Part shown: positions 1 to 36,261 of the stretch, piece after piece | Position numbering within the stretch: position 1 is the stretch's first letter | How the letters are laid out: each line of letters opens with the position of its first letter | IMG/VR virus record: IMGVR_UViG_3300030333_005836 | Location: 1 to 36,261 of that record | Strand: one strand, 5' to 3' | DNA: 36,261 nucleotides | DNA from: a virus | Program-made: the position numbers and the translations under genes | The notes under the pieces: model-generated | What the model was told of the DNA's origin: nothing | Seen by the model: only the letters and a program-made list of their open reading frames with translations | Database searches by the model: none

Positions 1-52
1 GTATGAGAGCGGTGCAGGTAACTCACCATTTAGACTCGGTCTAGGAGTGTAA
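1..52 (+). CDS. Major tail protein, C-terminal end (partial, wraps from right end)
   Basis: The frame starting at base 2 encodes the last 16 residues (ending LGLGV) and the stop of the protein fully encoded at 34907-36214. It is split only because the circular genome was opened here. Three bases separate its stop from the ATG of the tail chaperone. Confidence 0.85.
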   Translation, partial: YESGAGNSPFRLGLGV

Positions 53-98
53 TCGATGGCGCTCTCATTCTTGACTAATGCAGATCACACCGTTGAGG
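1..98. repeat. Terminal redundancy, left copy
   Basis: Bases 1-98 are identical to 36163-36260. The copy holds the last 16 codons and stop of the major tail protein (TAA at 50-52) and the first codons of the tail chaperone. An exact repeat of this length at both ends, cutting through genes, is what a short-read assembler leaves when it closes a circle. It implies a circular or circularly permuted molecule of about 36,162 bp. A true short direct terminal repeat would more often sit at a packaging site near the terminase genes. Confidence 0.9.
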
Positions 99-568
99 TT
101 GTGGTCACGTGTGATCCAGAGGTTGATGCTGATGAGTCTCAACGCTCGGCATACATCCAAAGCGGTGATCTCTCAGAGCTCGGCTCAGTGAGTGAGCAGG
201 CCACGCGTTTCACGCTTAAAGCGCTGAGCCCAAGTGAGCGCGAAGATGCAGAGGTCAGAGCGGGAGCGCTTAGACGCTCGGAGCTCGGGCGGTTACTTTG
301 GAGCGAGGCCCCCATTGACAGCTCAGAGCGCGCTAGATGGCACCACGCTTTAACTGACGATGAGCGTGAGGCGATGAGCGGATATAATGCCTATATCAAC
401 CGCGTCTATGTCGAGATGTTAAGAGCATCACTTCAGCTCATCGATGGCGAGCAGGCTAACGTTGATCAGCTCGAGCTCATCAGGCCAGACTCTCACCGAA
501 CTAACACGATTTCTGAGCTCGTGCTTCACGTGCAGAGAATCAGCCTGCTAGGTGATCAGGGAAAATAG
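56..568 (+). CDS. Tail assembly chaperone (lambda gpG-like)
   Basis: 170 aa acidic, Glu/Ala/Ser-rich protein with no signal peptide or TM segment. Its identity rests on position and on a frameshift signal rather than on motifs. It lies between the major tail protein and the tape measure, and its last two sense codons sit in the heptamer GGGAAAA just before the TAG stop. In lambda and many siphophages this slot holds gpG, a cytoplasmic chaperone that binds the tape measure during tail assembly. The ATG follows the upstream stop by three bases, with GGAG in the preceding codons as RBS. The 0-frame product should predominate and the shifted product be minor. No individual residues are recognisable as family-specific. 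Confidence 0.8.
   Translation: MALSFLTNADHTVEVVVTCDPEVDADESQRSAYIQSGDLSELGSVSEQATRFTLKALSPSEREDAEVRAGALRRSELGRLLWSEAPIDSSERARWHHALTDDEREAMSGYNAYINRVYVEMLRASLQLIDGEQANVDQLELIRPDSHRTNTISELVLHVQRISLLGDQGK
559..565 (+). promoter_or_regulatory. Programmed -1 ribosomal frameshift site GGGAAAA
   Basis: The 0-frame codons are CAG GGA AAA TAG. The seven bases G GGA AAA fit the X XXY YYZ slippery rule; lambda G/GT uses GGGAAAG. After a -1 slip, reading continues ATA GGG CTT and stays open to 997-999. The TAG directly after the heptamer may slow the ribosome and favour slipping. The -1 frame first opens at 556, just after a TGA at 553-555, so the shift is only possible at this spot. Confidence 0.88.
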
Positions 569-999
569 GGCTTGCGGCTTCAGTGTGGTTAAGTCACGCG
601 AGAAGCCGCGCTTGGAGCTGCGACCAATGCCGAAAGAATCCAAAGCTTAGAGCTCAGCGTGGCTCATGTGGTGGCGCATTTCAAAAGGGCCTACCTCAAG
701 CTCAAGAGGATGAGCGCGGGTTATTCGTGCCAGGCTACCGCGTAGCACCTGACAGCGGTGAGGCGTTCAGTGAGTTAGAGATTAGGTCATGTCCTGTAGC
801 CACATCGAATCAGATGGCGTCTCTCATCACAGCGTATCGACGCCATAAAGCTGATCTATTCCCGATCAGCTCCACATATCCAAGGCCCACTTGTGCTATC
901 GTTGACGCGCTCGACGTTATACACCACCACTCAGAGCTAGCTCAACTCAGGGCTCAAGAGAGAGCTAGGAAAGAAGCAGGTCAGGCTTATGGCTACTAA
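565..999 (+). CDS. Frameshift extension of tail chaperone (gpT-like part of gpGT)
   Basis: This frame lacks a convincing start of its own: the first candidate is a GTG at 583 without a good SD, whereas it connects to the upstream gene through the GGGAAAA site. The fusion would be about 314 aa, 170 from the first frame plus 144 from this one. In lambda the T domain of gpGT contacts the tail tube protein while the G domain coats the tape measure. This T-like part carries a Cys pair (CDQC) near its beginning and a His/Glu/Arg-rich end. It overlaps the tape-measure ATG at 989 by 11 bases, suggesting coupled translation. I infer function from the arrangement; the domain itself has no motif I recognise. 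Confidence 0.8.
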   Translation: MGLAASVWLSHARSRAWSCDQCRKNPKLRAQRGSCGGAFQKGLPQAQEDERGLFVPGYRVAPDSGEAFSELEIRSCPVATSNQMASLITAYRRHKADLFPISSTYPRPTCAIVDALDVIHHHSELAQLRAQERARKEAGQAYGY

Positions 1000-3472
1000 T
1001 GAGATTGAGATTGAGGTCACGCTTGACTCTAAGAAAGCAGAGAAGGGCTTTGAGGGCCTAGAGAAAGAAGGCGAGGCCATTGGTAAGACGTTTACAGGCG
1101 TGGGGGAGGTGGTCAAGTCTGTAGGTGGGGAGATGGGCGAAAAGATGCTCCAAGTTGGGGAGACATTCGGCGGCGTCTCTGAGTCTGTGACAGGGCTTAG
1201 CTCTGCAATGGCCACCACAGGAGTATCATTCACTTCTTTAATTGGTCCTATAGGATTAGTCACAATAGCTCTCATAGAAGCGTATAAAGCTCTTAATGAG
1301 TTCTTTTCTGATGCCGAGCAGAGAGAGATCAAGCTCAACGCTTATGAGTCAGGGATATCTGACCTTAAGGGGACTATACAAGAGTTGACGGCGGCGGGCG
1401 TTGATCTAACTGACTCAGAGTCTAGCCGGTTGCTTCACATGTCGAGGCTAATTCATGAGCAGAATGCAGAAGCGGATTCGATACAGAACGGCACCAAATC
1501 AATTCAAGAGCAGATTACGGCTTCTGATTTATTATTAGCTAGCCTGCAAGATCGATTAGCTACTCAAGCTATGCTTGCAGAAGCGCCGACTGGACCACGC
1601 GCGCTCTATGGTCACGAAGAGGTGGAGCACCGCAAAGAAGCTCATAGACTGCTTATTGAAGAGAAAGAATTACAAAAAAGCCTTAAGTCCGCTTCGGGTG
1701 AGAGAGCTAAGCAGATCAAGGCTGAGCTTGATGTTTTAAGGAAGCGGCAAAGCGCAATCTATGAGGCGCTGTCCATTGAAACAGTTAGACATAACAGGGC
1801 CATCGCACAAGAGTGGGTGAGCTCACTAGAAGAACGAATTAATAGGGAAGCGGCCTCTAACGCTGCCCTACAAGAAAAGCGAGACGCTGAGCTTCGCAAA
1901 GCCAAAGCTATTTATGAAGAGGCCGCTAAACGAGAGAAAGAGCTTAATGATCTTAAGGAGAAGCTCGCCGAGAGGAGCACTGAGAACCGAGAAAAACGCG
2001 CCAAGGTAGAGGCCGCAATGTCTCATGAGGCTCAGCTTAAATCCTTGCAGGCTCAAGAGCAGACTCAAAAAACTAAGACTCAAATCGCTGTGTTAGAGGC
2101 TCGCCGCAGAGCGCGCGAGATTCAAGATATAGAGAACGTCAGTCAAGACGCTAAAGACGCTCTATTGGTCGCTGAAGATCGACTTCTCAAGCGCCGCCTT
2201 AAGCAGATAGCCGAGGAGGAGCGCAAAGCGCAAGAGCTCAAGTCTAGGCAGGCTGAGGCCTTGAGGAGAATGGCACACGCCAGACACTTGGCGGCTGAGC
2301 GTCAAAAACAGTTAGAGCTTGCGAGGGTGGGCAGGGCAGAGATCGAGAATCAAAGACTACTTGGCGTTGATCAATCCAAATTGTTAGAGCGGCAAATGGC
2401 TTTAGAGCTTGAGCTAGCAGGAGACAATGAGCGCGCCAAGTTAGCGATAAGGCTAGAGTTTGCAAACAAACAATTAGCCTTAGAGCAGGACAAACAACGC
2501 AAGCTAGAAGAGGAAGCGCGCAAAGAGGCCGAAAACGCCAAGCGTCTCGCAGACGAAGAGAGGCAGAGAGCCGAGCAACGGCAAGCTTTTATTATGGAAA
2601 GCATGGAGTTTGATCTAAGCATGCAAGCTGAGGGCATCGAGAAAGAGCTTGCTCTGCTTGAGCTCAGATACCAGAGAGAGATTGCATTAACAGACCGCTC
2701 AGAGGCTGAGATTACAGAGCTAACTAGACGCTATAACGTCGAGCGTACCAAGATTATTAACGAGAACGCTAGTCAGGGCTTTAATGCTCTCATGGGGTCT
2801 CTAAACAATATGAAAGAGGGGATACTTAGAAGCTCTGCTGAGATCTCTTTTGACCTGCTGACATCTGTTAAGGATGATCGAAAAGAGGCGCTCAAAGCTC
2901 TAGATGAGCAGTTTAAAAAGGAAGAGGAGCGCATAAAGCAGAGCTCGGAAGAGGCCGCTGTCATTAATCAACAGATGACAGAGCTCACAGCTAATCAAGC
3001 GCGAGAGCGTGAAAAGATTCGTCAGTCTGAGAAGGGAGCGCCGAGCAGGATGATTGGTGAGCTACTCACAGCGCTTGGGAAACAAGCGGCAGTTGAGGCC
3101 CTGATGTTTACCGCTAAGGGTATTGGGGCTTCTTTTGTCGATCCTGGCGCAGCAGGTGGATACTTTGCGGCGGCGGCCACTATGGGGATGGCGGCTGTGG
3201 TCGCCGGATATTCAGGCGCTCAGCTAAGTCAGAGAGGCGGCTCATCGTATAGCGGCGGCTCAATCTCTCCTGAGTCACCAACCGGCTCACCTCAATCGGC
3301 TCCTGCTCCTGAGAGAGAGCGCGCCGAATCAACCGCCATGGTCTTCAACATTAATTTTGGGAATAGTACGATTTACGACACGAAGCGCGCCGCTCAAGAC
3401 GCGATGGCTTCAGAGATCCTCAGAACACTCAACCGACAACGGCGTGGAGCTCCACGCTTCGCAATGGGGTGA
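989..3472 (+). CDS. Tail tape measure protein
   Basis: 827 aa, the second longest tail protein here. Residues ~190-650 are almost wholly charged Glu/Lys/Arg/Ala/Gln heptads typical of a long coiled coil. A hydrophobic stretch lies near residues 80-105 (SLIGPIGLVTIALIEAYKAL) and another near 700-745 (Gly/Ala/Met-rich, AAAATMGMAAVVAG). The tail end is Gly/Ser/Pro-rich. Tape measures set tail length and cross the host envelope during DNA entry; at roughly 1.5 angstrom per residue this one would suit a tail of about 120 nm (inference). It follows the chaperone frameshift pair with an 11 bp overlap, as expected for the family. No lytic transglycosylase or peptidase motif is visible. Confidence 0.9.
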   Translation: MATNEIEIEVTLDSKKAEKGFEGLEKEGEAIGKTFTGVGEVVKSVGGEMGEKMLQVGETFGGVSESVTGLSSAMATTGVSFTSLIGPIGLVTIALIEAYKALNEFFSDAEQREIKLNAYESGISDLKGTIQELTAAGVDLTDSESSRLLHMSRLIHEQNAEADSIQNGTKSIQEQITASDLLLASLQDRLATQAMLAEAPTGPRALYGHEEVEHRKEAHRLLIEEKELQKSLKSASGERAKQIKAELDVLRKRQSAIYEALSIETVRHNRAIAQEWVSSLEERINREAASNAALQEKRDAELRKAKAIYEEAAKREKELNDLKEKLAERSTENREKRAKVEAAMSHEAQLKSLQAQEQTQKTKTQIAVLEARRRAREIQDIENVSQDAKDALLVAEDRLLKRRLKQIAEEERKAQELKSRQAEALRRMAHARHLAAERQKQLELARVGRAEIENQRLLGVDQSKLLERQMALELELAGDNERAKLAIRLEFANKQLALEQDKQRKLEEEARKEAENAKRLADEERQRAEQRQAFIMESMEFDLSMQAEGIEKELALLELRYQREIALTDRSEAEITELTRRYNVERTKIINENASQGFNALMGSLNNMKEGILRSSAEISFDLLTSVKDDRKEALKALDEQFKKEEERIKQSSEEAAVINQQMTELTANQAREREKIRQSEKGAPSRMIGELLTALGKQAAVEALMFTAKGIGASFVDPGAAGGYFAAAATMGMAAVVAGYSGAQLSQRGGSSYSGGSISPESPTGSPQSAPAPERERAESTAMVFNINFGNSTIYDTKRAAQDAMASEILRTLNRQRRGAPRFAMG

Positions 3473-3475
3473 CCT

Positions 3476-4675
3476 ATGCCACTGAATAACCCTGCTCCTC
3501 AGTTTGGACTGCTCACCGCTCAGGATGTGCGCGACCTCAGCGCCACCAAGGTTTTCACGCGTGGATCAACGGCGGTTAACATGCCCACCTTCGCCACTGG
3601 TGAGGGTGTCTATGAAGACGCCGTATTCTTACTCAACGCTAGAGAGAGCGCCAACAATAACGCCGCAGGTGGTCAGCTTTTAGCGTCTAAAACCTTTGGT
3701 GGTTCTTGGGCTGTGACGATCAACGCTAATGATCGAGTCACGATCTCATCAGACGTTGAGTTTACAGTCACTAAGACAGGCACCGATGACCCTCTAGGCT
3801 TTGGCTCCTCAACAGTGTCAAGCGTGGCTAGTGGCTCTGACTATGTGGCCACAGCTGTCACCGATTGGACGCGTGGAGCGCTCGACCTGACCAACACCAC
3901 CTATGGTATTGAGCAAGTGGGAGGCTCTAACAGCTTCACGTTTCCAGATGTTAAACTAAAAATTCAGGACACGACTGTGTTTATCAGATCACGCGCCACC
4001 TCAGATGCTGACGATTTCAGCCTGAAATCGATTGAGCAGATCGACCAAGAAGCGATGAGCTCTGATAACATCGTCTGGAGCGTTACCGATGATGGGCGAG
4101 CGCTCTGCCACTATCTAACGAGCTTGGGTGACATCACGTGGAATGATGACACAATGAGAGCTCGGCTTGGATTCGAGGGAGATGAGACGCCAACCACGTC
4201 AGGAGGATTCTCAACGCTGACCTCGACCCACAAGATTGAGGGCGTGCTCATACCCTCCCGACCTTACCAGGCTCATCACCTCAGAGTTACAAACCAAAGC
4301 CAAGCTCGGCGGTTGATCGGTGGTGGTTACGTGAGCAACCACATAGGCAGCTATATAACGTCAGTGCTCAGGTTCGACCTCGACGCGCTCCTAGACGCTG
4401 AGAACGATTATAAACACTTCACTAATCGTTGGCTCCCCCTCGCCTCGATGGGTGAGCGGGTCAACTTTTATCAGGGGTGGGGAGACTCTCGGCGCTCTCT
4501 CCGAGCTGCTCAGACCTCTGCGAGTCAAGAGGCTTATGACCTGCTCTATACCTCAGAGGATGATGGTGAGTATGGCAGAGTGAGAGGCTCAATGATAACC
4601 TCTGAACTAGAGCTTACTTATCCTCAAGGCTTGCGGCGTCGAGTACCGGTCACAGTAGAGATTGAACATGTCTAA
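3476..4675 (+). CDS. Minor tail protein, probable distal-tail region
   Basis: 399 aa, starting three bases after the tape-measure stop. No signal peptide or TM. The sequence is rich in Thr/Ser/Asp and short beta-strand-like stretches, and its last ~40 residues (ITSELELTYPQGLRRR...) look like a beta-sandwich. The first gene after the tape measure in siphophages usually encodes the distal tail protein or an equivalent ring at the tip. I do not recognise the family by motif, so the role is from position only. It overlaps the next gene by eight bases. Confidence 0.55.
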   Translation: MPLNNPAPQFGLLTAQDVRDLSATKVFTRGSTAVNMPTFATGEGVYEDAVFLLNARESANNNAAGGQLLASKTFGGSWAVTINANDRVTISSDVEFTVTKTGTDDPLGFGSSTVSSVASGSDYVATAVTDWTRGALDLTNTTYGIEQVGGSNSFTFPDVKLKIQDTTVFIRSRATSDADDFSLKSIEQIDQEAMSSDNIVWSVTDDGRALCHYLTSLGDITWNDDTMRARLGFEGDETPTTSGGFSTLTSTHKIEGVLIPSRPYQAHHLRVTNQSQARRLIGGGYVSNHIGSYITSVLRFDLDALLDAENDYKHFTNRWLPLASMGERVNFYQGWGDSRRSLRAAQTSASQEAYDLLYTSEDDGEYGRVRGSMITSELELTYPQGLRRRVPVTVEIEHV

Positions 4676-5747
4676 CTCATTCACCTCACCGCCAGTATTG
4701 GTCGATTCGGCTCGAGTCACAGCAGGTCTCACGATTCGCTCAGAGGAGATCTCGCGACTTGGTGACATGGTCAACTACTCTTTCGCCCATGTTGGCTGTG
4801 GTAACGTGATCAGCCAAGCGTGGCATGATGATGTTTTCATCTTTGAAAACACGACGATGACTGATGTGTGTGAGTGGATTGTCCCAAGACCATCAGCAGA
4901 GCATGTTGAGCTCAAGGTGAGGCTCATGGCCTCATGTACGGTCTCAGGCGGTGGACTAGCAAAGATCACAGTAAGCTCACCAATTAGCGGTCACTCTGAC
5001 TCAACCACCATCACCATCACTGATACATCGAGATTTCAAAGCGTGTTTAATGTGATCACGGTGGCGATCAGCTCAGTAGAGCAAGAGCAATACGCAGAGG
5101 TCACACTCAGCCTTGACGCTCCCTCGGGCGGTCAGATCGAGGTTGCAGGAGTGCAGGCCAATTGGAGCCCACTAGCCTCACCGCTCGCAACGCGCGCTCT
5201 CGACCAATACAACAGCGAGTTTATCCCTATGGGGGCCAACCGCTTAGGTGCTGACCTGCCTCTCACTTCGCGCTTTGGCGTGGACATGCTCAATGACATA
5301 ACGATGATGAGGCCGCGTGGACGGGTGCTGTTTAGTTGGTCAGGTGTTGAAGAGTCTAAGCTTGACTCAAGCTCTAGAGCCGCTGCCAAAGGTCTTGGCG
5401 TGTTTGACACTCAACTGATGTACTCAGACGCGGTGAGTTTTGACGGCATGCCTGAGAACGACCTAGATGTTGATGTGTGGTTCTACGTCGAGAATTATGA
5501 CGCCGCCGACCCTCTTGTTGTAGATGTGTTTGGCTATAGGTTCACTATGGCTCAGGCGGGTTGGAATTCGTTTGGGGTGCCGGTACGTGTTCAGGAGCTC
5601 CCTAGGTCGGTTGAGTTTAGGCTGCCTATGTATCGGACTGGACTAGATGAGACAGACAACAATCAATCGAACCTGCTTACTAATGTCGACCGCAGGCAGA
5701 GCAACAATGACCCTTATATCTCAGGCCTCATGATCGTGGGTGTATGA
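4668..5747 (+). CDS. Minor tail / tail-tip protein, unrecognised
   Basis: 359 aa from the ATG at 4668, chosen over an in-frame TTG at 4662 because a GTAGAG-like SD lies upstream. The protein is Ser/Thr/Val-rich with alternating hydrophobic residues, suggesting beta structure, including a possible carbohydrate-binding-like jelly roll in the first 170 residues (TVSGGGLAKITVSS..., AEVTLSLDAPSGGQIEVAGV). It overlaps the genes on both sides by a few bases and belongs to the tail-tip operon. No catalytic motif is visible. Function is inferred from context. Confidence 0.5.
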   Translation: MSNSFTSPPVLVDSARVTAGLTIRSEEISRLGDMVNYSFAHVGCGNVISQAWHDDVFIFENTTMTDVCEWIVPRPSAEHVELKVRLMASCTVSGGGLAKITVSSPISGHSDSTTITITDTSRFQSVFNVITVAISSVEQEQYAEVTLSLDAPSGGQIEVAGVQANWSPLASPLATRALDQYNSEFIPMGANRLGADLPLTSRFGVDMLNDITMMRPRGRVLFSWSGVEESKLDSSSRAAAKGLGVFDTQLMYSDAVSFDGMPENDLDVDVWFYVENYDAADPLVVDVFGYRFTMAQAGWNSFGVPVRVQELPRSVEFRLPMYRTGLDETDNNQSNLLTNVDRRQSNNDPYISGLMIVGV

Positions 5748-6358
5748 TGCTGATACCTAGCGCTTATCAACAGCTACCCTCAACGCGTGGGTGTTTCAAT
5801 GGTCGCCTTCTGTTTGGCGGGACTGTCTCACAGATGGCCTCGGCTCTTGCACAGATGACGCGCGCGAAAGCGCTGTCTGAGGCTCATTATCATGTGGGCT
5901 CTCTAGTCCTAAACTCAACCGGAGGGCGTGAGCGTTTAGGGACGATTGAGAAAAGCGGTCAAGACACGCTCAATTTCTTGCATCAGCCCACGCCGATCAC
6001 TTCACATCTCGGCGTGATATTTCAGTACAGCTCTAATCAATTCAGAGCGGCCACCACAGCCGTCGTCGATGTCGAGCTAAGGAATACAGCGGCTAACTCA
6101 TACACCGGCTCAGTGATCGATGTGGGGATAAGGTTTTCAGAGATTGAGCTTGAGCCGAGCCCTAGAGATCTGAGGACAGCGACAACAGGGGCCGAGCTCA
6201 TCAGCGCCCCGACCAACTCACAGCCCGAGGCACCTAGACCGCTATTCATACCAAACGCTAACAGAGGTGACCTGCTCAACGTAGTGTTCACGGTCAATCA
6301 AGTGAAGTTACACGCGGTTCACATCTATGACCTGTTTGTTCCAGAGGAGACGCCATGA
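5744..6358 (+). CDS. Tail-tip protein, unrecognised
   Basis: 204 aa. The ATG at 5744 overlaps the previous stop in an ATGATG context. It is probably all-beta, with no TM segment and no recognisable motif. The ATG of the following 1026 aa hub-like protein overlaps its stop (ATGA), so the two are translationally coupled and probably meet in the same tip complex. Lambda places small tip proteins (L, K, I) in the equivalent position before the large host-specificity protein, but the cysteine protease motif of lambda K is not present here. Confidence 0.45.
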   Translation: MMLIPSAYQQLPSTRGCFNGRLLFGGTVSQMASALAQMTRAKALSEAHYHVGSLVLNSTGGRERLGTIEKSGQDTLNFLHQPTPITSHLGVIFQYSSNQFRAATTAVVDVELRNTAANSYTGSVIDVGIRFSEIELEPSPRDLRTATTGAELISAPTNSQPEAPRPLFIPNANRGDLLNVVFTVNQVKLHAVHIYDLFVPEETP

Positions 6359-9300
6359 GCATCACGAGTCAGCATGGTCGGCGTGTCTTCGCGCTTGAGG
6401 TTGGTGGGCTTGAGTATCGCTATCACTCATCAACACCACCGAGCTCATCTAACCTCTCATCAACTGTCGCTACATCGATTAACTATGTTGACCTTGAGGG
6501 GATTGTCAGCGTTGGTGATTTCAGCGCTCAGGTTGACCCATCAGGTGGAGTCGCTGATTATGACGCGGTGACCATCTCACTCTCTATCGACCGCAGACGA
6601 GGTGGAGCCGGTGACCCTGGTATAGTGTTTGGTCGATGTGGTGCGCGCTCAGCCTCAACGCGCTCTCAGATCTCGGCTAGCGTTGCGCGGTCTGATGTAC
6701 TCATCTCAACGGCCTCAGACCTCAGCGGCCTTACCTATCCACGACTGTTGCACATCGGATCTGAGACAGTACGTGCAGGCGCGGCGAGCTCCTCGCAGGT
6801 CTCAGCTCAACGTGGTGTAGGAAACACGCCAACTCAAACACATTCAATCGACCTAGAAGGCTCTGTCAGTCCTGAGCTCACTACAACGATCACTACATTT
6901 AGAGGTCGACGCGCTAAGCTCTACATGGCTCATCGATATCCATCGGGGGCGGTAAGTGACTATGTTGAGGTTATCAATGGTTTCATCACTGAGTCACCGT
7001 ATATAGAAGAGGGTGACACTGTCTCTCTGTCGCTCCTGCCTCTGAGCGCGTTACTCGACACATCCATAGCAGACAAGGGCATTGGTCAGACCAACCTGCT
7101 TCAGGGCTATCATTACTATGATGGTGTCAATGGTTCGGCGATTGAATACGCGATGAGCCTCGACATGCAACCGGCTCTAGACACCCTCAACTCAATTCGA
7201 GTTCAAGTGGTGACGAGCTCGACGGTAACAGCTAACACCTTCAAGATTAGCACAGCTCAGCTCTCACAGTTCACCGAGGTGCTCAGTGACTTTGATCCAT
7301 CTCTCCCTACAGGGCCAGAGGGAGACGATTATCCAGATTCTCACCCTCGATACCCTGCCTTGAGACGCGGTGGGCTGTTCTCTGTCAGATATGGTCAACC
7401 TGAGGTTTACGCCACGGCGCTGACTTATGACTCAACGATCCCCGGCTATCTCGTTCACGCTGATTCGACGGTGACTGACGCGCTCACCGCAGGGGAGATC
7501 ACCACAGCTCAATATTTGTTTATCGAGCGCGAGAAGATCGAAGCTAAGCGCCATAACCTAGGAAACGCAGAGGTCAAGGAGTGGCCTAGCGTGATCAATG
7601 ATACGCTGACATCAAGTGGCCCGAGCGCTGTTACTGGCTTGAGTGGCGCGGTTGCTCGATGGCGCTTAACCCCTAACAACCAAATCAAAGGTGAGAAGCT
7701 AAGCTCATCGCCGTTTCCCGTTAATGTTGTGTTTTGGGTGTATGTCGCTGATTTGCGCAATTACTATCAAACAGAATTTGACGCGCCCTATGTCCCGTAT
7801 GTTTGGACAAATCGCGGGACTCAATACCCCATCGATGATGTAGGGCGGCTATTCTATCCCATCTATACTGAGAGGCCAATACAGCGTCTCGGCGTGGATG
7901 AAGGCGGCATAACAACGCTCAGAGTGAGCGGCTCTGATCTCGTTGGCTCGTTAGACGTGCAACCTTTGCCCGAGGCTTATTATCAGCATTTCGAGAGCAC
8001 GATACTTGTCGAGAACTCTCTAGGTCTGCCGAGCTCGGCGGGTGCTAATGTCTATGATATCGTTGTACGCTACATAGATTTAGAGGCTGATGAAGAGCGT
8101 GAGCAGATCTTCAAAGTCACCCACGAAACAACCGCTTCATTTGGTGGCTCTGATGTCGGTGTCCTGCTTCACATCGCAAGCGACAATGAGCACACCCTTA
8201 ACTCATCATTCGGTGACTGGCCTGACAAAGATAGAGCGCTCATCTTCAGAGGTGGACAGCTAACGAGAGAGCGACCAGGTGAGGCGCTTCTCAGGCTGTT
8301 AGAGTCAGGTGGTGGTGGTGGCGTCAATGGCACTTATGACACCTTGGGAGTTGGTCTAAATCTCGACTCTAGTCTCATCGATGAAGATTCATTCTTGGCT
8401 GCTGACGCGGCGGCGAGTTTACCGTTTACCGGAAACTTTATCGGCGATGGTCAAGACCTGCGCTCAGTCTTCGATGGTGTGCTCAAGATGCTCGGCGCTG
8501 TGCTCGTCATGAAGCGTAGTGAGACCACCGGCAAAAGCCTGCTCACGCTTACCCCCATAGGGTATGAGAAGACCTCTGTAGTAGCGGCTACCGTTGAGGC
8601 GTCTGAGTGGATCGCTGAGCCGCCCCCGTTTTGGGGGATCTATGAGGATATAGTCACTCAAATTAAGTTTAGCTATGACTACTCAGCCGATGAAGACAAG
8701 CTCACCTCAGAGGTCTTGTTTAACAATCAAGAGGCCATCACCCGCTATGGTGGAGAGCGCGCTAAGATAGACCTGCAGCTCCCTGGCGTTTCGTCTCGCC
8801 AATTTGGTCGCGGTGCAGGTGACACTTTCTCTTTTTTCCTACCCACAAGCTCACGTATCTTCAATCTGCTGAGCAACCCATTAAGAGAGTGGGTGGGTGA
8901 GATCGGTACAGGTCAGAGCTCTTATCTAGATGTTGGTAGCTACATCAAGGTTAGCTCACCTCACCTCAGAGGCTACTCAGATGATTATGGCGTCACTGAT
9001 GGAATAGGGATGATTCGAGGGATCAGGCAGAGCCTAGAGGGTGAGGGTTGTGAGCTCTCCATCATCACTGTGGGGATAGCTCCAGTGAACTGGAACAGCG
9101 CCATGAAGATCGCCTCAGTGACCAACACCACCACTATCGAGGTTCACGCTAATCAGTTCAGTAGCTCAGGCGCAGACGTAAACTTCTTTAAAGCCGGTGA
9201 CGTTGTGCAGCACGTCCCGCGAGGCAACCAAGACGCCGCAGGTGGTCAACTGACAATCCAGAGTATCACCTCAAACACAGTCAAATTCACCACAGCCCAC

Positions 9301-9435
9301 AGCATAAGCACAACCGGTGGGACCATTGAACCCGCGACATATAGCGCCGCTTCTACGACTCATCAAGAAGACGCGTATCTTTCAAATAACTCTGATATAA
9401 TCAATGTATCAGTAGACGCTCAGGAGTTTAACTAA
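6355..9435 (+). CDS. Large tail-tip / central tail protein (hub-like)
   Basis: 1026 aa, the longest protein in the window. It follows the smaller tip genes and precedes the endolysin, the position of the central tail (J/Tal-like) protein that closes the tube and carries receptor-binding parts. Much of the sequence is Ser/Thr/Gly/Asp-rich and strand-forming. A Gly run (GGGGG) lies near residue 655. Residues ~860-920 (SYLDVGSYIKVSSPHLRGYSDD...) resemble the end of a phage hub or baseplate module. The last ~100 residues (IEVHANQFSSSGADVNFFKAGDVVQHV...) look like a separate small beta domain. Codon use matches its neighbours. The role is inferred from size and position. Confidence 0.6.
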   Translation: MSITSQHGRRVFALEVGGLEYRYHSSTPPSSSNLSSTVATSINYVDLEGIVSVGDFSAQVDPSGGVADYDAVTISLSIDRRRGGAGDPGIVFGRCGARSASTRSQISASVARSDVLISTASDLSGLTYPRLLHIGSETVRAGAASSSQVSAQRGVGNTPTQTHSIDLEGSVSPELTTTITTFRGRRAKLYMAHRYPSGAVSDYVEVINGFITESPYIEEGDTVSLSLLPLSALLDTSIADKGIGQTNLLQGYHYYDGVNGSAIEYAMSLDMQPALDTLNSIRVQVVTSSTVTANTFKISTAQLSQFTEVLSDFDPSLPTGPEGDDYPDSHPRYPALRRGGLFSVRYGQPEVYATALTYDSTIPGYLVHADSTVTDALTAGEITTAQYLFIEREKIEAKRHNLGNAEVKEWPSVINDTLTSSGPSAVTGLSGAVARWRLTPNNQIKGEKLSSSPFPVNVVFWVYVADLRNYYQTEFDAPYVPYVWTNRGTQYPIDDVGRLFYPIYTERPIQRLGVDEGGITTLRVSGSDLVGSLDVQPLPEAYYQHFESTILVENSLGLPSSAGANVYDIVVRYIDLEADEEREQIFKVTHETTASFGGSDVGVLLHIASDNEHTLNSSFGDWPDKDRALIFRGGQLTRERPGEALLRLLESGGGGGVNGTYDTLGVGLNLDSSLIDEDSFLAADAAASLPFTGNFIGDGQDLRSVFDGVLKMLGAVLVMKRSETTGKSLLTLTPIGYEKTSVVAATVEASEWIAEPPPFWGIYEDIVTQIKFSYDYSADEDKLTSEVLFNNQEAITRYGGERAKIDLQLPGVSSRQFGRGAGDTFSFFLPTSSRIFNLLSNPLREWVGEIGTGQSSYLDVGSYIKVSSPHLRGYSDDYGVTDGIGMIRGIRQSLEGEGCELSIITVGIAPVNWNSAMKIASVTNTTTIEVHANQFSSSGADVNFFKAGDVVQHVPRGNQDAAGGQLTIQSITSNTVKFTTAHSISTTGGTIEPATYSAASTTHQEDAYLSNNSDIINVSVDAQEFN

Positions 9436-10091
9436 TGCCGACTAAAGCCGAAATGGAAGAGCGCTTAGGCGCTTTAGAGAATGAGGTTAGACGCCTTAAT
9501 CGATCATTGGGTCAAGCTGAGATTGACCTGCCACAAGTGCAAAAGAGGCTCATCACTAACGCTCGACCACATCGATCAGAGCACAGCGTTGAGGCGCTCA
9601 AGCGTGCTGAGGCTGAGTGGCAGCGTGTTGTAAAAGAGCCTGACTCACGCATCGATGATTACATCAGAAGCCGTGATGGTATCGGTTGGACGTGGGAGAA
9701 GCCTTACACGCGCAACGGCCAGTTTGCTTGGTGTGGAGCGTTTGCGGCGTTTGCTTGGTCGAGTGTCCGCTTCAGCATCCGCCAAAAGATCTTCCCGAGC
9801 TGTTACCGTCTGTACTCGCGATGGCTAAACACTGCTCGACACATCGAGGCTGATCAGATGCTACCTGGTGACATCGTCGTTGTGTACACTTCAAAGCGAA
9901 GCGTCCAAGGCGATCACATCACACTCTGTCTCACAGCTCCAGACTGTGACGGCAACTTCGAGACCATCGAGGGCAACGCTCATGGTACAGCGGGCGATGG
10001 TGAGCGCGCTGAGGGTGTGGTCAAGAATGTGCGCTCTTTGGATCAGGTCGCGCACGTCTACCGCCTCTTAAGTGAGGATTTCGATGAGTGA
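9435..10091 (+). CDS. Endolysin-like CHAP/NlpC-type cysteine peptidase or amidase
   Basis: 218 aa. The first ~35 residues form a short coiled coil (MEERLGALENEVRRLNRSL). Residues ~70-215 look like a CHAP-type fold: the catalytic Cys sits in QFAWCGAFAAFAW (about residue 97), the His in VQGDHITLC, and an E-G-N-A segment follows. LPGDIVVVY is the usual strand before the catalytic His. Such enzymes cut peptidoglycan stem peptides or the glycan-peptide amide bond at the end of infection. No signal peptide is seen, so export would depend on the neighbouring holin-like protein. An alternative is a virion-associated wall hydrolase, because the gene directly follows the tail-tip genes and has a coiled-coil N-terminus. 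Confidence 0.72.
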   Translation: MPTKAEMEERLGALENEVRRLNRSLGQAEIDLPQVQKRLITNARPHRSEHSVEALKRAEAEWQRVVKEPDSRIDDYIRSRDGIGWTWEKPYTRNGQFAWCGAFAAFAWSSVRFSIRQKIFPSCYRLYSRWLNTARHIEADQMLPGDIVVVYTSKRSVQGDHITLCLTAPDCDGNFETIEGNAHGTAGDGERAEGVVKNVRSLDQVAHVYRLLSEDFDE

Positions 10092-10344
10092 CAAAGATAC
10101 TACAGTGACCGAAAAGCTTGGCGGTCGTAAGAGCTCGGCGTTCTATGCATGTCTCGCATGCATCCTCATCCTTGCCCTAATGGATAAAGCTGAGACTCAC
10201 ATCCTAGGTTTGATTGATACGTTATTCCTCGTGTATGCGGGCGCTAACGTGATGATCAAACCCAAACAGCTCGAGGCCAAAGCACAAGCCAAGGCTGATA
10301 ATTCCCCTGACCCAAAACCCACAGACTCAATGGAGAAGCCATGA
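10084..10344 (+). CDS. Holin-like small membrane protein
   Basis: 86 aa from the ATG at 10084, which has GTGAGGA upstream; an in-frame GTG at 10072 is the alternative. Two hydrophobic stretches, AFYACLACILILALM and ILGLIDTLFLVYAGANVMI, are separated by a short polar turn. A charged tail of Lys/Ala/Asp/Pro follows. Size, two TM segments, cytoplasmic polar tail and overlap with the endolysin gene fit a class II holin, which permeabilises the inner membrane at lysis. Holins have little sequence conservation, so the call rests on topology and context. Confidence 0.65.
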   Translation: MSDKDTTVTEKLGGRKSSAFYACLACILILALMDKAETHILGLIDTLFLVYAGANVMIKPKQLEAKAQAKADNSPDPKPTDSMEKP

Positions 10345-10724
10345 GACTAGGCGTTCAATATCCTATTCATGCAGGCGGCCACTTGGCCACCTACAATGCG
10401 ACCGTTGTCAACAACACAGACTGGCATACACTGACCTCAACAGACTTCTATGACACTGTCACTGGTACACAGCTCAGCGCGGGCCTTAAGTTTGCGTTCG
10501 TTCAATTCGTGAGCTCAAACGCTGACACACTCAGCATGATTAAGCTTCGAGCTGCAGCAGGCGCAGGCGATGGCGTGACCAACAGCGATGGCGTTGTTCC
10601 GGTTCCATCGGCATTCTCAGTTGACTGTCAGGCGCTCGCCAATGGTCAGAGTGTAACATCAATCGCATATAAGAAGGCTGACGGCTCAGATGTCTTTGTC
10701 GTCTATGCAGGATTCAACGCATAA
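10341..10724 (+). CDS. Small putative structural protein ahead of tail fibre
   Basis: 127 aa; the ATG overlaps the holin-like stop in an ATGA junction. The protein has mixed beta-type sequence (KFAFVQFVSSNADTLSMIKLRAAAGAG..., VFVVYAGFNA), no TM and no motif I recognise. It may be a small fibre or tip accessory beta protein. Fourteen bases with a GGTAAGGAG SD separate it from the fibre gene, so the two are co-transcribed. Confidence 0.4.
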   Translation: MRLGVQYPIHAGGHLATYNATVVNNTDWHTLTSTDFYDTVTGTQLSAGLKFAFVQFVSSNADTLSMIKLRAAAGAGDGVTNSDGVVPVPSAFSVDCQALANGQSVTSIAYKKADGSDVFVVYAGFNA

Positions 10725-10738
10725 GGTAAGGAGTAATT

Positions 10739-13348
10739 ATGAGTATTGGAACAAGTCCATTTCAGGGCGGCGGCTCGTCTTCAATCGCAGACGCCACAGA
10801 GACAACAGCCGGTAAGATCAGAATCGCGACCTCGACCGAGGCGAGCACTGGTACCAACGACACCACCGCGATGACGCCATTGACGGTCAAGGAGCGCATC
10901 GACGCGGCTATCGTTGGCGGGGTTGAATATAAAGGCACTTTTAACGCGACAGCAGGCACACCAAGTCTAACCACCGCTGAGAAAGGCGACCTTTACATTG
11001 TAGGCACAGCAGGGACGATCTATGGGCAGACGTGGGCTGTGGGTGATCACCTGCTCATCAACGATAATATGGGTGGCTCAATCTCTAACAGCAAGATTGA
11101 CAAGGTGGACAATACGGACGCCGTGAGCTCAGTTAATGCTCAGACTGGTGCGGTGGTACTTAGTGCAGACGATTTAGCGGCTGATCACTCGGCCACTAAT
11201 TATATCGCCGCAAATGCAAATATTGACGGTCACCTTGAGGGAATTGATGATGAGTTAGCGTTGCTTCAGCCGCTTGATGCAGGTCTAACTTCTATCAGCG
11301 GTCTGACTACAGCCGCCAATAAGATGATCTATACGACGGGCTCAGACACCTACGCGGTGGCGGATCTGACCTCAGCAGGGCGAGCACTCCTAGACGATGC
11401 AGACGCGGCAGCTCAGAGGACTACGCTTGGACTCGGTACAGCGGCGACCTCTGCTAGTGGTGACTTTCAGCCTGTCGATGCAGGTCTAACTTCTATCAGT
11501 GGTTTAACAACTGCTGCAGACAAGATGATCTATACGACGGGCTCAGACACTTACGCCGTATCATCAATCTCAGCGGCGGGGCGCTCATTTGTCTCGGCAA
11601 ACGATGCAGGCGCTCAACGCTCTGCGCTCGGTCTCGGTACAGCGGCCACTTCAGCCAGTACTGACTTTCAGCCTGTCGATGCAGGGCTCACCTCTATCAG
11701 CGGTCTGACTACAGCCGCCAATAAGATGATCTACACGACGGGCTCAGACACCTACGCGGTGGCAGACCTGACAGCGGCGGGGCGAGCACTCCTAGACGAT
11801 GCAGACGCGGCGGCTCAGCGAACCACGCTTGGACTCGGCACAGCGGCGACCTCAGCTAGTGGCGACTTTCAGCCGATTGATGCAGGTCTAACTTCTATCA
11901 GTGGTTTAACAACTGCTGCAGACAAGATGATCTACACGACTGGATCAGACACTTACGCGGTGGCAGACTTAACCTCGGCAGGGCGAGCGCTCCTAGATGA
12001 TGCAGACGCGGCGGCTCAGAGGACCACGCTTGGGCTAGGCTCAGCGGCGCTACTTGCCGCCGACAACACCGCAAACAATGTTGTTAAGGTCGACAGTAAT
12101 GGCAAGCTTCCTGCCCTCGACGGTTCGCAGTTAACCAACCTACCGAGCGGCGCAACTCAGCTCAATGACCTCTCAGACGTGACGATCACCGGAGCGGCGA
12201 CAGGTGAGGTTTTGCGTTATAGCGGCTCAGCGTGGGTTGATGCGACTTTGGCTTATACTGACATTAGTGGAACACCAACACTTGGCACAGCGGCAGCAGC
12301 TGCGGCGACTGACTTTCAGCCAGTTGATGCAGGGCTCACCTCTATCAGCGGTCTGACTACAGCCGCCAATAAGATGATCTATACGACGGGCTCAGACACC
12401 TACGCGGTGGCGGATCTGACCTCAGCAGGGCGAGCGCTCCTAGATGATGCAGACGCGGCGGCTCAGAGGACTACGCTTGGACTCGGTACAGCGGCGACCT
12501 CTGCTAGTGGTGACTTTCAGCCTGTCGATGCAGGGCTCACGTCGATCAGTGGCTTAACAACTGCTGCAGACAAGATGATCTACACGACAGGCTCAGACAC
12601 CTACGCGGTTACAGGCTTGACTGCGGCAGGGCGAGCGCTCCTAGATGATGCAGACGCGGCGGCTCAGAGGACCACGCTTGGGCTCGGCACAGCGGCCACT
12701 TCTAACACCGGTGACTTCTTGGCAAACGTGAGCGAAGATTCATCACCACAGCTCGGCAATGATCTCGACCTCAATGGCCATGACCTTGTCACGACAAGCA
12801 ACGCAGATCTCGACCTAGCCCCTAATGGTACCGGTGTAGTGGTCATTAGAGGCAACACCAACTCAGGTGCGATCAAGCTCAACTGTGAGAATAACTCTCA
12901 TGGTGTAACGATCCAAGGCCCGCCACACTCAGCGGCGGCTACCTATACCCTGACGCTTCCAAACAATGACGGTGATGCTGACCAAGTGCTTAAAACAGAC
13001 GGGTCTGGCGGTCTCTCATGGGTGAGCCAAACAAGCGGCGGGTCATACTCTGTAGATTTGAATCAAGAGACTCTGTCAGGAGATAAGACTCTCGGGACAC
13101 CCACCCATGTGAGAACTATACATGTGTTCACATCTAGCGCTGATCGAGTGATTAACCTGCCTGCAGCATCAGGCCTTGATAGCGGTCAACTGATCGACAT
13201 TAAAAGCATGTCTAATCAAACCTTTACTATTACTCCCGATTCAGGAGATAAGCTAGACGGCGTCGTCGACGGTACACTTGCGCTTAATGTCCAATTCTCA
13301 TCCATTACGCTCGCGTGTGATGGAACTGATGATTGGTTCATCGTATGA
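10739..13348 (+). CDS. Tail fibre protein with six 67-residue repeats
   Basis: 869 aa, Ala/Thr/Ser/Asp-rich and low in Cys and Trp, as in trimeric phage fibres. Residues ~1-175 form an attachment-like region (TTAGKIRIATSTEAS...). Then come four tandem 67-residue repeats starting DAGLTSISGLTTAA(N/D)KMIYTT, an ~80-residue spacer (LNDLSDVTITGAATGEVLRYSG), two more repeats, and a distal part with a typical fibre motif (LTLPNNDGDADQVLKTDGSGG) and a C-terminal beta domain. The first base of each repeat is at about 11276, 11477, 11678, 11879, 12326 and 12527. Repeats alternate between an N and a D variant (AANKM, AADKM). It probably binds the host receptor. Its stop overlaps the next ATG. Confidence 0.82.
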   Translation: MSIGTSPFQGGGSSSIADATETTAGKIRIATSTEASTGTNDTTAMTPLTVKERIDAAIVGGVEYKGTFNATAGTPSLTTAEKGDLYIVGTAGTIYGQTWAVGDHLLINDNMGGSISNSKIDKVDNTDAVSSVNAQTGAVVLSADDLAADHSATNYIAANANIDGHLEGIDDELALLQPLDAGLTSISGLTTAANKMIYTTGSDTYAVADLTSAGRALLDDADAAAQRTTLGLGTAATSASGDFQPVDAGLTSISGLTTAADKMIYTTGSDTYAVSSISAAGRSFVSANDAGAQRSALGLGTAATSASTDFQPVDAGLTSISGLTTAANKMIYTTGSDTYAVADLTAAGRALLDDADAAAQRTTLGLGTAATSASGDFQPIDAGLTSISGLTTAADKMIYTTGSDTYAVADLTSAGRALLDDADAAAQRTTLGLGSAALLAADNTANNVVKVDSNGKLPALDGSQLTNLPSGATQLNDLSDVTITGAATGEVLRYSGSAWVDATLAYTDISGTPTLGTAAAAAATDFQPVDAGLTSISGLTTAANKMIYTTGSDTYAVADLTSAGRALLDDADAAAQRTTLGLGTAATSASGDFQPVDAGLTSISGLTTAADKMIYTTGSDTYAVTGLTAAGRALLDDADAAAQRTTLGLGTAATSNTGDFLANVSEDSSPQLGNDLDLNGHDLVTTSNADLDLAPNGTGVVVIRGNTNSGAIKLNCENNSHGVTIQGPPHSAAATYTLTLPNNDGDADQVLKTDGSGGLSWVSQTSGGSYSVDLNQETLSGDKTLGTPTHVRTIHVFTSSADRVINLPAASGLDSGQLIDIKSMSNQTFTITPDSGDKLDGVVDGTLALNVQFSSITLACDGTDDWFIV
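11276..12079 (+). repeat. Four tandem 201 bp repeats in the fibre gene
   Basis: Units begin near 11276, 11477, 11678 and 11879, each exactly 201 bp apart so the frame is kept. Long blocks are identical between units (for example around GATGCAGG and AAGATGATCTA). The N-type and D-type units alternate, which suggests duplication of a two-unit block. High identity makes the region prone to copy-number change by recombination and to assembly collapse. Confidence 0.9.
12326..12727 (+). repeat. Two further 201 bp fibre repeats after a spacer
   Basis: Units begin near 12326 and 12527, again 201 bp apart and again an N-type then a D-type unit. They are separated from the first block by ~250 bp of non-repeat fibre sequence. 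This supports a two-unit block as the duplicated element. Confidence 0.88.
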
Positions 13349-13785
13349 GTTATCTTCCGGCTAGAGCTGCAGAGCTGACAATCACTGAATATACAATTCA
13401 AAGCCAGACCATCGAATATCTTGATGATATTTCATGGGACCAAACAACAAAACGCTCGACATCGAGCACGCAGAGTCACAGCGTTTCAGGGGCAACGATC
13501 ACTCTAGAGGGGCCGGCGAGCTTTTGGCTGATCGTCAGCCCCGATACAACCCGCAGCGCATACAATGACCTCTTTAAACTAGAGTTCTGCTTAGATGGGG
13601 TAGCTCTGCCAGACCAAAGCCCCGTTGCTTGGAATAGCGCAGGCGCTACTTATAATTTATGCGCGTTCACCTGCGTGAATGTTGCGTTGGGCGGCTCGCA
13701 GGCTCTCACCTTGCGAAATACCCATAATGGAGACGACTTTACGGCTAACGCCGCTTTTACACTGCAAGTTTGGGAGGCATCATGA
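13345..13785 (+). CDS. Small fibre-associated protein A, unrecognised
   Basis: 146 aa from the ATG at 13345 that overlaps the fibre stop (ATGA). The sequence is soluble and beta-rich (ATITLEGPASFWLIVSPD, NVALGGSQALTLRN). It has no signal peptide or TM. Three small genes in a row follow the fibre, each starting MS-, and may be fibre chaperones, fibre-tip receptor-binding proteins or head/tail decoration proteins. No family is recognised. Confidence 0.5.
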   Translation: MSYLPARAAELTITEYTIQSQTIEYLDDISWDQTTKRSTSSTQSHSVSGATITLEGPASFWLIVSPDTTRSAYNDLFKLEFCLDGVALPDQSPVAWNSAGATYNLCAFTCVNVALGGSQALTLRNTHNGDDFTANAAFTLQVWEAS

Positions 13786-14192
13786 GTTATTCACCATCAA
13801 GCGCGATAATCATGAGAGTGAGCTCAGACTCATCCTCGGTTGGGATTAACTCCACTGTTGATCTTGATCTTGGGCGTTCTGCAGTGGGTGCAAGTCGCTA
13901 CGAAAGCAAGGACCTAACAAGCGTTGATAGTCATGACTTTTTAGCGTTGTGTGATGTCATCTATAGCGCATCGAGCGCGGGTGGGATGCAATTTAAGAGT
14001 GTATTCGCGGGTTCGTCAGGGTCACTTGATAACGCTCGACAGGTTCCGCTACAAAGTCAAACAAGCGTAATTGCACGAGATGAGTTTTGGGCGAGAGGGA
14101 GCGGGTTGACGCCCCAGGGCGTGGGGCTCTCGGCAACTAACGCAACTGTTAATATTGGTAACTGTGTACTTGGGGGGGTGATTCACTCATGA
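13782..14192 (+). CDS. Small fibre-associated protein B, unrecognised
   Basis: 136 aa from the ATG at 13782, in an ATGA overlap with the previous stop and with GGGAGG upstream. Ser/Gly/Val-rich, with no TM or signal peptide. Its composition resembles the neighbouring small proteins more than the fibre. Role unknown; context suggests the receptor-binding assembly. Confidence 0.45.
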   Translation: MSYSPSSAIIMRVSSDSSSVGINSTVDLDLGRSAVGASRYESKDLTSVDSHDFLALCDVIYSASSAGGMQFKSVFAGSSGSLDNARQVPLQSQTSVIARDEFWARGSGLTPQGVGLSATNATVNIGNCVLGGVIHS

Positions 14193-14665
14193 GTAATCTA
14201 TCAGTTAATACCACTCATTGCAGTAATGTGGCGACTGATATCCTGATTTGTAATACGGGTAATGTCAGCGTCGATATGGTCATTGGGACTAGCGCCACCC
14301 CGTCTACGTCAGGGCTAAGCGTGAGCTCAAATAAACTCGTAATTTCAAGCGGTTATTCTTGGCTTTTAGAGTGCCATCTAGCGACCTACTCAACCTCAAG
14401 TGTGGGTGGGTATATTGCGCGGTGGTACAATGAGACAGATTCTGCTTATGTGGGTCAAGAGGCTGTTTGTATGCGCAACAATTCAGGCTTAAGATACGAG
14501 CTCCGACAAACACGAAAAGTCTGCAGAGCGTTGATCCTAGCTTCTGACTTTGGGTCAAACTCAACAATGACAGTATACCCACGAGTGACCTCAGAGACTG
14601 GTTCTGCAGCTTTGGCGCTCGCAGGCTATAACGAGCCATGTTTAAAGATTGTGAGAATTGGATGA
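14189..14665 (+). CDS. Small fibre-associated protein C, unrecognised
   Basis: 158 aa, ATGA overlap with the previous gene. It has several Cys residues (HCSNVATDILICNTGN, WLLECHL, EAVCMRN, RKVCRAL, EPCLK), unlike the fibre. Beta-strand patterns dominate. It closes the fibre group and its stop overlaps the start of the spanin-like gene. No family recognised. Confidence 0.45.
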   Translation: MSNLSVNTTHCSNVATDILICNTGNVSVDMVIGTSATPSTSGLSVSSNKLVISSGYSWLLECHLATYSTSSVGGYIARWYNETDSAYVGQEAVCMRNNSGLRYELRQTRKVCRALILASDFGSNSTMTVYPRVTSETGSAALALAGYNEPCLKIVRIG

Positions 14666-14988
14666 TGATGCCCATTAATATCGATAAAGAGGTGATTCAA
14701 TGGCTCGCCGTCGGCGTCTGCACCCTGCTCATTATGGTCGGCATTTATGCCGGTGGTGTTAAAGAGGGCGCTCGCGCTATGCGGGATCAGATGGAGAATG
14801 AGCGCGCCAAGATCGTGCTCGAGCTCGAAGACACTAAGGTGAGATTGACTCAAGCTCGCGCTGACATCATCGGCGCTAAGGTCCAAGCAGCTGCAGATTG
14901 TGCGATTAACTGTGAGGGCATTTGCGCGCAGGAGGTCAAAGCGGCGCTCGACGCTAATCATGACCTGGTATGTGGAGAGTTCAAGTGA
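14662..14988 (+). CDS. i-spanin-like protein: N-terminal TM plus coiled coil
   Basis: About 108 aa from the ATG at 14662 (ATGATGATG; starts at 14665 or 14668 are equally possible), overlapping the previous TGA. A TM helix lies near the N-terminus (VIQWLAVGVCTLLIMVGIYAGGV), followed by a charged coiled coil (MRDQMENERAKIVLELEDTKVRLTQA) and a Cys-rich C-terminal part (CAINCEGICAQEV). This is the topology of an inner-membrane spanin subunit whose coiled coil projects into the periplasm. It overlaps the next gene, which has a signal-like N-terminus, as Rz/Rz1 pairs often do. The call is by topology, not by conserved sequence. Confidence 0.5.
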   Translation: MMMPINIDKEVIQWLAVGVCTLLIMVGIYAGGVKEGARAMRDQMENERAKIVLELEDTKVRLTQARADIIGAKVQAAADCAINCEGICAQEVKAALDANHDLVCGEFK

Positions 14989-15425
14989 TCGCCACTCTGA
15001 TTCTCACGCTCACGCCTTGGGCTCCGGAGCTCCCTGCTGATCAGATTTGGATGGGCGAGGGTGTTGACCCGATCAAAGCTGAGGTGATTGAGACTGCTGA
15101 AGGTCGGCGCTTCTGCACTAAGGCCGGTGAGTGGGTACAACTCAAGCGTCGAGCTGAGGCCATGGGCGGTTACTGTCAAGACGCGGTTAACATCGCGAGC
15201 TCGACCTGTGCGTTGGCAGCTAACGAGCTCCTTGATAAAACGCGCCGAGAGGCAGAGAGCACTCATGCAGATCAACAGGTTGTAATTAACGCTCTAGAAA
15301 ATGACCTCAAGGCCGAGCGCGCCAAGCTCCTCGAAGAGCGCAAGAGCGCCGAGCGTCTCAAGTGGGTAACGATCGGCGTGGGTGTTGTCGCGGTTGGTGC
15401 TACTAGCGTGGCTCTGATTAAGTGA
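14970..15425 (+). CDS. Exported protein with C-terminal TM anchor, possible spanin partner
   Basis: 151 aa from ATG 14970, or 146 aa from GTG 14985 in the GTGA overlap. The N-terminus is a signal-like hydrophobic stretch (VIATLILTLTPWAPELPA), but I see no lipobox Cys. The middle has three Cys residues and a long Glu/Lys/Ala coiled coil (ENDLKAERAKLLEERKSAERL). The end is a TM helix (WVTIGVGVVAVGATSVALIK). A signal, periplasmic coiled coil and C-terminal TM recall unimolecular spanins, though those carry a lipid anchor. Its stop overlaps, tail to tail, the stop of the leftward RecT-like gene by eight bases. Confidence 0.45.
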   Translation: MWRVQVIATLILTLTPWAPELPADQIWMGEGVDPIKAEVIETAEGRRFCTKAGEWVQLKRRAEAMGGYCQDAVNIASSTCALAANELLDKTRREAESTHADQQVVINALENDLKAERAKLLEERKSAERLKWVTIGVGVVAVGATSVALIK

Positions 15426-16518
15426 GCTCCTCATGCTCTTCGATCAGGCTGTTTGCGTAATCGTAAGCGCTCCAGTCTGTAGCGTCCATCTGCAAGAGCA
15501 CCGACACGAGCTTGTTCTTTAGATCAGGGTGAGCGTGATTCGTCAGGCGCAAGGTCTCCATGAATGCGCCATAGGTCATCTTTGGCCCGAATCGCTTTGG
15601 AAGCATAAAGCGCAGAATAGGGAACTGCTCGCACACCTTATCATGATGAGGCTTGAGCTCATCCTCGGGAGCTCGCCACCAACCCTCCTGGACTGCTGAG
15701 TGAGTGCGGACGTAGTCAGACGCCAAGGCAGAGTAAAAGAAAAACTCACGCTCATGCTCTTTGAGCTCACTTGGCGCTTTAGGGCAACGCTCCTCTGTGG
15801 CTTGGCTCGCCTCCATCGGGTCAATGTCCCAAGCGCGAACGGCCTCATGCATACCCTCAATTGTTGAGAAGTCATGTAGACGGTTCTCAGGTCGCTCGAT
15901 CTTGCGATGCTGTTGAGGTGGCCTTGATTGTGGTTGTGGCTGAGGTGGCTGAGAGTGGCGCTGAGCTCGTGGGGCTTTGCTTGGAATATCGGTCCCAAGG
16001 GCGCGAGCTGTGATCACATCACGATCATAATCACTCATGTCGGTATTGTCTGCGATCTCATCAGCGCTATAGATACCGGCCACAGCGTCAGGGAATGAAG
16101 CGCGGAGACCCAAAGTGATCGCCCGAGCGCGGAGCATCTGACGTGGCATCTGTGACCAATTGCGATTTCGAGTGAGCCCCTGAGCCTGAGCCATGCTGAT
16201 ATTGAACTCAAAGGTGTGAGTTACATCTTGAGGCTCATCAGTGCGCGCAGTCTCCAAGACGCATCGCGTCTCATCCCAAGCGACGATCTTGATAAATCGA
16301 CAGAGTCCAGAGCGGCGGCAGATGCCTGCCATGGCGTCAGCGTTGAGTGTAGGCTTACCCTTGAGCACATAGCCTTGAGTCATCGTGAGACCCATGTCAC
16401 CGCCGAAGTGATGACCAAAAGCCGCGTGAAGCAGGATGAGCTCTTGAGGGTTCTGAGGGTTGAGCAATCGAGCCATGTCGATCGCCTCTTGTGGGTTCTT
16501 TGGAATCCAAATGGACAT
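15418..16518 (-). CDS. RecT-like single-strand annealing protein
   Basis: 366 aa. The N-terminal ~180 residues match the pattern of phage RecT/Bet-type annealing proteins: LNADAMAGICRRSGLCRF, a strand region ending in THTFEFNISMAQAQGL, and the signature NWSQMPRQMLRARAITLGLRA with the following FPDAVAGIYSADEI. Such proteins coat ssDNA and anneal homologous strands in replication-linked recombination. A Gln/Pro-rich linker (~residues 190-215) leads to a C-terminal ~150 residue region with no motif I know. It is one of two leftward genes, downstream of the small membrane protein and of the leftward promoter at 16845-16873. No exonuclease partner is visible. The family match is from remembered motif pattern. 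Confidence 0.6.
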   Translation of the reverse strand: MSIWIPKNPQEAIDMARLLNPQNPQELILLHAAFGHHFGGDMGLTMTQGYVLKGKPTLNADAMAGICRRSGLCRFIKIVAWDETRCVLETARTDEPQDVTHTFEFNISMAQAQGLTRNRNWSQMPRQMLRARAITLGLRASFPDAVAGIYSADEIADNTDMSDYDRDVITARALGTDIPSKAPRAQRHSQPPQPQPQSRPPQQHRKIERPENRLHDFSTIEGMHEAVRAWDIDPMEASQATEERCPKAPSELKEHEREFFFYSALASDYVRTHSAVQEGWWRAPEDELKPHHDKVCEQFPILRFMLPKRFGPKMTYGAFMETLRLTNHAHPDLKNKLVSVLLQMDATDWSAYDYANSLIEEHEELT

Positions 16519-16545
16519 GTTTTTTCTCTTTCTGTGTCTGTGTAA

Positions 16546-16809
16546 TTAGTGGTCGAGCTTATCAGCTGCAGAGAGCACTCGACCGTTCACGAGATCTCGC
16601 CAGTTCGCCTCGTGAGCATCACACCAGTTCTCAGCGTGGGTCTCGCTTTGGAATTCGATGTGGAGCCAATTGGCCTCTCGGTGTGCCTCGACGCAGCGGA
16701 CGCGCTCAGAGCGCATGGTTGAGTTATAGTGAGCGCTCAACGTGATGACGGTGTTGGTGATACCGGCGATGGCGATTGAGAGCAGGATGAGATCCTTGAT
16801 GAGTTGCAT
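16546..16809 (-). CDS. Small membrane protein, first gene of leftward operon
   Basis: 87 aa from the ATG whose complement is at 16807-16809, chosen because AGGAG lies just upstream (GAGGAGCTCAC then ATG). One N-terminal TM helix (IKDLILLSIAIAGITNTVITL) is followed by a ~60-residue hydrophilic part with two Cys and many His/Glu/Trp (HREANWLHIEFQSETHAENWCDAHEANWRDL). It is the first gene read from the leftward promoter, so is probably expressed early. Early small membrane proteins can act in superinfection exclusion, but no family is recognised. Confidence 0.5.
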   Translation of the reverse strand: MQLIKDLILLSIAIAGITNTVITLSAHYNSTMRSERVRCVEAHREANWLHIEFQSETHAENWCDAHEANWRDLVNGRVLSAADKLDH

Positions 16810-16844
16810 GTGAGCTCCTCGGTGATGGGTTGTTGGTGAGAGTG

Positions 16845-16873
16845 AATCTATCAGCCTTCTCAACGCATGTCAA
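16845..16873 (-). promoter_or_regulatory. Leftward sigma70-type promoter
   Basis: On the minus strand TTGACA (16873-16868), a 17 bp spacer, then TAGATT (16850-16845). The -35 is a perfect consensus. It reads into the small membrane protein and the RecT-like gene. Confidence 0.75.
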
Positions 16874-16877
16874 ATAG

Positions 16878-16889
16878 AATTTATAAATT
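16878..16889. promoter_or_regulatory. AT-rich palindrome between divergent promoters (candidate operator)
   Basis: AATTTATAAATT is a perfect 12 bp palindrome lying between the two outward-facing -35 boxes (16868-16873 and 16893-16898). A dimeric repressor bound here would touch both promoters. The obvious candidate ligand is the small regulator-like protein encoded from 16972. AT-rich palindromes can occur by chance, so only position supports it. Confidence 0.4.
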
Positions 16890-16892
16890 TAA

Positions 16893-16921
16893 TTGACTAT
16901 GTATGTAAGGCACTGTAGATT
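16893..16921 (+). promoter_or_regulatory. Rightward sigma70-type promoter
   Basis: TTGACT (16893-16898), 17 bp spacer, TAGATT (16916-16921). The -10 is identical to that of the divergent promoter. It drives the regulator and the replication genes. Confidence 0.75.
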
Positions 16922-16971
16922 AAGGGTCAATGGTGGCCGTCGGTCGCTGACATCATGACATGGAGAACCAA

Positions 16972-17385
16972 ATGAATGAGCTTAAACTCAACGAACTCAA
17001 AGAGCGTCGACTAGTAAGCGCGCTCGCCCGATCATGTGACATTACGGGGCAACATCTCACCAACATCCTCAAAGGTAAGTATAACGCCAAGCCAGAGCTC
17101 GCGCGTCGTTTAGCCTCTACAGCATGCAGGCTCACTACGTTACACATCTTTGAGCCACACGACTTTAACCCCAAGATGAATCCTGCTCTCAAGAACCTCT
17201 GTGATGATGTGCGGTTTCGGGTGATTCACCTCGACTCTCAAGACGATCAGGTTGGCTCAGTGGTGGAGCTCCTCGGTGATGAACCTGATGATCTCGAATT
17301 ACTCCAAGCCATGCACGAGTGTGTTTGGGACGGTGCGCGCAGGCTCATTCATCATCCTGATCGATTGATTGAGCTCGAGGACTGA
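16972..17385 (+). CDS. Small Cro-like DNA-binding regulator
   Basis: 137 aa from ATG 16972, preferred over ATG 16960 because GGAG sits at the right distance. The first ~60 residues look like a helix-turn-helix: ALARSCDITGQHLTNILKGKYNAKPELARRLA has the pattern of lambda-repressor/XRE-type helices (second helix DITGQHLTNIL, invariant-type K-G-K-Y turn). The C-terminal part (DDLELLQAMHECVWDGARRLIHHPDRLIELED) is acidic and helical. As the first gene of the rightward early operon, facing a palindrome between two promoters, it probably sets the balance of the two early operons. No integrase or second repressor is seen, so a classical lysogeny switch is not demonstrated. Confidence 0.55.
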   Translation: MNELKLNELKERRLVSALARSCDITGQHLTNILKGKYNAKPELARRLASTACRLTTLHIFEPHDFNPKMNPALKNLCDDVRFRVIHLDSQDDQVGSVVELLGDEPDDLELLQAMHECVWDGARRLIHHPDRLIELED

Positions 17386-17386
17386 C

Positions 17387-18163
17387 ATGCTAGAGCATCA
17401 GATAAGATGCGCAATCTATGCGCGAAAAGGACTTAAGCCCGGCTCTAAGCTTGCGCTCTTGGGTGTGCTCGCTTGCGTCAACTGGCAAACATGGTCAGGA
17501 CCATGTAGCTCTCAAGATGTCGCGAAGCGTATGGGCATGGATGCTAGGACAGTAAGACGAGCTTTTAAGAACCTTGTTGAGCTCAACCTAATTCGTCGTG
17601 TGGCCGAGCGTCGAGAGACTGCAAACGGGAAAGGACATCATCACCGAGCTCAAACCACACTCAACGTTAAGCTGATCATGAGCGGTGTTACCTTAGGACA
17701 GAATGACCTAACCCCCTTAGGGCAGAATGACCTAACCCCCTTAGGACAGAATGACCTAACCTTAGGACAAAATGACCTAACCCCCTTAGGACAAAATGAC
17801 CTAACCCCCTTAGGACAGAATGACCTACATATCAACCATGGATACTCAATAGAGGATATCAATCAAAATACAACAGAGGATACTCAACAGACATCACAGC
17901 CAGTTCAGGACGCAGAGACAAGCGTGGCTGTAGTAGCTGTTGAGGTTAATGATGAGATTCCTCCTGAGCTCTCAGACCTCACTGAGTATCAAATGAGCAT
18001 TGTGAGAGAGCACGCTGCAGATCATAAATGCTCACTGCTCGAAGCCAACGCTCACTTTGAACGTATTCGACGCAACACCGAGAAGAAGCTTGAGTGGAGG
18101 CGTAAAAATGAGAGTAAGATGAATCGACCAACAACCGCTTATCGGCCTAAGCCACTTTACTGA
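17387..18163 (+). CDS. Replication initiator, lambda O-like, with origin iterons inside the gene
   Basis: 258 aa from ATG 17387 with GAGG upstream. Residues ~10-75 are a winged helix-turn-helix of the phage O/DnaD type (KLALLGVLACVNWQTWSGPCSSQDVAKRMGMDARTVRRAFKNLVELNLIRR), which in lambda O binds the origin iterons. The middle is six copies of LGQNDLTP or LGQNDLT, produced by DNA iterons and not by protein need. Next comes a Thr/Gln/Glu-rich linker, then a C-terminal helical region (LLEANAHFERIRRNTEKKLEWRRK) that in O proteins contacts the helicase loader. The loader gene follows at 18186, repeating the lambda O-P order. Iteron lengths of 24 and 21 bp keep the frame. Confidence 0.75.
   Translation: MLEHQIRCAIYARKGLKPGSKLALLGVLACVNWQTWSGPCSSQDVAKRMGMDARTVRRAFKNLVELNLIRRVAERRETANGKGHHHRAQTTLNVKLIMSGVTLGQNDLTPLGQNDLTPLGQNDLTLGQNDLTPLGQNDLTPLGQNDLHINHGYSIEDINQNTTEDTQQTSQPVQDAETSVAVVAVEVNDEIPPELSDLTEYQMSIVREHAADHKCSLLEANAHFERIRRNTEKKLEWRRKNESKMNRPTTAYRPKPLY
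17693..17827. repeat. Six origin iterons (putative phage replication origin)
   Basis: Six direct repeats with core TTAGGACAGAATGACCTAA start at 17693, 17717, 17741, 17762, 17786 and 17810. Spacing is 24, 24, 21, 24 and 24 bp. Copy 2 has GGGC for GGAC, and copies 4-5 have ACAAAA for ACAGAA. Each unit has TTAGG and CCTAA arms, and the junctions form CCTAA-CCCCC-TTAGG, so the block can also fold. The DNA right after it (17828-17895) is AT-rich, as expected for a duplex-unwinding element. Confidence 0.82.
17828..17895. other. AT-rich stretch next to iterons (candidate unwinding element)
   Basis: Following the last iteron the sequence becomes rich in A/T (ATATCAACC..., GATATCAATCAAAATACAAC). Lambda ori has the same order: iterons, then AT-rich DNA, inside the initiator gene. 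The encoded peptide is a Gln/Asn/Thr-rich linker, consistent with few protein constraints. Confidence 0.5.
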
Positions 18164-18185
18164 TAACTGATACAGGAGAACCAAC

Positions 18186-19109
18186 ATGCAACGACTCGGA
18201 GACGCTCAAGACTGGGATCGAACTCTCAGACATGCCAAGGACCTAAAGCGCTCTTTTCGCGCTCGCCAAATGAACCCTGAGACAGCTCGACCACCTAAAC
18301 AGCTACTCGACTTTAGTCACCTCACCGGCGAGAACCTCGAAGATGAGAACATGATTGATGAGGGAGCTCCTCGGCTCACCGTCAAACCCATTGAGTTCTG
18401 TGGTCGATGCGATGAGGGTTGGCTCAGGATTCCGGAGACGCGCAACTCAGTTAGGCTCTGCCCATACTGCGAGATCCCTCGACGCAAGGCGAAACGCCTT
18501 AACGATCTGGAGCTTCCTGCTGATGCTCAGGGCATGCACCTGAGACGCTATGAGTGGGACAGTCAAGCGCAAGAGGCTAAGGTCACCTCAATGCTCAATC
18601 ACATCGTGGACCCTCAACAGCCTCACGCTCCATGCTCATTCTTATGGGGCCAACCTGGTAATGGTAAAACCTCTCTGCTCTACAGTGTCGCGAGGTGGGC
18701 AGCGTTCCGAAACAAGCGCGTGATCTACACCTCACACACTCAAATCATGAGCTCAATCAAGGATACGTGGGGAGACAAGCAGAAGCGTGACCCTCTTCGC
18801 GGTTGGCTCGATCGCTGTGACGTTCTCCTTTTGGATGAGCTCGGTGGTATTGGTGGCAAGGCTCAACGCTCTGCATGGTATACCTCGACCACTGTTGAGA
18901 TTCTCGGGAAGATGTATGAGCGTTGGGCAGGTGGCAAGCTCGCGATCATCATGACATCCAACCTCAACCCTCGTGAGGTCGCTCAGCTCTTCGACCGCAA
19001 CAGCGCTGTGATGTCTCGCCTCAATGCGATGTTTAACGCTCCGATTCAGATGATTGGTGATGATCGACGCCAACGCAACAATCCAGACCTCAAAGCGTGG
19101 GGGCTGTGA
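18186..19109 (+). CDS. DnaC/IstB-type AAA+ helicase loader
   Basis: 307 aa. A Cys4 zinc-binding motif lies at ~residues 64-97 (CGRC ... CPYC). The AAA+ core follows with Walker A GQPGNGKTS (~160), Walker B VLLLDELGG (~218), sensor-1 IIMTSN (~256) and an Arg-containing segment (SRLNAMF) near 280. These belong to the DnaC/DnaI/IstB group. It would load the host replicative helicase on the origin melted by the initiator encoded just upstream (22 bp gap, GGAG SD). This is the functional partner of lambda P, but of the AAA+ type. The stop overlaps the next start (TGATG). Confidence 0.85.
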   Translation: MQRLGDAQDWDRTLRHAKDLKRSFRARQMNPETARPPKQLLDFSHLTGENLEDENMIDEGAPRLTVKPIEFCGRCDEGWLRIPETRNSVRLCPYCEIPRRKAKRLNDLELPADAQGMHLRRYEWDSQAQEAKVTSMLNHIVDPQQPHAPCSFLWGQPGNGKTSLLYSVARWAAFRNKRVIYTSHTQIMSSIKDTWGDKQKRDPLRGWLDRCDVLLLDELGGIGGKAQRSAWYTSTTVEILGKMYERWAGGKLAIIMTSNLNPREVAQLFDRNSAVMSRLNAMFNAPIQMIGDDRRQRNNPDLKAWGL

Positions 19110-19396
19110 TGTATCGCGAGCACTTTGAGATTGAGAATGGGCCTCATGGGACGCTGCTATTGGTCGAGGATGGCGCAACTGTTGAGCTCAGCTCTACGCT
19201 ACACCTCGACGGTGTTGGGCGTTGGGCGTGGGCTGTGTGTCAGGGTGAACCGGAGATCAGAGAGATATCTGTTAGGGGCCGTCTGCAGCTCCATGAGATC
19301 ACACTCAACGGCTCATCAACTGTCGTGCATTATCGGGTCGATGAGCGTGGTCACGTGAGATCAATTAGGGTTTATCACTCGGCTGTTGACGTATGA
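19109..19396 (+). CDS. Small protein coupled to helicase loader, unrecognised
   Basis: 95 aa from the ATG at 19109 that shares one base with the loader TGA. Mostly beta pattern (GTLLLVEDGATVELSS, VVHYRVDERGHVRSIRVY), with no TM or Cys pair beyond one Cys. It is the last gene before the 436 bp gap, so it closes the first early operon. Function unknown. Confidence 0.5.
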   Translation: MYREHFEIENGPHGTLLLVEDGATVELSSTLHLDGVGRWAWAVCQGEPEIREISVRGRLQLHEITLNGSSTVVHYRVDERGHVRSIRVYHSAVDV

Positions 19397-19512
19397 GCGC
19401 TCAGAGCGTAGAGTAGAGCCTCACCTTTTTTCATAGCGCTGTCAGGATCATTCACAGATCTAGTTTACCACCTAGCAGCGTTTAACGGGTGACACATAAT
19501 TGAGACGATGTG

Positions 19513-19551
19513 ATTAGGGGCTTGTTACTTTTAGGGTAGCCGGCCCCTAAT
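19513..19551. other. Stem-loop ATTAGGGGC/GCCCCTAAT
   Basis: Perfect 9 bp arms at 19513-19521 and 19543-19551 with a 21-base loop, followed by GTTTTG. It could be a weak terminator or part of a structured RNA. The T-run is short. Confidence 0.45.
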
Positions 19552-19617
19552 GTTTTGTGATATCCGGATAGAGCACTAGATAGGGTTGTTGGTTCTTACT
19601 GTGTCAGTGTGTGATGT

Positions 19618-19646
19618 CCCGCCCTGATTAAAACGCTCAGGGCGGG
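19618..19646. terminator. GC-rich hairpin, possible terminator
   Basis: CCCGCCCTGA (19618-19627) and TCAGGGCGGG (19637-19646) pair perfectly over 10 bp with a 9-base loop TTAAAACGC. The stem is strong, but only CTATCTT follows on the + strand, so it lacks a clean U-tract. It may act as a factor-assisted terminator or an RNA stability element. Confidence 0.5.
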
Positions 19647-19722
19647 GCTATCTTAGCCAGTGGTTGGCTCCTCTAATCTCGTGGGTTTCTAAGTTCAATC
19701 GAAGCAAGATCAGAGGTTCCTC

Positions 19723-19750
19723 TTGACTTGTAAGTAGATGGGACTACACT
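19723..19750 (+). promoter_or_regulatory. Sigma70-type promoter for RHH-SSB operon
   Basis: TTGACT (19723-19728), 16 bp spacer, TACACT (19745-19750). Expected start of transcription is near 19757, exactly where the leader stem begins. Confidence 0.65.
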
Positions 19751-19757
19751 AGATCTC

Positions 19758-19821
19758 GGCTCACGTCTCGTTCATAATACTTAAAGGTCAGATCTCAAGT
19801 ACACACGCCGAGGCGTGAGCC
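19758..19821 (+). promoter_or_regulatory. 5' leader stem ending just before the RBS
   Basis: GGCTCACGTCTCG (19758-19770) pairs with CGAGGCGTGAGCC (19809-19821): 12 Watson-Crick pairs and one G-U in RNA, with a 38-base loop. The RBS GGAGGA begins at 19825, three bases after the stem, and the ATG is at 19833. It could affect mRNA stability or ribosome entry. As DNA, the same inverted repeat could bind the ribbon-helix-helix protein encoded next. Confidence 0.55.
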
Positions 19822-19832
19822 AGTGGAGGACC

Positions 19833-20024
19833 ATGAAGCGAAACCCAACATCAGTCAGGCTCACCATCGAGCAAGACCAATTTATAACGCGTAAGGCTCA
19901 GGAGCTCGGTTGCACTCGGAGCAAGCTCATCAAGGCCATCGTCTATGCGTATTATCAAAACCATCAGCGCGGCGGCTACCTCGTTAAAGAGGTTCGAGAG
20001 ATCGTCGAGGTACTTAACACATGA
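19833..20024 (+). CDS. Ribbon-helix-helix (CopG/Arc-like) small regulator
   Basis: 63 aa from ATG 19833 with the strong SD GGAGGA; an in-frame GTG at 19815 lies inside the leader stem and is less likely. The pattern is that of an RHH fold: a strand TSVRLTI, helix EQDQFITRKAQELG, turn C-T-R-S, helix KLIKAIVYAYYQN. RHH dimers insert a strand pair into the major groove of short inverted repeats. The protein may regulate its own promoter. The stop overlaps the SSB start (ATGA). Confidence 0.65.
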   Translation: MKRNPTSVRLTIEQDQFITRKAQELGCTRSKLIKAIVYAYYQNHQRGGYLVKEVREIVEVLNT

Positions 20025-20467
20025 TTAACAAGATCACACTGATCGGCAATCTCGGCAAAGATCCAGAGCGCAAGCAGACGCCAAGCGGCGCAGAATATGC
20101 AGTATTCAGCCTCGCGACTTCAGAGGGCCGCAAAGTAAACGATCAATGGCAGACAGAGACTGAGTGGCATTACGTCAAAGTCTGGGGTCAACAGGCCGAG
20201 CGCGTATGCAGCCAACTCAAGAAGGGCTCGAAAGCATACGTTGAGGGCAAGCTCAAATCCTATGAGGTAGACGGCCAACGCCGCTATGAGATTGTCTGTC
20301 ACACATGGCGAGCTCTCGACCCTCGACAGCGTGACGCTAATGACCTCGCACCTGGTGACCTGTTGCCACCTGACTCGAGCATTGGGTCGAGCATTGGGTC
20401 GAGCATCGCGTCTCAGCCTTGGGCTCAGCCTGTAGCGACCCCTGAGTGGGTTAAGAAACCATATTGA
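20021..20467 (+). CDS. ssb: Single-stranded DNA-binding protein
   Basis: 148 aa with the classic SSB opening INKITLIGNLGKDPERKQTPSGAEYAVFSLATSE and the OB-fold segments EWHYVKVWGQQAERVCSQLKKGSKAYVEGKLKSYEVDGQRRYEI. It coats phage ssDNA during replication and recombination. Residues ~105-120 are a low-complexity SSIGSSIGSSIA stretch encoded by 12 bp repeats. The C-terminus (TPEWVKKPY) lacks the acidic DDDIPF-type tip by which bacterial SSBs recruit partners, so it may not dock host SSB-binding enzymes in the usual way. Coupled to the RHH gene. Confidence 0.93.
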   Translation: MINKITLIGNLGKDPERKQTPSGAEYAVFSLATSEGRKVNDQWQTETEWHYVKVWGQQAERVCSQLKKGSKAYVEGKLKSYEVDGQRRYEIVCHTWRALDPRQRDANDLAPGDLLPPDSSIGSSIGSSIASQPWAQPVATPEWVKKPY

Positions 20468-20470
20468 AAA

Positions 20471-20528
20471 TGACCACACCTAAACACGTTAATCACTGAG
20501 ATTGACTACATTTAAACACGTTAGCCAC
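20471..20528. repeat. Two 26 bp direct repeats upstream of HNH gene
   Basis: Copies at 20471-20496 and 20503-20528 match at 21 of 26 positions with an identical core TAAACACGTTA; the offset is 32 bp, three helical turns. They occupy the gap between SSB and the HNH gene. They may be operators on one DNA face or a duplication left by insertion of the HNH gene. Confidence 0.65.
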
Positions 20529-20540
20529 CAAGGAAGACAC

Positions 20541-21137
20541 ATGAAGAACCAACAAGAACGTCTGACAATGCCGACACGCCAACAGATTGCAAATTGGTGG
20601 TCTAATACTAGTGAGGGGATGGCTAGGATACTTGATATCCAAGAGCGATTTGACATCGATCTAAGCGGTTCCCTAGGGGGGATTGAGATTGATGCACCTC
20701 ACTGTTGGGCCTGTAACAAGTCGATTAGGGGAGGGCGAAAGCGCTATAACACCAAGGATCTAGGATTGCATCGGTGCCATGTAATCCCGAGCACTCATGG
20801 TGGGTCCAACCATCCATCAAACATTGTGCTGATGTGCACAGATTGCCACAAGGATAATCCAGACTCACTCGACGAGTTCAGTTTTTGGTGGTGGTTCAAT
20901 AACGTAGAACCTCACTTCAACAAGTCAATCAGAATGCTATCAACAGTGATTCCACAGGATATGAAAGGCATGAGTGGTGACACTGCGAGAGAGCTACATC
21001 AACGAGTCTTGAACATCTTGGATGAAGATAAACCAGTTTTAGTCCATGGGAAGATGTCGATGGGCTCAATGATGTCAGTGCTAGCTAAGGCGGTTAGGCA
21101 ACACAAGCGGGGCTCGCTTAGGTTGGAGTCTTACTAA
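20541..21137 (+). CDS. HNH endonuclease
   Basis: 198 aa from ATG 20541 with AGGAAG upstream. The HNH/zinc core is clear: CWACNKSI (first Cys pair), LGLHRCHVIPSTHGGSNHPSNIVLMC (His of the beta-beta-alpha metal motif, Asn, and the downstream pair) and CTDCHKDNPD. The rest is helical with an aromatic stretch (FSFWWWFNNVEPHF). Freestanding HNH genes in phages are often homing nucleases that spread between related genomes, though some assist packaging with terminase. This one lies five genes before terminase, flanked by the 26 bp repeats, so homing or marker exclusion is more likely. It shares one base with the next ATG. Confidence 0.8.
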   Translation: MKNQQERLTMPTRQQIANWWSNTSEGMARILDIQERFDIDLSGSLGGIEIDAPHCWACNKSIRGGRKRYNTKDLGLHRCHVIPSTHGGSNHPSNIVLMCTDCHKDNPDSLDEFSFWWWFNNVEPHFNKSIRMLSTVIPQDMKGMSGDTARELHQRVLNILDEDKPVLVHGKMSMGSMMSVLAKAVRQHKRGSLRLESY

Positions 21138-21376
21138 TGAATAATCAGAATAATGTTAATGATCGAGCGCCATTCGGATTTGCTTGGCAGGATGGCGAGC
21201 TCATCGAGGTCGAGGCTGAGCAAGCGATCCTCAACACAATCAGTCTCCTCAAGGAGTCAGGGCTCTCCTACGCTCAAATAAAAAGACAGCTTGTCGCTCG
21301 CGGTATTCACATCACGAACAAGGCCGACAGAATTCACAACAAAGATGGTGGAGCGAATCATGGACCAACGAGATAA
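21137..21376 (+). CDS. Small protein resembling the linker domain of large serine recombinases
   Basis: 79 aa. PFGFAWQDGELIEVEAEQAILNTISLLKESGLSYAQIKRQLVARGI has the pattern of the Recombinase region that follows the catalytic domain in serine recombinases (P-x-G-x-x, E-x-A-x-I, G-x-S-x-x-x-I-x-x-x-L). There is no catalytic domain before it, so it cannot be an active recombinase. It may be a free DNA-binding protein or the remnant of a lost integrase. It overlaps the next gene by 17 bp. Confidence 0.5.
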   Translation: MNNQNNVNDRAPFGFAWQDGELIEVEAEQAILNTISLLKESGLSYAQIKRQLVARGIHITNKADRIHNKDGGANHGPTR

Positions 21377-21557
21377 GAACGCCGTAACCATCCTCAAAGA
21401 GCTTGAGCGTCTCATCCTCCTGAGCCTCGATGAGCATAGTCAGGAGATGCATGGCCACAGCGTGGAGCTCCTGCACCACATTGAGCGCACACTCAAAGAG
21501 ATTCGAGTTCAACACGTGCTTAGAAAGATCAAGGGCGAAGATGATGGCGATGACTGA
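21360..21557 (+). CDS. Small helical protein, unrecognised
   Basis: 65 aa from the ATG at 21360. Leu/Glu/His/Lys-rich, likely a helical hairpin (VTILKELERLILLSLDEHSQEMHGHSVELLHHIERTLKEIR). Acidic C-terminus. It overlaps both neighbours by 17 bp, in a tight early cluster. Function unknown. Confidence 0.4.
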   Translation: MDQRDKNAVTILKELERLILLSLDEHSQEMHGHSVELLHHIERTLKEIRVQHVLRKIKGEDDGDD

Positions 21558-21765
21558 AGAGGAGAGGCGTGAGCGCGCCAACGCTCGACAGAGAGAGCGC
21601 TATAGAGCACGCATGGCAGCAGAGACGCCAGAGCAGAAGGAAGCACGTCTGCAGCGTATCCGGCTAAATCGTCGCGCTCGGTTAGCGGCTGAGACTCCAA
21701 GAGAGCGCGCTGAGAGGCTCGAGACTGAGGCCATGGTTAAACGGATTCGGGAGGGTAAAGAATGA
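21541..21765 (+). CDS. Arg/Glu-rich protein with ETPE repeats, paralogue 1
   Basis: About 74 aa from the ATG cluster at 21541/21544/21550. Built from a repeated pattern AETPEQKEARLQRIRLNRRARLAAETPRERAERLE, with Arg and Glu making up about half the protein. The charged pattern predicts a single long helix. It closely resembles the next gene and probably arose by tandem duplication. Similar ETPEQREARLxR repeats are known in diverse proteins without assigned function. It may bind nucleic acid. Confidence 0.5.
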   Translation: MMAMTEEERRERANARQRERYRARMAAETPEQKEARLQRIRLNRRARLAAETPRERAERLETEAMVKRIREGKE

Positions 21766-22058
21766 GAGAGCGCATGAGTAAAGAGCAGTATGAGCGACAT
21801 CTAGAGACGCGCAGGATTAAAGAGAGGGAGCGCAGGGCAAACGAGACGCCTGAGCAACGTGAGGAGCGCTTGGCTAGAATCCGTGAGCGCAAGCGATTGA
21901 GGCGAGAGAGAGAGACACCTCAAGAGGCTGCCGAGCGTCGAGAGTACAAAAGCTTGATGGCTAGATTGAGGCGAGAGATGGAGACACCTGAAGAGCGAGA
22001 GCGGCGTTTGAGTAAGGACAGGGAGCGCCGGCGGCTGAAGAAGCTAGGCCAAGCATGA
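21762..22058 (+). CDS. Arg/Glu-rich protein with ETPE repeats, paralogue 2
   Basis: 98 aa from ATG 21762 (ATGA overlap, GGAGGG upstream). Three ETP units are visible (NETPEQREERLARIRERKRLRR, RETPQEAAERRE, METPEERERRLSKDRERRRLKK). It is very highly charged, has no Cys or TM, and is predicted as one helix. It shares its repeat with the preceding gene. Function unknown; nucleic-acid binding is plausible from composition. Confidence 0.5.
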   Translation: MRERMSKEQYERHLETRRIKERERRANETPEQREERLARIRERKRLRRERETPQEAAERREYKSLMARLRREMETPEERERRLSKDRERRRLKKLGQA

Positions 22059-22064
22059 TATAAT
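22056..22064 (+). promoter_or_regulatory. Extended -10 promoter before terminase genes
   Basis: TGATATAAT at 22056-22064: a consensus TATAAT with an upstream TGn extended -10 element. No good -35 lies 16-18 bp upstream, but extended -10 promoters do not need one. It would drive the packaging genes. Confidence 0.5.
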
Positions 22065-22106
22065 TATTAGAATTGTTAGAGCATGACACGCGCGCGAGGA
22101 GAGATC

Positions 22107-22571
22107 ATGAGCAAGCCCAAGAAGAAGCGAGGCCCCAAGGGGAAAAGCAGAGAGGTGAGAGATGAGCTGTTGGCTAATCTCAGAGAGCCCATGTCTATCA
22201 AGGCGGCTTGTGCTCTAAGCGGTATTAGTGAGGCTACTTATTATAACTGGATCGAGGATGACCCTGCTTGGGCTGAAGAGGTAGAGGCTGCCAAGAGGTT
22301 CAGCGAGCCGGTGATGGTTTCACGCCTCAAGAGTCTCGCAGAAGAGAAAGGCGATTGGCGCGGCTACGCTTGGCTATTAGAGCGCCGATACCCTGAGCAG
22401 TGGAGCGCTAAGCAAGAGATCGAACTTAACCAAACCACCAACGATGGTGGAGCTGCTCTAGTCATCCAAATGATCGAGCAGACAGACCAAAGACTTTTGG
22501 AGATACGAGATGAAGGCGAGAGCAGCACTGGTGAGGAGTTGGTCAATTCTACACCCACACGAGAAGACTGA
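22107..22571 (+). CDS. Terminase small subunit
   Basis: 154 aa from ATG 22107, preceded by GAGGAGA; an ATG at 22083 is also in frame but has no SD. The basic start (KPKKKRGPKGKSREVRDELLANL) leads into a helix-turn-helix of terminase-small type: MSIKAACALSGISEATYYNWIEDDPAWAEEVEAAK. This domain recognises the packaging site. The remainder (GYAWLLERRYPEQWSAKQEIELNQ) is the typical helical segment that oligomerises and meets the large subunit. Position directly before the large subunit, with one small gene between, supports the call. Confidence 0.85.
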   Translation: MSKPKKKRGPKGKSREVRDELLANLREPMSIKAACALSGISEATYYNWIEDDPAWAEEVEAAKRFSEPVMVSRLKSLAEEKGDWRGYAWLLERRYPEQWSAKQEIELNQTTNDGGAALVIQMIEQTDQRLLEIRDEGESSTGEELVNSTPTRED

Positions 22572-22794
22572 GTACACCATAAAGGGTGATTACCACATCA
22601 TATGCCAAGAGGATGAGAGCGTGGGGTGGGTCCGTCGACACATCGATGTGATCGAGGCTGATGAGGGAACAGTCATAGAGATCCTTGAGGTGAAGCGTGA
22701 TGGTTTCCAAAGCAGGACAGAGTATGAGCTCACCAAGGTCGGGCTCGTGAAGGTCGAGCGCACCATCTCTCAGGATCCGGAGCACCTCAAGTGA
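22510..22794 (+). CDS. Small protein between terminase subunits, unrecognised
   Basis: 94 aa from ATG 22510, overlapping the end of the terminase small gene by 62 bp; a GTG at 22531 would shorten the overlap. The body is an antiparallel-beta-like pattern (YTIKGDYHIICQEDES, GTVIEILEVKRDGFQSRTEYELTKVGLVKVERT). Its stop overlaps the GTG start of the large terminase (GTGA), so translation is coupled. Function unknown. Confidence 0.5.
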   Translation: MKARAALVRSWSILHPHEKTEYTIKGDYHIICQEDESVGWVRRHIDVIEADEGTVIEILEVKRDGFQSRTEYELTKVGLVKVERTISQDPEHLK

Positions 22795-24164
22795 GCCTAG
22801 AGCTCAACCCTCTGCAGCGTGACATTATCGCTAGCATCAGGAGCGAACACCGAGTGGTGAGCGCTCGATGTGGATGGGGCGCAGGTAAAACCTCGGCGCT
22901 TGTCTTCGCGATCCTCTTTATAGCTAAGTGGCGAGCGGGTACCTCAACGTTACTCGTGACCGACACCAACGGACGATACAACAGCGTTCTCATGCCTGAG
23001 ATGCAAAAGTGGCTTGGTCCGCTCGGTTGGGTCTACAACCACACCTTGAGACAGTGGTGCGATCCATCAACCGGCTCAACCGTTTGGTGTAGATCCTACT
23101 TCCGACCTGGGACGCGTGACACGACCCACAACCCCCTTGAGGGTCTCAACATCACATCAGGGTGTTGTCTCGTCGACGAGTGTCAGACGCTCGATGAAGA
23201 GGTTGCTCATAAAGCGTTGGGTCGTTTGCGCTCAGGGCCATCACCCATCATGATCTTGGTGGGCCTGCCTGTGGCTGATGCGTGGTGGTGTCGCTTAGCC
23301 GAGACATCAGGCTGTGAACCTAAGCTCTATACATCCTATGTTAATCAGAGCAACCTGAGTGATGAATGGTTTGAGGCTACCAAGCTACTGCCTGAAGCTG
23401 AGCGTGAGGCCATGGTCATGAATAAGCCAAAGCCTCCAAGCGGCTTGGTCTATTCTGAGTTCGACCCTTCAACGATGGTCATCGATGGATGGGAGTATAA
23501 GCCCACCATGAGCGCTCGAATCGCTATCGACTGGGGATTTAGAAAACCATCAGTGATCATCCTCGCCCATGATGCGGAGCTCAACGCTGATGTCATCTGC
23601 GCCGAGTTTAACCCTGCTGAGGTCACGGTCAAACAGCTCGCCCAACTCATTCTCTCAGTGGCTTGGCCACGTGCGCTGCAGAGCTCAGCGCCAGGTGATC
23701 GGATATGGTTAGACAATGGAGCCGCAGACAAAGCCGGCAAAGCGCGCAACGACCAAACAGGTGCAAGCGCATTCCGAGCGATGCGAGCAGCTCCCCCCAA
23801 CGGTTTGGGGATGCCGTTAAGATCGACCACTGACGCTATCCGCACCGACATTCTTAACGGTGTCGGCAAACTCAAGCGCGCATTCACTCGGCGTCAATAC
23901 CTCATCACTCGTGAGGTCTGGGATAAGGGCGAGCGCGTGAGCGGTAACTCAATCAGGAAGGCTCTGCTGAGCTATGCTTGGGAACGGAACAAAGAGCAAC
24001 CCAAGAAGGACGGGCGCGAGGACCCTCTAGACGCTCTGCGCTATGACTGCATTATGTGGAGATGGGCAGATGATCAGACAGTCGACCAACGCCGATATCA
24101 GGGCAGGGCTAAAACTAAATCACGCCGCGTCAGAGTTGGCGGCGCTAAAGCAAGAGAATTCTAA
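22791..24164 (+). CDS. Terminase large subunit
   Basis: 457 aa starting with GTG at 22791. The ATPase has Walker A GWGAGKTSA (~residues 28-36), the adenine-side LNPLQRDII start, Walker B CCLVDECQ (~128) and coupling motif LVGLP (~155). The C-terminal nuclease half begins RIAIDWGFRKPSVIIL (~245, first acidic metal ligand), followed by a VICAEFN strand and the acidic end segment DGREDPLDALRYD (~425), the usual third acidic cluster. This motor pumps DNA into the prohead and cuts concatemers. GTG is used instead of ATG because the coupled TGA fixes the start. Length is normal for the family. Confidence 0.92.
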   Translation: MSLELNPLQRDIIASIRSEHRVVSARCGWGAGKTSALVFAILFIAKWRAGTSTLLVTDTNGRYNSVLMPEMQKWLGPLGWVYNHTLRQWCDPSTGSTVWCRSYFRPGTRDTTHNPLEGLNITSGCCLVDECQTLDEEVAHKALGRLRSGPSPIMILVGLPVADAWWCRLAETSGCEPKLYTSYVNQSNLSDEWFEATKLLPEAEREAMVMNKPKPPSGLVYSEFDPSTMVIDGWEYKPTMSARIAIDWGFRKPSVIILAHDAELNADVICAEFNPAEVTVKQLAQLILSVAWPRALQSSAPGDRIWLDNGAADKAGKARNDQTGASAFRAMRAAPPNGLGMPLRSTTDAIRTDILNGVGKLKRAFTRRQYLITREVWDKGERVSGNSIRKALLSYAWERNKEQPKKDGREDPLDALRYDCIMWRWADDQTVDQRRYQGRAKTKSRRVRVGGAKAREF

Positions 24165-24165
24165 A

Positions 24166-25296
24166 TTGTGGATCATACCCAAAAACTTACACACATCTCA
24201 CTCTGTACAGGTTACGGAGGGATTGACCTTGGACTCTCGCGAGCGCTTAGCGGAGCAGTGCGCGCCGTCGCTTATGTGGAAATCGAAGCCTTCGCCGTCG
24301 AAAACTTGGTATCGAAGATTGAAAACGAACTGCTCGAGGTGGCGCCTATTTTTACGGATCTTAAACGATTCCCTTGGCGAAAGTTTCGAGGACGAGTGGA
24401 CATCGTCTCTGGCGGCTTCCCTTGTCAACCATTTAGCAGCGCAGGCAGAGGAGTTGGAGACGAAGACTCACGTCACTTGTTTCCCTACATTCTCAACGGT
24501 CTCAGAGAGTTGGGAAGACCTCCCCTTGTTTTCCTCGAAAATGTTGAAGGGATCATCTCATCAAAGCTTAAGGGTAACGAATGGAGCGACCTTGAAAGAA
24601 CGCCTGTTTTGTTGCATGTCCTCCGTGAGTTGGAACGCGTGGGTTACAGCACAACGGCGGGAATATTCTCGGCGCGTGAAATCGGCGCGCCCCATCAACG
24701 AAGACGTGTATTCATCTTGGGTTGTCGCTCCGATCTCGGAGAGTCAGGACGCGCTTTTATTTCAGGGATGCTTGAGCGAGGTCGAGGGGGGACAAGTCAA
24801 GTCTATCCCGCCCCACGAGGTGCAACCCAACATGCATACGAACCGCCCCGTGTCACAATGGGCAACGCCAGAAGCAGGGAGCAAAGACCACATGAGCTCG
24901 AATCCGGCTTATTACATAAGCCGGATGGAGAAGGGGAAACAAATAAGCCTCAATGGGCAAGTGATACTCGACGCACAAGAACCCGCGTCACTAGCAAGGC
25001 TCAATCCGAGATGGGTAGAGACGTTGATGGGCTTACCAGTGGGATGGGTTATGCCGAGCTGTGTTATGCCATGGACAATAGGACTGATGAACTCCGCTTA
25101 CTCGGGAATGGAGCTGTGCCTGACACAGCAAAGCGAGCATTCTGTCAACTGTGGCGAGATATGGAACACTCAACCTACTATTAAAACGAAGACTCGCGTC
25201 ACATGTTTCCCTACATTCTCAACGGTCTCAGAGAGTTGGGAAGACCTCCCCTTGTTTTCCTCGAAAATGTTAACGCGACGAGATGATGACGATTAA
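24166..25296 (+). CDS. Long overlapping reading frame over the methyltransferase (possible second gene)
   Basis: The +1 frame relative to the methyltransferase is open from before 24043 to the TAA at 25294-25296. The start is unclear: TTG 24166, or ATG 24043 inside terminase. It contains LNPRWVETLMGLPVGW (25000-25047) and, upstream, YSRRVKSARPINEDVYSSW and QWATPEAGSKDH, patterns I associate with phage proteins linked to C5 methyltransferases. The same bases encode methyltransferase motifs in the other frame, so conservation in one frame could drag the other along. It runs through the downstream duplicated 86 bp. No RBS supports independent translation. Confidence 0.35.
   Translation: MWIIPKNLHTSHSVQVTEGLTLDSRERLAEQCAPSLMWKSKPSPSKTWYRRLKTNCSRWRLFLRILNDSLGESFEDEWTSSLAASLVNHLAAQAEELETKTHVTCFPTFSTVSESWEDLPLFSSKMLKGSSHQSLRVTNGATLKERLFCCMSSVSWNAWVTAQRREYSRRVKSARPINEDVYSSWVVAPISESQDALLFQGCLSEVEGGQVKSIPPHEVQPNMHTNRPVSQWATPEAGSKDHMSSNPAYYISRMEKGKQISLNGQVILDAQEPASLARLNPRWVETLMGLPVGWVMPSCVMPWTIGLMNSAYSGMELCLTQQSEHSVNCGEIWNTQPTIKTKTRVTCFPTFSTVSESWEDLPLFSSKMLTRRDDDD
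24168..25184 (+). CDS. C5-cytosine DNA methyltransferase
   Basis: 338 aa from GTG 24168, three bases after the terminase stop. All main motifs are present in order: motif I CTGYGGIDLGLSRAL (13-27, SAM binding), motif IV GFPCQPFSSAG with catalytic Cys86, motif VI FLENVEG (122-128), motif VIII QRRRVFILG (177-185), a target-recognition region (~190-300), and motif X LRLLGNGAVP (309-318). It should transfer a methyl group from SAM to C5 of cytosine in a specific site, most likely protecting phage DNA from host restriction. No endonuclease partner is visible, so it is an orphan enzyme. A second frame (+1) is open across the whole gene. An 86 bp internal piece is duplicated downstream. Confidence 0.93.
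   Translation: MDHTQKLTHISLCTGYGGIDLGLSRALSGAVRAVAYVEIEAFAVENLVSKIENELLEVAPIFTDLKRFPWRKFRGRVDIVSGGFPCQPFSSAGRGVGDEDSRHLFPYILNGLRELGRPPLVFLENVEGIISSKLKGNEWSDLERTPVLLHVLRELERVGYSTTAGIFSAREIGAPHQRRRVFILGCRSDLGESGRAFISGMLERGRGGTSQVYPAPRGATQHAYEPPRVTMGNARSREQRPHELESGLLHKPDGEGETNKPQWASDTRRTRTRVTSKAQSEMGRDVDGLTSGMGYAELCYAMDNRTDELRLLGNGAVPDTAKRAFCQLWRDMEHSTYY
24460..24545 (+). repeat. 86 bp direct repeat, copy 1 (inside methyltransferase)
   Basis: Matches 25186-25271 at 84 of 86 bases; the offset is 726 bp, a multiple of three. It encodes methyltransferase residues 98-126, from DED through the ENV of motif VI. Confidence 0.92.
25186..25271 (+). repeat. 86 bp direct repeat, copy 2 (methyltransferase fragment)
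   Basis: Starts one base after the codon following the methyltransferase TAA and encodes the same peptide in the methyltransferase frame with L to M at one position, then runs to a stop after NATR. It looks like a remnant of a second methyltransferase copy or a recombination scar. Confidence 0.9.
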
Positions 25297-25504
25297 AACA
25301 ATTTTCTTAACTCCTAGAGAAGAGTTCGATAGTGCAATAATTACTATTCAGGATGGAATTGCTATTTATAAGGTTGAGCTAATTATTCAGGTTTATCAGC
25401 AACGCGGAATGAGTGAAAACGAAGCTAGGGATTTTTTCTTTTTTAATTGCGAGGGGGTATACATGGGTCCGTATACGCCTCGCTATGAATATGATTCTGA
25501 ATAA
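25283..25504 (+). CDS. Small AT-rich gene product, unrecognised
   Basis: 73 aa from ATG 25283 (or 25286). The DNA here is distinctly richer in A/T than its surroundings (runs such as GATTTTTTCTTTTTTAATTG), which suggests separate acquisition along with the methyltransferase fragment. The peptide (FLTPREEFDSAIITIQDGIAIYKVELIIQVYQQRGMSENEARDFFFFNCEGVYMG) has an EARDFFFFN segment seen in small phage hypothetical proteins, with no assigned role. It ends ten bases before the thyX ATG. Confidence 0.45.
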   Translation: MMTIKTIFLTPREEFDSAIITIQDGIAIYKVELIIQVYQQRGMSENEARDFFFFNCEGVYMGPYTPRYEYDSE

Positions 25505-25514
25505 AGGGATTTTG

Positions 25515-26189
25515 ATGAAGATCTATAATGACGGCGTTGGCGAGGTGATCTTACTCGACTCAATGGGCTCAGATGAGACACCAGCTCAAGCGGCTCGCGT
25601 GTCCTTCTCCAAGCTCAGCGCAGACATCACAAGCGGTATGAGCGACAAGGACGCTAAGCTCATCAGGTATCTGGCAGCGCATGGGCACACCTCACCATTC
25701 GAGCATGTCACAGCCTCATTTGAGCTCACGGTGCCTCTGTTCGTGCGCGCTCAGATCATGCGTCACCGCACCTTCTCATTCAATGAGATCAGCAGGCGCT
25801 ACACCTCAAAAGCTATCGCGATCTATCACCCTCAAGAGATCAGGCGCCAAGCAGAGAAGAATCTGCAATGCTCCTCTGACGAGCTCCCTGATGATCCCGA
25901 ACACTGCAAAGCGCTGTTTGCAAGCTCAGCCGCGACATCGATGGCGCTCTATAACGAGCTCATCTCTAGAGGTGTTTCACGTGAAACCGCGAGGATCGTT
26001 CTGCCCAACGGCCTCTACACCTCGTTTTGGATGTCGGGCAATCTTCACAACTGGGTTAAGTTCGTCAGGCTCAGGACTACCGAGCACGTACAGCTTGAGA
26101 CGCGCTTGGCTGCAGAGGCGATCAAGGCGCAACTGCTTGAGCGTTTCCCCATCTCAGTTAAAGCGCTGTTGAATGATGAGTATGAATAA
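25515..26189 (+). CDS. thyX: FAD-dependent thymidylate synthase ThyX
   Basis: 224 aa from ATG 25515 with AAAGGGA upstream. The ThyX signature RHRTFSFNEISRRY (pattern RHRxxSxNExSxRY) lies at ~residues 78-91, preceded by HGHTSPFEHVTASFEL and followed by the C-terminal NLHNWVKFVRLRTTEHVQLETRLAAEAI. ThyX makes dTMP from dUMP using methylene-THF, NAD(P)H and FAD. The next gene is a dCMP-deaminase-like enzyme that would supply dUMP, so the pair forms a short route to dTTP for phage DNA synthesis. Overlaps the deaminase by 17 bp. Length is normal. Confidence 0.95.
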   Translation: MKIYNDGVGEVILLDSMGSDETPAQAARVSFSKLSADITSGMSDKDAKLIRYLAAHGHTSPFEHVTASFELTVPLFVRAQIMRHRTFSFNEISRRYTSKAIAIYHPQEIRRQAEKNLQCSSDELPDDPEHCKALFASSAATSMALYNELISRGVSRETARIVLPNGLYTSFWMSGNLHNWVKFVRLRTTEHVQLETRLAAEAIKAQLLERFPISVKALLNDEYE

Positions 26190-26658
26190 ACACATCATCG
26201 CCAGACTCAAGCAAGCTCAGATTCTCAGCGAGCTCTCACCATGTCCACGTGGCAAGGTTGGCGCTGTGATCTTCGAGCCCATGAGTTGGGTCATTATTAG
26301 CGATGGATACAACGGGCCGCCGAGAGGTGGTGGTCATCTCTGCGGTGGTGACCTCTGTGAGAGAGACGTTAAGCAGATCATCAGCGGGACGATGACAGAG
26401 GTTGGATGCCATCACGCTGAGTCTAACGCGATCATTAACGCTGCTCGCCGAGGGAGCTCCACGATTGGCGCTTGGCTAGCCGTCTCGCGCACTCCCTGCC
26501 TCAACTGTGCTAAAGCTATACACCACGCAGGAATTGAGCGTGTTTATGTTATAACCGAGCAAGCGCTTGACTGCGTCGGCGCTGAATACCTCAGAGAGCA
26601 TAGCGTGGAGGTGATGAGATGGAGCGAGAAGAGGAGACATATCAAGAGCGATGTCTAG
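26173..26658 (+). CDS. Deoxycytidylate (dCMP) deaminase-like enzyme
   Basis: 161 aa from ATG 26173 (26182 also possible). Zinc-deaminase motifs: CHHAESNAI (His and catalytic Glu, H-A-E) and RTPCLNCAKAI (P-C-x-x-C), with the usual start PCPRGKVGAVIF and DGYNGPPRGG as in dCMP deaminases. It converts dCMP to dUMP, the ThyX substrate. The extra C-terminal residues (WSEKRRHIKSDV) are read in the overlap with the cyclase gene, whose perfect SD GGAGGTGA lies inside this gene. Confidence 0.88.
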   Translation: MMSMNKHIIARLKQAQILSELSPCPRGKVGAVIFEPMSWVIISDGYNGPPRGGGHLCGGDLCERDVKQIISGTMTEVGCHHAESNAIINAARRGSSTIGAWLAVSRTPCLNCAKAIHHAGIERVYVITEQALDCVGAEYLREHSVEVMRWSEKRRHIKSDV

Positions 26659-27416
26659 CCGTCGTTCTCCTCGACCTCATAGGCTCCACTCAGTTTGTCG
26701 AGCGCTTTGGAGCTTATGACGCGGCGCGGTGGTTTCAGTATCACGACCGCAGGGCAAGGACTTTGATTCAGCGCTTCAACGGTCGAGAGATAGACCGCTC
26801 TGATGGATTCCTCATCAGCTTTGAGAGGGTTATCGATGCGGTCAACTTCGGCTTATATTATCAAATGACAGTACCACAGCTCACCAAGCTTAACGCCCGA
26901 ATCGGTATTCATTGGGGGCCAGTTGTCGAGGTTCAGCAGCGTGAGCTTGATGTCGTGGCAGGGGCTAAGCCGATTGAGCTTGAAGGGATCACTAAAAACA
27001 TCGCGGCGCGCACAATGTCGATATGTATGGCGGGTCAAGTGCTGCTCACTCGTGATGCTTTTGCCCGAGTGCGATCACGCTCTAACAGCATGACGCCGAG
27101 AGATACACGCTTCTCATGTGTCGGGCTGTACAAGTTCAAGGGCGTGCGCGACTTACAAACGCTCTACGCGGTCGGCTGTGACATTAAGGTTTTACAGCCT
27201 CCACCAGGTAACGCAAAAGTAACGCGCGTTGGAGGTCCTAAGAGGATCAGGAGCAGGGCTAGACATCGCAAGTGGTTGGAGTGGGCTGAGTGGTTGCTTT
27301 ATCGTCTAGCGCTGATCAGCTTTGGCTATATCGTCGCCCACATGTACCCCTATCTGAAATACAAATTCTCACCGCTGATCAACCGATTGATGGAGATTTA
27401 TGAGCACTATAGATGA
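26619..27416 (+). CDS. Membrane-anchored class III nucleotide cyclase-like protein
   Basis: 265 aa from ATG 26619 with SD GGAGGTGA five bases upstream. Residues ~12-185 form a cyclase homology domain: VVLLDLIGST with metal-binding Asp19, NGREIDRSDGFLISFE with second Asp62, ARIGIHWGPVV (strand and turn), and ITKNIAARTMS with transition-state Asn127 and Arg131, then GQVLLT and LYKFKGVRDLQTLYAV. The Lys that usually selects purine (K-x-x-G-D) is replaced: the site reads I-D-R-S-D. Residues ~200-220 are basic and ~226-246 form a TM helix near the C-terminus. Predicted product is a cyclic nucleotide; ATP, GTP or a pyrimidine NTP cannot be told apart. The next gene overlaps it by 17 bp. Confidence 0.8.
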   Translation: MEREEETYQERCLAVVLLDLIGSTQFVERFGAYDAARWFQYHDRRARTLIQRFNGREIDRSDGFLISFERVIDAVNFGLYYQMTVPQLTKLNARIGIHWGPVVEVQQRELDVVAGAKPIELEGITKNIAARTMSICMAGQVLLTRDAFARVRSRSNSMTPRDTRFSCVGLYKFKGVRDLQTLYAVGCDIKVLQPPPGNAKVTRVGGPKRIRSRARHRKWLEWAEWLLYRLALISFGYIVAHMYPYLKYKFSPLINRLMEIYEHYR

Positions 27417-27864
27417 GGAGAAACGCACACTCAGAGGTTGGTGGTTTAGCGTTGTGTTTATGGGCTTGGTCGTTGGCTTAATCGTCTTCTTGGCTTATGT
27501 AGACATCGTCAAAGAGAACCGCGATATACTTATCGGAATCATAGGCATGCTCACCGGCTCAATCTCATCGATGCTAGCCGTGGCCTCGGGGCGTGACCCT
27601 GCCGAGGTCGAGCAACTCAGAGACGATCTCGCGACCAAAGAGGCAGACCGTCAAGCGCTCATTGCTAGACTCAGAGACGCTCACATCAACAGCCAACTCA
27701 AATCAGATATGCTCATGGAGCTCCAGACCGCAATGATTAATCAGCTCGCTGAGCTTAGAGTCATGAATCGATCAGAGGGTGATGTTTCTCTCAATAAGCA
27801 TGTGGCTGAGTGGATACCTGATACTGAACAGGATGACACTGAACAGAAGACTAGTGACACGTGA
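27400..27864 (+). CDS. Two-TM coiled-coil protein coupled to the cyclase
   Basis: 154 aa; the ATG at 27400 lies inside the cyclase gene with GGAG upstream. TM1 is WWFSVVFMGLVVGLIVFLAYV (~14-34), TM2 ILIGIIGMLTGSISSMLAVA (~43-62), followed by a coiled coil (PAEVEQLRDDLATKEADRQALIARLRDAHI, ~67-100) and a polar acidic tail. No cyclic-nucleotide-binding domain is visible. It may be a membrane effector paired with the cyclase, or an unrelated holin-like protein of the kind found near phage portal genes. Overlap and shared membrane location favour joint action, but this is inference. Confidence 0.55.
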   Translation: MSTIDEEKRTLRGWWFSVVFMGLVVGLIVFLAYVDIVKENRDILIGIIGMLTGSISSMLAVASGRDPAEVEQLRDDLATKEADRQALIARLRDAHINSQLKSDMLMELQTAMINQLAELRVMNRSEGDVSLNKHVAEWIPDTEQDDTEQKTSDT

Positions 27865-27882
27865 ACAGAATATTAGTACAAT
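27854..27882 (+). promoter_or_regulatory. Sigma70-type promoter before the head genes
   Basis: GTGACA (27854-27859), 17 bp spacer, TACAAT (27877-27882). It lies at the end of the two-TM gene and 30 bases before the portal ATG, separating the inserted signalling/nucleotide genes from the head operon. Confidence 0.6.
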
Positions 27883-27912
27883 GGCGACTGTTTAAGCACA
27901 TCAGGAGACACG

Positions 27913-29328
27913 ATGAGCGAATCAAAAACAGGTGACACACCTCGACACATGAGAGCGCTCTCACCTAGATTTGGCTCTCGTGGTATCTCAGGCACACAGC
28001 TTAGCGGCGGCACTATCGCCAAAGAGAGCAACGCTCAGCTTACCGGCCTCAACTGGGTTCAAGAGGCTGAGGAGATGTTAAGGACAGACCCCATCGTGAG
28101 GCGTTCTTGGCATATGCTCCGACAGACTTTGCTCTCAGCCTCATGGCGTTTTGAGCCGGGTGTTGAGGGTGACTTGGTGGCCGAGGAGCTCGCGCGCTAT
28201 GCTAACGAGTGTTGGGGCTTTGATGGCCACTCAGGGCAGATGATCACCTCATGGGAAGATCAGTTGAGCTATCTCTTTGAGTTCGTCCCTGTTGGTTATC
28301 GCTACGCTGAAGAGGTCTATAGAGTTGGGCCTGACTCAACAGGTAGGGTTAGGGTTTGGCTCAGTCATTACGCAGACCGTGAGCCGAGCGCGCATAGTCG
28401 CTGGCTAAGCCGAGACGATCAACATCTTGACGGCGTGATGCAGAACATGGTTGGCGGTGGTAAGACGCCAGAGCCCATTCCTGCTAACAAACTCCTACTC
28501 CTCACCCTCAATCGCACAGGCTCAAATTTCGAGGGCGTTGGCATGCTTCGCCCTGTTTGGTGGTGGTGGCGAACTAAACAGCGCGTATCTAATCTCATGT
28601 GTGTTGGTCTAGATCGTTGGGCTGTCCCGACACCTAAAGTGGTAGTTGATCGCGCAGTAGCTGAGCAGATCGGGCTCACTGATGGTGACATCGACGCGAT
28701 GATTGATGACGCAGAGGCTCAGGCTCAGGCGTTTATCTCAGCTGAGCAGAGCTACTTGGTGGAGAACTCAGCGGTTAAGTTTGACACATACGCAGCACAG
28801 CCGAACCTCTACGCAGATGGTCCGATCAATATTATCACCAAATGCGACAGCCAAATCGCGGCGGCGTTCTTGTCTCAATTCGCAGACTTGGGCAATACGG
28901 ATACAGGCGCGCGCTCGGTCGGTGAGATTCATCTCTCTGTGTTCAGGAGGGCCGCTATTAACCTCTGTGACCTAGTGGCCGCTCAGGTGAGTGGTATTGA
29001 TCGTCGCGGCGGTGGCACCATAGGCCGACTCATTAGGTGGAACTATGGCGCGGTCGATCCCTCCAAACTCCCAAGGCTCACTCATACAGGGCTAGACACT
29101 GATGATTTGGCTGATTCTCTTCAAATGCTCCCTGGTTTAGTTCAAGCAGGGCTCATCACTCCTGACGATGAACTTGAGCGCGTGATTAGAGCCAAGCTTG
29201 GTGCAGGTGATCTGCCAGAGGACGCGAGCCGCTCACCAATGATGAGAGTCAGCACCCCTAGTTATGTAGGCGGAGGCGTTAGCGCTTTAGCTGAGCAGCT
29301 CATTAGAAGGAGGCGCAGCAATGGTTAA
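27913..29328 (+). CDS. Portal protein (Mu gp29-like, DUF935 type)
   Basis: 471 aa, SD AGGAGA upstream. The layout fits Mu-type portals: N-terminal polar segment, AEEMLRTDPIVRRSWHMLRQTLLSASWRFEP (typical early helix), the wing region with VGYRYAEEVYRV, PANKLLLLTLNRTGSNFEGVGMLRPVWWWWRTKQ (a hallmark of this family: the 'return to host geometry' segment with a Trp cluster), and a C-terminal helical crown. Twelve copies form the head vertex through which DNA passes. The protease/scaffold gene overlaps its end by eight bases. Confidence 0.82.
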   Translation: MSESKTGDTPRHMRALSPRFGSRGISGTQLSGGTIAKESNAQLTGLNWVQEAEEMLRTDPIVRRSWHMLRQTLLSASWRFEPGVEGDLVAEELARYANECWGFDGHSGQMITSWEDQLSYLFEFVPVGYRYAEEVYRVGPDSTGRVRVWLSHYADREPSAHSRWLSRDDQHLDGVMQNMVGGGKTPEPIPANKLLLLTLNRTGSNFEGVGMLRPVWWWWRTKQRVSNLMCVGLDRWAVPTPKVVVDRAVAEQIGLTDGDIDAMIDDAEAQAQAFISAEQSYLVENSAVKFDTYAAQPNLYADGPINIITKCDSQIAAAFLSQFADLGNTDTGARSVGEIHLSVFRRAAINLCDLVAAQVSGIDRRGGGTIGRLIRWNYGAVDPSKLPRLTHTGLDTDDLADSLQMLPGLVQAGLITPDDELERVIRAKLGAGDLPEDASRSPMMRVSTPSYVGGGVSALAEQLIRRRRSNG

Positions 29329-30613
29329 ACCGATCAAAAAACGCACTCAAACCCGAAATGCTTGGGCTCGGAAAGCAGTTAAGCAGATGGACAGCGCAGA
29401 CAAGAAGGCGCAAGCGCTCAGGGCATACTCTGAGGCGCTCAACGTCAGTAGTTATGATATTCCCGATGGTCTCACCCTCGGTAGACCCTTCAAAACACTG
29501 AGCCTTGGCCAAGTGTCCTCGCGAATGAATGGCGAGAACGTAGGCAAAGAGATCTCTAACTCAATGTTGTCAGAGATGATCCGCGTCTTTAAAGAGAGAC
29601 GTGATGCGGACCCTGTAATCATTGACTGGCAGCACGCGACATCTCCTTATCAGAGCGGTCCACCTGCACCCCCTGAGAGCGGTAACGCTCTTGGTCTTAT
29701 CGTTGACCTAGAGCTCAGAGAGGATGGGCTCTATGCTTACCCTGCTTACAATGAGCGTGGGCTCAATGTTGTTAACGAGGCCGGTGGCGTCTTGTGGTCA
29801 TCTCCTGAGTTTCTCGCCGGTGAGGTCTTCGACCGCTCAGGTGGTAACAAGATTGGTGACGCGCAGCTGCTTGCAATTACCCTAACCCCAAGACCGGCTC
29901 AGTCTCACGCGAAGATTGACCGCGTCATCCTAAACGAGAGGCTTGAGATGGATAACATCGATAGTATGACTGTTGAGGACCTTCGCGCTATGCTCATCGC
30001 AAAAGATGAGATGGTGAAGGAGCTCGAATCGAAGATCAAAGAGATGAAGCAGGATTCTGAGTCATCGATGATGGAGTCAAAGTCTAAGGACGATGAAGAC
30101 GAGAAGCTCGCAGAGTCTAAGGACGATGAAGACGAGAAGCTCGCAGAGTCTAAGGACCATGACGAGAAGAAAGAGAAGAACTACAAGATGAGTGAGACAG
30201 TTGAGCCCACACTCTTAAATGAGATCAATGCACTTCGCGAGAGCAACAACGCTCTCACCGAGCGACTTGAGAAGATCGAATCTGAGAAGCTTGAGATCGA
30301 GAAGCGCGAGGCAGTGAGCACACTCCTTCGTGATGGTCGCATCACTCCCGCTGAAGAGGGCGTAGCCGGTAAGGCTTGGGCAATGCGTGAGCTTCAGCCT
30401 GAGTTTTGGCAGATGTTCTCAGAGCGCCCATCAGCTAGCGCTGTACCCCTCGCCGAGGTCGGTCACGGTGCATCAGGTCGAGAGATCACTCGTCAATCAC
30501 TCGACGGTGAGGTTCGTAAGCTCGCCGCTGAGAAATCAATCACATACTCTGAGGCGCTCGTTTCCTTCCGCGCTCAGAATCCTGAATATTATAATCAAGC
30601 GTTTGGAGGCTGA
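29321..30613 (+). CDS. Head maturation protease fused to scaffold (Mu gpI-like)
   Basis: 430 aa. The N-terminal ~200 residues look like the Mu I-type serine protease: VIIDWQHA (His105), GLIVDLELREDGLYAYPAYNERGL and VLWSSPEF (Ser160/161), ending LLAITLTPRPA. Residues ~215-345 are a charged helical scaffold (EDLRAMLIAKDEMVKELESKIKEMK...) with tandem repeats (ESKDDEDEKLA), and the end is a folded C-terminal part that binds the capsid (ALVSFRAQNPEYYNQAF). Mu encodes a separate scaffold from an internal start in I; internal in-frame ATGs at 29948 (MDNIDSM) and 30188 (MSETVEP, purine-rich leader) could do the same here. It removes the scaffold and itself before DNA packaging. Confidence 0.75.
   Translation: MVKPIKKRTQTRNAWARKAVKQMDSADKKAQALRAYSEALNVSSYDIPDGLTLGRPFKTLSLGQVSSRMNGENVGKEISNSMLSEMIRVFKERRDADPVIIDWQHATSPYQSGPPAPPESGNALGLIVDLELREDGLYAYPAYNERGLNVVNEAGGVLWSSPEFLAGEVFDRSGGNKIGDAQLLAITLTPRPAQSHAKIDRVILNERLEMDNIDSMTVEDLRAMLIAKDEMVKELESKIKEMKQDSESSMMESKSKDDEDEKLAESKDDEDEKLAESKDHDEKKEKNYKMSETVEPTLLNEINALRESNNALTERLEKIESEKLEIEKREAVSTLLRDGRITPAEEGVAGKAWAMRELQPEFWQMFSERPSASAVPLAEVGHGASGREITRQSLDGEVRKLAAEKSITYSEALVSFRAQNPEYYNQAFGG
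30083..30169 (+). repeat. 33 bp tandem repeat in the scaffold part
   Basis: Units start at 30083 and 30116, with a partial, altered third at 30149, all 33 bp apart so the reading frame is kept. They encode SKDDEDEKLAE repeats. Likely recent slippage duplication in a flexible acidic helix. Confidence 0.85.
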
Positions 30614-30618
30614 TCAAA

Positions 30619-31008
30619 ATGGCTAACACAGACAATATGGTATCATTCATCGCAGGCGGGACCATCACAGAGTATTCTCTTGTGGCGGTCGATGCTGCAG
30701 GTAAAGTGCAGATGACCTCATCTTCAACAAGTGAGGCCGCTGTTGGAATCGCTCAACGCGCGGTCTCAGCGGGTGACGCTGTTGACGTGATTGTGAGTGG
30801 CATTACTCGCGCAATCGCGGGAGATGCAATCGCACCAGAGACGACCTCTCTTTTGATGGCCTCTGCATCAGGCAACCTCGCGCCGTTTGTCAAGGGCTCA
30901 GGTAATGTCTCTGTCGCTCGTGTAATCCCTAATATCAATCATGCTTCACCTGCAAGCGGCGATCAGATCACTGTCGTGTTTACAGGTCCTAGCAACTATC
31001 ACACTTAA
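30619..31008 (+). CDS. Small capsid decoration protein
   Basis: 129 aa, five bases after the protease/scaffold stop and before the major capsid gene. Sequence is beta-rich (GGTITEYSLVAVDAAGKVQMTSSSTSEAAVGIAQRAVSAGDAVDVIVSGITRAIAGDAI) and has the pattern of DUF2190-type or head-fibre/cement proteins, with a repeated V-x-G-I-A/T motif. These bind the outside of the capsid and stabilise it. The call is by pattern and position. Confidence 0.65.
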   Translation: MANTDNMVSFIAGGTITEYSLVAVDAAGKVQMTSSSTSEAAVGIAQRAVSAGDAVDVIVSGITRAIAGDAIAPETTSLLMASASGNLAPFVKGSGNVSVARVIPNINHASPASGDQITVVFTGPSNYHT

Positions 31009-31021
31009 GGAGTAGATCAAC

Positions 31022-32014
31022 ATGGCTAGTTCATACAGTAATCTTCATCCGGTAGATCAGATCCTGACGAGTCTCGTAGTTGAGGCCGTTCCATCTGATG
31101 ACCAACTCATCGCTGATAAGTGCATGGAGACCATCACGGTTCCTGAGCGCTCAGGCACACTGCTCCTCGAAGAGACGCGGAACTTTATGGGCGCGGGCGC
31201 AGGGCTCGACCTTGAGCGCGCTCCTGGTGCTTCACGCGCTTCTATCGGTGGCTTTGATCGTAGCTCACAGACCTTCAAGGCGAAGATCTACGCGGCTCAA
31301 GACAGCATCGCGATGGAGGATATCTTTGATTCTCAGTACCCCGGTTCTGAAGAGCAGCGCATCGCCAAGAAGGTGGCTCGCGTCATGAAGCTCGCACGCG
31401 AGAAGCGCGCAGCTGACATCCTCTTTGACTCGACCGCGTTTGAGACTTCATCACCTGCGACCAAGTTCGACGCCGCAGGAGCTGAGCCACTCACGTTCCT
31501 CCATGAGCTCAAGGATACTGTCTTTGAGAAGGCGCATGGGATCAACCCAGACTCACTCATCTTCGGTCGTAAGGTGTTCCGTGAGCTCGCGCGTAATCCT
31601 GAAGTTCGCGGATACCTCGGCACCACGACAAACAACCTCGCATCAGGAAACCGTATCTTGAATGATGAGGCGGTCTTAGCTGTGCTTCGTGATATCCTCG
31701 GCATCCCCAATATCCTCGTTGGTCAGGCTCGCCAAGATAACGCTGTCCCAGGTGCTACTAGCTCAGAGGCTTACATTTGGAATAATGAGAGCATCTTCAT
31801 GGGTATCCTTCGCGGTTCTGATGCAATCGTGCAAAAGAGCGGCAACGTTAAGGGCATGCCTGTAGCGGCTCTCAACTTCCAATTTGGGGACATGGTCGCC
31901 GGTCAGTATGACTCTCTCGACAAGACGCGCCGCTACGTCTACGCTGAAGAAGTGAATCAGTTCAAGGCGATCGACTCAACGCTTGGGCACGTCGTCACGG
32001 ACTGCTTGACCTAA
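31022..32014 (+). CDS. Major capsid protein (HK97 fold)
   Basis: 330 aa with AAGGAG SD. The pattern fits an HK97-fold shell protein of Mu gpT/HK97-like lineage: an N-arm (YSNLHPVDQILTSLVVEAVP), E-loop region (FKAKIYAAQDSIAMEDIFDSQYPGSEEQRIAKKVARVMKLAREKRAADIL), the long spine helix, and the A-domain with NILVGQARQDNAVPG, IWNNESIFMGILRG and VYAEEVNQFKAID. There is no separate N-terminal delta domain; the upstream protease/scaffold takes that role. Its codons are the most biased of the window (CGC, GAG, CTC), as expected for a highly expressed gene. Confidence 0.85.
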   Translation: MASSYSNLHPVDQILTSLVVEAVPSDDQLIADKCMETITVPERSGTLLLEETRNFMGAGAGLDLERAPGASRASIGGFDRSSQTFKAKIYAAQDSIAMEDIFDSQYPGSEEQRIAKKVARVMKLAREKRAADILFDSTAFETSSPATKFDAAGAEPLTFLHELKDTVFEKAHGINPDSLIFGRKVFRELARNPEVRGYLGTTTNNLASGNRILNDEAVLAVLRDILGIPNILVGQARQDNAVPGATSSEAYIWNNESIFMGILRGSDAIVQKSGNVKGMPVAALNFQFGDMVAGQYDSLDKTRRYVYAEEVNQFKAIDSTLGHVVTDCLT

Positions 32015-32025
32015 GAGGCGACCCC

Positions 32026-33003
32026 ATGAATCTAGCCCTGAATAATATGAGCCTATTAGAATTCCAACTCTTGGATGATCTAGGGTTACTCGATTCTCTC
32101 GTTGAGCGGTTTGATGGTGAGCATGTTACGCTCTCAGAGGACGCTGACAAGCGAGCGGTCGATGATCTGACACAGCAGGCGAAGAGTTTGAGCGGTGATC
32201 AGGCCAAACTCATCAGAGCTAGACGCGATCAATTAAGAGCAGAGATTAGCGCTGAGCGATCATTTGAGCGCGCTCTCTCTGCCTCTCGGCGTGAGCTTGT
32301 CACGCTTCTGCAAATGGCCAGTGTCTCTAATGACCCTGAGCTTTTGCTATCGTTCAACAATGAGCAGCTCCTAGACTTTATTTTGAGGGGTGGCATGGGG
32401 CTAGCTGTTGACGAATATGTTGAGAGTCAGGCCAAAATCCGCGAAGCAGTTGAGAGGGCGTTCGCGGTGATTGAGCCTGATTTCTCATTTAACGCGATGC
32501 CACAACTTGAGCAGATCCAAGCGCAGGCTGTGACATCAGTATTTGATGATGTAATTCTACCCGACACTCAAAGCGCGATCAGGGCGGCGCTCACCTCTTT
32601 ATCTTTGGAGGTGCCTGCTGACATCGTAACAAGTGAGCTTGAGGAGCGCTTAAAGCGCTCTCAGGGCAGACAGTTAACTGAGGTCAAAACTAGGATTAGT
32701 CAATACGGTCGATCAATCACAGCCGCCGCAGCTGCTGCCGCTGACCTCGACCACTATCTTTACACCGGACCGCTCGACGGTTTGACACGCCCATTCTGCA
32801 AAGCGCTTGTGGGCAAGGTCGTATCAGGCGAACAGATGCGCAAGCTCAACAACGGCCAAGGCCTCAACGTGATGACATCATGTGGGGGCTACAACTGCCG
32901 ACATACTTGGAGTCCAGTGAGCGAGGGATTCATTCAAGCGGCTGACCTCGATGAGGCCACCACCGCAGACATCAACCGAGCAAACTCAAAGGGCAAGCGA
33001 TGA
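32026..33003 (+). CDS. Minor head protein (Mu F-like C-terminal pattern)
   Basis: 325 aa. The N-terminal ~230 residues are helical and charged. The C-terminal part has the minor head protein motif: YTGPLDGLTRPFCKALVGKVVSGEQMRKLNNGQGLNVMTSCGGYNCRHTWSPV, with the Cys and His residues that likely bind a metal or form a disulphide. Mu F/SPP1 gp7-family proteins sit inside the head near the portal and aid DNA ejection. It overlaps the next gene by four bases. Position right after the major capsid gene is unusual compared with Mu, where F lies between portal and protease. Confidence 0.7.
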   Translation: MNLALNNMSLLEFQLLDDLGLLDSLVERFDGEHVTLSEDADKRAVDDLTQQAKSLSGDQAKLIRARRDQLRAEISAERSFERALSASRRELVTLLQMASVSNDPELLLSFNNEQLLDFILRGGMGLAVDEYVESQAKIREAVERAFAVIEPDFSFNAMPQLEQIQAQAVTSVFDDVILPDTQSAIRAALTSLSLEVPADIVTSELEERLKRSQGRQLTEVKTRISQYGRSITAAAAAAADLDHYLYTGPLDGLTRPFCKALVGKVVSGEQMRKLNNGQGLNVMTSCGGYNCRHTWSPVSEGFIQAADLDEATTADINRANSKGKR

Positions 33004-33941
33004 GAAAAGCAGTCACCGGCGAGATCATACATTTCGTGTGGCACCCTCGCACACCTCACGCAGGAGACGCCGAACTCACCGTTGGGTTCAGCGTGCCATT
33101 CACAAGCGCGCTCACTAATCAAAGAGATGATGTGTCTGTGAGCGCTATTGCCGATGATCGGCGAACACTCACACTCACCGCCAGTGTTGACACTACGCTT
33201 GAGCGCGATGAGGTCAGAGCATTTCTCAGGACCACTAGAGATACCTATTACGCTGTCAAAGTAACTCGGCTTGGCGGCACTACGGCTATCTTGGCTGAGC
33301 CTCTGCCACGTGAGCTCGATCTCACCTCTGCAGCTACTCTAGACTTTGCGTCTGCTTATGTGGACATCCCGAGCGCTAAAGCGGTCACCGGCTCATATCC
33401 CTACACGCTGACATACACTGATAACCTCGGATCTCCTCAGACTGAGAGCGGTATCCTTAAGGTTACGCCTCGACCATTTAACACCGGTCTAGATCATGAT
33501 CAGCTTGTAGATCGATTTCCACAGCTCGCTGACATGGTGCCACGTAGACAGAGCGACCTAGCACCACAGATCAGCGCCGCGCTCGATGAGATCATTCTCT
33601 CAGTGCGTGACCACGTCATAGCAGACGGCGCTACTGAGGATGATGTATTCAACCAAGGGTCATTTTTAAGCGCCCATGCATACTGTGCGGCGGCTATCGT
33701 CTATGAGGCAACCTTACAGCTTGATGTAGCTAGCGCCATGAGAGAGCGTAAATATGAGCTGTTAGAGGTGGCGCTCAGATCAATCACCATTGATCTAGAT
33801 GGAGATGGTGAGATTGATGAGGGAGAGAGCAACCTAAGACGCTCAGGCGGCAGTAAGACTGACTTTCGAGCAAGCTTTAAAAGTTACTCTAAGGTATCCA
33901 ATGATAGCATATTTACACCGGCTAGAGGAATGCGCCACTAA
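33000..33941 (+). CDS. Head-tail connector protein with EF-hand loop
   Basis: 313 aa in two parts. Residues ~1-155 are beta-type (immunoglobulin-like pattern, ending SYPYTLTYTDNLGSPQTESGILKV). Residues ~165-313 look like a helical head-tail adaptor (LVDRFPQLADMVPRRQSDLAPQISAALDEIILSVRDHVIADG, then an AAAIVYEATLQLD helix). Residues 265-276 read DLDGDGEIDEGE, a complete 12-residue EF-hand calcium loop with all ligand positions filled (1, 3, 5, 7, 9, 12) and Gly at 6. A fused beta domain plus adaptor is not the usual one-domain connector. It overlaps the following gene by one base. Confidence 0.6.
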   Translation: MRKAVTGEIIHFVWHPRTPHAGDAELTVGFSVPFTSALTNQRDDVSVSAIADDRRTLTLTASVDTTLERDEVRAFLRTTRDTYYAVKVTRLGGTTAILAEPLPRELDLTSAATLDFASAYVDIPSAKAVTGSYPYTLTYTDNLGSPQTESGILKVTPRPFNTGLDHDQLVDRFPQLADMVPRRQSDLAPQISAALDEIILSVRDHVIADGATEDDVFNQGSFLSAHAYCAAAIVYEATLQLDVASAMRERKYELLEVALRSITIDLDGDGEIDEGESNLRRSGGSKTDFRASFKSYSKVSNDSIFTPARGMRH

Positions 33942-34444
33942 TGCCAACCAAGGTTAATCTCAATTTACCAACGAGCCTCTGGACCGCTCGCGATTCAGCG
34001 CGGCTAGCATCAGACACCCTCGCCGCGATTAAGTTGAGGACTGCTAAGGGCATCGACGCCAACGGCCAAGGGTTTAAGGAATATTCAACAGAGCCCCTTT
34101 ATGTGTCTAAGCGCGGCGCTCGCCTTGCGCCCAAAGGCGGCGAACCTACACCAAGCGGTGAGTCTGTATATTATGAAGGCGGCTATAAGCAATACAAACA
34201 CGACTCACGCAAGCGCTCAAAGCTAGCAGGCACCGCTGAGGTTGATTTAGTGTTGAGCGGTAACATGATGAGCAACCTAGTTATAAAGAGCGCGACTTCT
34301 GAGGGCTTCACAATTGGCCTTACTCAACACGCCGGCTATGGTTACTATGTAAATGAGAAGCGTGAGTTTTTAGGGCTTTCCTCTGCAGACGTAGACGTTA
34401 TTATTGAGTCTGTTAAATTTGAGCTAGATAAGAAAACCAAATGA
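33941..34444 (+). CDS. Head-closure/tail-completion protein, HK97 gp10-like
   Basis: 167 aa. The C-terminal pattern FTIGLTQHAGYGYYVNEKREFLGLSSADVDVIIE resembles gp10-type neck proteins that end in an F-x-G-L-S motif. The middle (LRTAKGIDANGQGFKEYSTEPLYVS) also matches virion-morphogenesis proteins of this group, with GIDANGQGFK as a hallmark. It would bridge connector and tail terminator. Overlaps the neighbours by 1-4 bases. Confidence 0.7.
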   Translation: MPTKVNLNLPTSLWTARDSARLASDTLAAIKLRTAKGIDANGQGFKEYSTEPLYVSKRGARLAPKGGEPTPSGESVYYEGGYKQYKHDSRKRSKLAGTAEVDLVLSGNMMSNLVIKSATSEGFTIGLTQHAGYGYYVNEKREFLGLSSADVDVIIESVKFELDKKTK

Positions 34445-34905
34445 GTCAAGGAATCGCGGCGGCGTTAACGCACCTCGAAGACAAGCTCATGTCGATCAAT
34501 CCAAAGCGCGACACCCATCATGGCTTTGTCGCTCATGGTCGCGCAGGTGGTATGGTGACACCTCTCTCACAGCGCTCACACTCCACGCGTTACTTCACCC
34601 TTGAGGTGAGTGGATTCACAGAGGACGATGGAGCTGCAGGGCTGAGCGGTAGACGCCGAGCAACGATCAATCTCAATGTGCGATATGACGTGCCACATGA
34701 TCAGCTCTATCTACAGCGCATGATCGCAGAGGACGCCGAGAGCCTACTTGTTAAGCTCAAGGGGCCTGACTATGATCTCTCGACCACTGGGATTGTGTCA
34801 GTGATTCCGCAAGCGCCAACGGTCGAGCCTATTGACCCTACCAACGATCAGGGCGGCGCGGTGCTGCTGATCTTACCGTTTACCCTTTTATACTTGGAGG
34901 CTTAA
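34441..34905 (+). CDS. Tail terminator-like protein
   Basis: 154 aa. No TM or signal. A helix (AAALTHLEDKLMSINP) followed by beta strands (YFTLEVSGFTEDDGAAG, ATINLNVRYDVPHDQLYLQRMIAEDAESLLVKLKG, VLLILPFTLLYLEA) matches the alpha/beta layout of lambda gpU-like terminators, which cap the tube to end tail growth. It sits between the neck protein and the tail tube protein, the usual place. The call is by layout. Confidence 0.65.
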   Translation: MSQGIAAALTHLEDKLMSINPKRDTHHGFVAHGRAGGMVTPLSQRSHSTRYFTLEVSGFTEDDGAAGLSGRRRATINLNVRYDVPHDQLYLQRMIAEDAESLLVKLKGPDYDLSTTGIVSVIPQAPTVEPIDPTNDQGGAVLLILPFTLLYLEA

Positions 34906-34906
34906 G

Positions 34907-36214
34907 ATGGCTGTTACTCATCGATCAATAAGCGTGGCTAAGGAGAGCTCGTTTGGCTCTCTGTCTAGCACTACAGGATTACCTGACAACTCAGGTCTGA
35001 CTTACATCTCGATCCCTTGCGAGCGTGACCCAATTGTTATCCCTGGCGAGGTCGTTGCAAGTGAGCGTAATGATGCGCGTGATGGTTCGTACTTTGTACC
35101 CCCTGAGCCGGATACCGTCTTCAGTGGTGGTTCTCGCGTTCGTCGTCGCACTGGTCAAGTTGTGGTCAGGGTCGACCTCACCACCATCGGCACCGGTGCA
35201 GATACGTACGCGTCAAACTACCTTGGCCATCTACTCGGCGCAGGGCTAAAGTCTCAACTCCCCTCAATCGTAGATGGTGATGCAGCGCTTGGCGTGCCGA
35301 ATACTAATAAATTCACACCAACCACATCTTATGCTGACGCTGACGTTGGCTGTCTCGTTGGCGTTGAGGTCAATGGTCGCGCTGAGTATAGCGCCATCAC
35401 AGACAACAACGTGAGCTCTGCTGTGAGTGTGTCACCTGCTTTTAGCGCAGGCTTTAGCGGGACTCCGACGATTTACAGCCTAGCTACTTGGTATATTCCA
35501 AGCCGCACAGCGACAGGGACCAAGGACCACTCTTTAAGCTTCCGCATCGATGGCGTTAATTATCGCTCATTCGCTTATGGCTGTGTACTTGAGAGCCTCG
35601 CTATCAGCCTAGACAACGGTCGTTTGATGGGTGAGTTTAGCTATCAGGCGGCGCTCATCCAAGATGATCACGGTAGCGCATCAGGACCGATTGAGCCCGT
35701 ATACAATGCCGGATCACCTCCTTTTTTCAGAGGCTCATATGTTGTGATCAGTGATGGCTCACCGGCTAGCCTCAGCAATGGGACAGCAGGTGAGACGCTC
35801 GGGCGAATCGCTTTGGATGTCGAAGATTTCAGCGTGACGCTCACTAACACTCTCACACCGCTCGGTCACTCTAACTCAATCGTAGGAATGAGCGGCATGG
35901 ATATTAGTGACGTGAGCGTTGAGGCGAGTTTGACAGTTTCGACCGTCAACACAGCCATCGCAGACGATTACTTCAACCGAACAGTAAGACAGCTCATCAT
36001 TGGGACCGGTCCAGTTGGCGACGGCAAAGGATGTGCTATCATGATCCCTGCAGCACAACTCACCGCTGACCCGAGCGCGTATGATGTGAGCGGTAACGAT
36101 ATAGTCAGGCAGAACCTCACTTATCAACAGAGCCGCTATGCAGGTGATTTCACCACGACGGCGTATGAGAGCGGTGCAGGTAACTCACCATTTAGACTCG
36201 GTCTAGGAGTGTAA
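34907..36214 (+). CDS. Major tail (tube) protein
   Basis: 435 aa with TTGGAGG SD; one base after the preceding stop. It is rich in Ser, Gly, Thr, Asp, with alternating strands and a repeated pattern. The region VESLAISLDNGRLMGEFSYQAALI and DVSVEASLTVS matches tube-protein-like halves of a beta-sandwich. At 435 aa it is about twice the size of lambda gpV, so it may hold a duplicated or extra decoration domain. It would form the tail tube. The last 16 codons are repeated at the left end of the window. Confidence 0.75.
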   Translation: MAVTHRSISVAKESSFGSLSSTTGLPDNSGLTYISIPCERDPIVIPGEVVASERNDARDGSYFVPPEPDTVFSGGSRVRRRTGQVVVRVDLTTIGTGADTYASNYLGHLLGAGLKSQLPSIVDGDAALGVPNTNKFTPTTSYADADVGCLVGVEVNGRAEYSAITDNNVSSAVSVSPAFSAGFSGTPTIYSLATWYIPSRTATGTKDHSLSFRIDGVNYRSFAYGCVLESLAISLDNGRLMGEFSYQAALIQDDHGSASGPIEPVYNAGSPPFFRGSYVVISDGSPASLSNGTAGETLGRIALDVEDFSVTLTNTLTPLGHSNSIVGMSGMDISDVSVEASLTVSTVNTAIADDYFNRTVRQLIIGTGPVGDGKGCAIMIPAAQLTADPSAYDVSGNDIVRQNLTYQQSRYAGDFTTTAYESGAGNSPFRLGLGV

Positions 36215-36260
36215 TCGATGGCGCTCTCATTCTTGACTAATGCAGATCACACCGTTGAGG
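36163..36260. repeat. Terminal redundancy, right copy
   Basis: Identical to 1-98. The following base (36261, A) differs from the T at base 99, which could be a sequencing or assembly error at the very end. Confidence 0.9.
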
Positions 36261-36261
36261 A
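36218..36261 (+). CDS. Tail assembly chaperone, N-terminal end (partial, continues at left end)
   Basis: The ATG at 36218 and the following codons (MALSFLTNADHTVE) repeat the start of the chaperone gene at 56. It is truncated only by the linear cut. Confidence 0.85.
   Translation, partial: MALSFLTNADHTVE

Follow-up and report, generated by a model that had tools for sequence, protein, structure and literature searches.

What does the second long reading frame over the cytosine methyltransferase gene of this virus encode, and why does it stay open? In the window (the whole stretch of 36,261 nucleotides that was analyzed), the methyltransferase lies in frame 0 (alpha), and an open reading frame in the +1 frame (beta) runs from 24043 to 25296, spanning the whole methyltransferase frame. 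The first-pass annotation had left three options: a true overprinted gene, a frame dragged open by methyltransferase conservation, or a source of fusion proteins made by frameshifting. A point that it missed is that the two frames most likely carry complementary parts of one enzyme, as the distribution of the motifs suggests.

Frame 0 had been described as open and as carrying all canonical motifs of a C5-cytosine methyltransferase. The frame is indeed open, but the set of motifs is incomplete, with motif IX absent and no folded target-recognition domain (TRD). Alpha has motifs I–VIII (with PCQ and ENV) and motif X as expected for PF00145, and the Pfam match itself (E 1.5e-31) covers residues 8–193 only; a TRD followed by motif IX was not found on the alpha polypeptide, where PF00145 ends at residue 193 and the IX-like stretch lies in the +1 frame. 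In the AlphaFold2 (AF2) model of alpha, pLDDT exceeds 90 across most of I–VIII and the motif X end is helical, with residues 231–303 mostly predicted disordered and of low confidence in much of the stretch. Foldseek aligned ~192 columns of alpha with M.HhaI, the large-domain fold without the small domain. No further methyltransferase was found in the window record besides the alpha/beta locus.

The +1 frame had been correctly reported as open for more than 1.2 kb and as encoding LNPRWVETLMGLPVGW at exactly 25000–25047, bases that give EMGRDVDGLTSGMG in frame 0. The ATG at 24043 falls within the terminase gene, and comparison with relatives makes TTG 24166 the most likely start of beta (Table 1). 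Alpha and beta would both initiate from one region, which in the window is a composite start. When starts were assigned by a script that required the two to lie no more than 40 nt apart, they were ≤14 nt apart in all 130 assigned loci. An overlapping NTGTG start was present in 84 of the 130, where beta begins Met-Trp-Ile-(Leu/Ile), and the commonest composite starts after NTGTG were ATGACATGG and ATGAATGAGTTGG. The beta start of the window is the weak codon TTG, a point against the explanation that we prefer.

Table 1. Coordinates of the features of the alpha/beta locus in the window.
Feature	Position	Strand	Remarks
Alpha, C5-cytosine methyltransferase catalytic polypeptide	24168..25184	+	GTG start; motifs I–VIII and X; 338 aa
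Beta polypeptide, 376 aa	24166..25296	+	Most likely TTG start; N-terminal domain, WPTP-type variable region, motif-IX-like stretch
Possible Shine-Dalgarno AAGAGAA	24152..24158	+	Read by eye
Composite start TTGTG	24166..24170	+	Beta TTG 24166–24168, alpha GTG 24168–24170, one base common to both
Beta conserved N-terminal island LMWKSKPSPSKTWYRR	24271..24318	+	K41 near-invariant (alignment); AF2 pLDDT 72–83 thereabouts
Alpha motif IV PCQPFS	24420..24437	+	Translation; P85, C86, Q87, and S90 invariant in family alignment
93-nt direct repeat, copy 1	24460..24552	+	Inside alpha, ENV region; repeat search
Beta conserved helix SWNAWVTAQRREYSRRVKSAR	24628..24690	+	AF2 helix 153–173, pLDDT ~95; V160, R164, and R170 near-invariant
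Beta variable target-recognition-like region, diverged WPTP repeats	24718..24999	+	Frame 0 there mostly predicted-disordered linker
Beta LNPRWVETLMGLPVGW, putative C5-methyltransferase motif IX	25000..25047	+	+1 frame; gap-free pattern match to canonical LTPRECWRLQGFP
Alpha motif X LRLLGNGAVP	25092..25121	+	Frame 0, translation
93-nt direct repeat, copy 2 (95%)	25186..25278	+	Just past alpha stop; beta kept open to 25296

Searching viral contigs separately with the +1 family and with the methyltransferase family yielded 160 loci; since the methyltransferase profile used for gathering them included seeds found via the +1 protein, the sample may hold too few extreme relatives that have no +1 ORF. 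In nearly all 160 loci, also those picked by methyltransferase similarity only, a +1 ORF of ~650–1600 nt ran along the methyltransferase. Among 40,000 synonymous shuffles of the methyltransferase gene that preserved the alpha protein and its codon usage, only 4 were stop-free in the +1 frame (mean 6.7 stops), placing its openness beyond chance. Over 157 distinct methyltransferase loci, we counted 403 stops in the +1 frame versus 1188 expected from synonymous shuffles, and 2998 in the +2 frame. For a set of 35 methyltransferases with <60% identity, picked by methyltransferase similarity alone, the +1 frame within motifs I–VIII contained 4 stops versus 100.2 expected and was stop-free in 32 loci versus 1.4 expected, while the +2 control had 276 stops versus 280.7 expected.

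As a second test of the +1 frame, we examined substitutions in 28 disjoint close pairs, which have their deeper ancestry in common. The 492 alpha-synonymous wobble changes within I–VIII created no stop in beta (35.6 expected) and caused milder residue changes (P < 0.0002); in the +2 frame, the same changes created 54 stops versus 56.3 expected. The first-pass annotation had proposed comparing substitution by codon position in both frames, and this comparison bore out selection on +1: position 3 took a share of 0.50 of the substitutions in alpha I–VIII versus 0.67 in neighboring genes of the same 12 pairs (P 5.5e-14). Residues of the +1 frame were conserved well above synonymous shuffles in I–IV, V–VIII, and IX, and above those of +2, which uses the same wobble bases. 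The column identity of 0.28 in the +1 frame is in part a shadow of alpha, with synonymous shuffles still retaining 0.19. That retained identity is what one would expect if the +1 frame were untranslated and held open by methyltransferase conservation and codon bias, a reading to which we give practically no credence: it is strongly rejected by the shuffle and wobble-substitution tests, the +2 frame is neutral for stops, and in L116, L131, L133, and L136 frame 0 is broken with the +1 frame open. Conservation of the methyltransferase cannot explain the open +1 frame, judging by the stop counts and the wobble substitutions. Close homologues, where a dispensable +1 frame should have collected stops under a conserved methyltransferase, displayed the opposite. 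Stop avoidance, residue conservation, the substitution tests, and the paired starts strongly support the option of a true overprinted gene; purifying selection acts on both frames, as in an overprinted pair, and beta is almost certainly a genuine coding sequence.

Selection also switches frames along the gene. In close pairs, the fastest-changing frame-0 position was position 3 in I–VIII and X and position 1, the wobble position of +1, in the TRD–IX region. Changes in the motif IX region fell on frame-0 positions 1, 2, and 3 in the numbers 92, 13, and 2, the pattern of +1 coding, in a count partly ascertained by choosing loci on the pattern inside IX; in pairs chosen by the methyltransferase alone, the numbers were 46, 21, and 16, again opposite to what frame-0 coding ordinarily gives. 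The switch of the fastest position means that both frames are in use over I–VIII, whereas +1 predominates at IX and frame 0 at X. Selection on both frames, this switch, and the conserved pairing of the starts are computed directly from the aligned loci.

We then asked what beta contains. Comparison of beta with Pfam and NCBIfam gave no meaningful match, and no homologue was found among solved structures. In PHROGs, phrog_1008 (“DNA methyltransferase”) matched beta with E 4.6e-8 at the LNPRWVE stretch (profile positions 260–279) and was matched by 90 of 92 beta relatives; its family name implies a whole methyltransferase, whereas the beta of the window is without catalytic motifs. Aligned by eye, LNPRWVETLMGLP of beta matches gap-free both canonical motif IX LTPRECWRLQGFP and LSPVFVEWMMGLP of single-chain actinophage enzymes. 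Searched as a profile against the PDB, the IX–X sequences matched no methyltransferase and returned a chance match only. By its position, pattern, and frame-hopping, the stretch fits motif IX, an assignment strengthened because the pieces change frame between loci. Modeled alone by AlphaFold, beta had a mean pLDDT of 56 and three confident islands, one of which is the motif IX helix. The counterpart of its N-terminal island in a Synechococcus phage is VWWRGKPSPSRSWYRR.

The frame that carries motifs IX and X varies among the relatives. In L022, L077, and L122, both are in the +1 frame, with X after IX; motif X is in +1 in L074, both motifs are on beta in L222, and a short +1 ORF of mycobacteriophage EricB carries IX as well as X. 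The single-chain actinophage relatives A1SD1 and JKSyngboy have IX and X in the methyltransferase frame, and Florinda, another such relative, has LLPTP repeats in that frame. The four loci with a broken frame 0 are interrupted by stops after motif VIII with +1 intact, and their motif X is encoded by a small third ORF that has an ATG of its own and starts MADT or MGNA; in L116 and L136, a strong ribosome-binding site precedes this ORF. These loci apparently encode a three-piece methyltransferase.

Beta could also be a real overprinted protein with a role other than that of a subunit, such as regulating the methyltransferase or countering host defense. The N-terminal half, for which no known homologue was found, and the AF2 model of beta alone, in which no TRD fold is recognizable, would suit such a role; however, the C-terminal half has the motif-IX-like stretch that is missing from alpha, motif X joins beta in L022, L077, and L122, the same pieces occur in the methyltransferase frame of single-chain enzymes, and two-polypeptide C5-methyltransferases are known. 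We therefore consider a non-subunit role improbable and a methyltransferase subunit the likely identity of beta.

The layout extends well beyond the window. In a tblastn search, the +1 protein matched +1 ORFs across the methyltransferase genes of phage C75C1 (35% identity, E 8e-17) and of Synechococcus phages and, weakly, that of a Microcystis phage; viral contigs searched directly with the +1 protein of the window alone gave no match, being too divergent. In bacterial and archaeal genomes, the beta family found 75 loci, 68 of them classifiable, without using the relation of the frames for selection. Motif IX was in +1 relative to I–VIII in 64 of the 68, and in 61 of these 64 motif X was in frame 0. 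Beta is nested in many of the bacterial and archaeal loci, starting ~150–200 nt inside alpha. In nested-start loci, the +1 frame held 6 stops versus 97.0 expected after +210 nt and 149 versus 269.1 over the whole region, so stop avoidance sets in at the internal start and acts downstream only. Among plasmids, there was no match to the beta of the window, and eight records matched the nested-type beta. The Escherichia coli prophage PT62 encodes alpha with an open beta.

Several records touch on how such genes are annotated. In the E. coli PCP07014 prophage, the methyltransferase (L176 1500–2261) is annotated as a pseudogene and has stops in alpha and beta at the same place. The near-identical Synechococcus phages Ssp-JY39 and Yong-M2-251 (L005/L006) differ in annotation, the +1 ORF being called (as a hypothetical protein) in one and frame 0 (as a methyltransferase) in the other. 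A shorter form carries the annotation “internal gene” or second methyltransferase in phage records of the bee pathogen Paenibacillus larvae. An annotation or sequencing error behind the split is unlikely because the layout recurs in more than 100 unrelated contigs. Literature searches found no paper describing a phage family of overprinted methyltransferases.

Under programmed ribosomal frameshifting, the frames would be joined by a shift from frame 0 into +1, and genes of the window type would add a second shift back to 0 for motif X. The order of the motifs on the DNA, with I–VIII in frame 0, TRD–IX in +1, and X in 0 or +1, is compatible with this, but window-type genes would require two shifts, fusion needs neither beta selection across all of I–VIII nor a conserved beta start beside that of alpha, and in nested-start relatives the avoidance of +1 stops is confined to the part downstream of the internal start. 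We judge frameshifting very unlikely; with a start of its own next to that of alpha, beta can do without it. The earlier suggestion of fusions between the frames survives as evolution, with IX in +1 and X in 0, both in +1, or both in 0 among the relatives.

Other features of the region were recorded. The second copy of the 93-nt repeat duplicates part of the alpha ENV region and prolongs the open beta frame by 112 nt; the closest relative, L090, has a single copy. Directly downstream of the methyltransferase pair are genes for a ThyX thymidylate synthase and a dCMP deaminase (25413–26658). The segment 26619–27864 encodes a protein resembling class III nucleotidyl cyclases (PF00211, E 1.9e-4, slightly under the cut-off) and, after it, a small membrane protein that gave a weak match of the SLATT type, a pair that resembles cyclase plus membrane-effector defense systems; PADLOC gave no match. 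At 21430–22058, two adjoining ORFs consist of basic repeats of the type ETPEQREERLARIRERKRLRRE, which STPR repeats matched weakly.

Taken together, the explanation that we favor, with a probability of roughly 0.83, is a two-polypeptide C5-cytosine methyltransferase of the M.EcoHK31I kind made from two fully overlapping frames, most likely protecting DNA from restriction. Alpha would supply the cofactor-binding and catalytic core (I–VIII) and motif X, and beta the conserved N-terminal domain, the variable target-recognition-like region, and motif IX. We infer from the sequences that beta is translated, that it assembles with alpha into an active enzyme, and that both are needed for activity. 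The assembled enzyme would most likely methylate phage DNA against host restriction, a biological purpose that is plausible. As beta carries the DNA-recognition end absent from alpha, ~1 kb most likely encodes both halves of the enzyme, in phages and bacteria alike.

We hypothesize further, with less assurance but as the better bet, that a target-recognition half encoded in +1 is the normal state of a large C5-methyltransferase clade that spans phages, bacteria, and some archaea and whose members mostly pass as single genes in annotations. There would be two types of beta, one nested inside alpha and the other full-length as in the window, with its N-terminal domain overprinted across the catalytic domain and its start codon overlapping that of alpha. 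Motifs IX and X could move between frames because the parts assemble as separate chains, and some phages would use three pieces. If so, many genes annotated as a single DNA cytosine methyltransferase are gene pairs, and the annotated frame cloned alone would give an inactive enzyme, with sequence specificity held by the unannotated partner. Few overlapping gene pairs supported in prokaryotes would then be as long or as widespread as these, in which both frames would encode parts of the same enzyme, whereas overprinted genes usually encode unrelated proteins. Such pairs would also offer a testable system for the origin of overlapping genes and the movement of protein parts between frames.

Among known enzymes, M.EcoHK31I recognizes YGGCCR and M.AquI CYCGRG, and M.EaeI is similar to M.EcoHK31I. 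The small subunit of M.EcoHK31I (~176 aa) is encoded in an alternative frame, nested inside the large-subunit gene; the window likewise has a small-subunit gene that overlaps the large one in another frame, but its beta, with 376 aa, covers the whole of alpha and begins at a common start. M.AquI and M.EcoHK31I are natural two-polypeptide C5-methyltransferases (PMC3404938). In M.EcoHK31I, motifs I–VIII and X are on the large polypeptide and only motif IX is on the small one (PMC3404938), and the window likewise has I–VIII and X on one polypeptide and IX on the other. The predicted TRD of M.EcoHK31I was placed in the large subunit (PMC3404938), unlike the TRD-like region of the window, which is apparently in beta; the two systems are likened by their motif layout. 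In M.AquI, alpha has I–VIII, beta has IX and X, and the variable region is divided (PMC3404938). The window shares with it the splitting of the motifs over two polypeptides and an alpha with I–VIII, but its motif X is on alpha, which sets it apart from the AquI type; L022, L077, L122, and L222 have an AquI-like division of the motifs, but in overlapped genes.

Overlapping frames within a phage methylase gene also occur with the ShiLan domain (PMC11855218), which is an out-of-frame HNH endonuclease, a homing insertion and, unlike beta, not a part of the methylase. The P. larvae phages Shelly (gp56), Diva (gp50), and Leyra (gp62) have a second CDS, annotated by the depositors, within the methyltransferase gene, in another frame and with the same kind of end motif; their beta differs in starting 184 nt inside alpha and in being 705 nt long, and the records state no mechanism.

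What the first reader, a model, noticed from the sequence alone, without database searches (positions are those of the whole stretch)
26619..27864. Phage class III nucleotide cyclase with membrane anchor, coupled to a two-TM protein
The 26619-27416 product carries the catalytic core of a class III cyclase (metal Asp19 and Asp62; transition-state Asn127 and Arg131) and a C-terminal TM helix. The next gene, overlapping by 17 bp, encodes two TM helices and a coiled coil. Both lie inside the packaging/head region next to ThyX, where phages often carry extra genes. Class III cyclases are rare in phages; the relation to Pycsar (a pyrimidine cyclase plus a membrane effector) makes a superinfection-exclusion, anti-defence or host-signalling role attractive. 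The pairing and function are inferred.
Basis: partly seen in the sequence, partly recalled or inferred. Interest (0 to 1): 0.82.

Follow-up and report, generated by a model that had tools for sequence, protein, structure and literature searches.

The report
Phage cyclase with obligate membrane partner
Many uncultivated bacterial viruses carry a pair of neighbouring genes, for what looks like a working signal-making enzyme and for a small membrane protein, that are almost always found together, which suggests that these viruses run a chemical signalling device of their own during infection.

Summary
Window 26619-27416 encodes a class III nucleotide cyclase (model pLDDT 89; best solved match Rv1900c, Z 24.3 over 171 residues; catalytic residues essentially invariant in 105 distinct viral relatives). 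The next gene, 27400-27864, encodes a two-TM, long-helix protein. The two form a near-obligate pair: 79 of 80 cyclase-seeded and 80 of 80 partner-seeded IMG/VR loci (overlapping sets, the best-scoring 80 of 243 and of 305) hold both; the exception is cut at the contig end. The pair recurs in unrelated contexts, once in swapped order, in one clade on opposite strands, and in contigs up to 316 kb. Bacterial relatives (14 loci) have no partner and lack the catalytic Asn. Searches with two cyclases and two partners found no member in 50,697 GenBank phages. It is not Pycsar by the features tested: no cNMP-binding domain in 18 viral records, no aromatic base-pocket residue, PycC models match few members and weakly. 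Best reading: a membrane-bound cyclic-nucleotide module of virulent phages in which cyclase and two-TM protein act together. Substrate, direction of control and biological role are inferred. Other phage cyclases have been reported (pelagiphage curli clusters).

The parts
26619..27416 (+). Class III nucleotide cyclase gene, 265 aa
   Evidence: Pfam Guanylate_cyc 1.9e-4, just under its cut-off (20 of 30 relatives at E<=1e-3); NCBIfam TIGR04510 1.5e-43, N-terminal part only; Rv1900c Z 24.3; dN/dS 0.059-0.069 against four near relatives
26673..26675 (+). Codon of metal-binding Asp19
   Evidence: 94 of 94 aligned viral cyclases
26793..26795 (+). Codon of Asp59, aligned with the purine-specifying Lys position of Ma1120 (up to the one-residue gap)
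   Evidence: 104 of 104 aligned viral cyclases; alignment
26802..26804 (+). Codon of metal-binding Asp62
   Evidence: 104 of 104 aligned viral cyclases
26997..27011 (+). Codons 127-131 with transition-state Asn127 and Arg131
   Evidence: N 104 of 105, R 105 of 105; N is P or A in 16 of 16 bacterial rows
27273..27410 (+). C-terminal helix 219-264, probable membrane anchor
   Evidence: Model; hydropathy weak in the window protein, clear in 123 of 147 viral cyclases
27400..27864 (+). Two-TM, long-helix partner protein, 154 aa
   Evidence: Paired with a cyclase in 80 of 80 partner-seeded loci; dN/dS 0.030-0.099 against four near relatives; TM2 the most conserved segment

Best explanation
A two-gene, membrane-bound cyclic-nucleotide module of virulent tailed phages. 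A class III cyclase, tethered by a C-terminal helix, makes a cyclic mononucleotide from an NTP during infection. The partner, two tightly conserved membrane helices followed by a cytoplasmic helix, is the cyclase's dedicated partner: most likely the output, a membrane-active protein gated by the cyclase or its product, which changes membrane permeability or blocks a competitor's entry. Shown by computation: cyclase fold, intact active site, purifying selection, near-obligate pairing. Inferred: enzymatic activity, substrate, physical contact, direction of control, role.
For: Pairing from both directions, 79 of 80 and 80 of 80 (overlapping sets). Genes overlap in 92 of 102 distinct same-strand pairs. 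Pair kept over context changes: at least 2 forced by well-supported branches, 4-5 by parsimony, one reversed-order and three opposite-strand distinct pairs. Cyclase and partner distances correlate better with each other (r 0.85) than with the portal (0.77 and 0.62; n=74). Catalytic residues invariant and dN/dS low. TM2 is the most conserved partner segment (mean entropy 0.40; TM1 0.86; tail 2.04). No tyrosine integrase in 18 viral records, and the bacterial genome scan returned no phage-type pair, which fits a virulent lifestyle.
Against: No nucleotide-binding domain is recognisable in the partner, unlike the nucleotide-gated effectors described, so it may instead regulate the cyclase. In one clade the cyclase has changed around the active site (WIDSSDGH and the like) while the partner stayed alike, so the partner may have a job of its own. 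In three distinct same-strand loci the two genes lie 1.2-1.4 kb apart, not adjacent. At least one close phage, L210, lacks the pair around its portal (16 kb fragment). The window cyclase's membrane segment is weak. TM2 shows no conserved single face (permutation p 0.78), so a pore face is not shown.
Confidence: 0.45

Rival explanations
1. The partner is the input: a membrane sensor or scaffold whose helix dimerises and switches the cyclase, and the product acts on a host receptor such as a CRP-like protein.
For: No cNMP-binding domain in 18 viral records; partner lacks a recognisable binding domain; its helix 67-99 is very conserved (entropy 0.58). Class III cyclases regulated through coiled coils next to the catalytic domain are known (recalled).
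Against: A host receptor would have to be shared by hosts of very different phages (inference); the partner's TM2 is more conserved than its helix.
Confidence: 0.3
2. Lysis timing: the partner is a holin-like membrane protein and the cyclase sets the clock.
For: Two-TM hairpin; weak similarity to PHROG 9990, function unknown (17 of 24 members, best 2.2e-5), and to a TM protein beside a peptidase gene in a Vibrio phage (tblastn E 0.9; gene table; 14.6 bits in a 49-ORF search). One of 30 cyclases weakly matches a holin PHROG (0.0087).
Against: The window has an endolysin-like gene and a small TM gene together at 9435-10344, 16 kb away; in L116 an endolysin-like gene lies about 5 kb away on the other strand.
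Confidence: 0.15
3. Decoy or anti-defence: the product competes for, or overloads, host nucleotide-signalling defences, or a Panoptes-like guard logic acts against rival phages.
For: Two-gene layout of synthase and 2TM protein resembles Panoptes as described in PMC12657218 (passages).
Against: OptS is a Cas10-like polymerase and OptE has a beta-barrel sensor; ours are a class III cyclase and a protein predicted all-helical at low confidence. A decoy needs no fixed membrane partner (inference).
Confidence: 0.1

Closest known systems
Cyclase domain of NCBIfam TIGR04510 (putative peptide modification system cyclase) and related bacterial proteins
   Same: Closest sequence family found: 1.5e-43; shared EIDRSDGF (by selection of the scan), K117, E120, K126 and PP..K motif
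   Different: Bacterial proteins are several times longer, have P or A for N127 (16 of 16 rows) and no partner in 14 loci
Pycsar (PycC cyclase with PycTM or PycTIR)
   Same: Two-gene layout of class III cyclase and membrane protein
   Different: No cNMP-binding domain; Leu, not aromatic, two residues before the first metal Asp in nearly all members; PycC profiles match at most 4 of 30 members, best 3.9e-5, and not the window protein
Panoptes (OptS and OptE) and other 2TM effectors
   Same: Nucleotide-making enzyme next to a two-TM protein
   Different: Other synthase fold; OptE has a beta-barrel domain, this partner is predicted all-helical
SLATT two-TM effector domains
   Same: TM-TM-helix layout; SLATT_fungal is the Pfam family that most members touch (21 of 24 at E<=1, best 3.4e-5)
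   Different: Window protein 16.5 bits against a cut-off of 26.5; profile comparison with bacterial SLATT sets 0.2-27.7% (ten shuffled controls 0.3-2.8%)
Adenylate cyclase in curli (T8SS) clusters of uncultivated pelagiphages (PMC9599517, passages)
   Same: Cyclase in uncultivated phages
   Different: There it follows curli genes; no CsgG in our 18 viral records. The sequences were not compared
Rv1900c and Ma1120 mycobacterial cyclase domains
   Same: Fold, best Z 22-24; two metal Asp
   Different: Asp59 at the Lys position and one residue fewer before the second metal Asp

Membership tests
Class III nucleotidyl cyclase | Cyclase homology domain fold | tested here: met
   Z 24.3, rmsd 1.7, 171 aligned to 1ybt_B
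Class III nucleotidyl cyclase | Two metal Asp, transition-state Asn and Arg | tested here: met
   Counts
Class III nucleotidyl cyclase | Cyclase activity as a dimer | not testable with these tools
   Monomer model only
Canonical class III adenylate cyclase | Purine-specifying Lys | tested here: not met
   Asp59 in 104 of 104 (position, next to a one-residue gap)
Pycsar | Match to PycC models | tested here: inconclusive
   Window none at E<=1; three PycC models match 4, 3 and 1 of 30 members, best 3.9e-5
Pycsar | Aromatic base-pocket residue two before the first metal Asp (EaPycC F100, AnPycC F60) | tested here: not met
   Leu in 91, Phe in 2, Ile in 1 of 94 aligned; Leu in the window
Pycsar | Effector with cyclic-nucleotide-binding domain | tested here: not met
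   0 of 18 viral records; 10 of 14 control genomes ring; records may be fragments
TIGR04510 | Whole-protein curated score | tested here: not met
   149.4 against 400 bits; profile positions 7-204 of 814
SLATT effectors | Pfam gathering score of SLATT_fungal | tested here: not met
   16.5 against 26.5 bits, window protein
SLATT effectors | Profile homology to bacterial SLATT | tested here: inconclusive
   0.2, 0.3 and 27.7% on sets of 2-5 sequences
Panoptes | mCpol synthase and S-2TM-beta effector | tested here: not met
   Class III cyclase fold; no beta strand in the low-confidence partner model
Phage holin | Place beside the endolysin gene | tested here: not met
   Endolysin-like gene at 9435-10091, pair at 26619-27864

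The most novel reading that the evidence does not exclude
A dedicated second-messenger system carried by virulent phages: a phage-made cyclic nucleotide, possibly not cAMP, and a new family of two-TM membrane proteins that together control the infected cell's membrane or its access to rival phages, kept from small tailed phages to contigs of about 300 kb.
Probability: 0.35. Interest if true: 0.9.

Novelty: new variant of a known kind. Interest (0 to 1): 0.74.

Why it matters
Nucleotide second messengers in phage biology are mostly known as weapons of bacteria that phages degrade or soak up. A widespread phage gene pair that makes such a signal and couples it to a membrane protein would turn this round, and would give a function to a conserved gene pair that the GenBank phage collection, PHROGs and PADLOC as searched here do not describe. 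It is directly testable: two short genes, one enzymatic assay, one membrane assay.

Tried and rejected
SLATT homology of the partner: suggestive in Pfam, not borne out by profile comparison. Foldseek of the partner model: 0 matches in PDB, but the model is poor. BFVD matches of the cyclase at E<=0.001 (9 rows) are viral proteins at 7-18% identity, several named as cyclases; not followed. The one GenBank phage hit to the window cyclase, MT838110 (27% identity), is an 'UNVERIFIED' faecal scaffold whose match lies in a large frame, with no partner in the 6.5 kb read. Plasmid hits (13 records, best 33%) are rhizobial, at low identity. Weak Erwinia and Vibrio phage hits to the partner (E 0.8 and 0.9) were judged chance or generic TM similarity. 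Partner in 398 genomes of the phylum of a Rubrivivax: none; the set has no positive control, but the same search rings in a viral record. Integrase, cNMP-binding and CsgG searches: 0 of 18 viral records each; Terminase_6N in 3 of 18. A one-sided conserved face in TM2: not found (p 0.78); TM1 p 0.02. A scan with one divergent cyclase returned two contigs, both already seen. Literature: nothing on this pair in ten searches; no bioRxiv library is held, and only listings or passages were seen.

Limits of the counts: each scan kept only the best 80 loci where more were found, the seeded sets share contigs, contigs are not species, and ORF starts were called by a simple script.

Full report
What is there. 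The two ORFs are as described. The first is a class III cyclase: below the Pfam cut-off by a hair in the window protein (21.6 against 21.9 bits), but 20 of 30 viral relatives match at E<=1e-3, the profile of 30 matches the Rv1900c cyclase domain at 1.3e-14, and the predicted structure (pLDDT 89.4) superposes on Rv1900c with Z 24.3, rmsd 1.7 over 171 residues. Against four near relatives dN/dS is 0.059-0.069 for the cyclase and 0.030-0.099 for the partner (for more distant ones dS is near or beyond saturation). An active enzyme is therefore likely, though not shown.

Membrane parts. The partner has two clear hydrophobic segments; TM2 is its most conserved part (G46, G49, T52, G53, S57, M58 in 105 of 105). 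The cyclase's C-terminal anchor is weak by hydropathy in the window protein and clear in 123 of 147 viral cyclases.

The pair. Scanning IMG/VR with the cyclase alignment gave 243 stretches with a relative, 80 kept; 79 of 80 hold the partner, the exception being cut at the contig end just after the cyclase. Scanning with the partner alignment gave 305, 80 kept; 80 of 80 hold a cyclase, three of them only a fragment at the contig edge and one split over two frames. The first scan gave 11 of 11. The sets share contigs and hold the nearest relatives only. Of 105 distinct pairs, 101 are cyclase then partner, 1 partner then cyclase, 3 on opposite strands about 1-1.4 kb apart; of the 102 same-strand pairs 92 overlap, 7 are within 50 bp and 3 are 1.2-1.4 kb apart.

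Context. In the window's own group the pair lies between ThyX or dCMP deaminase and the portal. Of 80 portal-seeded loci (best of 447), 70 hold the pair, 4 show the partner cut off from its upstream side by a contig edge, 4 have too little sequence upstream, and 2 show neither: L191 with 585 bp upstream, and L210, whose 16 kb record has no pair. So the pair is close to a core feature of this group, with at least one local absence. Other loci have other neighbours, including contigs of 296 and 316 kb. That these are phages rests on IMG/VR; in L162 (helicase) and L116 (PurZ-like and endolysin-like genes) gene content agrees, while the two L008 and L010 proteins tested matched no PHROG. In a quick tree of 57 viral and 12 bacterial domains the bacterial rows are one side of a branch (SH-aLRT 100) and the portal context changes 4-5 times, at least 2 forced by starred branches; the tree carries long-branch warnings.

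Relatives elsewhere. A scan of the 84,980-species genome collection with two peptide patterns gave 14 bacterial loci, 33-41% identical, in Rubrivivax, Xanthomonadaceae and kin. None has the partner. By selection they share EIDRSDGF; beyond it they share K117, E120, K126 and R131, but N127 is P in 13 and A in 3 of 16 rows. The best named family is TIGR04510. Divergent pairs without the patterns would be missed. In GenBank phages, tblastn with two cyclases and two partners found no member (the tool says that records very near the window may be left out).

Substrate. The residue aligned with the purine-specifying Lys is D59, with a one-residue gap beside it. This argues against ordinary ATP recognition; guanylate cyclases carry an acidic residue there (recalled), and BcPycC uses Y50, D94 and R97 (passages of PMC11224242). 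The aromatic residue of PycC is absent in all but 2 of 94 aligned members. The substrate is open.

How it may work. The cyclase-effector and 2TM systems seen gate a membrane protein through a binding domain; this partner has none that I can recognise, and none of 18 viral records carries a cNMP-binding domain. Either the partner is gated by direct contact or by a new kind of site, or it regulates the cyclase. I favour the first slightly, because TM2 is its most constrained part, and hold the second as the main rival. The lack of integrase in 18 records and of phage-type pairs in the bacterial scan points to virulent phages, so a lysogen-protecting role is less likely than one within a single infection.

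What is known. Phage cyclases as such are not without precedent: adenylate cyclases are reported in curli clusters of pelagiphages (PMC9599517, passages); our 18 records have no CsgG. A 2026 review of jumbo phages contains no word beginning with 'cyclase' (PMC13282480, term search and passages). The pair, and the partner family, were not found described in ten literature searches of an open-access library (listed under tried and rejected).

Noticed in passing
L089-L102: Bacterial relatives carry P or A in place of the catalytic Asn in 16 of 16 rows; in several the cyclase domain is followed by a GxGGTGKTR-like ATPase motif, in others by a hydrophobic segment.
   Followed up: partly
L111, L115-L118, L120, L124, L155: A clade of the pair in which EIDRSDGF has become forms such as WIDSSDGH or LSDSSDGF and E120 is N or S, while the partner stays alike: perhaps a change of substrate.
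   Followed up: partly
L116:1252-2364: A 2-aminoadenylosuccinate synthetase-like (PurZ) gene about 5 kb from the pair in a 162 kb contig: possibly a Z-genome phage.
   Followed up: no
L210: Close portal relative with ThyX before the terminase and no pair in its 16 kb record.
   Followed up: yes
L164:4020-4801: Cyclase split over two frames next to an intact partner: sequencing error or decay.
   Followed up: no
window:9435-10344: Endolysin-like gene followed by a small TM-protein gene: likely lysis cassette.
   Followed up: partly
window:24043-25296: ORF with a weak DNA-methyltransferase PHROG match (9.2e-8) overlapping another long frame at 24168-25184 (338 aa).
   Followed up: no
window:989-9435: Large proteins (827, 399, 359 and 1026 aa) without Pfam or PHROG match at E<=0.01.
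   Followed up: no
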